Shown here: one piece after another, positions 1 through 64,000 of the stretch
How positions within the stretch are numbered: position 1 is the stretch's first letter
How the letters are laid out: the number at the start of each line of letters is the position of its first letter
Assembly: GCA_009746045.1 (NCBI GenBank)
Contig: RPFO01000164.1
Location: 2,346,321 to 2,410,320, forward strand
DNA length: 64,000 bases
Source of the DNA: Mesostigma viride
Lineage: Eukaryota > Streptophyta > Mesostigmatophyceae > Mesostigmatales > Mesostigmataceae
Direction of reading: 5' to 3'
The notes under the pieces: model-generated
What the model was told of the DNA's origin: nothing
Database searches by the model: none
Seen by the model: only the letters and a program-made list of their open reading frames with translations
Position numbers and translations under genes: made by a program

Positions 1-611
1 ATTGAAAGCCTGCCAGCAGCAAGATGAGGGGGCTGCCTTTCTTCCATAGATGCAAAGAAAGAGCCGACCTGACACCACAGATTGAGCACCATACCCTTAT
101 GGCGCAACGTACATGCAAACAGTCTAGTGCCTGCTCATGGATACTGAAGCAAGCTGATTTAATTGGACCCTGAATTCACATGACACACAGCTGCAACCAG
201 ATAGTAGACGGTGGGGGTACGTGGGCAGCACACAGCTTTGCCAAGAAAGTCTCCTATCCATGCCGGAAAGATTCGTGCTTCTAATGACAGGCACAACCCT
301 CCACGCAGCTGAAGCGGTGGGCCAGGCAGAAAACTGGATGCAAAAAGCAATGAACATGATTGGCAATCTGACGCAGGAGAACATGCGTCCAGTATATAGG
401 GAATGACTACTGGGATGGCACCCTATCCCTGTGAAAGAGCTATCCCAGCGCATCAGTGGAAGAAGTATATCAGATCCTGGACACATTTGCAGGTCCAATG
501 ATCTACAGTTAACCATCACTGCTTGCACGCAAAGCAGGCGGCGGTCGCTAACCAAGAATGCCTGGCAGCATAAATAGGTGCACAGAAGAAGCGGCATGTG
601 CCTGAACATAC

Positions 612-6906
<6,295 letters not shown>

Positions 6907-7535
6907 TTTCTGAGGAAGGCATCCTACAATCTATGCTAAACATTCCAAATCGTGTTCATTTTCGACTCTCCTCGCCAGTAAAAATTCCATGATAATGATA
7001 ATGGCCATAGCGTTTGCGGAAACAATTAGACGCCTAAAGCAGGAAATATCGCTTGCACATTTTGTAAAAGAAGCTAGAATTCTGGAAGCTACCGAATTCA
7101 TTTGTGAACAAATGCTTTCCCAGTAAAGGCTCAAAACGCTGCCTGGACAGGGGATTCAGCGCAAGGCTCCTGGTGCGGTGTGCTGTAAACTGGTAAGGTC
7201 ACGCCCTACGATACTGTACTGTAGTACAACGAAACCAACCGTCGAACCGGGGCATCTCACTGGACCCAGGTTGAGTTGAGTTGACTGGACTCAGCCACTC
7301 AGGTAGGGAAGGTAGCAGCACGCATGGACAAAAGCGAGGCGGACAAAATCACGAAAAGTACTTGACAGTTACCGCTCGGTTACAGTCGTTACCTCCTTTC
7401 GCCGTCAACAAAGAATTTCCGAACTCGGTACCGTATACTCACAGTGTTTTAGTTCCTAGGCACCTGCATTGTATCTCTGGCACGTGGGATAGCCTGCAGA
7501 TTTCGAAGTGGATACGTGAGATACTGTTAGTTAGT
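6907..7535. other. Upstream region of the EGF-like gene, no gene seen
   Basis: No supported coding region. The stretch just above 6906 should hold the promoter and 5' leader of the minus-strand EGF-like gene, but I see no clear TATA motif. A phrase around GATACGTGAGATACTGT (about 7510-7527) recurs after the TIR element at about 8415-8433. Confidence 0.4.
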
Positions 7536-8394
7536 TACAGTCATTCCCGCGTTAAGTTGCGATCGCCCCCCAAAACTTGGCGCCGCAACTTAACGCGGGA
7601 ACGCAACTTAACGGTAGAATTAGGCTAGCAGCCCACCACCTCCTCCTCTGACGGACTTGTATACGGCATTCGACAGCTCTCGTCAAGCCCGATCCAGCTG
7701 CAGCGTCAAAGCCGGCCAAAGTCCATTTTCCAGGCCAGATATTTTGTACTGCAAAGGCGGGCTGCACTGAAACACGCCGTGGGCAGCCACGCACTGCCTG
7801 CGTTTTATACCACAAATGTGTGTTTTAACCCTCTGACTTCGGCTCTCTTTTTGGCGGGTTACTTAATTGCCAGCCGGCTTCACGTTTGAATGTGACAACT
7901 AAACATGGGAACACTGAGTCGTGAGGGAAGCTTCATTTACTGTCAAAGACGTGCATGTGAACAATAATAACGCGACCTTGTCTTTGCCGGCCCTTCTGTG
8001 GAGCATTCGGCATGATGGTGGTAATTTCCATCAAGATGTCTCAATTACAGACCCTGCATGGTCGTGGATTCTTATGTACCGCAGCCCGCAGGCTGCAAAA
8101 CTGAATTTGTAAGGTTGCATTCACGCTTTTCACCCAAGCCAGCAGGCGGGGAAATTTGCGCGCCAGTGGGGCTTGCGTATTTTGCCGCCTACAATCACGT
8201 AGCGGGTCCGGACTTAACAAAAAATGGCCTCCTGCGCGGCCAAAAATGGCCTGACACCTACAAATTGAGTCATTACCGCGTTAAGTTGCGATGGCCTCCA
8301 TGCTTAAGTTGCGGTCGCCCCCCAAATTTCGGCGCCGCAACTTAACGCGGGAACGCAACCTTAAGAAACGCAACTTAACGCGGGAATGACTGTA
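7536..8394. mobile_element. Non-autonomous TIR element, Tc1/mariner (pogo-like)
   Basis: Perfect 26-bp terminal inverted repeats, TACAGTCATTCCCGCGTTAA at 7536-7561 and its complement at 8369-8394. Read as TA|CAGTC...GACTG|TA, the element spans 7538-8392 with a TA target duplication, as in Tc1/mariner-pogo elements. Both ends also carry extra internal copies of the TTAAGTTGCG motif in opposite orientations, so subterminal hairpins can form. There is no transposase ORF, so it must be mobilised in trans. Confidence 0.75.
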
Positions 8395-10149
8395 GATAGT
8401 TGACTCCCACGCCGTGGATACGTGAGATACTGTAGCCTGCCGATTTCAGTCATTTCACAGGTCCCGAGTTCGGTTCCCCGCACGCAAAAGTGGACACGTT
8501 TTTCGTCAGAGTCGGTCGGTGACTGTGGTGACTGGTGAACGCACCAAATCTTTAGCTGCCGGACCCTGGCTGGACCGGGATTCCGGGAACCGCGGGAAAC
8601 GCCATGTAGAGATACCTGCCTCGGACCCTCGGTCCAGACGGTCCTGCATCCAGCCTGCATAGATACTGTAATCAGTTTTAAAAAGAAACAGTGCCAAAGC
8701 TAAATTTGTGCCAAGGCTGCGTTTTACGAATTGATCAATGTTGATCAGACCCCGGGTCATGACTGTCAAGACTAGGTAGTAGATCAGGGCACCCCGGCCT
8801 ACGTTGACCTACATGATTGTGTATACAGTCCTGATATGCAGTCCTGATACAGTAGATATTTAGCGCTGGTTGTCTCCTTGATATTTATTTATTTACACGC
8901 CTGTTCTACAGATTTTTATAGTTCTGCTGCTAACATTTTCTCAGACTTGTTGGGCAATAGGTATATGGGTACTCGACACAGAAGTCGTCGGTACATCACT
9001 GGCATGTCACATTGTCACTTAGAGTCTATATAGAACAAGCTCTGGCAACACCCGCTGAAAAGATCTAAATTCTGACCGGACCAGAGGGTGCGGCAAGCAT
9101 TGCAGTTCATTGCCTGACATCGGAAGGAACTGATGTCTAAAATCTTGCGCGGATACCATCTTGCCGGGGCAACTGACTGCGCTATTTGGCCGACCGGATA
9201 CACCTGGCATTGCCGAGAGAACAGCAGCCTTATGTGGATTAAGAAAGTAGCATGCTTTTTTCGACAATTTGCTGCAGGACTCAGTGATCAATCTATGCAA
9301 GACGATTACGAAATCACCAGATATGTAAGTGGTTTGAGAAAGCCGGACGCCTGGCTAGCATCGCTGCCATAGATTTAGCGCTTGTTTAAATGTTCAGCAA
9401 AGAAAGTCGTGAACCTGCGAGTCTCCTCCTTCTGCCGCCTGCAGAGCGTCCTGAACCTAGTAGGAGATAACCAGAACTAGGCGTGTCAACGCCTTTGCAT
9501 GCAGTTTGTGAGGAAAGGCGGAGGTTTGTTAGGGAAGGACGAGGTCAGGAGGACTAGCTCGCGGTGAGGACAACTAAGGGGGGGTTGTCAACGGGAGAGA
9601 TGAGAATGGGGGTGCTGAAGACTTGTGTTTAACTTTGTTCCTCACTTACCTCACCTTGTAGCATATGGTAAGTCCAGGGTCCAAGTCAGGTACTGAAGAC
9701 ACTTGCCGACCTGCTTCTGAGCCATGAAATCTACGGAAAGGTTTTTATGCTCTGCGGCTCCCCAACGGGATTGCGTGTAGTTCATAAACTAATACGCAGT
9801 TCCAAGTTGGGATGCAGGTTGGGAATAGCCAAGTCCGGGCGTGGAGGTGAGCAAATGCAGGCCATGCAAGATTACTAGCTCTTTTGAAATTGGTCTTCTA
9901 ACGTACAAGGTAATTTTAGCTTTAGTATTATTTTGGACATTACATAGATGCGGTTCCATCGGCGAGCCGTGGAGTATTAACCCTCGGAAGAAGCCAATAC
10001 TAATCTAACTGGTTCTAATTGCCTAGCTAGCATAGTCTAGAAGGGGGCAGGGCCCTGCTTGGCACATAAGCAGCCATAGTTGTCTCGCTTCATGTAGGGT
10101 AAATTGTAAAATGCGCGTTCGCTGATTCGATTCGATACCAAACCGCATT
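8395..10149. other. No gene recognised; old LINE 3'-end remnants
   Basis: No convincing ORF. Short remnants of the LINE 3' hairpin signature occur near 9757 (GGCTCCCCAACGGGATTG) and 9958 (TCGGCGAGCCGTGGAG), suggesting very old copies. The rest looks like unique non-coding DNA. Confidence 0.4.
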
Positions 10150-10965
10150 CTCAGAACAGTCGCCCACCGCTGCCGCGCCTGCTCGACGGGACGGAGATCC
10201 CGTTCCGTGACCGCTTCAAACTGTTGGGGAGCATGCTCCCTGACACCGCCGACGATGTGGACATCCGCATCGGCCTGGCCTGGGCCAGGCTCCATTCGCT
10301 CAACACCTACTGGCGCTCGAAGGGCCTGGGCGAGCACCGTAAGCGCATGCTCTTCAAGGTCCTCGTCCTCACGGTGCTTACGTATGGCGCCGAGGCATGG
10401 ACACTCACGGACGCACTGGCGGCTAAGGTAGACGGCAAGGTTTACAGGATGCTCCGACAGGTCCTGAATGCAGGGTTTTCCAAGCATCACTATAGGTCAT
10501 TGGAGTCTTTGTATCAGGGTATGCCTCGCATTTCGGACGAGATTAGGCAGCGTAGGATAGCATTTGTAGGACATCTTGCTCGCACCAGTCAGGTTGACAC
10601 CGCCCTTGGTCTGGCCGGCCCCCAGCGGCTTGGCCAACCAGGGCGGCACATCCTGACCTAGCCTGGCCCCAAGCACATTCCTAGAAAGCTAGGTAAGCCT
10701 GGCATGAACTACATCCAGATGTTGCTGGCCGACCTAGTGGTCCCAGCTCAGTTTAAACACCGCATTCACTCCCCCCAAGCGGAAGGGGCGCTTTGCTGAG
10801 TAGAATAGGTAGGGTTTTCTCGATTAGATTAGCTTAGAGTTAGATTAGTTCGGTTCCGCGGCTTTGTCCCCCCCTCCATCCATCCACGGGAATATGTGCT
10901 ACATGATCTCCCAACGGAGTCATGTTATAATTTAATTTAATTTTAATTTTTAATTCACTCCCTCT
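10150..10965 (+). pseudogene. LINE ORF2 C-terminal fragment with 3' end
   Basis: 5'-truncated non-LTR retrotransposon. The frame from about 10166 encodes the end of the reverse transcriptase and its C-terminal region, with the typical blocks RKRMLFKVLVLTVLTYGAEA, then IRQRRIAFVGHLARTSQVDT. A stop (TAG at 10659) replaces a Trp present in the copy at 14.6 kb. An internal deletion at about 10772 joins the frame to the Pro/Lys-rich C-terminal tail. The 3' UTR, terminal hairpin (about 10905-10925) and an ATTTA-type tail follow. Confidence 0.85.
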
Positions 10966-11163
10966 CTCTTCTTTGGACTGCCATGCAGAACAAGAAGCGG
11001 TGGCAGAAGATTGTCCAGGCTTACACGCCAGCCCCTGTGGGCAAGCCCCCTCCCCCCAAGCGGAAAGGGCGTTTCGCTGAATAGTGTAGTTAGGATTTTT
11101 CTAGACTAGCTAGAAAGCTTAGTTAGGTTCGTTCGATTACACAGCTTCGCCCACCTCCATCCA
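10966..11163 (+). mobile_element. LINE 3'-end fragment
   Basis: Encodes only the last residues of ORF2 (WQKIVQAYTPAPVGKPPPPK), stop at about 11084, plus part of the 3' UTR. It begins directly in the tail of the preceding copy and ends without its own hairpin, where the opposite-strand copy starts. Confidence 0.8.
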
Positions 11164-11405
11164 TTAAATTAAATTAAATTAAATTAAATTATAACATGCC
11201 TCCCTGGGGAGGTCATGTAGCACATATTTCATGATGGAGGGGGTGGAGGAAGCCGCGTGATCGAACTATCCTAACTCTATCTAGAAAATCCTAACTACAC
11301 TACTCATCAAAACGCCTCCTCCGCTTGGGGGGAGGTGGCTTGCCCACAGGGTCGGGCGTGTGCGCAGGCCTTGACAATCTTCTTCCACCGCGTCTTGTCC
11401 TGCAT
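11160..11405 (-). mobile_element. LINE 3'-end fragment, tail-to-tail with previous
   Basis: Minus-strand copy: tail ATTAA units at about 11162-11188, hairpin at about 11190-11212, 3' UTR, ORF2 C-terminal Pro/Arg-rich codons and the conserved Trp-Lys region to about 11405. It meets the plus-strand fragment tail-to-tail. Confidence 0.8.
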
Positions 11406-11489
11406 CCATCCAGCAAGGAATATGTGCTACATGATCTCCCATGGATGTTGCATTAATTAAGAATTTAGCCATGCTATGCCTATGCCTAT
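11406..11489 (+). mobile_element. LINE 3' UTR scrap
   Basis: A short stretch with GAATATGTGCTACATGATCT at about 11416 followed by an AATTAA tail, a 3'-terminal piece of the same LINE group. Confidence 0.6.
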
Positions 11490-12130
11490 GCCCAGGCGGT
11501 GAAGGACATTGCCGCCAAGCCAGCCCCGGCTGGCCTGGCCGGCGATGCTCCTCCCATCACCACCTGGGCGGACATGCTTAAGCAACATACCACCTCCACC
11601 ACCTCCGCCGTCGCAGCCCAGCTTCAACAGCAGACGCTTGACCTCCGCGAGGAGGCCGAGCTCGCCAAGCGCAGCCTCAACGTCATTGTCAAGAACTTCA
11701 AGATGGAGGAAGGTGAGAATTCGATCCGAGAAGCTTTTGCGTGAGTTTGAGAGAGAAATCCTCGGTCGCATGGGCCTTAACGGTGAGATCGAGCTGGCCG
11801 CCCACCGCCTTCAGTTCCCCGCGCGAGGGGTAAGGCAGGGCCGCCCCCGCTCCTTCTCACCTTTAAGACCCCGGCGGACAAGATTTCTTTTCTCAGACGC
11901 CGCAAGCGCTCGGCTCGAGAAGACTCTCTTCACCCTTGATGACGACTTGACCCTGGCTGGCGCAGCAACAACGGCGACGGGAGCTATGGCCGACCTACCT
12001 CCAGCTCCGGCAGACCAAGGCGGGACAGCCCGTGTACTGGAAGGGGGCGGCCATCTACGTCCGCCATAAGCCCTGGCAGGCGACCCACCCACCCCCCGCG
12101 GCCCCAGCGACTCCAGACGCCCCAGCTTAG
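11490..12130 (+). pseudogene. LINE-type ORF1, family A copy (broken)
   Basis: 5'-truncated copy of the ORF1 that is intact at 43253-44671. It aligns from the QAVKDIAAKPAPAGLAGDAP block through the REEAELAKRSLNVIVKNF block, then shifts frame near 11715, 11815 and 11960 before the C-terminal LDDDLTLA and WPTYLQLRQ-like region. ORF1 proteins bind element RNA and act as chaperones in retrotransposition. It is followed directly by its 3' UTR, with no ORF2. That UTR is split by the TTAA element at 12230. Confidence 0.8.
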
Positions 12131-12229
12131 GGGAATCTAGCAGTAGTAGTGTAGAATAGATAGACCGTGGCCATGTACATGTACGCCTCCTAGAGGCACT
12201 ATCCCAGCTAAGCCACGCGCTTTACTTAA

Positions 12230-13917
12230 CCCCTAAATGGTCTTGCTGCCGATTTTCCGCCAAAAATCGAGTTCCAGCCGATGCATCGGCCCCTTCTCGG
12301 GGGACCAGATGCCGCGAAATCTATTGAGAATTAGGAAAAGTTTAGCTGAGAAGATCGAAAGTTTATAATTTTCCTCACAGCATGGTACTAGGGTTTGCAT
12401 ACTTCTGACAAAGTTATAGAGGTGTTCTGGCCGGTCAAAGTACAAGGGGTCAGGGTACTTTTTCACGTACAACGTGCATTCCGGAAAACGACGACCTGGC
12501 CATGGCGGCTTGCGCCCACGCATGGCATTTACGTTTTCGTTCGAATTTTCTGACCAAACTTAGGATATTGATTTTATACGTCCTAAATATCATACAGCCC
12601 AATTTTTGGTTCGCGGGAATGCCATTTGATAGGTGTCGGCAGCGTTCTTGCTGGAAAACCCTGCGATCAGGCCGGACGATAGAAACGTTGACAGCAATAC
12701 CTTTCCGGCGTATTTTAAAGGATATATCGGTTTATTTGTACTTTTTATGATACATAGTAGTCGTAAACGTGCAAGGGTGGCCAGAAATCGCTGAATCCAG
12801 CGACCATGCTGCACAACTTTGGTGTGCCGAAATGCGCCATTTTGGGCCACCGCCTGGGCCAAGGTAACGCCATCCATGCCTGGTAAAGCTTAAGCATCGT
12901 TTTCCTATCGATGTTTGATGTTTATATGTACGTTCTAGCTTGTGTAGCACATTCTTTTTGCATTATTCATGCTCTTTCTTGACCCTGGCCTGGCCCCTTT
13001 CTAAAACACCCTTCTTAGATGCTTCCCTCAGTCAGTTGACCTGCCACAGGGTGATGGTGATAAGTTTTAGAGGCTGCATGGGTTTGAATACCTCCATATA
13101 TGTTTGTTATACATTTCCCATACACATATTGCATGAGTGTGAGGCAGTTGGCTGGTCTCTGTGGCATCATCAAGCACGTAACTGGTAAGTAAAAGCTTCC
13201 CATTGACAGCATGTGCCACCAGGTGTGCTGGCCATCACCTGGCAAGCTATAGCAGCTTAGGCCTAGTTTATCCTTGCTAGGGCAGGCTGAAATAGGCTCA
13301 ACATCACTAGTTTGTTGGTGGCTGCCTCCTAGAATGCATGCCTTGCGTAGGGTATCCGTACCACGTTACCTACGTGCATGGACAAGGTAGCACCTGCACA
13401 TAGGTGCCATGTAAGGGCAGTGTGATGATGCAGTTATGTTTCCCCATCATTGTGGAAGGGAAATGTATTGTTTGGCATGGTTGGTGGCCATATTAGTAGG
13501 TAGTATGCCCACCCCTACCCCCTTGGTTGCTTTTTACCAACGGTACCCCTAAGGGCTGTGCTGGGTGTAACTGCTGGTATACCCACCCAAATGATGACCC
13601 CAATGGCTCAAACTGTTCAGCAACTAATTGTTTATCATCCCTGAAGTGGTAGGTGCATAGGTCTTATAACATAATTCAAAATGCACATTCTACCAAAAAT
13701 GAAAACGCGCGTCTTGACCCCCCTGACTTTGACGGCAGTTATATATGGCCTACCCTGCATATATGTGAGGTTGTGATATACCAACCCGAAGGGCAACTCA
13801 TGGACATGCTTGGCCCCCAAGGACAGCCTTTGGATATGGGTAGGTTGGATGGCATCTGGTTTGCAAAATTGTGAAGATCCAGCCGATTTATCGGCAGGAT
13901 CTCAGACCATTTAGGGG
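12230..13917 (+). mobile_element. piggyBac-like non-autonomous element, copy 1
   Basis: 14-bp TIRs CCCCTAAATGGTCT at 12230-12243 and the complement at 13904-13917, flanked on both sides by TTAA (12226-12229, 13918-13921). The family A 3' UTR near 43174-43190 is an uninterrupted paralogue with one TTAA at the matching position, so the empty site is visible. The second copy (18960-20668) is closely similar in opposite orientation. TTAA targeting and a CCC start are piggyBac hallmarks. No transposase ORF is present. Confidence 0.85.
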
Positions 13918-14282
13918 TTAATCATGTACATGTGTGCCTATGATGAGCCACACCCCATGCAGATGATGCCTAGCTTTATTTAGCTCTGTTGTGCCTATGC
14001 AGGGAATAACTCTCAGACTGCTGAGACGCCATGCCCTAGTAGCTTCTTTGTATAGCTATGCTGATCTTCCCCCCCATGACAGGCTCCCCCTTCGCTGGGC
14101 ATAGCTTGAAGATCATGGGGATGCAAGTGCCCTGGTGCACCTAGAGCAAGGGTCCTTTACATCCCCACCCTTGCAGGAAGTAGCTTAGGATGTATGATAG
14201 GCCATACGCCCCCTCTCAAGGGCTCTATGTGCTACATATACTCCCAACGGAGTTATGTTACAATTCAATTCAATTCAATGCC
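13918..14282 (+). mobile_element. 3' UTR of the family A ORF1 element
   Basis: Continuation of the element started at 11490 after the TTAA insertion. It contains the conserved TTGCAGGAAGTAGC segment, the terminal hairpin CTCCCAACGGAG (about 14248-14259) and a CAATT pentamer tail. No ORF2 lies between ORF1 and this 3' end. Confidence 0.8.
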
Positions 14283-14529
14283 TATGCACACGCCCGACCC
14301 TGTGGGCAAGCCACCTCCCCCCAAGCGGAGGAGGCGTTTTGATGAGTAGTGTAGTTAGGATTTTCTAGATAGCTTGGAGTTAATAGGATAGTTCGATCAC
14401 GCGGCTTCCTCCACCCCATCCATCATGGCATATGTGCTACATGACCTCCCCACGGAGACATGTTATAATTCAATTTAATTTTTTTAATGCCTATGCAGAT
14501 CGAGAGATGCTCTCTGTTGAGAAGCCATG
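14283..14529 (+). mobile_element. LINE 3'-end fragment
   Basis: The last ORF2 codons (PDPVGKPPPPKRRRRFDE), stop near 14347, the 3' UTR, hairpin (about 14439-14452) and a CAATTTAATT tail. It starts exactly in the CAATT tail of the previous element. A short scrap with GAGAGATGCTCTCTGTTGAG follows. Confidence 0.8.
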
Positions 14530-14533
14530 CCCG

Positions 14534-14600
14534 AACTAATTAATTAATTAGGAACATAACTCCGTTGGGAGTATATGTAGCACATAGCCCTTGAGGGGCG
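14534..14600 (-). mobile_element. 3'-terminal hairpin fragment in an AATT tail
   Basis: AATTAATTAATTAG followed by the complement of the hairpin end (ACTCCGTTGGGAGT) and GCACATAGCCCTTGAG, a minimal family A 3' end on the minus strand. Confidence 0.7.
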
Positions 14601-15525
14601 GTGGGGTTGGAGATTAGTGTCAAAACTGAGGCGATGGTGATTGGGGCCTCCAGTAAACCACCGCTGCCGCGCCTGCTCGACGGGACGGAGGTCCCGTTCC
14701 GCGACCGCTTCAAGCTGTTGGGGAGCTGGCTTCCTGACACCGCCGACGATGTGGACACCCGCATCGGCCTTGCCTGGGCCAAGCTCCGTTCGCTCACACC
14801 CTACTGGCGCTCGAAGGGCCTGGACGGGCACCGCAAGCGCATGCTCTTCAAGGTCCTCGTCCTCACGGTGCTCACGTATGGCGCCGAGGCGTGGACCCTC
14901 CCACCCAAACTGGCAGCTAGGCTAGACGGCACAGTTTACAGGATGCTCCGACAGGTAGGTTTTCCGAGCGTCCGTCATCAGAGTCTTTGTATCATGGCAT
15001 GCCTCGTGTTTCGGATGAGATTAGGCAGCGTAGGATAGCATTTGTAGGACACCTTGCCCGCACCAGCCAGGTCGACACCACCCTTGGTCTGGCCGGCCCC
15101 CAGCGGCTTGGCCAGCCAGGGCGGCACATACTGACCTGGCCTGGCCCCAAGGACATTACCAAAAGGGTAGGGAAACCTGTCACCAACTACGTTCAGATGT
15201 TGCTGGCCGACCTAGTGGTCCCAGCCCAGTTTGAGCACCGCATCTACTCTCTCTCCCGTCTTTGGACTGCCATGCTGCCCATGCAGGACAAGACGCGGTG
15301 GAAGAAGATTGTCAAGGCGCACACCGGCCCGACCCTGTGGGCAAGCCACCTCCCCCCAAGCGGAGGAGGCCTGCGCTTTGATGAGTAGTGTAGTTATTAT
15401 TTTCTAGATAGCTTAGAGTTAGGATAGTTCGATCACGCGGCTTCCCCCACCCCATCCATCATGAAATATGTGCTACATGACCTCCCCACGGAGGCATGTT
15501 ATAATTTAATTTAATTTAATAGCCC
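14588..15525 (+). pseudogene. LINE ORF2 C-terminal fragment with 3' end (longest)
   Basis: 5'-truncated element encoding the final RT segment (GLEISVKTEAMVIGASS), the TYGAEAWTL block, the QRRIAFVGHLARTSQVD block and the Lys/Pro/Arg-rich C-terminus, stop at about 15388. One frameshift lies near 14960, and a small insertion near 15280 plus a shift at about 15325 alter the end. The 3' UTR, hairpin CTCCCCACGGAG (about 15482-15493) and ATTTA tail follow. Catalytic RT motifs and endonuclease are missing. Confidence 0.85.
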
Positions 15526-15714
15526 TTGAGAAGGGGCATATGGCCTATGATACATTCTAAGCTACTTCCTGCAAGGGTGGGAATGTAAACGACACTTGCT
15601 CTAGGTGCACCAGGTCACCTGCACCCTCATGATGTTCACACTATCAAGGAGACGTACAACCATGCAGCGCAGGCCAGAAATCGGGAGAATCCGCACACTA
15701 TGCCCAGCTAATTA
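15526..15714 (-). mobile_element. Family A 3' UTR fragment without tail
   Basis: Matches the 3' UTR of the family A ORF1 elements in reverse orientation (AGAAGGGGCATATGGCC, GCTACTTCCTGCAAGGG). It abuts the tail of the previous LINE copy. Confidence 0.65.
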
Positions 15715-16088
15715 AAACACGTGCTCCCGTTGGGGAGTCACGGAGCACCGAAGTGCTTTTAATCCCTGTGTGTGCACAACAGGAGAAAGGGCAGAGACCC
15801 CCAGTCTCCTTCATGCCAATTGAAGGCATGCCACAGCTGCATGCGGGCACGCTAGCTAAACGGACACGCTAACGATCCGGCAGTCTGTGGGTGCAATAAG
15901 ACCCATGTGAGCATATCATAACAAGGAGCGTGGGCAAGTAATCTGATCGAAGCCAGGACGTAGCATGGCTGTACAAGGACTAAGCTATAGGGCTATGGCT
16001 GGTTGTGTACCGTGCGTTTGCGGTGCACGTGACTAGGTTCGGTGGCACAACTAGGCAAACATTCTAAGCATGGCTGCCATGGCGGACA
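15715..16088 (-). mobile_element. Family C 3' UTR fragment
   Basis: Minus-strand copy of the family C 3' UTR: AATTAA tail, hairpin GCTCCCGTTGGGGAGTC (about 15723-15739), then about 340 bp also seen at 18140-18550 and 51838-52200. It stops where the plus-strand family C element begins, so the two are head-to-head. Confidence 0.75.
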
Positions 16089-16264
16089 GTTCCGAAAATG
16101 GCTGACGGCGGTATGGCTGACGGCGGAGCTCAGATCTTTTGCGTCTGAACCCCAAATTCGGTCAGACCACTCGCATGCGATGCGCTTTATTCAGACGTAC
16201 ACGCCAGTATAATCGGTTACGGCTGAAACGCAGTATTGCCAAAGTTATCACGTGACAAGCAGCT

Positions 16265-18136
16265 ATGACGACCCCAAAAGCAAAACGGGGTTTGGAAAAG
16301 GAGCTTACCGGCTCCCAGTCCAACCCTCTCGCCATCGTTCTTGCCCAGCCGCCTGGGCTCGCCAACCCATCGCCAGCAGACCCATCGCCAAGCGCCTCGC
16401 CTGAGCCCAAGAAACCATGCCACGACCGCCAAAAATGGAGCCAATTCTTGCCCGGCAACGAATATTTCAGCCTCCTCACCTGGCAGACACTGTCGCCGCA
16501 GGAAGTCGTCGAGGTCCTCCAGTTCCTCACACAGGAACGGAAGCTCTTCGTGCCGCAGAAGGGGGGGGCGGCTATCGACTACCGCAACACGTCCTGGCTC
16601 TACACTTATGAAGAACCACGCCAACGCCTGTTTATCTTGACCAGCTACTACCAGCGCAGCCTCGCCGACATCAGCAGATCGAGCGCTCAAAGCCCCCGCC
16701 CCCGCACAGCCGGCAGCCCCTTCGGCTCCCTCCCTCTGCAAGGATGACATCCGCGCAGTGCTGGAGGAGCACGTGACCTGGCCGCTGGCCGAGAAGCTGA
16801 CATCGCTGAACACGACGCTCAACACGGTGGAGGCCCGGGTCTCCAATGTGGAAACCAAGGTCGTCCACAAGCTCCAGCCCCAGTTCACGACGCTGCACAC
16901 CGCGGCGCAAGCTTCGGAAACGCATGCTGCACTTGTCTCTCGCCTTAACCAGGTGGAGGGCAAGTGCGGCGTGCTCATGAAGAAGCTTGAGGCCATCACC
17001 GCCCACACCGAGGCCCTGGCCACACAGGTCCCCAAGATAGCGGAGCAGACGGCCACCATTGCATCCCAGCCACCCCGGCAGGACGCTGGTGACCTCCCGC
17101 CGCTCTCCTACGCGGACCTGCTGCGGTCAGCGACCGCCTCCACCACCGACGCCATCGCCACGAAGCTCCAGGAGCTGGAGGACCACCGCCAGGCCCAGCA
17201 ACGGGAGGTCACCGACCGCGCTCGGGCCGCGAGTGCCGAGTGGTGCTACGTCGCTTCCCCCAGAAGCCAGGGGCCGGGCCCACTTCAAATGTTCCGAAAA
17301 GTGTGACACTTTTTGTCGTTTTTTTGACTTTTTCGACGATCGTCACTCTGCAGAGTGATTCGTCGTGCGAAATCGTGCGAAATTGTGCGAAATTTGCTGA
17401 AATCGTGTGAAATTTGCTGAAATCGTGCGAATTTGTGCGAAATTTGCTGAAATCGTACGAAATTTCATGTGAAAAATGTCGACGGTAAAAAAGTTTGATG
17501 TGCACAACGTGTGTGAATTCATGCGAAATTTTGTCAAACGTCACTCCCCAAAACGACCCTTGGTTGAAATCCATGCGAAATCGTGCGAAATCATGCAAAA
17601 TTGTGCGAAATCGTGCGAAATCGTGCGAAAATGTGTGAAAATTTTGCGAAAATCACGCGAAAATCACGCGAACTCGTGCGATTTTTTTTTTTTGTTGCAA
17701 AAATAGCGAAAAAGTGTCACACACTTGGCTTGGACGGCGGAACATTTGAAGTGGGCCCGGCCCAGGTGAGACGTCAACCTCTCTTGCTGACGAGCTCAAG
17801 AACCAGCTTCTCAGTACCCTCATGGGCCTGGTAGGTGAGGTAGAACTGCGTGGGTGCCACCGCCTTCCCCACTCACGGGACAAGGCGGCTCCCCCACCAG
17901 TCCTGCTCACCTTCCCCTCCCCTGAGGATAAGCAGCGATTCCTCTCTCGTCGCAAGAGGTTGCACGACCTCACCTGGACGCTGGATGACGACCTGACCCC
18001 CGCTCAGCAACAGCAGCGACGCGACCTGTGGCCGGAATACCTCCGCCATAAGCAGGACCCCCAGAAGCCCAAGGTGTACTGGAGGGGCGGGGACCTGATG
18101 ATCAACCACAAGATGTGGACGCCCCCAGCGGGCTAG
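16265..18136 (+). pseudogene. LINE-type ORF1, family C
   Basis: ATG at 16265. Residues 1-140 include the N-terminal Pro/Ser region and a conserved ELxFLTQERKLFVPQKGG-like block. A frameshift near 16680 moves the frame to that of 16758, which continues through a coiled-coil-like stretch (LEEHVTWPLAEKLTSLNTTL) and the STTDAIATKLQELEDHRQAQ block to 17270. After the 493-bp insertion the frame resumes at about 17766 (GETSTSLADEL) and ends with the C-terminal domain (LDDDLTPAQQQQRRDLWPEY) at 18136. Removing the insertion and mending the shift gives an ORF1 like the intact 44.7-kb copy. Confidence 0.8.
17271..17763. mobile_element. 493-bp TIR element inside family C ORF1
   Basis: Perfect 26-bp TIRs start GGGCCGGGCCCACTTCAAAT at 17271-17296, with the complement at 17738-17763. 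They are flanked by AG at 17269-17270 and 17764-17765. The paralogous ORF1 at 20700-20720 (minus) reads straight across as GAAGCCAGGTGAGACG, which gives the empty site. The interior has no ORF and is filled with GCGAAATcGT-type heptamer/decamer repeats. The superfamily is not clear. Confidence 0.85.
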
Positions 18137-18569
18137 AATAGCAATAGCGGCCCTAGCAATTGTAACCATTGGAGTCACTGCCGCTAAGGCAGCCATGCCT
18201 AGAATGTTCGCCTAGCTGTGCCAACATCCCTAGTCACGTGCCGCCAACGCACGGTACACAACCAGCCATAGCCTTAGTAGCCTAGTCATAGCCCAGCCAT
18301 GCTACGCCCGTGCTATGGTCAGATTACTTGCCCACGCTATACTTGTTATGCCCCGCTTACATGGGTCTTATTGCACCCACAGTTTGCCGGATCGTTAGCC
18401 TGTCCTTTTTAGCTAGCCGCGCCCGATTGCAGCTGTGGCATGCCTTTGGCATGAAGGGGACTGGGGGTCTCTGCCCTTTCTCCTGTAGTGCACACACAGG
18501 GATTACAAGCACTTCAGTGCTCCGTGACTCCCCAACGGGAGCACGTGTTTAATTAATTAATTAATTAAT

Positions 18570-21015
18570 GGCGGCAGTGACTACCAATGAAGTCAAGCTA
18601 GGGCTACAAGCTATTCTAGCCCGCTGGGGGCGTCCACATCTTGTGGTTGATCATCAGGTCCCCGCCCCTCCAGTACACCTTGGGCTTCTGGGGGTCCTGC
18701 TTGTGGCAGAGGTATTCAGGCCACAGGTCACGTCGCTGCTGCTGCTGTCAGTGAGCGGGGGTCAGGTCGTCATCCAGCGTCCAGGTGAGGTCGTGCAACC
18801 GCTTGCGACGAGAGAGGAACCGCTGCTTGTCCTCACGGGAAGGGAAGGTGAGCAGGACTGGTGGGGGAGCCGCCTTGTCCCGTGAGTGGGGAAGGCGGTG
18901 GCACCCACGCAGTTCTACCTCACCTACCAGGCCCATGAGGGTAAGGAGCTGGTCCTTAACCCCTAAATGGTCTGAGATCCTGCCGATAAATCGGCTGGAT
19001 CTTCACAATTTTGCAAACCAGATGCCATCCAACCTACCCATATCCAATGGCTGTCCTTGGGGGCCAAGCATGTCCATGAGTTGCCCTTCGGGTTGGTATA
19101 TCACAACCTCACATATATGCAGGGTAGGCCATGTATAACTGCCGTCAAAGTCAGGGGGGTCAAGACGCGCGTTTTCATTTTTGGTAGAATGTGCATTTTG
19201 AATTATGTTATAAGACCTAGGCACCTACCACTTCAGGGATGATAAACAATTAGTTGCTGAACAGTTTGAGCCATTGGGGTCATCATTTGGGTGGGTATAC
19301 CAGCAGTTACACCCAGTACAGCCCATAGGGGTACCGTTGGTAAAAAGCAACCAAGGGGGTAGGGGTGGGCATACTACCTACTAATATAGCCACCAACCAT
19401 GCCAAACAATACATTTCCCTTCCACAATGATGGGGAAACATAACTGCATCATCACACTGCCCTTACATGGCACCTATGTGCAGGTGCTACCTTGTCCATG
19501 CACGTAGGTAACGTGGTACGGATACCCTACGCAAGGCATGCATTCTAGGAGGCAGCCACCAACAAACTAGTGATGTTGAGCCTATTTCAGCCTGCCCTAG
19601 CAAGGATAAACTAGGCCTAAGCTGCTATAGCTTGCCAGGTGATGGCCAGCACACCTGGTGGCACATGCTGTCAATGGGAAGCTTTTACTCACCAGTTACG
19701 TGCTTGATGATGCCACAGCGACCAGCCAACTGCCTCACACTCATGCAATATGTGTATGGGAAATGTATAACAAACATATATGGAGGTATCAGAATATATG
19801 GAGGTATTCAAACCCATACAGCCTCTAAAACTTATCACCATCACCCTGTGGCAGGTCAACTGACTGAGGGAAGCATCTAAGAAGGGTGTTTTAGAAAGGG
19901 GCCAGGCCAGGGTCAAGAAAGAGCATGAATAATGCAAAAAGAATGTGCTACACAAGCTAGAACGTATATATCTTGACGTCAAACATCGATAGGAAAACGA
20001 TGCTTAAGCTTTACCAGGCATGGATGGCGTTACCTTGGCCCAGGCGGTGGCCGCAAAATGGCGCATTTCGGCACACCAAAGTTGTGCAGCATGGTCGCTG
20101 GATTCGGCGATTTCTGGCCACCCTTGCACGTTTACGACTACTATGTATCATAAAAAGTATAAAGAAACCGATATATCCTTTAAAATACGCCGGAAAGGTA
20201 TTGCTGTCAACGTTTCTATCGTCCGGCCTGATCGCAGTTTTTTCCAGCAAGAACGCTGCCGACACCTATCAAATGGCATTCCCGCGAACCAGAAATTGGC
20301 CTGTATGATCTTTAGGACGTATAAAATCAATATCCTAAGTTTGGTCAGAAAATTCGAACGAAAACGTAAATGCCATGCGTGGGCGCAAGCCGCCATGGCC
20401 AGGTCGTCGTTTTCCGGAATGCACGTTGTACGTGAAAAAGTACCCTGACCCCTTGTACTTTGACCGGCCAGAACACCTCTATAACTTTGTCAGAAGTATG
20501 CAAACCCATATACCATGCTTTAGAGTATTTTATAAACTTTCGATCTTCTCAGCTAAACTTTTCCTAATTCTCAATAGTTTTCGCGGCATTTGGTCGCCCG
20601 AGAAGGGGCCGATGCATCGGCTGCAAGTCGATTTTTGGCGGAAAATCGGCCGCAAGACCATTTAGGGGTTAAGCTCGTCGGCAAGGGAGGTTGACGTCTC
20701 ACCTGGCTTCTGGGGGAAGCGACGCAGCACCACCCGGCAGTCGCGGCGGGCGCGGTCGGTGGCCTCCTGTTGTTGAGCCTGGCGGAGGTCTTCCAGCTCC
20801 TGGAGCTTCGTAGCGATGGCGTCGGTGGTGGAGGCGGTCGCTGTCCGCAGCAGGTCCGCATAGGAGAGCGGCGGGAGCCGGGTCACCAGCATCCAGCCGG
20901 GGTGGAGTGGGATGCGATGCATGGTGGCCGTCTGCTCCGCTATCTTTGGGACCTGTGAGGCAAGGGCCTCGGTGTGGGCGGTGATGGCTTCAAGCTTCTT
21001 CATGAGCACGCCCAG
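18570..21015 (-). pseudogene. LINE-type ORF1, second family C copy, split by a TTAA element
   Basis: Minus strand: 21015-20673 encodes the KKLEAITAHTEALASQVPKI and TTDAIATKLQELEDLRQAQQ regions up to GETSTSLADEL. After the TTAA element (18960-20668) the frame continues from 18955 with GLVGEVELRGCHRLPHSRDK to the C-terminal domain near 18610, with small indels. It is 5'-truncated, its 3' UTR is nearly absent, and it meets the first family C copy tail-to-tail at the shared AATT repeat (18549-18570). Confidence 0.8.
18960..20668 (-). mobile_element. piggyBac-like non-autonomous element, copy 2
   Basis: TIR CCCCTAAATGGTCT at 18960-18973 with a partner ending AGACCATTTAGGGG at 20655-20668, flanked by TTAA at 18956-18959 and 20669-20672. 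It is the reverse complement of the 12230-13917 copy with few substitutions and small indels. It is inserted in a family C ORF1 whose uninterrupted paralogue (about 17790-17805) shows the empty site. No transposase ORF. Confidence 0.87.
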
Positions 21016-24000
21016 CTAAGGGGGAGTATATGTCATGTACGTGGGGGAAGATCATCATGGCTATACAAGAGCTAGGGCATGGCTTCTCAGCAGGGAGTAA
21101 CTCCCTGCATGGGCAATGCATAATTAAATAAGCTAGGCGTCATCTGGAGGGTGGCTCATCATAGGCACACATGTACATGACTAAAAAGCCTAGGCCTAAG
21201 CTGGTATAGTGCCTGGAGTAGGCGGGCATGTACAAGGCCACTGTCTAACTATTCTACACTACTGCTGCTGTATTCCCCTAGGCTGGGGTGTCTGGAGTCG
21301 CTGGGGCCGCGGTGGTCGAGGGGGTCGCGTGCCAGGGCTTGTGGCCGACGTAGATGGCCGCCCCCTTCCAGTACACCGGCTGGCCCGCCTTGGTCTGCCG
21401 GAGCTGGAGGTAGGTCGGCCATAGCTCCCGTCGCCGTTGTTGCTGCGCCAGGGTCAAGTCGTCGTCAAGTGTGAAGTGAGTCTTCTCGAGCCGCTTGCGG
21501 CGTCTGAGAAACGAAATCTTGTCCGCTGGGCTCTCAAAGATGAGAAGAAGCGGAGCTGGCGCCCCGGCCTTACCCCGCGCGCGGGGAAGGCGGTGGGCGG
21601 TCAACTCACCAAGGAGGCCCATGCGTGCAAGGATTTTGCTCTCAAACGCACGTGCAAGCTTCTCGGAATTCTCACCTTCCTCCATGTCGAAGTTCTTGAG
21701 TATGGCGTTGAGGCTGCGCTTGGCGAGCTCTGCCTCCTCGCGGAGGTCAAGCGTCTGCCGTTGGAGCTGGGCTGCGACGGCGGAGGTGGTGGAGGTGGTA
21801 TGTTGCTTAAGCATGTCCGCCCAGGTCGTGATGGGAGGAGCATCGCCGGCCAGGCCAGCAGGGGCTGGCTTGGCGGCAATGTCCTTCACTGCCTGGGCGG
21901 TGAGGCCGGCGGTGTTCTGCAGGACCTCGATAGGGATTGCATTATCCTTGAGGCGCTCGGGTCGATGTCGCGGAGCTGGGCGGTGATGGAGTCGGTGGAG
22001 GCGGAGGGGGGGGGGCCGGGGGGTGGAGGCGAGGAGGGTGGCGGTGGCGGTGGGGATGGTGGGGAGCTCAGCAGCCAGCGTGCCGCCCATTGCCGCCACA
22101 TCTGTCGGGCAAGGGGGGTCACGTGCTGCTCGAAAGCTTCCTTAACTCGTCGTCTGTCCCTGGTCCTCTACGGAGGACTGAGTTGAACTCAGTCCTCTCT
22201 AGAGGACCGAGTTTTTGGGTTTCGTAGAAAATTCGCCCCGGTCAGAATGTTTGTCAAAAAAATTCTCTCAAAATTTATTCAAATACTACGTGAAAAGATC
22301 TTTCTTGGACATATTTTTGGGATTTTTTTGGATTTGGTATGAGCGGCTAAATGTACGGTCAAAGTACAGGTGGTAAGGGTACTTTTCCACGTGAAACGCG
22401 AGTTCCGGAAATGCACTACCTAGCCATGGCGGCTCGCGCCCATGCATGCAGTTTACGTTTGCGGACGAGTTAGCTGTCCAAACTCAGGAAATAGATTTAA
22501 AATACCCTAAAGATGATAAAAATCAATTTTTAGCTCGCTGGGATGCGATTTACCCGGTGTCGGCACTGTTCTTGCTGGAAAAAACTGCGATAAGGCAGGT
22601 CGACGGAATTGATGACTGCGCTTGCTTTCCGGCGCAATTTCAATGGCTGATAGGTTTCTTTCTACATTTTAACATGCATTGTATTAGAATAAATTGAGTG
22701 ACAGTATAGATTTGATGATTTCGACCATTCTGTCACGTCATGGTCTATGTGCCGCAAAGTGCCACTTTTGCGGGCACCGCCTGGGCCAAGGTAACGCCAG
22801 CCGTGCCAGGTAAAGCCGGATAATCGTTGCCTCTTCGTTCCTTGATGTTCGTACATGAGTTTAAGCTTGCGAGGCGTTGTCAGGTTCAGGTCTTGATGCT
22901 GTTTCTTGACCGTTGCCTGCCCCTCTCTAAAACCCCCTTTTCAGATGATGTTAGCAGGCATTTGCCTTAACCCAGTGTAGTTGTGCAGGGTTTTAGGAGC
23001 TGTGCAGGTTTAATCACCTTCGTAGATGTTAGTTATTCTCTTGATACGTTCATACTGCATGATTGTGTGGCCACGGGCTGCGTCAAGGGTGCAGTCAAGC
23101 TTTTACGGGTGAGTGAAAAGTCTTGGTGACAAACCACTGCCATCATGTGCCAGCAACTATGTTGGCCACATCATGGCAAGGCAAAACAGTTATACCCATA
23201 TCTATTGTTGTTAGAAACAATGGAAATATGCTTAACCTACCCATTATATTGGTGGTTGACACTTATAACATAACCCTTTGTTGGTAGGTATCCAAGCCCA
23301 TTCCCTACATGCATGCATAGGCTCTCACTACATGATAAGGTATGATATACCTGAAGTATGATGATGCAAGTGTGTTGTCCTGTAATGCTTGAAGGGAAAT
23401 GAGTTGATTGGGATGGTTGGTGGCCACGGTATTGTGTAGTATGACCGCACTTACATGCTAGCAAAGTTAGCAAAAGCCCCATTCCTCTCCTGAGGACTGA
23501 GAGTTTTTTAATTGTTTCAGGCAGTTGCAGTGGCCAAATTGAGCCCAGTTTTTTGCCACGTTTCAAGAACTATATTGTTTACATGCCTATATTTTTTCTT
23601 CATGCACCAGGATTTGATTGAATTTTTCCCACTCGTTCTTATCCCGAAAAATGCAAATTCGCGAGGGGTGCCCAACGTCCGTGTAATTGTCAGGTGTTCG
23701 GGTCAAGTTTTCACATATGCAGTATTTTTGCCAACAAAATGACATCTAGTACACCCCCGATCCACATCAAAACATTTGGGATGGACCCCCCCCCTAGTCG
23801 CTACACGCGGTTGAAAATTGTCAACTCAGTCCTCCTGTGAGGACTGAGTTGGGACAGACGACGAGGGAGGGCGCGGACGATGGATTCTGTCGCAACGGTG
23901 GAGGGCGGTGGGGGGGGTGCCCAGATCTCGGCGTCGGAGCGCCCGAGGAGGGAGCAGAGGGCGAAGCGTTGGAGGTTGGGGCGACTCATGCGGGCAATTC

Positions 24001-24165
24001 GTGGAAGATCTTCGACGGGGTCGTCAGGCTGGCCACCTGGCCAACGGCCATGCCCTAGCTCTTGTATCAAGGAGACAACCAGCGCAGGCCAGAAATCGGG
24101 AGAATCCGGACCATGCCCTAGCTCTTGTATAGCTATGATGATCTTCCCCGGGGCCCACATGACAG
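21016..24165 (-). pseudogene. LINE-type ORF1, family A copy split by a 1.7-kb element
   Basis: Minus strand: 24160-23866 encodes part of the N-terminal domain (QRFALCSLLGRSDAEIWAPP, then TESIVRAL). The 1720-bp element follows, then 22145-21278 encodes LLKEAFEQHVTP onward to the C-terminal domain (LDDDLTLAQQQRRRELWPTY) and stop. Excising the element joins the two frames exactly. The 3' UTR (21277-21016) lacks hairpin and tail and abuts the family C copy. Confidence 0.8.
22146..23865 (-). mobile_element. Diverged relative of the TTAA elements
   Basis: 15-bp TIRs CTCGTCGTCTGTCCC at 22146-22160 and the complement at 23851-23865. Just inside each are AACTCAGTCCTC/GAGGACTGAGTT inverted motifs. The interior (about 22350-23520) is clearly homologous to the 12230 and 18960 elements (GTCAAAGTACAGG..GGGTACTTTTCCACGT; CACCGCCTGGGCCAAGGTAA), and the length is similar (1720 bp). 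TTAA abuts only the left end. No coding sequence. Confidence 0.7.
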
Positions 24166-24420
24166 GCTCCCCCTTAGCTGGGCATAGCTTGATAGATCAT
24201 GGGGGTGCAGGTGCCCTGGCGTACCTAGAGCAAGGGTAGTTTACATTCCCCCACTTGCAGGAAGTAGCCCAGAATGTAGTAAAAGTCATATGCCCCTTCT
24301 CAGGGATATGTGCTACATGTACTCCCCACGGAGTTATGTTCCTAATTAATAAATTAATCAATGATCTCCCAACAGAGACATGTTATATTAATTTTCATTT
24401 TTTTAATGGCTAGTCTCATC
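24050..24420 (+). mobile_element. Family A 3' UTR with two hairpin/tail ends
   Basis: 3' UTR sequence (TTGCAGGAAGTAGCCCAGAATG, about 24256) ends in hairpin CTCCCCACGGAG (about 24322-24333) and an AATTAATAAATTAA tail. A second minimal hairpin (ATCTCCCAACAGAGACATGT, about 24364) with its own ATTTTCATTTTTT tail follows at once. Confidence 0.7.
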
Positions 24421-24439
24421 CAAAAAAAATAAAAGAGCC

Positions 24440-25005
24440 ATGAGCCACGAGGTACGTAGCCATGGCTGACAGCGGAGCTCATAACTTTCACGTTTGGGCA
24501 ACAAATTCGGCCGTGAATATCACAATCGCTTCGTCTTTCTAAGACGCACACGCTGATATAATTTTCCGAAGCTATTACACCACCCTTGGTCTGGCCGGCC
24601 CCCAGCGGCTTGGACAGCCAGGGCGGCACATTCTGACCTGGCCTGGCCCCAAGGACATTACCAAAAGGGTAGGGAAACCTGTCACCAACTACGTTCAGAT
24701 GTTGCTGGACGACCTAGTGGTCCCAGCCCAGTTTTTTTTTAATCCACTCTCTCTCCCGTCTTTGGACTGCCATGCAGGACAAGACGCGGTGGAAGAAGAT
24801 TGTCAAGGCGCACACCGGCCCGACCCTGTGGGCAAGCCACCTCCCCCCAAGCGGAGGAGGCGTTTTGATGAGTAGTGTAGTTAGGATTTTCTAGATAGAG
24901 TTAGGATAGTTCGATCACGCGGCTTCCTCCACCCCGTCCATCATGAAATATGTGCTACATGACCTCCCCACGGAGGCATGTTATAATTTAATTTAATTTT
25001 ATTAC
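24440..25005 (+). mobile_element. LINE deletion derivative: 5' UTR fused to ORF2 3' end
   Basis: 24440-24577 is the 5' UTR that precedes ORF1 at 41836-41970 (minus) and 53055-53205 (TTTCACGTTTGGGC..AATTCG, TCGTCTTTCTAAGACGCACA). At 24578 it jumps to the ORF2 C-terminal coding region (LGLAGPQRLGQPGRHILTWP), then to a normal 3' UTR, hairpin and tail. A poly-T run at about 24732 replaces a few codons. The fusion ties the ORF1-type 5' end and the ORF2-type 3' end to one parental element. Confidence 0.75.
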
Positions 25006-25725
25006 GCAATATATGGCGAGCAAACGCTCCTCCGCGCAACGCAGCCTGGCGGCTGCGCTCAGCCCTGAAAATACGTCTGCAGCTTTGCCCTCCGGCCCAG
25101 AAGCCAGCGGTGCCACTAGCCAATTAAGCCCTAGTGGTCGCCTAGCCCCCTCCCGGGCTAGCCTCGCCAGCAGCGTCGCCTGAACCCAAGCGCGCAGTCG
25201 CCCTGCCGAGCCGACATTTGAGGAGTACGACTTTGACGCCAGCCAGCCCGGCGTTTTTGACAAGCTCACCCATGATCGCATCCTGGCCTGCGTGTTTTTT
25301 GGATCGCGCGCCTCGCTTATGGAACTGTGCAAGCAGCTCTTCATCCAGGGTCGCCTCTTCGATGCTTTCCAGAGGCGCCATTACACTTTCAACTCCATCC
25401 CCAAACAACGCCGTCCCCACCTTCAGCAATACGCCCTCTTTTCCCTCCTTGGACGCTCCCTCGAGGAGCTTAATTGGCGCCCCAAGCACCTCACCACCAC
25501 CTTGACCTAATCCTCCATCCGCTCACTCCTTTGGGTTAAGGAGGCCCTCGAGCAGCACGTGGCCCCAATCGCTGCAGATGTGGCGGCCATTGTCGACAGA
25601 AAGCAACAAACGTGAAAATCCATGGGAACGTGAAAAGCCATGGGCAGCACGCTGAATGCCGAGCTCCCCCTCCTCTCCACCATCTCCACCCTCCTCGCCT
25701 CCTCCACCGCACCCACGCAGTGACG
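25006..25725 (+). pseudogene. LINE-type ORF1, 5' part only
   Basis: ATG at about 25014 (MASKRSSAQRSLAAALSPEN) starts right after the tail of the previous element. The frame stops or shifts near 25183, resumes as VFFGSRASLMELCKQLFIQG and HLQQYALFSLLGRSLEELNW, stops at 25508, and fades at about 25725. The 3' part is absent. Confidence 0.75.
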
Positions 25726-26269
25726 TGTATCCATTAATGAATTTCTTGGATCTAGGCCCAGGTGTTCTTGCGTACCGCTACACAGACGTAGACGGTGGAC
25801 AGTGTGATTACTTTAGTTAGTTATAAGTGAGACAGCTTATAAACTGCAAAAAACTGAAGCTTACATACCTCTAAATCACTTTCCGCCACGCTCAGTTTCT
25901 AGAAAAGGTTACAGCTAGCTTACTTAAATGTACCGCGAGAAACATATGCATTAAAAGTTTGATACGTTATTCACATTTTCCCGTCTCCATCCTACCTACA
26001 ACTAAAAAGAAGAGATGACACCTTGTAGTGTCGTCCTCCAAAGTCTCCCGTTGACTGGGAAATGCAATTGTCTGGCTTTTATGTCACAAAGGAGACAGTG
26101 ATGCGAAATTCCCAGACGTGCATGCTGCCCCGTGATAGTCCCATTATAGACATGTACCTTGTCGACCTTTGCTTGACTGCAAAAAGTAGCTTAGTCCTAC
26201 ATCATGAAGCAAGTCCCTCCCTGGCCTTAAAAATATATGCCTAATTGGCGCTTTATTTAATCAACTGCT
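25726..26269. other. Downstream flank of MDH, no gene seen
   Basis: No convincing coding region. It contains the 3' UTR of the minus-strand MDH gene. An AATAAA-like motif (minus-strand ATTAAATAAAG) sits within about 20 bp of the stop. Confidence 0.45.
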
Positions 26270-27481
26270 TTACTGGCCCTTGCCGAACTCAATGCCCTTG
26301 TCCACATTGCCCTTGAGCATGTCCTTGGCCTTCTGAAGGCCCTCTGTCTCAAACGCGGACAGGGTGCCCAGGGGTAGGATCTCCTCGACACCGTTGGGAC
26401 CCAGGCGCACCTTTGAGGCGAAGAAGGGCTGGTCTGGGTATAGCGGCGACTGCACGAACGTGCATTCGTGCACGTTCGTCTCGCCATTCAGGCCACGCAG
26501 GAGAGACTCGGTGAAACGAGCCGCTGCGTAGGCCATGGACAGGGTGGCCGAGCCGGCACCGCCCTTGGCCTCGACGACCTCAGTGCCGGCCTCCTGGATA
26601 CGGCCAGTCAGAGCGACCAGCTCATCCTGGGTGAAGGTGACCGCTGGCTTGGTTTGGGAGAGCAGTGGCAGGATGGTCACGCCAGCGTGGCCTCCGACGA
26701 CGGGGACGTCGACATCCTTGACGTTCAGGCCCTTCTTCTCAGCGACAAAGGTGTTGGCACGGACAATGTCCAGGGTGGTCACACCGAACAGACGCTTGGG
26801 GTCGTACACGCCGGCCTTCTTGAGCACCTCGGCGGCGATGGGGACGGTGGAGTTGACCGGGTTCGAAATGATGGCGATCAACGCCTTGGGAGCGTTCTTG
26901 GCGATGGCCTCGATCAGGGTCTTCACAATGCCGGCGTTGATGTTGAACAGGTCGTCACGGGTCATGCCGGGCTTCCGGGGCACACCGGCAGGGATGACAA
27001 TAAGGTCCATGCCTTGAAGGCAGGCAGCCAGGTTATCGGCTCCCTGGTAGGCCTTGACCTGGCAAGGAGTGTTGCAATGGCTCAGGTCGGCCACGACGCC
27101 ATTGACATTAGCGATATCGTAGCAGTGCAGCTCGCCGATGTGAGGGCTCATCTTCAGAAGCAGCGAAAGCGGCTGGCCGATGCCGCCGGCAGCGCCGAGA
27201 ACCGCCACCTTCTTCGCGGCGCATGAGGTCACCTCCCGGCGACCGGCCTGCACGTGAACGTCCATACGGCTTTGGCGAGCCTTAAAGGGAGCGCTGTCGG
27301 AGCCCATCACGAGATGTTGAGGGCGGGCGCCGGAAAACACCGTCAGCGAAGATGGCAGGGTTGCACGAGGCGCCTGCACAGCGGGGGCGCTGCGGGTTGA
27401 TGCCGAAAAAGAAGCTACCGATGCAGGGCTACAGAACTTAACGGTAGCAACATTGGCGACGGAAAGAGACGCGGTAGCCAT
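26270..27481 (-). CDS. MDH: NAD-dependent malate dehydrogenase, plastid-type
   Basis: Intact 403-residue ORF, ATG at 27481, no introns. Residues 1 to about 85 are Ser/Ala/Arg-rich with almost no acidic residues, like a chloroplast transit peptide. The mature enzyme begins near [20 protein letters not shown] (Rossmann dinucleotide loop). Acidic CYDI after beta-2 suits NAD(H). Substrate-binding arginines lie in [27 protein letters not shown] and the catalytic His in [16 protein letters not shown] are present. It converts malate and oxaloacetate in the plastid and serves NADH balance and redox export. The length fits plastid MDH. The overlapping plus-strand ORFs are antisense shadows. Confidence 0.96.
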
Positions 27482-28262
27482 GGTTGTTGTTGGTTATGGA
27501 GGGAAAGTGGCCTTAAACGCGAAGAAGATCAGGAATATGCCCGAGATAGAAAGCACAACCTCAAGTCGTGCGCAAATTTGTGTCCTCCGACGTGGTTTCG
27601 TGCGTGCAGTCGGTGCAGTGCGCTTCTTTCTTGAAAAGTCTGCTGAGCTCACGACACACGTCAGAGGACGCTGTGAGCGGGTTACAGGCTGGCCAGCGGA
27701 ATTCAGCCCGAGTCGGCCCTTATGCGGGTCACACATGTGGCACCGTTATCAGCCGGCTGGCAACACAGCGTGTCAACTTGTGTGACGTCACTTGTGTGAC
27801 TCTATCGCTACCACTAATATAGCACTACTACGCTTCGCTGCCACTCCGTTATATATTTGAGGCTATTGAAAGGAGGACGCACGTGCGCGGGAACCACGGT
27901 GATGTGCACACGTGACGTGACGGGTTGGCTATGAAAATTCAATTTTGTGAGAAAGTGGAAGGGACGACGTTTGACGTCTGCAACAGGTCTGCAACTATAT
28001 CCAGAAATGGCTGTGACATGACGTTCAACATGCAGTGCAAAGGTTGTCAGCTAGCGCCCTTACATACTGCGTGACTGCGACGTGGACAGGATATGCATGT
28101 TACTAGACCTTGCGGTGCAGTTAATAAACCCATGGAGAGACAGATAACCGGCCGTGACAGCACACATGGTAAAGAGCGGCCGAATGAGAAGGTATTAAGT
28201 CCCGTTCTACTTTACTTGACGCAGTGCTGTCCATGCTGTCCAAGCCTGTGCAGGTACCCACA
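27482..28262. promoter_or_regulatory. Shared upstream region of MDH (-) and the cysteine-rich gene (+)
   Basis: Divergent intergenic region of about 780 bp with no ORF I support. An AT-rich motif (GTTATATATTTGAG, about 27848-27861) could serve as a TATA box for MDH if its leader is about 350 nt. Several TGTGACGTCA-like (CRE/bZIP-type) motifs lie at about 27781-27790. Confidence 0.35.
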
Positions 28263-28931
28263 ATGTTCCCACGGTATCGATTTTTTTTTCTAGTGGTATT
28301 TTTTCATGCATCATGGGGATTTTCCGCGACACATGCATGTTTTATAGTCACAAACTCGACCTTCTGTCCGATGTTGGACGGGTTGAAGATGGAATGGTGG
28401 CCTGCAGACATGGAGAGGATGGCCAGATTGCGGTGCGAGGGCCTGGCAAGGGGATGCCCCGTCACGGATCCGGCGACGGGGGAAAAATCTGCTTGTTTCG
28501 ACCATTTTAACATGGCGGAGTGCGCATACCTGCAGTGTTATCTGGCCGCCATGGAGGCGATCGGGGAATGCGAGGTGGGTTTTAACTACATCGACGCGTA
28601 CTATCCGCAGCCTCCCTGCAAGAGCTTATGCGAGAAGATAGTTCGTTGCGACCGGTTTACCAATTACGACGTTTCCCTAATGGAACCCAGACTAAAAGAG
28701 GCCTCGTATTGCGAAAGCTTCCCCGACTGCAGTGAACCGGACGGCTGCGACAGCCTGTGCTTCCAGTGCACGGACTGCAGATGGTGCAGGAAAATGATAA
28801 GTGCTGCATCGCCGAGGTTAGCGTTTACACCATTGAACGGATATCTGTCATGGCCCGTTGATGGTCTTCCTCCCTTCTTCACCCCCCTCATCACAGCCTT
28901 ATTCACATGGCTTATTTGGGATGTCTTGTGA
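28263..28931 (+). CDS. Secreted cysteine-rich protein, frizzled-like CRD
   Basis: ATG at 28263 gives a strong signal peptide (about 20 residues, RFFFLVVFFHASWGFS, then ATHA). About 150 residues with many Cys follow: CFIVTNSTFC, CFDHFNMAECAYLQC, PPCKSLCEKIVRCDRF and YCESFPDCSEPDGC. The PC-x2-LC-x4-x-C pattern and overall spacing match frizzled-type cysteine-rich domains, which bind lipids or ligands outside the cell. The ORF ends in a hydrophobic stretch (ITALFTWLIWDVL) that could be a GPI signal or read-through into an intron. The true 3' end is uncertain; GAG|GTTAGC near 28817 is a possible donor. Confidence 0.6.
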   Translation: MFPRYRFFFLVVFFHASWGFSATHACFIVTNSTFCPMLDGLKMEWWPADMERMARLRCEGLARGCPVTDPATGEKSACFDHFNMAECAYLQCYLAAMEAIGECEVGFNYIDAYYPQPPCKSLCEKIVRCDRFTNYDVSLMEPRLKEASYCESFPDCSEPDGCDSLCFQCTDCRWCRKMISAASPRLAFTPLNGYLSWPVDGLPPFFTPLITALFTWLIWDVL

Positions 28932-29980
28932 GGACGAACAACCAGGCCATGAAGCATGTTGTCTAGCTGGTCGGCCAGATCTGGAATGATCGCCCGGGGC
29001 AGTGGACACGTGGACCTATCAAACCCAGCATCAATTTTCTTGATGCACGGTGGACGTTGCAACCCGGATATCCATGCAAAAGTCATGGATGATGAAGGAC
29101 CCGGAAGCCGGCGATTGGAAATGGCGGGGGAACGGTTGGAGATGGCGGGGGGTGGTAACTTGAATGAAGCTGACCCAGTAGTGGACCTTGTGAATCGATC
29201 ACGGACCCATGCTGGCTACCTGGTAAATGATGGAAATGAGGTAACACATTATATAGTTGTACGCATAAATGCATGTATATACCGGCCTGATCAAATATAC
29301 CGGCCTTGTTAACCAAGCAATCCATATTGAAGAACTCACTCCATTCATTCATTCGACATTCATTCCTTATATTCAGTCAGGTGCCACCATATTGGTTAGT
29401 CAAGGGGGGAGGACATACCCCCCCCATTTTCCTACTTGAGCCCACACTTTTTTTTGCCGTCCATGCAGCGCCGTCCGTCACCAGCGAAAGCTAGTGAAAA
29501 TGGCTGAGCGCACACCTTTGCCAAATTGGGTGGACCCGTCGGGCCGTGTTGGTCCATACGGCGGGGGTCCTTCAGAAATACGCGCGTATTTTCCGTATTG
29601 AAGGCCCGTTCATAAATACGCCGTATTTTTCACCCATTTTCGTGCTCCGGGACTTAAATTAAATAATCGCCTAGAGCTTGCGAGGTAGATATCGAACCCT
29701 CCCGGGATTAATATCGAATTAGTAATTCGATCGATGCGGAAGTTGAGCCCTAGTTAATAGGGAGCCGTTCAACAATATGCAATGGATTTCGCCCCCACGC
29801 GCAAAGGTTGTACAAGCTACGGCTTATACTTTTTAAGCAAAAAGTAAGGTTTATGCGGAAACATTTATTGTAACGCATAGACTTACATCCTGCGCAGGTT
29901 AGCAAAAAGGTTTGGCGCGCATAATTAAAAGTATATACTGAAGCTAGCATTAGCTTGTACAACTGATAATTACTACCGGG
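28932..29980. other. No gene established; small palindromes
   Basis: An open stretch at 28956-29312 (+) has an internal near-repeat (RRLEMAGERLEMAGG) and could be a downstream exon of the cysteine-rich gene, but I cannot fix splice sites. Near 29578-29630 AATACGCGCGTATT- and AATACGCCGTATT-type palindromes occur. Confidence 0.35.
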
Positions 29981-29984
29981 ATCG

Positions 29985-30666
29985 GCAGCAGAACCCTTCT
30001 TGTACAGCATGACTCGGATATATGCATGGCCGTCCAGTGCCACTCAGCAGGCGGAGGCTGATCAGAGAGCAGAACACGGTACTTGCACAAAGCCAGCAGA
30101 AGCTCCTGAACCACCAGGTCAGGATCGAGTCTTCAGCAGCTCCGCCGCATTTGGTGCATGGTCTGCACCAACCGCCACGTCGCGTATACCGCATGCAGGC
30201 GAGCAAGGGCAATGTCCCGGTTCCTCCAACCAAAGTGAAGGGGTGGACGATGTCGTTGGTGGCACTTGAGGCAACCCTCCTTCAAGGCGGGGACTTGGTA
30301 GTCCGCGCGGCCAAGGAGGGCGCCGCAGGCGGCGGGGGGGGGGGTCCAGCAACACCATGCAAGACGGGCAGCCATCTCGGGGTGAAGCGGCGGGGGGGGG
30401 GGGGGGGAGCCCCTCCTGCATGTGAAGGAAACGTTGTGGGCGCCCCGACCAGCGGTTGGCGCCAACCGCTGGTCGAGGCGGCTGACCGGCGCCGCGCTGT
30501 CCCCCGTGTGCTCCACCTGCATGGGTGGCGGGTGCGCTGCCGCCGGGGCCCCGCCGCGAGCCGGTCGAGGTCAGCTATATACCACATATCCTTGCCCTGC
30601 ATGTTTGCGAGCTTGGCAGGCCTTGGCATCGATCCGCGATGCACTGGGCCGGCTCATGTGCACAGA
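29985..30666 (-). pseudogene. Unrecognised minus-strand coding remnant, interrupted by the 8.1-kb transposon
   Basis: GC-rich minus-strand frame with protein-like segments (ALKEGCLKCHQRHRPPLHFG; AVYATWRLVQTMHQMRRSC) broken by frameshifts and poly-G runs. Its upstream part continues beyond the transposon at 38798 to about 38900 (minus, LLKPVLKAALVEAYAHAQDV). The two halves meet in one frame when the transposon and one TCT are removed. The CxxC-type motif suggests another mobile-element protein, but I do not recognise it. Confidence 0.4.
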
Positions 30667-30698
30667 GGGCTGTTTTTTTTTAGTATGTTAAAATCCAG

Positions 30699-31310
30699 GG
30701 TTTATATTTTTAATAAACCCTTGAATCTTTATTTCTGCTTTATTTCTTGTTGTTTCGTCATAAACTGTTACGCTAACTATGTGAGAAGGAACAAGGGATT
30801 AATGTGTGATTGTTCCCCATGCTTACCACACATGGATTGCCCCATTAAATTAAATTAAATTAAATTATAACATGTCTCCGTTGGGAGATCATGTAGCACA
30901 TATTCCAGGTTGGATGATTGCCCCATTCAACACCACATACACTTGCCGTCCAGGTTTTACATCTCGGCTCGGGTAGCGTCAAATGTGGGCGAGCTGCAAC
31001 TTCTGATTTGCTGCTCAAATAATGCTTGATTTGAGGACCAGTGCCGCACTTGGAGCCAGTTCTTATGTAATGCACTATTCATGACTCCAATATGGTATAA
31101 AAGCAATCATGTAACTGACACCATGGCACAGGTATGAGGCGTCTTGATGATCAACATGTGGAACAGTAACACTTCATTGACAGGCTGGCTTCAATTGCGT
31201 GCTTGCTATCATAATTGTTAACTAGTGCCATAGTAGCCTGATAGCAAGATCGCGGCTCCGCGGAAGGTGACCACCAATTGCATTCACCAGCATTAAATAT
31301 GGTCATCTTG
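30699..31310. other. Left subterminal region of the 8.1-kb transposon, no ORF
   Basis: Non-coding, AT-rich next to the TIR (TTTTTAATAAACCC near 30706). It carries the 69-bp LINE-end insertion described separately. Confidence 0.5.
30847..30915 (-). mobile_element. 69-bp insertion made of the LINE hairpin and tail only
   Basis: ATTAA-type tail plus TAACATGTCTCCGTTGGGAG hairpin and TGTAGCACATATTCCAGG on the minus strand. It is flanked by a perfect 12-bp direct repeat GATTGCCCCATT (30835-30846 and 30916-30927). This is an extreme 5' truncation inserted by target-primed reverse transcription after the DNA transposon had landed. Confidence 0.85.
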
Positions 31311-31311
31311 G

Positions 31312-31505
31312 CAGCGGGCAGCGGGCAGCGGGCAGCGGGCAGCGGGCAGCGGGCAGCGGGCAGCGGGCAGCGGGCAGCGGGCAGCGGGCAGCGGGCAGCG
31401 GGCAGCGCGCAGCGGGCAGCGCGCAGCGGGCAGCGCGCAGCGGGCAGCGGGCAGCGGGCTGCGGGCTGCGGGCTGCGGGCAGCGGGCAGCGGGCAGCGGG
31501 CAGCG
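31312..31505. repeat. (GGGCAGC)n heptamer array
   Basis: About 27 units of a 7-bp repeat with GCGCAGC and GGGCTGC variants. It lies in the left subterminal part of the 8.1-kb transposon. Overlapping Pro/Ala/Arg ORFs are artefacts. Confidence 0.95.
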
Positions 31506-31760
31506 GGGCGAAGTACTGCCAAAAAAAGGGACCCTGTTTTGGGCTGGGCGAAGCCAGCGGGTGCCACTAGTGCTATTGTAAGACAGACCACAATGGCCAC
31601 CGAGCAGCCCACCCATGCCGTAATGTCATCCCGTCATGTCACGGCATGCCACACACCAAGCATAATACACGCCATGCAATTAAGCATCTCGACCACCCTA
31701 CACTCCCGGCTGGCCCATGCCGCCCACGCCACCCGCGCCACACAAGGCAAGACAATGTAT

Positions 31761-34700
31761 TCAGTCATCATCCATGCTGTCGTTCTCCTCGTCGCTGGGC
31801 TGGCTGGCCTCCTCCACATCCTCCTCGCCCAAGTCACTGTCCTCCAAATCTGCAGCATTGTAGGAGTGACGCGTGGCAGTTGCCGCCCGCCTCAACTGCT
31901 TCCTCCCTCCTCCGAGGGGTGCCGCACGACTTGTGCCAGCTGCCGGGTGCGCTGGCGGCTGCCCGCGCCTCCCACGAGTCTGCACGCCCCTACCGCCTCG
32001 CGTAGAAGGCTCCGCATGTGCGGATGCATCCTCCTCGGCCACGTCAGGCTCAGCCCCTGCAGTCTGCCCAGCCGAGCCCTGCAGCTTCAGGTCCCCCGCT
32101 GCAAGAATGCCCTCCTCAAGCTGTGGGATAACGATCCCAGGGCACGAACACAAAAGGGACTGCAGGTTCAGGTATGAGCATTGATGCCAATATGATTCCT
32201 CCTCCCATGCATGAGTCGGGTCATCTTGCCAGCGGATGAGGGCCATTTGACGAGCGGCATCCACCGCCGCCACCCTGCCGTGCTCCCGCCTTGCCTGAAA
32301 CATGGCGCACACGCGCGTGCCCACCGGAATCCCGCCAGCCACGAGATCCTGGAACGCGCGGCTTGCGGAGTCCTCAGTCGCCTGCTGGGAGACGTAGCCA
32401 TCCCATTTCATCGCCGTGACTAGCGCGGGCGTGTTGGCGATGGCGTCCCTTGTGTTTTTCAGCAGCACGCCGTCCTTGCTGAGTGAAACGGCATACTTCT
32501 TCTTCCCCTTGTTCCACGTGGACAAGAGGATGGACGAGGGTGCCACCTGAAAAGTGTGCTTCGGCACCCCTCTCGGCGGTGGACAAATGGCCGAGTGAGG
32601 GCTCCAGCGCTGCCACTTCCCAAAGTAGGACGGTGCGCGGAAGCATTCCAGCTCGTAGCGCTGCCCCTCCGTGCCTACCTGAGGTGGCACCACGGACGCC
32701 ACGGTGGCGTAGACCACTGGCGTCCACGTGGGGCTTGACGCCACGTGCTCCGGCAAGACTGCCAGAACACTGTCACCTGCTTTCAACGCATCGCAGGCGG
32801 TGCGTGACGCGACCTGCAGCTCGATGCGGTGATTCGCCCGCTCCCATGCAGCCTGCGTGAAGCCGGCGTGGCGGACCGGCTCGACCAGGGGCTGCGCGAT
32901 GCGAGCCGCCTCTGTGGCCAGCTCGACCAGACGTTCGTCCCGCGTCAGCTCGGGAGTAGGCGCTGCCGGTGCACGGCCGCGAATGGCACGTACCATGGCG
33001 GGTGTCAGCCACGGCTCGATTTCCCACTCCACCGGGACTGCGCCGGGCTGCCTTGGGAGCTTGTCCAGCCAGTCGCCCCACGACAGGAGCTCAGGCATGC
33101 AGCTCGAGAAATAGCGCCGCAGGTTCGGGTTGCCAGGGATGCCCGCAATCACTCGCTTGATGCGCGGGAGCTCATTCTTGAACCAGTCCGCGTCGAACGG
33201 ACACCAGGGCGGCGGCGTCTCCAGGTCTTCCATCGGCGTGCCTGGAGCAAACACCCGGCACCCATAGTAAACCTCCCCGTCCTCGGTGTACATGGGCTGT
33301 CCTTCCTTAAAGCCCACCGGGAACCAGGTGCCGCGGCGGAGAAGCTGCCACCCGAAATATGCCCGGCCATCCTCGGCCTTGCGAAAATGGGTGTGGTGCG
33401 GCTTAGCTGACGCTGGCCCCTTGTAGGGAATGCTGTCGGGCCCGATGTCTTGGCAAAAATCGGCGCTGTTGGCCCACCCAGCCAAGTCCTTGTCCTTATG
33501 CTTCGCGATCCAGGCGGCCACGTTGTAGGCTTGAGCCAGCATCCGCACCATCGTCCCGTCCGGCACGTGACGCATCTTGGTCGGGTCGGCATCTGAGTTC
33601 TTGAAGGCATCCTTCCAGCCCCCGATAAACGCCTCTAGCGTCGCATAGGGTGTGCACTCCAAGCCGGAGCGTCCGTCCTTCATGTAACCCACACCGATAC
33701 CGAACATCTGGTCTGGGTCACAGTGCGAGTGGCCCCTCAGCAGGCGGTGCAGGAAGACGTTCTTGAACATGCCGGTGGCCACCAGCATCCCGGCCCAACA
33801 CAGCACCGTGTTGTTTCGGTTTTCGCTCCCCCCGTCAACCTGCACATGGAGGTCAGGTGGCATTGGCCTCCCGTCCTTCGCCCATGGCTCAGCCTTGCAC
33901 ACCAGCGAGAGAGCATCCATCAGCATGGTGACAGTAAGGGAGCCCGTCTGCCCCTTGGTCAACAAGTAGGGCAGGCCACAGTAAAAGAGGGCCTTCCAGC
34001 CATGCACCACGCACGCGTACCAGGAAAACGGGAACACGCCGTCAGCCACTTGCTTCCACACATCGGAGCCGTTGGAGAGGAAAGGCACGCGGCTCTTCTG
34101 CTTGTCCATCTTGTCGATGACGATCTGCAGGAACGCCCAGAGACACAGCGCGAGCATGAACTCGTGCCTGCGCTCGTAGAAGTATCGCCTCTCATCTCGG
34201 TGGCTTGCGTTGTGCAGGGCCCACGCTTTCTCGTACGTGGCGCGCAGGTCCTGCCGCTGCCCGATGCCCCTCCGCATCTCCCTGAGGTTGGCGCAGTCGT
34301 TGCAGATGCCGGCATTGCGCTTGAAAATCCTGAAGACAATCTTGGGGGAGCCAGGGTGGTAGTTGCCCTCTGCCACCTTGAGCCACACCTCACGAAAGGC
34401 CTTGTAGTTCAGGTGGTCGCCCACCATGCTACGCACATCCTCGCAGTAGTCCTGCTCCCAGATCAGCTTCAGACAGTCGAGGTCCAGCTGCACCACATTC
34501 TCACCGCTCGCTGGGTTGTAGTCGCCCTTGCTCTGCGCGTACGCAATGATCCAATTGGCAGTCACCTCCCTCACCTCACTGCGACCGGTGATCCGCGCCG
34601 CCTTGTCTGCCTGCTGCAGCTGTTCAGAGGTCAAGCCTAGCTCGTCGAGGGTGATATCATCGTAGGCGAACTCGCCCGACTCGTGCACAGACTCTGCATG

Positions 34701-35279
34701 CACCGCCGCCTTCAAGAGACTGTGCCACACAGGTGCCGAGATGCACAGGACAGCCTGGATAACCTTGTGGCAGGCGACAATCTCGGCCTTGTCACCATTT
34801 GGCATGCTCACAGGCAGGGACATCTGGCCCTTCACATCGTACTTCCAATAAATCGGATGCGTGCCTCCCGGCGGCTCGACGACGATGTTCTGAAGTCCGT
34901 GCTTCTGCAGCAGACTGACCACGAATTAGCTGCGCTCCTCCTGCTTTTGCAAGCCAAGGTACTTTTCTCTGGCTGCACACCAGACTCGGAAATCCCGGAC
35001 TGAGGTGCCGACTGGTCCCATGCAATCCTTTTGGCAGCATGTGCGAATAAGGCTCATGTCAGCGACGATGACGCTGTCCACCAGTTTCTCCGACCGCACC
35101 GTGGCGATGCTCTTTCTCCCTGCTTGCCTGAGTTCGCTACCAAGGCAGCCAGCTGCCCCCGGCTGGTTAGAATCCGTGCCGAGGGAGCCAACATTGGTGA
35201 CGCACACGCTACCATCCGTGTCGACAAAGGCTGCTGTCCTGCCGCCGGGGGTGGCTGACCTCGAACAAGAAGACGCCAT
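31761..35279 (-). CDS. DUF7869-type putative transposase, one in-frame stop
   Basis: First ATG at 35279 lies in the left palindrome arm. The frame runs to a TAA at 34928-34926 and then stays open in the same frame for 1053 residues, total about 1172 codons. The leader has CCQKDCMGPVG, a Cys-rich start typical of this family. In the long part (numbered from 34922) are CNDC (207-210), H237/H241 and SHRDERRYFYERR, DKMDKQKSRVPF (about 270-281), HVQVDGGSENRNN (D363) and RLLRGHSHCDPDQMFG (393-408). The last two blocks match DUF7869, common in eukaryotic transposon-like proteins; an RNase H-fold nuclease core is inference. The C-terminus is Arg/Gly-rich then acidic. The stop may be a recent mutation (CAA or GAA origin) or a read-through site. 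Confidence 0.7.
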
Positions 35280-36944
35280 TTTCAACGCATGGTGCGCAGC
35301 TGTCAACTGAACGTGGACCTGTCCACATGACCGACTGATAGAGAAACTAGTAGTCAATGCACAACTCCTACAGAAGACTGAGCTAATTTCCACACATTTA
35401 CATCAGTTCATCCTCGTAATGCATTACTACCTCGTAACACATTCACAAGCAGTTAGTCGACAGTGGCAAAATGCAGTTGCCGCGGAAGTACGCAGGTTGG
35501 CGTGGGACAAGCCAACCTGGCAGTGAAGTGTCATGCATAATACGCGGGGAAGCACCTGAGTTAGGCGGGAACTGGGAAGTCGAGTTGGTCGGCGAGCTGA
35601 CAGGTTGTTCACCGACTTGCAGGCACCAAATTACGAGATGGTCAATTGCCAACCGAGATGTCAAGTTGTCAAACGAGATGTCAAGTTGACAACCGAAGTG
35701 CCTCCTGAACTGTCAACTAAAAGTCTAAAGCCGCAATCGACAGTACTACAAGTTGACAGTTCAGAAGGTAGGTCGGTTTTGCGCAATTGCCTACCTTCTG
35801 AACTGTCAACTAAAAGTCTCAAGCCGCAATCGACAGTACTACAAGTTGACAGTTCAGAAGGTAGGTCGGTTTTGCGCAATTGCCTACCTTCTGAACTGTC
35901 AACTAAAAGTCTAAAGCCGCAATCGACAGTACTACAAGTTGACAGTTCAGAAGGTAGGTCGGTTTTGCGCAATTGCCTACCTTCTGAACTGTCAACTAAA
36001 AGTCTAAAGCCGCAATCGACAGTACTACAAGTTGACAGTTCAGAAGGTAGGTCGGTTTTGCGCAATTGCCTACCTTCTGAACTGTCAACTAAAAGTCTAA
36101 AGCCGCAATCGACAGTACTACAAGTTGACAGTTCAGAAGGTAGGTCGGTTTTGCGCAATTGCCTACCTTCTGAACTGTCAACTAAAAGTCTAAAGCCGCA
36201 ATCGACAGTACTACAAGTTGACAGTTCAGAAGGTAGGTCGGTTTTGCGCAATTGCCTAGTTGACAGTTCAGGAGGCACTTCGGTTGTCAACTTGACATCT
36301 CGTTTGACAACTTGACATCTCGGTTGGCAATTGACCATCTCGTAATTTGGTGCCTGCAAGTCGGTGAACAACAACCTGTCAGCTCGCCGACCAACTCGAC
36401 TTCCCGCCTAACTCAGGTGCTTCCCCGCGTATTATGCATGACACTTCACTGCCAGGTTGGCTTGTCCCACGCCAACCTGCGTACTTCCGCGGCAACTGCA
36501 TTTTGCCACTGTCGACTAACTGCTTGTGAATGTGTTACGAGGTAGTAATGCATTACGAGGATGAACTGATGTAAATGTGTGGAAATTAGCTCAGTCTTCT
36601 GTAGGAGTTGTGCATTGACTACTAGTTTCTCTATCAGTCGGTCATGTGGACAGGTCCACGTTCAGTTGACAGCTGCGCACCATGCGTTGAAAATGGCGTC
36701 TTCTTGTTCGAGGTCAGCCACCCCCGGCGGCAGGACAGCAGCCTTTGTCGACAGGGATTGTAGCGTGTGCGTCACCAATGTTGGCTCCCTCGGCACGGAT
36801 TCTAACCAGCCGGGGGCAGCTGGCTGCCTTGGTAGCGAACGCAGGCAAGCAGGGAGAAAGAGCATCGCCACGGTGCGGTCGGAGAAACTGGTGGACAGCG
36901 TCATCGTCGCTGACATGAGCCTTATTCGCACATGCTGCCAAAAG
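35028..36944. repeat. 1.9-kb palindrome: inverted arms around a 93-bp array
   Basis: Left arm 35028-35720 and right arm 36257-36944 are near-identical in opposite orientation, with scattered substitutions and a few 1-4 bp indels. For example, the right arm has an extra CAA near 36367. Identity starts exactly at GCCAAAAG/CTTTTGGC, where the two genes diverge. Each arm holds a GTC..GAC-rich inner part, a non-coding stretch, and the shared coding leader. Confidence 0.93.
35701..36262. repeat. Six 93-bp tandem repeats, each with an internal inverted repeat
   Basis: Units start at about 35701, 35794, 35887, 35980, 36073 and 36166. Each has ACCTTCTGAACTGTCAACT ... AGTTGACAGTTCAGAAGGT, so every unit can fold. 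Units are almost identical (one AAGTCTCAAG variant in the second). 93 is divisible by 3, so long ORFs appear on both strands; I treat them as non-coding. Confidence 0.95.
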
Positions 36945-38013
36945 CACGGCAACAAGACAAAAGAGGAAGGTGGCACCTTCTGCTGACAAGGAAAACATTC
37001 CACCAACATCCAATTGCCAAGCTAAGGGCGTATCCAGGGCAGCTAAAGGCAGGGTTGCTGTGGTGTCTGTGGATGACGATGAGGATTGGATTGGTCATGG
37101 TGCGGACATGATGATTACAGACACCGACGATGCAACCATGCTTGCACACCAGGAAGCACAGCGACTGGCGACCAGGCAAAGCGTGCAGCGCGCATCTGAC
37201 AACAAGCTGCAGCAGTACACTAAGGAGCTGGAAAATGCAGCTGGAGAGCGGCGCAAGATGGAGGAAGAGCGGCGCAAGATGGAGGAAGAGCGGCGCAAGT
37301 TGGAGCAAGAGCGGCGCAAGTTGGAGCAAGAGGTGGCGCAGCTACGTAAGCGCGGGGAGGAGTCGCAGCAGCCGCAGTCGCTGTCGTGGCAGCAGCCGCA
37401 GTCGCTGCCGTCGCAGCAGCCACAGTCGCTGCCGTCGCAGCAGCCGCAGTCACTGCCGTCGCAGCAGCCGCAGTCGCTGCCGTCACTGCCGTGGCCACTG
37501 CTGCAACGGCAGCAGCCTCTGCCGCCACCACCATCACCACAGCCATCGCAAACAAGTCAGCCGATCCTGCAGCAGCTGTTGGACATGTTGGAGTCGCAGC
37601 CGCACTTGCAGCCGGTGCCATCCCCGCCGTGGCATCTAGTGGAGCAGCAGCCGCGGGAGCAGCAGCAGCAGTTCCTGCAGCAGATGTTGCAGCCTGTTCA
37701 GCCGCAGTTGCAGCGAAACTATGGGTTGCTGGGCATCGGCATGGGCGATACATCAGCAGTCAGAAGCATGAGCGACCGCGGTGTTCTCAACCATTCAGGC
37801 ATGGCAGCTGACCATGGTGTACAGCTAGCCATGCACCGGCTGGCAGACACGATGGATCGCTTTGCATGCCTCCTAGTACCTAACAGCCGTACTGAGTCCC
37901 ATGGCGCTCTGCCACTGTCGGCGTACCATGGCAATGCCAGCGCGGGGCGCGGGTTGCCGTACCAGTTCAACGGCAGCATCTATGGGCAACCTAGCGGGTG
38001 TCACATGCAATAG
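36693..38013 (+). CDS. Coiled-coil, Gln-rich protein of the 8.1-kb transposon
   Basis: The open frame of the distinctive part runs from about 36930 to 38013. Only a GTG at 36970 precedes its first ATGs. The right palindrome arm supplies an ATG at 36693 (leader MASSCSRSATPGGRTAAFVD, the same as the transposase leader), but that frame ends at 36986. Either a small intron joins leader and body or initiation is internal. Features: KRKVAP basic motif near the start, acidic patch DDDEDW, heptad coiled coil (ERRKMEEERRKMEEERRKLE) at about 95-125, QQPQSLPS repeats, His/Pro and Gln runs, and a globular C-terminal segment. Probably a DNA-binding or multimerising accessory protein; function unknown. Confidence 0.5.
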
Positions 38014-38434
38014 TAGGTGCTGCCATCCTTTTGTTAGTGGCTGACCAGTGACCAAGGTGGAGTGACCTATCGGTGGAGACAACTTTCTTGCCAATGTGGC
38101 TGGCTTTTAGTGGCTACCTTGGACATAGCAGGATGACAAGGTATTGGGCTTGCGAAAAATGTGATGGCCAAGAGAGTCAGCATGTAAGCTGGCTGCCATT
38201 TCGTCTTGACAGTGCCCAGCTGCACTTGACATCATAAAGGTTCTTGTGCTGGGTCCCTCATGCAATATACTTGGACTGCAGCTCCTTGATCAGTAGTTGT
38301 TGTGACTTCAAACTGCATTGGCATGGTCATAACACAGGCAAGTAGGCGCAAGAAGCACACACACACATCATTGATGAAAATCACGCGCATTGTAATATGG
38401 CATGGGATGTGCCAGGGCACTTAATTGGTGCATG
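38014..38434. other. Right part of the 8.1-kb transposon, non-coding
   Basis: 3' flank of the coiled-coil gene; no ORF that I support. Confidence 0.5.
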
Positions 38435-38660
38435 GGGCATGGAGCATGGAGCAATCAGGCCATATGGCCGGGCATGGGGGGCTTGGTTTTGGGCACATGG
38501 GGCATGGGGCATGGGGCATGGGGTATGGGGGAATGGGAGCAACGATGTTTGACAGTTGGCTTGCGGTTCGTGGCATGTGTGGCATGGAGCATCGAACATG
38601 CAGTAGAAGGGCATGGGGCATGGGGCATGATGGGGCATGAGCCACATGTGGGGCATGGGG
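38435..38660. repeat. (GGGCATG)n degenerate heptamers
   Basis: About 25 GGGCATG-like heptamers, many imperfect, 140-360 bp from the right end of the transposon. Compare GGGCAGC near the left end. Confidence 0.85.
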
Positions 38661-38904
38661 CATATTAGAGCATCACTAGGGCACAGTTCCAGGGCATGTG
38701 GCAGGTGGTTTAGGTGGCCAAAAGCATGGGAAATGTCGCATCTTGATAAATTTTTAATAAACGGTTCAGATTTTAACATACTAAAAAAAACCAGCCCAGA
38801 CTACGTCCTGAGCATGTGCGTAGGCCTCCACAAGGGCGGCCTTGAGCACCGGTTTCAGCAGCGGGTCGATCCCGGTTACGCTTGAGGCGCGGGGCAGCTA
38901 GGAC

Positions 38905-39250
38905 CTAGCTGGGGTCCTGTCGGTAGAGTGGACCGGGTCGGCGGCGGGGCATGGCCGGCAGGTGCCGGGCCGCCAGCAACGCTAGCAACCCTAGCCATTG
39001 CCTAGCCATACTCATCTTCCATGCCATACTCATCTTCCACCCCATGTCAGGCCTCTTTGGGTATGATACACCATGGTGCTGCATGACTGCAGGTGTGCGT
39101 ACCTTGTGCACCCAGAGTCAGCAGCTAGGTAGTAGTTTACACCCCCCAGGTTGTATATAGCTCAGAATGTATTAAAAACCATACGCCCCTTCTCGGGGAT
39201 ACCAGTGTGTTACATGTACTCCCAACGGTGACATGTTCTGTCACAAGCAT
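38905..39250 (+). mobile_element. ORF1-family 3' UTR fragment
   Basis: Contains the conserved CAGAATGTATTAAAA and CGCCCCTTCTCGGGGATA segments, GTTACATGTACTCCCAACGG and a degenerate end. A diverged 3' end of a family A/B-like element. Confidence 0.6.
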
Positions 39251-39514
39251 GAAATAATAGTAGTATAAAATACATGCATGTTAGTTGTCTATCTATCGCA
39301 CCGATCGGCAAGCTCCTCTCACATGCACTATGACTTATGAGATCATGCAGCCTACCTAATTATGCAGCCCCTTAATTGTGAGGCAACTATTGCACCCACA
39401 CTGCAGCTGCACGCCCACACCATGATCGATGCGGAGAGAGCGCTCTGTCGCCTGCCCACTTGTGGTAGCTAGTGAGAGAAGCTAGTGCATGCTATTAATT
39501 AATTAATAGCATGC
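39251..39514. other. No gene; 28-bp AATT-centred palindrome
   Basis: Perfect palindrome at 39487-39514 (GCATGCTATTAATT and its complement), otherwise nothing recognised. The LINE fragment that follows begins at its edge. Confidence 0.5.
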
Positions 39515-39825
39515 CTAGTGGTCCCAGCCCAGTTTGAGTACCGCATCCACTCTCTCTCCCGTCTTTGGACTGCCATGCAGGACAAGGAGCGGTGGAAGAA
39601 GATTGTCAAGGCACACACGCCCGACCCTGTGGGCAAGCCACCTCCCCCCAAGCGGAGGAGGCGTTTTGATGAGTAGTGTAGTTAGGCTTTTCTAGATAGA
39701 GTTAGGATAGTTCGATCACGCGGCTTCCTCCACCCCATCCATCATGAAATATGTGCTACATGACCTCCCCACGGAGGCATGTTATAATTTAATTTAATTT
39801 TTTAATTAATTAATTAATTAGACTC
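39515..39825 (+). mobile_element. LINE 3'-end fragment
   Basis: Encodes the last ~54 residues of ORF2 without breaks (VVPAQFEYRIHSLSRLWTAM..PPPPKRRRRFDE), stop near 39677, then 3' UTR, hairpin CTCCCCACGGAG (about 39763-39774) and an ATTTAATT tail grading into AATTAATT. Confidence 0.85.
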
Positions 39826-39974
39826 GTGCTCCCGTTGGGGAGTCACGGAGCAGTAACCCCGATGGATGGATGGGTGGGTGCAAACAATCCAACCGGTCTA
39901 AGCTATCTACATCTACCTACGGCATCTATCTAACAGCATTATACTATACCTACAACATCTATCTATATAGCACT
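39826..39974 (-). mobile_element. Family C hairpin fragment on the same AATT tail
   Basis: GTGCTCCCGTTGGGGAGTCA, the family C terminal hairpin in minus orientation, starts where the plus-strand LINE tail ends; tail-to-tail. The remaining bases to 39974 hold short GATGGATGGATGGG and ATCTAT repeats. Confidence 0.65.
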
Positions 39975-41970
39975 GGCGTGCCTCCCATTAAATAATTAAT
40001 TAATTAAAATCATAGCTCCGTTGGGAGCATATGTAACACATAGCCCTGAGAAAGGGGCATCTATGGGTTTGTAATACAATCAGGGCTACAACCTGCAGGT
40101 GGAGGATGTACAACTGTCACCTGCTCTGGGTGCACAAGGTGCACCTGCACCGCCATGATGGTTCATGCCTCCTTATCAAGCACAGGCACCCAGGGGGGGC
40201 TTGAGGAGAGGGCCTAGAAGGCCTGCATGACATATGGGGTGGAGGGTATGTGGCTAGGCTATAGCTGGTGTACACATGGCATCTCAGCAGAGAGTAACTC
40301 CCTGCATAGGCATCGCATGGCTAAATTCTTAATGCATCATCCATGGGAGGTCCCATTGTAGGCTGGGCGCGGCTAAATACTGAAAGCAACATCCATGGGG
40401 GCCATTATGGGCGCACATGCGCGTGGGCCACTTGCAAAGGCTAAGCCTATCTAATCTACACTACTGGTATATTCCCTAGTCTGGGGTGGCAGGAGGGGCC
40501 TGCCAGGGCTTGTGGTCAACGTGGATGACCGCCCCCCTCCAGTATACCGGCTTCCCCCCTGCACGCTGCCGGAGCTGAAGGTAGGTCGGCCATAGCTCGC
40601 GTCGCCGCTGTTGCTGGGCCAGGGTCAAGTCGTCGTCCAGCGTGAAGCGAGTCTCCGCAAGCTTCTTGCGGCATTTAAGGAACGCCAGCTTGTCCGTCAT
40701 GTACTTAAAGGTGAGGAGCACGGGTGCCGGGCCAGCCTTCCCCCGCGCGCGGGGGAGGCGGACAGCCGACATGTCCAGCTCACCAGTGAGTAACATGGGG
40801 GCAAGAATGGCGCGCTTAACTGCCTCAAGGAGACTCGTGGAGGTCTCACCTGCCGGCTGGTCGAAGTGCTTGACGATGACATTGTGGCTGCGCTTGTCGA
40901 GCTCGGCCGCCTCGCGAAGGTCGAGGGCTTGTTGCTTGAGTTGTGCCGCGATGGTGGAGGTGGTGGAGGTGGTATGATGCTTAAGCAAGTCCGCCCAGGT
41001 GGAGGGAACATCACTGGCCGGGCCAGCAGGTGCCGGCTGGGCAGCGATTTCCTGCACCGCTTGGGCGGTGAGGCCGGCGGTGTCATGCAAGCTCTCAAGG
41101 GCGGTGGCGGTGGCTTGAAGGCGTTGGTCGAGGTCGAGGAGCTGGGCTTTGATGTCGGCAGTGAAGGCGGAAACGGCGGTGGAGGTGGAGGCGGCGGCGG
41201 TGGAAATGTGAGGAAGTTCAGCAGTCAGCGTGCCGCCGATTGCTGAAATGTCGGCAGCAAGGGGGGTCACGTGCTGCTGAAAGGCTTCCGCGAGGATGGA
41301 ACGAAGGGTGGAGGCGGTGACGGTTGCAGCCCAGATCTCGCCGTCGGAGCGCTGGAGAAGGGAGTTGAGGATGGCGTGCTGGAGTTCGGGGCGGGGGATG
41401 TTTCCGGGCAGCGGGAGGGGGAGCCATCGGCGGCCGTCCGGGAGGAGGAGGCGACGGTTGGAGTGGAGATGGTGGCACAGGTCGTGAAGCGAAGCGTAAT
41501 CCCCGAAGAAGATGCAGCGCATAGCATCGGTCGGAGAAATGGTGGCCCAGTCGTAATCTGCGACCTTGAAAGGCCGGGGCCGAAAGCGCGGTTCTGAGGG
41601 GCTTGAAGACCCTCCTGTTTGGTCGGCTGAGCGGGTGCGCTTGGGGTCAGGCGATGCAGATGGCGAGGCGTTAAGGCCGGGAGGTTGCTGGACGACCACC
41701 AGTGCACGACTAGTGTCATCGCCGCCTGCCGGACCTGATGGCGAAGCTGCAGCCGGAGCTGCAGACGTATTTTCATTGCCGAGCGCAGCCGCCAGGCTGC
41801 GTTGCGTATCTAGGCGCGTTTATTCGCCATATATTGCGTAATAGCGTCGGGAAATTATATCAGCATGTGCGTCTTAGAAAGACGAAGCGATTGTGATATT
41901 CACGGCTAAATTCGGTGCTCAAACGTGAAAGTTATGAGCTCCGACAGCCATGGCTACCTCGTGGCCGGAA
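39975..41970 (-). mobile_element. Family B ORF1-only LINE derivative, nearly complete
   Basis: Minus strand: 5' UTR 41970-41836, ORF1 to 40476, 3' UTR 40475-40020, hairpin CTCCGTTGGGAG (about 40016-40027) and AATTAATT tail (39985-40008). No ORF2. Its 5' UTR matches those at 24440 and 53055. Confidence 0.85.
40476..41835 (-). pseudogene. LINE-type ORF1, family B (one N-terminal shift)
   Basis: The start ATG at about 41833 (MANKR) runs into a stop at once because of a small indel. The frame that follows (QRSLAAAL..) is open to 40476 for about 440 residues. Domains: Pro/Ser N-terminus; conserved block around YDWATISPTDAMRCIFFGDY and LHDLCHHLHSNRRLLLPDGR; Thr/Ala-rich helical region; RSHNVIVKHFDQPAGETSTS; and C-terminal domain with LDDDLTLAQQQRRRELWPTY and GKPVYWRGAVIHVDHKPW. 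The C-terminal block recalls the L1 ORF1p RNA-binding/C-terminal domain. Only one mutation separates it from an intact ORF. Confidence 0.8.
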
Positions 41971-42385
41971 TTTGGCTCATAGCTTCCACCTCCATGAACC
42001 CCTGCCTCCCATGGGTTTGCACACGCGGGCGCTTCCCCACAGGGGGGGGCTCGTTGTCCTCTATGACCTGGGCCCACTTGGCCTTGTCCATCATCTTCTT
42101 CCAAATCACGGAGAGGCCTAGGCCCCCCATGTCCTCTACTAGCTGTTCTTAATTTGAAGGTGCGGGCCTTGCGGCGTCTAACATATCACTGGGCCCGGCC
42201 CACGTCAGGAGGTGCCGGCCAGGCTGAGCTGGTCGCAGTCCTGCGGGGGGGCCACGTAAGGTGTCTACCTGGTTGGTGCTAGCTAGGTGCCCTACTAGCT
42301 GCAGGCGTCGCTGCTTAATGGTGCTGGTGATATATGGCATGCATGCCCTGGTACAGGTCCTCATTGCGGACATAAGCAGCATATC
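41971..42385 (-). pseudogene. LINE ORF2 C-terminal fragment, second family
   Basis: Minus strand: TIKQRRLQLVGHLASTNQVD at about 42320-42260, then PAQPGRHLLTWAGPSD. After a shift near 42150 comes a C-terminal segment (LVEDMGGLGLSVIWKKMMDK, PPPVGKRPRVQTHGRQG). It is parallel to but clearly diverged from the ORF2 ends at 14.6 and 39.5 kb. It stops where the family B 5' UTR starts. Confidence 0.7.
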
Positions 42386-42824
42386 CTACTCTGAAAATGG
42401 AACGCATGCTAAAGACTGTGGAGCGCGCTGTGTACATAGTCGAGGGCGCGGGCTCGCCGGCCTCGTTAATTCTCGTTCTGTATAGCTAGGGGTTGAAGGC
42501 ATTCCTTTAGTTTGTAATTGACATATGCACCCACGTGCATGCACGCAATCACGTGTCTATTAATTAATTAATTAATATGCACCCACGTGATGCAGTCACA
42601 GGTTTATTAATCAATGAGATCACGCGTTATCAAAAGCGCCTGTCTGTACGTTGTTCGAGTATGGAAAATTATGATACTAGAGATGACATGCAGTCTTACA
42701 ACATACCAGTTGTCTCACTAAATACTTCTTAACTGTCCACAATATTTTACATCTTCTCCGTGCAATAGTACCTCAATAGGGAGCCTGTAGGGCCTTCCAT
42801 GCACGGTGCAACGACATGTATTGA
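42386..42824. other. No gene; short tail insertion with target duplication
   Basis: Mostly unassigned. At 42523-42589 a 15-bp direct repeat ATATGCACCCACGTG flanks about 37 bp ending in AATTAATTAATTAA, which looks like another tiny TPRT insertion. Confidence 0.5.
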
Positions 42825-44700
42825 ATTGAATTGAATTGAATTGTAACATAACTCCGTTGGGAGTATATGTAGCACACAGCCCTTGAGAGGGGGGCATATG
42901 GCCTATCATACATCCTAAGCTACTTCCTGCAAGGGTGGGGATGTAAAGGACCCTTGCTCTAGGTGCACCAGGGCACTTGCATCCCATGATCTTCAAGCTA
43001 TGCCCAGCGAAGGGGGAGCCTGTCATGGGGGGGAAGAGCAGCATAGCTATACAAAGAAGCTAGGGCATGGCGTCTCAGCAGAGAGTTACTCCCTGCATGG
43101 GCACAACATAACTAAATAAAGCTAGGCATCATCTGGGGTGTGGCTCATCATAGGCACACATGTACATGATTAAGGAAAGCGCGTGGCTTAGCTAGGATAG
43201 TGCCTCTAGGAGGCGTACATGTACATGGCCACGGTCTATCTATTCTGCACTACTACTGCTGTATTCCCCTAAGCTGGGGCGTCTGGAGTCGCTGGGGCCG
43301 CGGGGGGGGGGGGGTCGCCTGCCAGGGCTTGTGGCCGACGTAGATGGCCGCCCCCTTCCAGTACACCGGCTGGCCCGCCTTGGTCTGCCGGAGCTGGAGG
43401 TAGATCGGCCATAGCTCCCGTCGCCGTTGTTGCTGCGCCAGGGTCAGGTCGTCATCAAGGGTGAAGAGAGTCTTCTCGAGCCGCTTGCGGCGTCTGAGAA
43501 AAGAAATCTTGTCCGCCGGGGTCTTAAAGGTGAGAAGGAGCGGGGGCGGCCCTGCCTTACCCCGCGCGCGGGGAAGGCGGTGGGCGGCCAGCGCGATCTC
43601 ACCGATAAGGCCCATGCGACCAAGGATTTCTCGCTCAAACGCACGCAAAAGCTTCTCGGAAGTCTCACCTTCCTCCATGGTGAAGTTCTTGACAATGACG
43701 TTGAGGCTGCGCTGGGCGAGCTCGGCCTCCTCGCGGAGGTCAAGCGTCTGCCGTTGGAGCTGGGCTGCGACGGCGGAGGTGGTGGAGGTGGTATGTTGCT
43801 TAAGCATGTCCGCCCAGGTGGTGATGGGAGGAGCATCGCCGGCCAGGCCAGCCGGGGCTGGCTTGGCGGCAATGTCCTTCACCGCCTGGGCGGTGAGGCC
43901 TGCCGTGTTCTGCAGAACCTCGATAGCGATGGCGTTGTCCTTAAGACGCTGGTCGATGTCACGGAGCTGGGCGGTGATGGCGTCGGAGGTGGAGGTGGTG
44001 GCGGTGGAGGAGGCGAGGAGGGTGGAGGTGGCGGTGGAGATGGTGGAGGTGGCGGTGGAAAGGAGGGGAAGCTCGGCAGTCAGCGTGCCGCCGATGGCCG
44101 CCACATCTGCAGCAATGGGGTCCACGTGCTCCTCGAGGACCTCCTTAAGGAGTGAGCGGAGGGAGGATTCGGTTAAGGTGGTGGTGAGAGGCTTGGGGGG
44201 CCAAAGCTCCCCGATGGAGCGTCCAAGGAGGGAAAAGAGAGCGAATTGCTGGAGGAAGGGGCGGTGGAGGCTGGGAATGATGTCGAAAGAGGCGAGACGA
44301 ACCCAGCGAGGGTCAAAGAGGCGACCTTGGTTGAAGAGCTGCTTGCATAGTGCAAGAAGCGAGGCGTGCGTTCCATAAAACACGCAGACCAGGATGCGTT
44401 CCGGGTTAAGCGTGTCAAGGAAGCCGGGCTGGCTGGCTTCGGCGACAAAGTCGAGCTCTGTCCAACTCGGCTCGGCAGAGCGACTGCGCTTGGGTTCAGG
44501 CGACGCTGCGGGCGAGGCGGGCTCAGCAGGCGGCTGGGCGACCACTAGAGCTTGGCTAGTGGCGCCGCTGCCTTCTGGGCCGGTTGGCGAAGCTGCAGCC
44601 GGGGCTGCAGACGTATTTTCATTGCTGAGCGCAGCCGCCAGGCTGCGTTGCGTCGAGAGGCGTTTGCTCATCGTATAGTGCTCGTGGCTATAACGACATG
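42825..44700 (-). mobile_element. Family A ORF1-only LINE derivative, apparently intact
   Basis: Minus strand: ORF1 44671-43253, 3' UTR 43252-42870 (includes the empty TTAA site near 43174-43190), hairpin CTCCGTTGGGAG (about 42852-42863) and a CAATT pentamer tail (42825-42845). The 5' limit just above 44671 is not defined. No ORF2. Confidence 0.85.
43253..44671 (-). CDS. LINE-type ORF1 protein, family A, intact (472 aa)
   Basis: ATG at 44671. Order of parts: basic N-terminus (MSKRLSTQRSLAAALSNEN); Pro/Ala linker with KRSRSAEP; conserved alpha/beta block at about 85-185 (VCVFYGTHASLLALCKQLFN, FLQQFALFSLLGRSIGELWP, SLRSLLKEVLEEHVDPIAAD); Ser/Thr-rich helical region to about 260; coiled-coil-like REEAELAQRSLNVIVKNF at about 305-325; PRARGKAGPPPLLLTF; C-terminal LDDDLTLAQQQRRRELWPIY at about 405-424; and GQPVYWKGAAIYVGHKPW at about 433-450. 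The arrangement (variable N-term, coiled coil, RRM-like, C-terminal basic domain) fits L1-type ORF1p, an RNA chaperone of retrotransposition. The intact frame suggests a recent arrival or selection. Confidence 0.8.
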   Translation of the reverse strand: MSKRLSTQRSLAAALSNENTSAAPAAASPTGPEGSGATSQALVVAQPPAEPASPAASPEPKRSRSAEPSWTELDFVAEASQPGFLDTLNPERILVCVFYGTHASLLALCKQLFNQGRLFDPRWVRLASFDIIPSLHRPFLQQFALFSLLGRSIGELWPPKPLTTTLTESSLRSLLKEVLEEHVDPIAADVAAIGGTLTAELPLLSTATSTISTATSTLLASSTATTSTSDAITAQLRDIDQRLKDNAIAIEVLQNTAGLTAQAVKDIAAKPAPAGLAGDAPPITTWADMLKQHTTSTTSAVAAQLQRQTLDLREEAELAQRSLNVIVKNFTMEEGETSEKLLRAFEREILGRMGLIGEIALAAHRLPRARGKAGPPPLLLTFKTPADKISFLRRRKRLEKTLFTLDDDLTLAQQQRRRELWPIYLQLRQTKAGQPVYWKGAAIYVGHKPWQATPPPPRPQRLQTPQLRGIQQ

Positions 44701-45056
44701 TATGTCAAGCGATAAGTCGTATTGATAGATTTGGCCACGTAATTACCCAACTTTAAAAAAAAATGATGGCCCCATGGTGGAAACCAGTGTTACGTCGGCC
44801 AAGTGGTCTTGTTGGACCTGCCTAAATAAATAATCTGTGCTAAAAACGGAACAAACCACCAGAACAAAGTAGACCACCTGAAAAATGCCATGATGCCTGA
44901 GGTACCATGGTTGACACAAAATATATGTGAGTAACTTCATTACACCCTGCAGCGTCCGTAATCCACCAGAACTGCACGTGATTCATGCCGTCCACTTTAT
45001 CAAGTTTGGGAAAGAAGCCAGCAGCACCAGCAACAGCGAGAATGGCCAGAGAGTGC
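44701..45056. other. No gene recognised
   Basis: AT-rich spacer between the family A element and a possible exon; a poly-A run at about 44755-44763. Confidence 0.4.
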
Positions 45057-45385
45057 TCATGTATCCTGAGGAAGCAGCGGCTGTATCAAACTGGGCGGAT
45101 GAGCGGTTGCCGATGACGCCGTGCCGAGGCAGTTACTTAATTTACACATGTAGCTGGCCGCAAAAGGTGCCACGTCAGACGAACCCACGGAGAGCGTCGA
45201 CGTCACGGTGGCTGTCTCCACAGTGATAATGTTGGTGGCAGCAGGGGGCCCTGAGGCCTCCGAGGGCGAATAAGCGCCGTTGCCCGACGCCTTGCCCGAC
45301 GTCTCTGTCACGGTCCAGCTGGCGTCAGGGATGGGCCAACCGGTGCCCGCCACCGTGAGGTCGGCCTGGTGCGTGTGAAGGTACA
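45057..45385 (-). CDS. Possible exon of an unrecognised secreted-type protein
   Basis: The minus-strand frame is open with protein-like Ser/Thr/Ala composition (DLTVAGTGWPIPDASWTVTE, then SGPPAATNIITVETATVTST). A plausible acceptor (CACGCACCAG|GCCGAC) lies near 45366; the donor is unclear. No domain is recognised. Confidence 0.35.
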
Positions 45386-45584
45386 AGCACGACAACATGC
45401 AGACAAAAATATACTAATGAATATGGAGCATTCATAGCCCGACCGTGCTGACTCTGCCTAGCATAAGCTACCCACACACAATACCATGTTGTCCCAATTT
45501 ATGGAGGCTCACCTTCGCAGGCGAATCACCCAACCCACCAGAGGGGCACACCACACATTTTGGTGAAGCAGATTTTGGTGAAGC

Positions 45585-46250
45585 AGCACGGCCACCACGG
45601 AGCATGGTCTATAGATACCGGTCCGCATGGCCACCACGGAGCATGGTCTATGGATACAGGTCCGCATGGCCACCACGGAGCATGGTCTATAGATACCGGT
45701 CCGCGTGGCCACCACGGAGCATGGTCTATAGATACCGGTCCGCATGGCCACCACGGAGCATGGTCTATAGATACCGGTCCGCATGGCCACCACGGAGCAT
45801 GGTCTATGGATACAGGTCCGCGTGGCCACCACGGAGCATGGTCTATAGATACCGGTCCGCGTGGCCACCACGGAGCATGGTCTATAGATACCGGTCCGCA
45901 TGGCCACCACGGAGCATGGTCTATAGATACCGGTCCGCATGGCCACCACGGAGCATGGTCTATAGATACCGGTCCGCGTGGCCACCACGGAGCATGGTCT
46001 ATAGATACCGGTCCGCATGGCCACCACGGAGCATGGTCTATAGATACCGGTCCGCATGGCCACCACGGAGCATGGTCTATAGATACCGGTCCGCATGGCC
46101 ACCACGGAGCATGGTCTATAGATACCGGTCCGCGTGGCCACCACGGAGCATGGTCTATAGATACCGGTCCGCGTGGCCACCACGGAGCATGGTCTATAGA
46201 TACCGGTCCGCATGGCCACCACGGAGCATGGTCTATAGATACCGGTTTGC
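45585..46250. repeat. 39-bp minisatellite, about 17 units
   Basis: Tandem 39-bp units (GGCCACCACGGAGCATGGTC plus TATAGATACCGGTCCGCRT), with a C/T change in the last block and occasional TATGGATACAG variants. 39 is divisible by 3, so several frames on both strands stay open; none looks like a real protein. Confidence 0.95.
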
Positions 46251-46520
46251 GCACGGCACGCAGAGGACAGTGCAGTCGGTACGGAGATGGGAACAAGCAC
46301 ACGAGCGGAATCACCCAAGTTCCATGGTAGGAAAAGCATGCCGCGCAGCCATCAAGAAAAGGTCTTACGTTTGTAGGGAGCCATGTGAGCGAGCATGCTG
46401 ACGGCACCGGGAAAAGGCAGCCACCAACGCTGCTTTCCCGGGGGCGCTGGCAAATACTTGTCCCGTGTGCCACCGGTGGCAAACAGTTGTCCCATGTGCC
46501 ACCTTGCTCAGACTGCTCAC

Positions 46521-49500
46521 CTTTTCTGCCTCGTATGCCTTCATGCGCTGCAGCGTGATGACTGGCGCGGTCGTGTCGGGCACGAGGGAGCAGTAGAACT
46601 CGCCCTCAGGGAGCGGGTCCAGCTTACAGCAGTTGCGGCACCTACAGGGGGGGACAGAAGGGTGAGCAGATTTGCGGGCAGGCGGGAAGGGATGTGCAAC
46701 CATGGGGTGCGTGCATGCGACCATGCTAATTTTAGCACTTCCTCTAGCCCATGCAGTTGTCTGGCATCTGTGGCGAGGCTACGAATGGGCAGGTGCAGGA
46801 CGAAGAGGGCGAGAGTAGAGTTGCTTGGTAGCACATGCCATCATTCATTGTGTGCAATGTTGACAGGGCTACCACCAAAGGCACCATGCGGGCGAGCAAA
46901 GGGTGCAAGGACATATACCCCAATGGTCCCTTAGCAAGGAGGAGAGGAGGAAGAACGGGGGGGAGACCTGGATGGCAGATGCACACAAGTGCAATTGCAG
47001 GAGCAGCAGTGGCACAGCCATCCATGGGGCATGTTTATCTCTCCGCAGGGTTGCAAGGCGATTGATGATGCGATAGCCATCCTCCAGATGTTTAGTGCTA
47101 CAAGCCATAGGCATGGCGTGCAGCACGCATGGCCGCGACAGCTGCTCATTCCAAGTAAGAGGGTGTTGCTAGGTATCGCTAAGAGGTTCCACTCACTACA
47201 GTTCAAGTATGTTGCTCATGGCAGTGACTTGTCGCAGTCAGCGGCCCGCACGGTCCAACCTCTATCCGCTTTTCTTGCATCCGTCCCGCTTGCAGACACC
47301 CCACCCACCTGCTGTTCACGCATCCACCCACCAGCTGTTCTTGCATCCGTCCCGCTCGCAGACCACCAGCCACCCTTCGGGCGCGGCGCCGCACACCTTG
47401 CAGACATCGTCGTGCTCGTCCCCGTCGTCCGTCACGCCGTTGCGGATGTCCTCCAACAGCTGGGCTAGAACCACCTTGATCTTGCCCAGCCCCTGCTTGC
47501 CGGGGAAGATCATGCGCTGCAGCCGGTGCAGCTTCTTCTTGTAGTGGACCAGGTTGACCAGCGCCACGTCCAGAGCCTGGGGGTAGGGAGGCGGGGGGGA
47601 GGAAGGCGAGGAATGGGGGAGAAAGGGGGCAAAAAGGGGGACGGGGTTGAGGGGTTTGATGGAGGGGGATCAGAAGAAGGGGGAAGGGGGGGGGGAGAAC
47701 GCAGATGTGAACGCACGTGGGTGGGCGAGCAGGGTGCGTATCTGGCACTGGTTAGGAGTTGGGCAGGGTTCAGTGTTGGTCTTGGGGCAAAGACCATGCC
47801 TCCGGTCGAGGCAGCGAGGCAGATGATATTTCAAGCCACCTGGAAGCAAGGTGGGATTTCGGTGGCTGCGGTTCGATGCTTGGCCGTCAAAGCAGCAGGG
47901 GTAGGAGCCAGGGGGTGAGATGGGTGGAGAGGGAGCGCACGCGTGTGTTTGGTGCTGGGGTTTCTCTCCCAGATGTCCATCCAGGCAGCTCAGCAGGTAC
48001 CCCCCAACACCCAGGTGGCGTGGGCAGCGCAAAACGAAGAGTGCAAGACAGGAAGGCGCAAGGCTGGAAGTAGATCAGTTAATGCGGTTACAACAAAGAA
48101 AATACGCAGCTAGAGAGAACTTAAACAAATTATTTGTGAGAAAGTAGGCTACGTTGACTGTGCGACCTATTTATCAATTAATTACATTGGTCACACAGTC
48201 CCGTTGGCGAGCCGTGGAGCACTATGCCTTCTGTGACCTATGGATAGTTGTGAGTGGCCATCGCAGGGGAAAACAGTTGGGAAAACGCCACGTGCCTGGC
48301 TATCCCCTTCTGGCCATCATTGAGAAATAGGGAAATGAGGAACAGTTGACGCATGCCATTATGGTGACTAGCGACAGCCCCCCCCAAAACTTCTATTCAT
48401 TTTCCTGTGCATCTGCGGTCTGCTCTGCGGGCAGGTTAATCAGATTAGCGTTGCCGTATGATGGCGCTCCATTTCCCTCTCGAAGTTTTTGTTGGCAGTC
48501 CCCCACGCACCTTGTGCTCACTGTGCACACATTATTTTACATAATCATGACAACGGGTAGTGGAATACAAAGGTAGCGCCATCCACACGGTTGAGTGCGA
48601 GGTAGCGCCATCCACACGGTTGAGTGCACCGTGATAGAAAGGTAGCACCATCCACACGGTTGAGTGCACCGTGATCGAAAGGTAGCGCCATCCACACGGT
48701 TGAGTGCACCGTGATCGAAAGGTAGCGCCATCCACACGGTTGAGTACACCGTGATAGAAAGGTAGCGCCATCCACACGGTTGAGTACACCATAAGGCACC
48801 ATCAACTCCTCGCGCATCTTTCGCTTGCTTTCCACCATCCACGACTACATCTTACTTGTGATGAGCTGGTGAGTGCAGCACACGCTGATGACACTATAGT
48901 GGCATACCACTGTATACCCCATCACGCACATGCTGATGACACTATAGTGGCATACCACAGTATACCCCATCACGCACATGCTGATGACACTATAGTGGCA
49001 TACCACTGTATACCCCATCACGCACCAGCAGCTCCTCGCGCATCTTGCGCTCGCTATCCGCATCCCCCGGGTTGGTCATGCCGGACGCCAGCTTCAGGAA
49101 CTCAAGGAACTGCGGCTTGTCGCGCGAGGTGGTATCCAGCAGTGACTGAAGGCCCGCCTTCCACACCTGCAGGGTGGGAGGGGGGGGGGGCGGCGGTAGG
49201 ATTGGGGAAAGAGGGAAAAGAGGATGAAGGCAGGCAAGGGACAGGCAGGGTGCCAGCGGCAAGAATTAGCGGTGTGAGGACAGCCATGCAAAGGGAAGAC
49301 AATTAGCGCAAAACCTCTCGCAGACGGAAGGAGCATAGAACGACGTCCATCATGGCTGGGTAATCGAGTGGTCGCCGCGGATAGGGAGTTAATTAATGGG
49401 ACAAGAGAGATCGACCCAGGCAGGGACCAACCAAGTCTGTACGGAAATGGGTACTGCCTGGGGAGTTACATCACACGACCAACGACATGTGTAGAAACAA

Positions 49501-50365
49501 GGCAACTCATGGCACGCATGGATGGGAGCAGGTGAGGGATAGAGCTAGGGGGCCATGACACGATCCTGTCAGCATAACAGACATTATAGACCCATCCCGT
49601 TCGGACATGGAAGCTTTCTGTGCACCTTGCCTGTCCGAAAACATGAGCTCAGCAACCTGCTTGTCGAGGACGGGCGAGAAACTAAGGTGTTGCGAATAGG
49701 CGAACCGTTATATGAGACGGGGCAACTTGCATCCTTGGCAAAGCAAAAGCAAGCTTTCTATCATTGGTTTCATTATTAAAGCAGCATTTTTGGAGGAAGA
49801 GAAGCACCAAATTCACTCAAGTGTATGTGCCAGACATAACATAGCGTCGCACCTTCTGAAACAAACGAAGGAACTCGTACAAGTAACTGCGAAGAAGAGG
49901 GGTATAGGGAAAACCTTTGCTTACCTCCATGACAGGAAAGCGACTGCCGCAGCCTCCTGTTTCTCGGCTACATTTGTAAAACAAGGAAAATATTATGCGC
50001 TTTTCCACAGCACATTCTGCGTGTACAAGAGGGAATTTGCAGTCCGCGGAGGTGCAAAGTATTTGCATGCGTGGCTTTTCTGCGTTTGACGCTTCCACAT
50101 GTTCCCCGCAAATCCTGCAGTGGTGCCGCCGGCAGACTAATTTCCCACGCTTATATGGCTCCAGATTTCCGTTACATGTCCTGCACTTATCCTTGGCGTG
50201 CGGAGAGTCATCTGACGCGCTGTCATCGTCTGTGCGGCCGCCCTCGCTACCCACGCCAGCCGATTTCCTTTTTCTGCTGGGTGCATCCGAATTGCCAGCC
50301 GACGCCATATCACCGTTGTTGGCATTATTATTTCGTCCGTTGGCGGTACTCTCACCAGGCGGCAT
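46521..50365 (-). CDS. PHD/ADD-type zinc-finger protein (multi-exon, 3' end not found)
   Basis: Minus-strand exons: 50365-49925 (ATG; Asn/Ser-rich leader, SRKRKSAG basic patch, acidic patch, then KCRTCNGNLEPYKRGKLVC, CRICGEHV, CTSADCKFPLVHAEC and CSRETGGCGSRFP, a multi-Cys zinc module); 49166-49026 (VWKAGLQSLL..KMREELL); 47576-47332 (helical, then DDVCKVCGAAPEGWLVVCER and DGCKNS); and 46641-46521 (CRNCCKLDPLPEGEFYC). Phases 0,0,2,0 agree. Joined, the last two give C-x2-C..C-x4-C-x4-C-x2-C..C, a C4C4 finger like the PHD part of ADD domains (N-S-W-C-x2-C), a histone-reading type. A nuclear chromatin role is inferred. Exons between 49925 and 49166 and after 46521 may be missing. Confidence 0.7.
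48566..48795. repeat. 40-bp tandem repeats in an intron
   Basis: Six units of AGGTAGCGCCATCCACACGG plus TTGAGTGCACCGTGATMGAA (the first is shorter). The array ends in a partial copy of an exon end (KRKMREEL codons, about 48800-48830) from the PHD/ADD-type gene. Confidence 0.9.
48884..49027. repeat. Three 48-bp tandem repeats
   Basis: Units start at 48884, 48932 and 48980 (GCTGATGACACTATAGTGGC...). The last runs into the donor of exon 49166-49026. Confidence 0.9.
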
Positions 50366-51837
50366 CCTTCGTGTCTTGCCGTTTCCCCGGTTACTATGTG
50401 GGGGGGCGCTGAGCAAGGTGATATCGAGTTGTGAAACACAAAGAATCGTGGGTTACCTCCAGCGAGGAGCGAGACTTTTCAAATTCTTGAATTTCTTGTC
50501 ATTGCGGTCGCGTGCATGCACGTGCGACACGTACGAATCATGCGATGTAGTCTTGCAGCATTATTTTCACTGGCTGTGAGCTGTGGTCCACTGGTCCTGT
50601 CACCTGCGCCTGAGCTTCTGGAAGCCAACTTTCCGGCTCGAGCTCTTCGAGCTGGGGTGCCGGGCCCCGACCCGCCAGCCCACGGGCCAGCTCCGTCCCC
50701 CGCACAGGGCTGGGGTTTGCATCTAGATCTGCGCGGGAAACCAGGTTGCTGCAGGAGTGGGACTTTTTAGACACAACAACAATGAATTTCCATTGTTGTT
50801 TCCAATGAATTGGAAACAACAATGAAATATTGTTTGCAAGTGTCAGCGAGGGGTCGTCGATCAATGCGTGGCGGTAACGTCGTTGCTCGTGCATGGAGTT
50901 GAGTTGAGCTGAGTTTATTCCCGCGCCGGTGGTCCGACAAGGTGATTAATAGTGGATCTTGCCGCATTGCGTAGCATCGCTCGTTACGAGGAGGCGCTCT
51001 CATTGGATGCAGGCTAGCGATTGCTTCGTACAGGGGGGGACGGAGACCGCCGCCATGAACTGATCTGCGTTTCTGCATCGCAAAGGGCAGTGATAGGCCA
51101 CGGCCTTTCCTTTTCGCAAACTCACTACCCGGAATCTACGCCAAGCGTCGTCAGAGCCCCAAGCGTGACAACTCCCATGACTGCCTCTTAGTACCTCGCC
51201 AAGCGTGGTTTGGGACGGGGGTGACGGTGTATCGAATACAAACAGTTGGGAGAACCGTTATATACCAGTTGATACCATACCGTGATAGGGAATGACATGG
51301 CGGGTGACAGGGAGATGCTATGGCGGCCTGCTCTTAAGAAGTAAATCATTAATGGTCCGACTGTCTGCACGTCAGGCAGTCAGTTTATTCCCAAGTCTCA
51401 CTCCGGTCCAGCCACCCCACGTTCCGTTAGGGCGACCTTTCATGTGGGGTAATGTATCAAGAAAGTAGTCCCATCGTGCTGTAATAGATCACGCAAACAA
51501 AAAGGCAGCATGTGCAAACGCAAGAGTGCCCAATCTGACGTGCATGTCCTTTCGAAATAGATCGACGGGGATTGACCGCTGGCTGCCCACCTCCTCTAGC
51601 GTCTATAAGGTGGCGCGCAGATGGAGATGTATGTACCTATAAAGTTGATCTTTAGATTAGCTCGCTAATAGGGCTAGCTAGCCTACCCCCATGGTGTCAT
51701 GCATGCATATGCTAGCTAGGCCTATTGTCTATAAATTCATGCAACCTAAGTTGCCCTTTTAATGCATGGTGCATCTACTTAATAGTTTTGTGTATAAGTA
51801 AGTACTTGTGTGTCATGCGGAGAGGCATTCATTAATT
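50366..51837. other. Upstream of the PHD/ADD gene; no gene seen
   Basis: Should hold the promoter and leader of the minus-strand zinc-finger gene. A strong hairpin at 50792-50825 (CATTGTTGTTTCCAAT and complement). No ORF from 50366 to 51837 that I can support. Confidence 0.4.
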
Positions 51838-52365
51838 AATTCATTAAACTCGTGCTCCCGTTGGGGAGTCACGGAGCATCGAAGTGCTTTTAATCCCTGT
51901 GTGTGCACCACAGGAGAAAGGGCAGAGACCCCCAGTCTCCTTCATGCCTAAGGCATGCCACAGCTGCATTCGGTCACGCTAGCTAAATGGACACGCTAAT
52001 GATCCGGCAATCTGTGGGTGCAATAAGACCCATGTGAGCATGGCATAACAAGGAGCGTGGGCAAGGAATCTGGTCATAGCCAGGACGTAGCATGGCTGTA
52101 CAAGGACTAAGCTAAGGGTATGGCTGGTTGTATACCGTGCGTTAGCGATGCACGTGACTAGGTATGTTGGCACAGCTAGGCAAACATTCTAAGCATGGCT
52201 GCCATAGCGGCAGTGACTACCAAGGGATACAAGCTAGGGCTATTAGCTAGTCTAGCCCGCGGGGGGCGTCCACATCTCGTGGTTGATCATCAGGTCCCCG
52301 CCCCTCCAGTACACATTGGGCTTCTGGGGTTCCTGCTTATGGCGGAGGTATTCCGGCCACAGCGG
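51838..52365 (-). mobile_element. Family C ORF1 3' end and 3' UTR
   Basis: Minus strand: the last ~40 codons of family C ORF1 (about 52365-52245), 3' UTR, hairpin GCTCCCGTTGGGGAGTC (about 51855-51871) and an AATTAATTCATTAA tail. 5'-truncated. Confidence 0.8.
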
Positions 52366-52835
52366 AGAGGCATGCCACGGAGTACTATGGCGCAATCACA
52401 TTAGAAGAATAATTACACAAAAAGTACAACAGACAAAGATCGTCTGCATCATGCCCCAACCCTATGGTATACTGGATGGGAATATGATCCTCATCCGAGC
52501 TGTCCTCAACTGTAACGACTGACGAGGCGGTAGTGTAGCGGCTATCCTCGGGGGCAATAACCTCTATGGACCTAAGTAAGTAAGTAAGTACTTGCGTGTC
52601 ATGCGCATGGGCATGCCACGGAGTGCTATGCTAATCTCATTAGAAAATAATGACACGATTTCAAGTTACAAATATTGTCTGCATCATGCCCCAACCATAA
52701 AGTCAACTAGATCAGAATATAGTCAACTAGAGGGGGATATAATCCTCATCTGAGCTGTCAGGACTTTATACTGTAATGGCAGACGAGGCGGCTATCGGCT
52801 CTGGGGCAATATCCTCCACCTGAGGACTTCTTCCC
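52366..52835. repeat. Two diverged ~235-bp direct repeats
   Basis: GGCATGCCACGGAGTACTATG at about 52367 and GGCATGCCACGGAGTGCTATG at about 52610 each begin a copy. Shared inner blocks include CATCATGCCCCAACC and TCCTCATCYGAGCTGTC. An AAGTAAGTAAGTA microsatellite separates them. Confidence 0.7.
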
Positions 52836-53054
52836 TGCATTCTACCAATGGGCCACGGGGCCCGTGGGGAGAAAACAGGAGCATGCCTCATAGGAAGGTG
52901 CTTATCGCAGACAGCAGCCCATATTTCTCCTTGTCTATCATGCGGGTTGTCTATATATGATTCTCCTTGTCATTATCATCATGCGGGCGCAGATCGGATT
53001 ATATTCCCCTCTAGTGAGCGCAGGAAGTGCGCTCTAATTATATACATATAACGT

Positions 53055-54850
53055 GCTCACGAGCCACCAGGTACGTAGCCATGGCTGACGGCGAGGTAAT
53101 AACTTTCACGTTTGGGCACCAAATTCGTCCGTGAATATCACAGTTGCTTCGTCTTTCTAAGACGCACACGCTGATATATTTTCCCGAAGCTATTACGCCA
53201 AATCATGATCAGCAAACGCACCTCGACGCAGCGCAGCTTAGCGGCAGCGCTGAGCCCTGAAGCTACGCAAGAAGCTCCGCCTAGAGTTCCGCGGCCTGGC
53301 CTGGAAGGCAGCAGTACCACTTCCCAAGCTTTAGTGCAGTACATTCGGCCCCTTCTTCGTCCTCGCCGTCGGCCTCTCCTGAGCCCAAGCGCAGTCGTCC
53401 CGCTGAGCCACCCAGCCAGTTTTACGATTTCCCCATCGACGAGCCACACTTTTTGCAGAAAGGTCCGAGTGACCTGAGCTGCACGTCCTGTTTCATGGGA
53501 CGTGCGCATAGGCCACACTTTTGGAATTGTGCTACCAACTCAAGAGTCGGGATGGCCGCGGCCTTCGCCTGCCGTCAGGTGGCAGCTCGACCGGTTGGGC
53601 TGCAAAGCTGCCCAGCCTTGAGCACCCGTCCCAGGCGTCCCTACTTGCAACACATCGCCCTTTGCTCCCTCCTCGGACGCTCCCACGCCCAGATTTTTTC
53701 TCCCACCGCTGTGACCGACACCATCCGAACCTCCTTAGGGACGCCGTCGAGCAGCACGTGACTCCCCTCGCTGCAGCTAGATGTGGCAGCAATGGGCAGC
53801 ACGCTGGCTGCTGAGCTCCCTCACCTTTCCACCACCGTCACCTCCACCTCCTCCGTGGAGGGTGGCCACCCTCCTCGCCTCAACTGCCGCATCCACCTCC
53901 ACCGCCGACATCAAGACCCAGCTCCACGACATCGACAAGCGCATCCACGACCACACCATCGCCATCGAGTGCCTGCAAAACACCGCAGGCCTCACCGCCC
54001 AGGCGGTAAAGGACATTGCCGCCAAGCCATGCAGCCCCCGCTAGCCCGGCAGGCGATGGATTGCATCCGCTCCCCCCCCAGAGGTCTGGGCAGACATGCT
54101 GAAGCACCACATCACCGGCCTCGACCACCACCTGGAGCCACCATGCATCGCAGCACAGCTCAAGCAATTTACGCTCGACCTCCGCGAGGAGGCGCCGACC
54201 TCACCAAGCGCAGCCACAATGTCATCGTCAAGCACATGCACTTCGACCAGCCGGCAGGTGAGAACTCGGAGTCTCTTGCCATAGCTTTTAAGCGCGACAT
54301 TCTTACCCCCATGCAACTCACTTGTGAGCTGCGGATCCATGTCGGCTGTCCGCCTTCCCCGCGCGCGGGGTAAGGCTGGCCTGGCTCCCCAGGCTGCTGG
54401 TCAACTTTAAGTACATGGCGGATAGCCGGCTGTCGTTTCTTATAAATGCCGCAAGAAGCCGATCTCGGGGACTTTCTACACGCTGGAGGACGACCCGGCT
54501 TGGCTGGCACAGCAACAGCGGCGACGGGAGCTACGGCCGACCTATCTCCAGCTCTGGCATAGCGCAGGGGGGAAACCGGTATACTGGAGGGGCCGGGGAT
54601 CGAGGTCATCCACGTCAACCACAAGCCCTGGCTGGCGCCCCCTGCCGCCCCAGCAACCCCAGTCTAGGGAATATATAGCAGTAGTGTAGATTAGTCAGGC
54701 TTAGCCTAGCACGTGGCCCACGCTTACGCGCATGTGCGCCTATAATGGGACTCCCCATGGATGCATAATAAGAATTTAGCCCAGCCTTGCCTATGCAGAG
54801 AGCTCCTCTCTGCTGAGAAGCCATGCATGCATGCATTAATTAATTAATTA
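53055..54850 (+). mobile_element. Family B-like ORF1-only element (decayed)
   Basis: 5' UTR 53055-53205 (TTTCACGTTTGGGCACCAAA, TCGTCTTTCTAAGACGCACA), ORF1 remnant 53206-54665, short 3' UTR, and AATT tail at about 54834-54856 shared with the minus-strand copy that follows. No ORF2. Confidence 0.8.
53206..54665 (+). pseudogene. LINE-type ORF1, decayed copy
   Basis: ATG at 53205-53211 (MISKRTSTQRSLAAALSPEA). The frame shifts near 53360, 53480, 53600, 53760, 54040, 54180, 54370 and 54480, but conserved blocks remain in order: YLQHIALCSLLGRSHAQIFS, GSTLAAELPHLSTTV, NTAGLTAQAVKDIAAKP, VIVKHMHFDQPAGENSESL, PRARG and the C-terminal LDDD/QQQRRRELRPTYLQL-like region. Confidence 0.8.
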
Positions 54851-55330
54851 ATTAAAATCATAGCTCCGTGTGGAGCATATGTAACACATAGCCCTGAGAA
54901 AGGGGCATCTATGGGTTTGTAATACAATATATCAGGGCGACAACCTGCAGGTGTACGGATGTACAACGTACTATCACCTGCTCTGGGTGCACAAGGTGCA
55001 CCTGCACCGCCATGATGGTTCATGCAGTCCTAAACAAGCACAAGCACACAAGGCGGCTTGAGGAGAGGGCCTATAGAAGGCCTGCATGACATATGGGGTG
55101 GAAGGTATGTGGCTAGGCTATGGCTGGTGTACACATGGCATCTCAGCAGAGAGTAACTCCCTGCATGGGCAAAGCATGACTCGAAATTGCTACGGCTATT
55201 GCAAGGGCTGGTTTGGGCCCATCACGTAGGCATACATTGCCACATAACTAAGCTTTCTAGTCTACACTACTGCCACATTCCCTAGGCTGGGGTGGCTGGG
55301 GTGGCTGGGGCGGCAGGGGTCGCCTGCATG
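54851..55330 (-). mobile_element. Family B 3' UTR with the end of ORF1
   Basis: Minus strand from about 55330 (last ORF1 codons) through a 3' UTR closely like 40475-40020, to the hairpin (CTCCGTGTGGAG, about 54865-54876) and AATT tail. Tail-to-tail with the previous element. Confidence 0.8.
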
Positions 55331-55560
55331 CATGCCCTAGCCATTGTTTAGCCATGATGATCTTCCACCCTCTGTCCGCGCCTTAGGTGCTGGAATACAT
55401 AGTGGTGCAGGTGCCCTTTGTGCACCCCGAGCAGTAGTATAGTAGTTTACACCCTACCCTTGCAGGAACTAGCCCAGAATGTATTAAAAGCCATAGCCCC
55501 TTCTCAGGGATATGTGCTACATGTACTCCCAACAGAGATTAATTAATTAATTAATTGATT
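55331..55560 (+). mobile_element. Family A/B 3' UTR fragment with tail
   Basis: CAGGAACTAGCCCAGAATGT (about 55464), TACTCCCAACAGAG hairpin (about 55525) and AATTAATTAATT tail. Confidence 0.7.
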
Positions 55561-55605
55561 GATTAATTAGGAACATAACTCCGTGGGGAGTATATGTAGC
55601 ACATA
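55561..55605 (-). mobile_element. Minimal hairpin end, minus strand
   Basis: GGAACATAACTCCGTGGGGAG and GTATATGTAGCACATATCCC: the terminal ~45 bp of a family A end, sharing the tail of the plus-strand fragment before it. Confidence 0.7.
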
Positions 55606-55969
55606 TCCCAGATGTTGCTGGCCGACCTAGTGGTCCCAGCCCAGTTTGAACACCGCGTCCACTCCCTCTCCCTTCTTTGGACTGCCCGGCATGCAGAACA
55701 AGAAGCGGTGGCAGAAGATTGTCCAGGCTCACACACCAGCCCCTGTGGGCAAGCCCCCCCCCCCCCCCCCCCAAGAGGAAGCGGCGTTTTGCTAGCTGAG
55801 TAGCGTAGTTAGGGTTTTCTAGACTAGATAGCTTAGAGTTAGGTTGGTTCGCTTGCGCGCCTTCCTCCACCTCCACCACCCATCACGGAATATGTGCTAC
55901 ATCAGTGGTCTCCCAACCGGGCCGGAGGCATGTTATAATTTAATTTAATTTCATTTCATTTAATATCCC
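55606..55969 (+). mobile_element. LINE 3'-end fragment
   Basis: ORF2 C-terminal codons (QMLLADLVVPAQFEHRVHSL, with shifts near 55685 and in a poly-C run at 55757-55772), 3' UTR, a diverged hairpin (TCTCCCAACCGGGCCGGAGG) and ATTTAATTTCATTTC tail. Confidence 0.8.
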
Positions 55970-56562
55970 AGAGAAGGGGCATATGGCTTTTAATACATTC
56001 TGGGCTACTTCCTGCAAGAGTGCATGGGAATGTAAACGACACTTGCTCTAGGTGCACCAAGGGCACCTGCACCACGGTGTGAGTGAGGGCAAGGGACATG
56101 GGCGCTAGCGAGGGTCCACCAGATCTGGGCAAACCACTGGGCAGTCTGACCTAGCTCGAGGTTAATTGAGGCGGTCTTCACGCCGCTGGCAGCACGCGTG
56201 AACAACAGCAAAAAAAAAAAACGTCATATGGGGCCCATAAACCCAACTCCTCAAGGACAAAGGGCATGACCCAGTGGGCATAACATAGGAGTAGTAGCTG
56301 TAGATGGCACATGCATGCGCACAATTGCTAGAGGAGTATGATCGATATCACGATATATACCGATATGTTTAGAGGTTGTAACCGTTGCGCCTGCATGGAT
56401 GGGTGGCCGCCACGTTTAGTGGCATCCGAGTCTCCAAGGAGCAGCTTACAACTCCCTGGCCAGGCAATTAATGTCGTCATGATGAACATACCCTTGCAGG
56501 AAGTAGCCCAGAATGTATTAAAAGCCACATGCTCAGGTTCTCCTGGGGATATGTGCTACATG
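55970..56562. mobile_element. ORF1-family 3' UTR scraps and unassigned DNA
   Basis: 55970-56090 is a minus-strand 3' UTR piece (CATTCTGGGCTACTTCCTGC). 56490-56562 is a plus-strand piece ending ATGTGCTACATG, where the palindromic element begins. The part between has no ORF or clear repeat. Confidence 0.5.
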
Positions 56563-57227
56563 AGTTAAGTAATGCAATACGCATTACTTTTGCATACTTG
56601 CAAGTATGCAAAAGTAATGCGTATTGCATTACTTAACTAAGATTGGCGTTCGCTCCTGGGGTACCGGGTTCGAATCCTCTCGGAGGCACGGAAATATTTG
56701 CGGCGGGTAGGCCTGGGAGGCCGAGTCGAAATATTTGTGGATTTCTATGTTTGGCGGAGGCCGGGTAGGCCAAGTCGAAATAGGAATTACGGCGCGAGGC
56801 TGGGAATAGCCGAGTCGTAATTAATCGAGTCACCTCGGTAACGAGCGGTGTGTGCGGAACGCCGGATTTCCCCACGCGGCCCAATTTTAGTTAAGTAATG
56901 CAATACGCATTACTTTTGCATACTTGCAAGTATGCAAAAGTAATGCGTATTGCATTACTTAACTAAGATTGGCGTTCGCTCCTGGGGTACCGGGTTCGAA
57001 TCCTCTCGGAGGCACGGAAATATTTGCGGCGGGTAGGCCTGGGAGGCCGAGTCGAAATATTTGTGGATTTCTATGTTTGGCGGAGGCCGGGTAGGCCAAG
57101 TCGAAATAGGAATTACGGCGCGAGGCTGGGAATAGCCGAGTCGTAATTAATCGAGTCACCTCGGTAACGAGCGGTGTGTGCGGAACGCCGGATTTCCCCA
57201 CGCGGCCCAATTTTAGTTAAGTAATGC
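56563..57227. repeat. Tandem 326-bp element with perfect 76-bp palindromes and pol III-like boxes
   Basis: A perfect 76-bp palindrome (AGTTAAGTAATGCAATACGC... centre TTG|CAA at 56600/56601) at 56563-56638 is followed by 250 bp. The whole 326-bp unit is repeated without visible change (palindrome 2 at 56889-56964), and a third start (AGTTAAGTAATGC, 57215-57227) closes the array. Right after each palindrome is a box A-like TAACTAAGATTGG (56634-56646) and a perfect box B GGTTCGAATCC (56667-56677; second set 326 bp on). T-arm pairing is poor and no acceptor stem is found, so it is not a tRNA gene but could be SINE-like. Confidence 0.85.
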
Positions 57228-58149
57228 CACTGCCCCCATTGTCAGACGCGTTGCCCTGCTTGGGCTGACCACCCACCCGCCTGAACACCGACTTGGAGTG
57301 TGACCTCCTGTCAGAATCAGGTGAATGATCTCCCTTGCGCTTGTGATGGTTGCCCCTACGCCCTCCTTGGCTTCGGTCAGCCTCAGACGTCTTGGAGCCA
57401 CCCTGGGTACGCCCGCCTGCCTGGGTAGCCTTCACTGCTGGCACTCCACCCTCAAACAGCTCCTCTGCCTCGAGAGCTTGTTTAATGATGACCTTGTAGG
57501 CCTTCAGGGTAGAGTGTGGGGCACACATGACTTTTAAGGAGCCACGTGTCGCCTTATCCAGCCCAGAAACCTTGAGCCAGTTGGTTAGGGCTATGTTATC
57601 AGCGACATTAAAGCCGTGAGCCCTGCCCTCCTCAACCATCTTACAATAGTTGAGAAAGTTCTGGATCAGGTCCCCCTTGACCTCCCACCCTTGATACTTG
57701 TCCTGCCAATGGATGCCGACCTTCTTGCGTTGGTCCTCCAGCAGCTCCTTCAGCTCAGCCACGTACAGTGCCCAGGCCTTATTGGCCTTTTTGCACTCCC
57801 TGGTTAGGTCCTTAATCTGGTCAGTACACTTGCCAAAAGTGCTACTGCCTATCCAGATTTGATAGTAATTTGTACCACCGTACAAGCTAGGGAACCCTTC
57901 CAATCCCTCCACAAACTCTTCAGCCTGCTTAGGCTTGGAGTCTGAGGTTACAGGCTGCAACTGATTGACAATTAAAAGACCCTGTGTGGTAAGATCAAAG
58001 CCATGAATAGCTTGTGCATTATTATTATTGTGAGGAAGGTTGGTAATCTCTCCGGTAAGCCCCACGTCATCTACGTGAGCGGTTCCACTACCAGCACCCC
58101 CATTATTATTCCCACTGGCTGGACCCTTGCTACGGCGTCCCTCAGCCAT
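57217..58149 (-). CDS. Retrotransposon Gag-like protein (C-terminus cut)
   Basis: ATG at 58149. Asn/Gly/Ser-rich start, then a helical capsid-like region: YYQIWIGSSTFGKCTDQIKD, KKVGIHWQDKYQGWEVKGDL, NWLKVSGLDKATRGSLKVMC, KAYKVIIKQALEAEELFEGG. A basic tail (HHKRKGDHSPDSDRRSHSKS) replaces a CCHC knuckle. The stop codon is formed by the edge of the palindromic element at 57217, so the natural protein was probably longer. Capsid role inferred from position and pattern, not from a known domain. Confidence 0.65.
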   Translation of the reverse strand: MAEGRRSKGPASGNNNGGAGSGTAHVDDVGLTGEITNLPHNNNNAQAIHGFDLTTQGLLIVNQLQPVTSDSKPKQAEEFVEGLEGFPSLYGGTNYYQIWIGSSTFGKCTDQIKDLTRECKKANKAWALYVAELKELLEDQRKKVGIHWQDKYQGWEVKGDLIQNFLNYCKMVEEGRAHGFNVADNIALTNWLKVSGLDKATRGSLKVMCAPHSTLKAYKVIIKQALEAEELFEGGVPAVKATQAGGRTQGGSKTSEADRSQGGRRGNHHKRKGDHSPDSDRRSHSKSVFRRVGGQPKQGNASDNGGSGIT

Positions 58150-58319
58150 CCTGCACTACCAGCTATTCAAAGAACACCTTAACAAAGCAGCAGAAAATAT
58201 GTACAAAATTTTTGTGTCGCCACTGCCGCCTGCGCCGGTGTCGCTGCCGCCCCGCGAAATGCCGCTGAAAATTCGACAAAAAAAATGTCGACGAGTACTG
58301 CAGAAGAAAATTAGGCCGA

Positions 58320-59030
58320 CTAGTAGTCAAGGCCCCTGAAGTCGCAGTACGTGTATACGAACTCACGATCCTCCATATCCAGCTCCGGACCTGCACCGGT
58401 ATGAATTAAAACCGGCGTGCTCCCCGCCGCGTAAGTTGCGACGCGCCGACGCGCGACGAGGCGCAGAGGATGTGTAAAGATCGTCAATAATTCCCACCCC
58501 GCGGGAATCCACTCTCGCACAGAGGCGAGAAATGCCACCAGGTTAATTAAAACCTGGCGCTCGCGACTGCGTACGCCGCGAGTGAGCAGCGATAACAGCG
58601 CGAGATCCTGAAACAAATTTGTCGACACCGCCGGCGCGCCCCCCGTGCGTAGCGATGCCCAGTTTTGCAGGTTTCTCTGGTAACCGGTGAGTGAAGAGAG
58701 GACGTTGTCCAACTCCTCAATGGCAGTCGTGACTTCGGTCACCGACCGCAAACCTCCCCGCACCTGGACCGTAAATGTCGATAAAATGTTTCGAATCTGG
58801 TCCAACAGGTTGCGGATTGCCGGCACCAGTGCTGGCAAATCGGGGTCCTCGGGGTTATCCCCGAGCAATGCGTGAGCTGCACGCTGCTGACGATGAAGCT
58901 CGTCGAGCGAGACCGTTACTTCGTCGAGCAATTGCTGCCACGACGGCACCGTCGGTCTTGACGAAGAACCAGCCGGCGGAGCGGCTATTTCCTCATCGTC
59001 CGGAATCCGAAATTCTTCCGAATTTGGCAT
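58320..59030 (-). CDS. Unknown 236-aa ORF of the LTR element
   Basis: ATG at 59030. Acidic N-terminus (EEFRIPDDEEIAAPP), then helices with heptad character (LLDEVTVSLDELHRQQRAAH, VTTAIEELDNVLSSLTGYQR), a basic stretch (HPLRLVARRRVATYAAG) and an aromatic/acidic end (DREFVYTYCDFRGLD). It lies between the probable LTR and gag in the same direction, so it may be a leader or accessory gene. No family recognised. Confidence 0.55.
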   Translation of the reverse strand: MPNSEEFRIPDDEEIAAPPAGSSSRPTVPSWQQLLDEVTVSLDELHRQQRAAHALLGDNPEDPDLPALVPAIRNLLDQIRNILSTFTVQVRGGLRSVTEVTTAIEELDNVLSSLTGYQRNLQNWASLRTGGAPAVSTNLFQDLALLSLLTRGVRSRERQVLINLVAFLASVREWIPAGWELLTIFTHPLRLVARRRVATYAAGSTPVLIHTGAGPELDMEDREFVYTYCDFRGLDY

Positions 59031-59057
59031 CTTTTTGACAGAGCGTGTAATACGAGT

Positions 59058-60586
59058 TGTGAGGGTAAGAATGCCACGAATTCCGCCATGGTTCTTGCAG
59101 GAAGTTGCCTTTATTAATAATCAGGAAACACAGACGTAAGTCACGTCACTTCCAAGACTGCACGCAGCACAGACGACAGGGTCGCAGTGCCAAGAGAACG
59201 TGCACGCAAGAACTAGCGTCCCGGTGTGACCAAGTCACTCATATAGCTTACTAGGGACGCGTCCAAGTATTCAGCTGCACTGTCACAGCTGAACTGTCAA
59301 TCAATTGATTACACAGACTCTGGCACGCCTTTGGCGCGCAGATCTATCAATTGTCCATACGGCTAGTCCTGTGGACCTATCCGTACACTAGTCAGCATCA
59401 ATTGTCTCATAGGTCCTGGCGCGCTACAGTGCGCCTACCTATCAATTGACCATCAAGTCCTGTACAAGTCCTGTCAACGTCCTGCGGACTATCAAAGTGA
59501 CACTTGTACATCCTGTGTCCGTACGCGCCCACAGTGGCGCGCCGGGTACTGTCGGCACAGCCTAGGAAACGTCATAACTTTTACGTTCCTTAACCAAATG
59601 AGGCGTTCAAGGTGCCGTTGGAAAGAGCGTAACAATCTCTATCCATCTAACGTAAATCCTTTACGTTAACTCCAATCCCTTCTTTTCTTTAGGGATCACA
59701 TCCCCTGCCAGGGACCCTTGAAGTAGCTTGAAATGTCCTTCACTCCAGCTTGAAGCTTGAACAGATGTCTTTAATGGCCATTGCCATTCCCCCAGCCCTT
59801 TCTTTTAAGGAACTGGAAAAGAAACAGATCTGCCACAGGGAAAACCATTCCATGAGAAATGGATAAAAACCTATGGAAGTGGCATTACAGAGTACCACCA
59901 GATATTAGAAGCACACAAAATTAAATACATACAGGTTAATTCTATGAGGTCTTCTCCAGGAATTAATCCCATCACCTCGGTAGAGCCTCCAGTACAATGA
60001 CCTTCTGGCGGTGAGTTACATTAATCCCAGATACTAATCCCATAAAACCCAGTACATATTCAATATAAGTACAATAAATCCATGACAATTAAAATACCAC
60101 TTGACAAAGTAAGGCGTATTACAATAGTTTGCCTGTCATTCTCTCAACAGGGGTCTATTGGCGCCCGTCTTACGGCGCCCGTCTACTTGCCAGATGGTAA
60201 ACTGCCACAGCAAACAAATGACAAAATGAAACACATAGGCAACAATTAAATCCTGCCCTGGGGAACTAGGGAAGTCTGAACAGGCAAACACCTGAACAGG
60301 CCAGCTTGTAGAAACATAATACCAGGGAATCGAACCCCGCCCTATAAACCCCAGAATAAAGGTTCCCAGACCATTGTGAGAAGTATGTACAAATATACAT
60401 TTCTTTTAAAATAGAATACATGGTCTGTAATGGACCTGTCAACCTTGTGTAGTCAACAGCATGAACCCCAGCCAAAACCTGGCTGTATCCTGATTAAAAT
60501 CAGAGTGAGTGTACCATGGTCCATGAGCCTTAGTACAGACTAAAATACAGGTATTATGCCAGTCACAATGCTGACACTACCACACA
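59058..60586 (-). mobile_element. Probable LTR of the minus-strand retrotransposon
   Basis: About 1.5 kb without ORFs directly after the pol stop. On the minus strand it starts TGTGTGGTAG (60586) and ends ACCCTCACA (59058), matching TG..CA ends with a short terminal inverted repeat. The next ORF of the element starts 28 bp past its end. No second LTR is in the window, so limits are provisional; I see no certain tRNA primer site. Confidence 0.4.
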
Positions 60587-60621
60587 ATCTGCTCTCCAAT
60601 GCCCTATAACCATGCACCAGC

Positions 60622-63600
60622 TTAGACAGCTTGCTGAGATGGGTCCATCAGAGACTGAAGAACCTTGTATTGCACTGCTGCCTTCTGCACTAGCTTGGTC
60701 AAAGCATCAGCAGGATTGTCAACCCCAGGGATATGCTCAATATTGGCCAAGGAGGACAACTCCTTAAGAAGGAGATAATCCAAGTCCCTACTTCTGGCCA
60801 TCTGCCTGTGCACAAACTGCACCATCCCCATGGAGTCTGTTTTTAGAAGAGTGGTAACCTGAAGTGGCCAAGGAGTGTTAGAAGTCATCTGATGAAGCAA
60901 CTCCTTCAGATAAAGGCTTGTGTGAATGCCTTCACAAATAGCCCTGCATTCTGCCACATCACTGCTGACAGCCACCCGTTTGTGCAGGCGACTAAACCAG
61001 CTCACCAAACTCCCCAGGCCTTCCTGTCTGAGCACAAAGAGCCCTGCAGCCCTGCCCCTGACCTTGGAGACCTGCCTGCTGTCCATTGAGCTATCCACAT
61101 ACAGCTCCATGCAAATGGGTTGTGATAAATCCACTGCAGACAACAGAATGCCAGATGAAGCCCTGACCTGATCAGCCACCTTGGCAGACCCTAGCTCCAC
61201 CAGCATGTCATCAGGCAACCTGGCTATGACCATAAGGTCTGGCCTGGAAATGCCTGCCACCCAAGCAACCATGCCCCTCACCATGGGACACAGTGCCTGT
61301 GTGATGGTTGGAGGAAGCTTGCTAATGAGGGTCTCTTGATAGTCATTGCCCCCCACCAGCAGCATACGCCACTCCCCTCCCTTCTTCACCAGTGTGGCCT
61401 CCATGCCCACAAACAGCAGAGGCTCATTCTCCACCTGCCATTGCTCCCTACCCAGAGGAAACTTGGACTTAATGATGGAGATCAGCTCCTTAAGCCACGA
61501 CGTGGGAGCTATCAGATGTAGGTCATCCCCGTGCAGCGAAGCATACACTGGCAGGCCTTCCCATTGCCCCAGAAACAGACAGGGGTCTACAGGAGAGACC
61601 TTCAAGTTGCAATGCTCCTTCAGGAAACGGTTGAGAGTCTCCCTCCAGATTATTGGACTTGACCTCAGGCCCTCCAGGCCCTTGAGGATTTTAAGGAACT
61701 CCGTGTGGATGTCCCTTTTCCATACAGCAGGCACCCTAACATAGAAAGGCGTCTTGCCCTCCCACTTTTCCTGTGCCACATCTGCATCACCCTCCAGAAA
61801 TGCCCTCTTGAAGTCTATCACCACTGAGCCATAGTCCAAGCCCTTGTTGAGAAGGCCTAGAAAGACACACAGCAGCAGCCTCCAAGTATCATGCAGCATG
61901 CCAGGGGTATACAACTCCTCAGCAGTGCACTCACCAGTACCCTTGAACTCATTCAGCACTGGCCTGACATGTGGTACCTTGACCCCGTCCACCTCCTTCA
62001 TCTTGATGACAAACTTGAGCTTGAGTAGACGTCGTGCAGGAGGCAGGTCATTGACAGGTTCCACGCATTTCTTGGAGATCCAGTCCTCCCCAGATTTAAT
62101 CAGACCCAGTGTGACCTGGGGACACATAATGGGAGAGGACATGAGCTTCACCAGGCCTTGGTAGTTGATAGGGCTGTGTCCAGCAAGTGAGTGAGGACCA
62201 ATGCCCAAACTGCTTGGATGACTAGCAGCTGGCAGTATGAGGTCATCAACCAAGGGCTCCTGCCCCTGGCACACTTGCACACGCTTAACCGTCCTGGTTA
62301 CTGCACGTGATAGGTGAGTGGTCCTGAAATTAATCAGTGGGACCTGACCAGCCCCTTCCTTAGTCAGGAGAGAGGACGTGATCACTACCCCATCCTGGCA
62401 TAGGAAATTCTGCCCCAGAAGAGCAGGTCCTTGATAGCCCTCCAAGACACAAAAAGCAGTGTCCTGTCCAAGGATAGGAATGAATACCTCACCCAGTACC
62501 TTCACGTGTACCCCGCCACTGAAGTCAGACACAAACTGATAGCTGGGTTCAGACATGCTGTACCCTGCTGCAGCCCTGGTCCCAATAATGGAGACCTGAG
62601 AATTAGTGTCTACCTCTAAGGCAGTGTCCAGCCCCAGATTGCCATGCCACCTGAGCTTGGCTACCTTGGGCTGCTTCTTGGCCCTTTGTAGAGCCCCAAT
62701 CAATCCAGCCAAACTTGTCCCCCTGGGCTTGGTTAGTGCCTTGGGCTTGACAGTTGACTCCCCAGCTGTTGACCTTGCAGCCTGTTCAACAAGTACCTCT
62801 GCAACCTGGCCAGGGCTGACAGATTCCCCTGCAACAGATGTGGTCGTTGCGTCAGTGATGTCACCTGGGACCTGAAAATCCTGCAGATCCTGTGAGCCTT
62901 GTGCCTGACTGCCCTCATTCATCAGGTTAGGCTTGACATATGACCAACTCAGCCGGTGTACATGCTTTGGTTCGTCCTCCATGCTGACCAAGCATGCGTG
63001 GCTAGCTTCATCAACCTGGGTAACCACCCCAGGACTCCAGCTACCACGTTTGCCATAAAGGCTAGGTTCCTTCCAAGCTAGGACCTTCTGACCCACTTGT
63101 GGCTCCAGCATCTTCCAACCCCGGTCCTTCTCCCTCAGCTTGGCAAAGGTGACATGTGCAGCATGTTTCCAGCCCTCCAGCACATGTGGTGGGCACAGGC
63201 CATGATATAGACCCATTGGGCTGACAGCAACTCCATCATAGTAGAAGTTAACCCTGCTGTTCAGCTGCTGCTCCACGTTCCTCAGCCATGCACTCCTGAC
63301 AAGTGCAGGTGCAGACAAGGGTACCCAGTCTTCAGAGATGATCAATTTCTTGACCTCCTGGATTGCCCTCTCGATAGCACCCTGCTGCCCATGAGCCTCC
63401 CTAGGTGTAACCAGCAACTCAGGAAGGGTAGGATCACCCTTGAGATGCTGAAACTGCATGTCCACCTGGATCCTTGTGGTAGGAAACTTGGCTCTTACAT
63501 TCTGCAGGGCAGCCAGCAAGTACCTGTTCTTCATAGAAGGTAAATGCTCCAGCACCTTGTATTTCGTGTACCTGTCCACGCACACCAACAGTTGCATGCC

Positions 63601-63987
63601 CCTGATGTGTTGGATATCACACTGCAGATCACCAATGCTCTGAGGTAGAGCTTTGGCATGTGATTTCCTGGGCTTGTTGGAGGACAACTGGCACTTACAC
63701 CGTGAGGCAGCTTGCTGACACGCCTTAAGAAGGGGTGCCCTGCCCATACGGAAGGCAAAGTTGTTTGACAGAGAAGTGGCATGCCCAAACATGTTGTGGA
63801 TTCGGGCACCCAACTCCTGGTACACAGAGGAAGCAGTCCCTGGCACAGTCAGGACTGTGCTGTCAGGTTGTCCAGCATCACCATGCTGACTTCCATCCTG
63901 TTCTGACTCAGAGCCTGAGTCACCCTGCTCATGCCCAACACCTGGACCGCCAGCAGGGACCACATGCATACCACCAGAGGCCTTCAC
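60622..63987 (-). CDS. Retrotransposon Pol: integrase, protease-like, RT, RNase H
   Basis: Open to the window edge (1121 residues seen; the first Met may be internal). Order: HHCC zinc site (H64, H69, C90, C97/C99); integrase core D124 (LQCDIQHI), D176 (IQVDMQF), E206 (GQQGAIER); integrase C-terminal segment (SWSPGVV, 315-321); protease-like domain with DTNS at 460-463 and GPALLGQNFL at 520-529; RT with FVIKMKEVDG (659-668), VVIDFKRAFLEGD (D725) and LHGDDLHL (D821, D822); and RNase H with YVDSS and VSWFSRLHKRVAVSSDVAEC. The end IEHIPGVDNPADALTKL is typical of Copia-type Pol. Integrase before RT also fits Copia (Ty1), but the protease lies after integrase and has N where DTG/DSG has G. Confidence 0.85.
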   Translation of the reverse strand: MKASGGMHVVPAGGPGVGHEQGDSGSESEQDGSQHGDAGQPDSTVLTVPGTASSVYQELGARIHNMFGHATSLSNNFAFRMGRAPLLKACQQAASRCKCQLSSNKPRKSHAKALPQSIGDLQCDIQHIRGMQLLVCVDRYTKYKVLEHLPSMKNRYLLAALQNVRAKFPTTRIQVDMQFQHLKGDPTLPELLVTPREAHGQQGAIERAIQEVKKLIISEDWVPLSAPALVRSAWLRNVEQQLNSRVNFYYDGVAVSPMGLYHGLCPPHVLEGWKHAAHVTFAKLREKDRGWKMLEPQVGQKVLAWKEPSLYGKRGSWSPGVVTQVDEASHACLVSMEDEPKHVHRLSWSYVKPNLMNEGSQAQGSQDLQDFQVPGDITDATTTSVAGESVSPGQVAEVLVEQAARSTAGESTVKPKALTKPRGTSLAGLIGALQRAKKQPKVAKLRWHGNLGLDTALEVDTNSQVSIIGTRAAAGYSMSEPSYQFVSDFSGGVHVKVLGEVFIPILGQDTAFCVLEGYQGPALLGQNFLCQDGVVITSSLLTKEGAGQVPLINFRTTHLSRAVTRTVKRVQVCQGQEPLVDDLILPAASHPSSLGIGPHSLAGHSPINYQGLVKLMSSPIMCPQVTLGLIKSGEDWISKKCVEPVNDLPPARRLLKLKFVIKMKEVDGVKVPHVRPVLNEFKGTGECTAEELYTPGMLHDTWRLLLCVFLGLLNKGLDYGSVVIDFKRAFLEGDADVAQEKWEGKTPFYVRVPAVWKRDIHTEFLKILKGLEGLRSSPIIWRETLNRFLKEHCNLKVSPVDPCLFLGQWEGLPVYASLHGDDLHLIAPTSWLKELISIIKSKFPLGREQWQVENEPLLFVGMEATLVKKGGEWRMLLVGGNDYQETLISKLPPTITQALCPMVRGMVAWVAGISRPDLMVIARLPDDMLVELGSAKVADQVRASSGILLSAVDLSQPICMELYVDSSMDSRQVSKVRGRAAGLFVLRQEGLGSLVSWFSRLHKRVAVSSDVAECRAICEGIHTSLYLKELLHQMTSNTPWPLQVTTLLKTDSMGMVQFVHRQMARSRDLDYLLLKELSSLANIEHIPGVDNPADALTKLVQKAAVQYKVLQSLMDPSQQAV

Positions 63988-64000
63988 ACCCCTCTGTGGT

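Follow-up and report, generated by a model that had tools for sequence, protein, structure and literature searches.

A DUF7869 gene and a divergent partner gene in a family of terminal-inverted-repeat DNA transposons of Mesostigma viride

As far as excerpts of the cited papers describe them, CACTA elements have two open reading frames (ORFs) and a 3-bp target site duplication (TSD), and the second ORF aids transposition in some families (PMC4158355). In the excerpted account of the PHIS elements, several groups have a pair of ORFs in the majority of their autonomous candidates, TSDs are 3 bp long, and the terminal inverted repeats (TIRs) often start with A or G (PMC4482050). EnSpm-type enzymes are described in part of another source as having C(2)C and H(3-4)H motifs between the second and the last acid, and the same text gives a TSD of 7-8 bp for KDZ (Kyakuja-Dileera-Zisupton) elements (PMC12730594). 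In further excerpts, the TSD is 3 bp for Zator (PMC10045372) and 4 bp and AT-rich for Sola2 (PMC3627910).

The window analysed here is a stretch of 64,000 nucleotides from Mesostigma viride (contig RPFO01000164.1). It contained an element at 30667-38797, the ends of which are intact. The near-perfect TIRs of about 29 bp proposed in the initial annotation were recovered at 30667-30695 and 38769-38797 (29 nt, one mismatch, 97%), and the AGA that it placed on both sides was read at 30664-30666 and 38798-38800. The TIR core occurred in the window in these two arms only and 0 times in 100 shuffles. The argument that the insert had broken a flanking frame was dropped: the joined minus-strand frame was just 62 codons long (97 nt + 89 nt) and did not span 29985-30666. 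The features are listed below by window coordinates, strand and description, with their basis in brackets.

30664..30666, no strand: left target site duplication, AGA (sequence and site count)
30667..30695, plus: left TIR with the tip GGGCTG (ends recur in other copies)
31310..31507, no strand: GGCAGCG heptamer array of about 28 units near the left end (tandem-repeat search)
31761..35279, minus: putative transposase gene (DUF7869) with its start codon at 35279 and an internal TAA (ORF, Pfam)
33699..33941, minus: Pfam DUF7869 match, profile positions 38-112 of 192, with DGGSENRN and GHSHCDPDQMFG (Pfam)
34926..34928, minus: TAA closing the DUF7869 frame (CAA, a sense codon, in copy L045)
35021..35719, minus: left palindrome arm, DUF7869 gene start and upstream DNA (inverted-repeat comparison)
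35701..36258, no strand: central array, 6 x 93-bp unit (tandem-repeat search)
36257..36951, plus: right palindrome arm, repeating the DUF7869 gene start in inverted orientation (inverted-repeat comparison)
36693..36986, plus: short ORF, duplicated DUF7869 start ended by a stop (ORF)
36919..38013, plus: gene 2 remnant with an RQKRKV basic stretch (about 36955-36972), coiled coil and Q/P-rich tail (ORF)
38769..38797, minus: right TIR (inverted-repeat comparison)
38798..38800, no strand: right target site duplication, AGA (sequence and site count)

The element belongs to a family of TIR DNA transposons with many paralogues, fixed ends and a 3-bp duplication. The TIR core was found at 77 places genome-wide, and the tips of the family were fixed as GGGCTGGTTTTTTTT... 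The paralogues with common TIRs foreseen in the initial annotation were present, since other copies stopped at the same bases and carried the same TIRs. The count of TSD lengths that it called for gave an exact 3-bp duplication at 21 of the 24 readable, distinct insertion sites, against a mean of 1.4 and a maximum of 6 under re-pairing, and a 4-bp duplication at none of the 24. The duplication comprised 17 different sequences across the 21 sites. It was absent at L032, L039 and L040, and likewise at L050, which was among the entries set aside from the 24. For another copy, L042, a paralogous empty site was continuous, as the initial annotation had required of the flanks, and matched at 117 of 117 bases. 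A stretch of 6,323 bp was identical between copies at four sites and one of 7,110 bp between copies at six sites; identical copies at different sites therefore indicate recent movement, and the identity could be due in part to assembly homogenisation. Twenty-one whole copies were read (the window copy and 20 others), none of them with both genes intact, and the DUF7869 core was absent from 19 of the 21. Four long paired copies, C667 (about 11.2 kb), C1591 (about 9.8 kb), C2022 (about 16 kb) and C2045 (about 7.4 kb), were read at their ends.

The DUF7869-type protein named in the initial annotation was confirmed by a match of the window protein to Pfam PF25273 above the cut-off (E 4.8e-12; 46.3 bits; curated cut-off 26). 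In L045, the DUF7869 ORF was intact (1,172 aa) and was the sole large enzyme-like ORF; its protein matched DUF7869 above the curated cut-off and nothing else in a Pfam-A scan up to E 10. The NCBIfam scan gave no match. Invariant acids were found in four diverged proteins within D-K-x-D, DGGSENRN and H-x-H-x-D-x-D, and from its sequence we read DUF7869 as a probable transposase of the DDE/D type, for which an RNase H-type fold would be expected. The candidate catalytic acids are D389, D482 and D521 or D523, numbered from the ATG at 35279. The AlphaFold model of window residues 101-560 with P0001 and P0002 had a mean pLDDT of 38.6, and no solved structural relative was found, the profile giving three matches at E 0.6-0.8. 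Protein searches for homologues outside Mesostigma viride returned P0001 and P0002 only, and none were found in viral contigs and genome contigs. A literature search for DUF7869 found no paper, and among the papers listed by broader searches none dealt with this family.

The coiled-coil protein of the initial annotation corresponded to gene 2, an ORF on the opposite strand from DUF7869 with weak Pfam coiled-coil matches below the cut-off. In the window, this gene is a remnant without the zinc-motif exon, and its 5' part is present in other copies. In L031, it was open over 794 codons, with a PHD-like zinc motif and a coiled coil; in L045, it was ended by an early TAG, and in the 7.1-kb class it was frameshifted, as judged on L034. 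The splicing assumed for gene 2 is our own reading. The PHD match was weak (E 0.023, one subfamily) and was absent in L045, and no Myb/SANT match was found in the regions of gene 2 that were scanned, with exon 2 of L045 covered from beyond its start. Weak Pfam matches in L071 (E 0.053) and L073 (E 0.025) were below the cut-off and taken as chance. A homologue of gene 2 was located within 12 kb at 83 of the 87 DUF7869 places tested and was divergent in all 83. The two divergent genes of L045 flanked a tandem-repeat array, and a second DUF7869 subfamily, itself with many copies, had TIRs of its own. The home for DUF7869 proteins that the initial annotation had hoped for was thus found in the Mesostigma viride genome, as a transposon with ends, a 3-bp TSD, paralogues and a partner gene.

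The window copy itself was not the complete element that it had appeared to be: the DUF7869 frame was closed by the TAA at 34926-34928 and gene 2 was without its 5' part. Both genes are damaged, and as it stands the copy can therefore yield neither full protein. Of the claimed palindromic core, the long inverted repeat around the 6 x 93-bp array was observed, but it was private to the window copy. The palindrome was missing from all 20 of the other whole copies, where the absence of the right arm rests on no matches over that arm; a marker for the two arms was changed or lacking in L045 and in the 6.3-kb copies. The palindrome was thereby ruled out as the normal core of the family. The right arm occupied the position of the 5' part of gene 2 in other copies, and the palindrome was probably gained through strand switching during repair. 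Arrays related to the 93-bp array were found in L045, L031 and L034, and the length of the heptamer array varied among copies.

It is very probable that the window element is a damaged copy from a family of TIR DNA transposons that moved recently, with DUF7869 as its putative transposase and gene 2 as a putative accessory. The DUF7869 protein would bind the TIRs, excise the element and insert it into a new target at cuts staggered by 3 bp, and gap repair at these cuts would generate the duplication. The gene 2 protein, with its PHD-like zinc motif, basic stretch, coiled coil and Q-rich tail, may be an accessory DNA- or chromatin-binding factor, comparable in role to the second ORF in CACTA elements or to the Myb-like partner in the Harbinger group. 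The central array may act as a promoter region for both genes or as a binding site, and copies lacking the DUF7869 core would be mobilised in trans. Among the window-family copies read, L045 would supply the transposase and the 6.3-kb class the partner. We tentatively propose, as a reading nearly as likely as not, that DUF7869 elements form an undescribed eukaryotic DNA transposon superfamily with a fixed divergent pair (a DDE/D transposase and an obligatory PHD-like zinc/coiled-coil partner), a tandem-repeat core, TIRs starting with GGG, 2-3-bp duplications and functions split between copies.

Alternatively, the family may be a branch that diverged within a known superfamily whose duplications are 2-3 bp long, CACTA/EnSpm or Harbinger (PHIS) being the likeliest, with DUF7869 as the transposase domain of that branch. 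We regard this as possible but somewhat doubtful. The two ORFs and 3-bp TSD of CACTA (PMC4158355), and those of PHIS together with its frequent A- or G-starting TIRs (PMC4482050), are in its favour as excerpted. However, the tips were GGGCTGG instead of CACTA, L045 matched DUF7869 alone in Pfam-A up to E 10, the scanned gene-2 parts had no Myb/SANT match, and no CxxC was found between the second acid and HxHxDxD, unlike in EnSpm as excerpted (PMC12730594). It is unlikely that DUF7869 is a passenger or helper and that another, unseen protein moves the ends. The transposase function is a reading of the protein sequence, and 19 of the 21 whole copies moved despite having no DUF7869 core, yet non-autonomous copies are expected to lose a transposase supplied in trans; L045 also had no large enzyme-like ORF besides DUF7869, the DUF7869 proteins had invariant acids, and the same two-gene arrangement recurred at 83 of the 87 places. 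That the window copy functions as it is, by TAA read-through or downstream restart and with the palindrome as a working promoter core, is highly improbable: gene model P0001 begins downstream of the TAA, which is common to L032 and ten 7.1-kb copies, but this sharing may be a single event given the near-identity of the 7.1-kb copies, the corresponding codon of L045 is a sense codon, three paralogues stay open across the position, none of the other 20 copies has the right arm, and gene 2 is without the zinc-motif exon.

Under the preferred reading of a recently mobile family, DUF7869, until now no more than a domain entry without an assigned function, is tied to a mobile element for which ends, target duplication and a recurrent partner gene are defined, accompanied by signs of very recent movement. 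With the ends, an uninterrupted DUF7869 ORF and an open partner gene available, its function can be put to a direct test. If the partner zinc motif reads chromatin, the transposon would bring its own targeting protein. Genome annotation is also affected, since the DUF7869 matches (150 scored of 275 candidates) look largely like transposon genes rather than host genes.

DUF7869 elements are like CACTA/EnSpm, as excerpted, in two ORFs and a 3-bp TSD. Their tips are GGGCTGG or GGGTGG, whereas those of CACTA/EnSpm are CACTA (CAC..GTG); the lack of the excerpted EnSpm C(2)C in the aligned DUF7869 proteins hinges on the residue taken as the last acid, and the L045 protein matched no other Pfam-A transposase model. 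The window family shares two ORFs, a 3-bp TSD and short TIRs with PIF/Harbinger (PHIS), Nuwa especially, in the excerpted account. However, the partner is Myb/SANT in the canonical and Nuwa groups and a PHD-like zinc/coiled-coil protein here, the TSD differs in its 17 sequences in 21 sites, and a Harbinger-type transposase domain was not matched in L045 (Pfam-A up to E 10). Zator agrees in TSD length, as excerpted, and its transposase is related to ISAzo13 transposases. Sola2 likewise has large TIR elements and a long transposase, but its excerpted TSD is 4 bp (0 of 24 sites here), and that of KDZ is 7-8 bp, against 3 bp in the window family. The Pfam entry DUF7869 (PF25273) gives no function, whereas in the window family the domain is part of a mobile element with defined limits.

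On contig C1402, where the window covers 2346321-2410320, the window copy extended from window position 30667 to 38797 (8,131 bp) and ended in 29-bp terminal inverted repeats (TIRs) with one mismatch, flanked on each side by AGA, so that the initial annotation was right about an element with TIRs and target duplication. The TIR core occurred only twice in the window and in none of 100 shuffles. The annotation had also proposed looking for further copies with the same ends, and the 22-base core (up to 3 mismatches) was found at 77 places, versus 4 for the reversed control, in an assembly of 439.9 Mb, which exceeds the 329 Mb estimated in the M. viride genome paper, where automated repeat finding is described (PMC7027972). 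Twenty further copies were fetched and the ends of 10 more were read, giving 31 entries with the window copy. Seven entries were set aside: C1209, L038 and L049 had one side unreadable at a contig end (L038 and L049 were among the 20 fetched), and C1332, L043, L046 and L050 had a flank common with another entry. An exact 3-bp target site duplication (TSD) lay at the same boundary at 21 of the 24 remaining sites, compared with 1.4 on average and never more than 6 when the flanks were re-paired 2,000 times, and none of the 24 had a 4-bp TSD. The exceptions were L032, L039 and L040. Among the set-aside entries, the TSD was present in C1332, L043 and L046, absent in L050, and unreadable in three. 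The 21 duplications comprised 17 different sequences and showed a weak symmetric target preference (central A or T in 32/42; purine four bases from the centre in 35/42), whose p-values are too optimistic because both strands of each site were counted. One flank was common to L050 (on contig C1146), C1332 and C1209, and the other side differed between L050 and C1332; C1332 had an AAA duplication and L050 had none. Either copies recombined with each other here or the assembly was joined wrongly.

When the two L042 flanks were put together around one AAA, they reproduced an uninterrupted paralogous stretch at the same locus (117/117 bases). L033, L034 and L036 lay inside tandem repeats, where uninterrupted units also spanned the insertion site, and L039, which had no 3-bp TSD, had an imperfect empty paralogue. 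Close to the L039 insertion (on C398), the empty flank recurred in inverted orientation (L016:611-961), and the filled site of L039 contained two duplicated bases and an extra CTG, with no clean 3-bp duplication. The copies at four sites (L031, L033, L035 and L047) were identical across 6,323 bp, and those at six sites (L034, L036, L039, L042, L044 and L046) across 7,110 bp; therefore movement was very recent, unless the copies were homogenised by assembly. The window family is a real, recently mobile DNA transposon family.

In L045 (9,186 bp), the DUF7869 frame was open for 1,172 codons, starting MASSCSRS, and a divergent second gene lay across a 93-bp repeat array. The exon of this gene with the zinc motif (C-x-G-x-C-G...H..C...W-x-C-x-x-C) was followed, according to predicted splice sites, by a 429-bp GT..AG intron and then by the basic stretch RQKRKV, which we take to be nuclear-localisation-like, and a coiled coil; the frame stopped at TAG after 569 codons. 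The second gene was open for 794 codons in L031, with a Q/P-rich tail, and therefore also in the three copies identical to L031, and it was frameshifted in L034 and therefore in the five copies identical to L034; its status thus covers these sets of 4 and 6 copies. The 21 copies read whole comprised a 6.3-kb class (eight), a 7.1-kb class (ten), L032 (7,930 bp), L045 and the window copy. Only L045 and the window copy had the DUF7869 core, and about 2.8 kb of L045 was absent from L031 and L034. Since 19 of 21 lacked the core, most copies would need a transposase supplied by another locus.

The gene model Mesvir1/6999 was 100% identical over 85% of the window DUF7869 protein. The window frame was closed by a TAA (34926-34928) common to the window copy, L032 and the ten 7.1-kb copies; L045 had a sense codon, and the marker was absent from the eight 6.3-kb copies. 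The palindrome was an inverted duplicate of the DUF7869 gene start and its upstream region (551 nt at 99% or 695 nt at 98% in two comparisons), and it occupied the place of the 5' part of gene 2 in L045, L031 and L034. Its right arm had no match above 150 nt in any of the 20 other copies, and the inverted repeat of L045 was only 78 bp, which argues that the palindrome, annotated initially as the core of the element, is a private rearrangement. Owing to the palindrome, window gene 2 had no zinc-motif exon, and the duplicated DUF7869 start ran into a stop. The window copy, which had looked complete, is a damaged and rearranged family member. Its neighbourhood contained the following ORFs:

26273-27493, minus strand: ORF matching both lactate/malate dehydrogenase domains of Pfam (Ldh_1_N, Ldh_1_C; E about 1e-46)
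40479-41819 and 43256-44704, minus strand: two ORFs sharing, by sequence, a very similar stretch near their starts (TQRSLAAAL..ENTSAAPAAASP)
60625-63999, minus strand: long ORF that weakly matches the reverse-transcriptase model RVT_2 (E 3.7e-6, short of Pfam's cut-off)

The dehydrogenase ORF belongs to the host and lies about 3 kb away from the transposon. The paired ORFs, without match in a Pfam scan, are apparently duplicates, and the long ORF is probably a Copia-like retrotransposon.

In the whole genome, Pfam DUF7869 gave at least 150 scored matches among 275 candidates, all 150 listed being above the cut-off, and no match in 14 control genomes. Co-occurrence was analyzed between the best 87 of the 150 rows (at least 59 bits) and the full set of 98 matches to the second protein of L077, some of which were pieces of one gene. 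The 63 lower-scoring rows were left out as subfamilies not expected among the hits of the L077 query. A second-gene match lay within 12 kb in 83 of the 87 and was divergent in all 83; the rows without one were C785, C911 and C966, whose matches began less than 3.6 kb from the contig start, and C1679. Conversely, 89 of the 98 second-gene matches had such a DUF7869 neighbour and nine had none. With the window family, DUF7869 has a home in a defined element and a partner gene that recurs.

Four other DUF7869 loci were read, L071 and L072 from one subfamily and L073 and L074 from two others. Alignment of the window, L045, L071, L073 and L074 proteins (L072 was omitted as a near-duplicate) revealed common motifs, DK-x-D, TVTMLM, DGGSENRN and GH-[ST]-H-x-D-x-D-Q-x-FG, with 32-35% identity of L071, L073 and L074 to the window protein. 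The L071 element spanned C347:43494-54708, with TIRs close to GGGTGGTTTTACCGGATTAGGATACATTT. A TSD of 2 bp is suggested for this subfamily by three readable copies of four (CG in C347, AA in C1756 and AT in C1749), where C1749 can also be read as a 3-bp ATG, the reading of C1756 covers two left bases only, and the fourth copy, C1934, was read without its 5' end. The second gene of the L071 subfamily was likewise divergent, and its zinc motif and basic stretch were accompanied by a coiled coil rich in Q. The L073 subfamily had such a gene too, with the coiled coil in another frame. The zinc motif could be aligned in all three second proteins examined; a Pfam scan of the two other than L079 gave a weak PHD match in one (E 0.023, below cut-off) and no PHD match in the L045 second protein. 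Tandem or palindromic repeat arrays, unlike the 93-bp array in sequence, were located upstream of the DUF7869 gene in L071, L073 and L074; the family may be characterised by repeat arrays separating its two divergent genes.

The window family has defined ends, a target duplication, recent movement and two divergent genes, and its DUF7869 protein would be the enzyme that moves it. The invariant acids D389, D482 and D521 or D523 (numbered from the ATG; the first three spaced by 92 and 38 residues) stand in an order compatible with a DDE/D enzyme. The structure model was too poor to use (mean pLDDT 38.6); the single protein had no relative found among solved structures, and the DUF7869 profile gave three matches only (E 0.6-0.8). 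By analogy with other two-gene transposons, the second protein may be an accessory binding factor.

No paper mentioning DUF7869 was found in the literature search, nor any on the window family in broader searches; the family may already be filed in Repbase under another name. Among known systems, CACTA elements are described with two ORFs and 3-bp TSDs (PMC4158355), like the window family, but their tips are unlike, and the C(2)C reported between the acids of EnSpm-type enzymes (PMC12730594) is absent from that stretch of the aligned DUF7869 proteins. Sola2 is reported with 4-bp TSDs (PMC3627910), in contrast to 3 bp here. Zator, compared by description only, has 3-bp TSDs (PMC10045372), the length in the window family. 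The PHIS groups, as described, share with it both two ORFs and an often 3-bp TSD, and the partner in Nuwa is Myb/SANT (PMC4482050).
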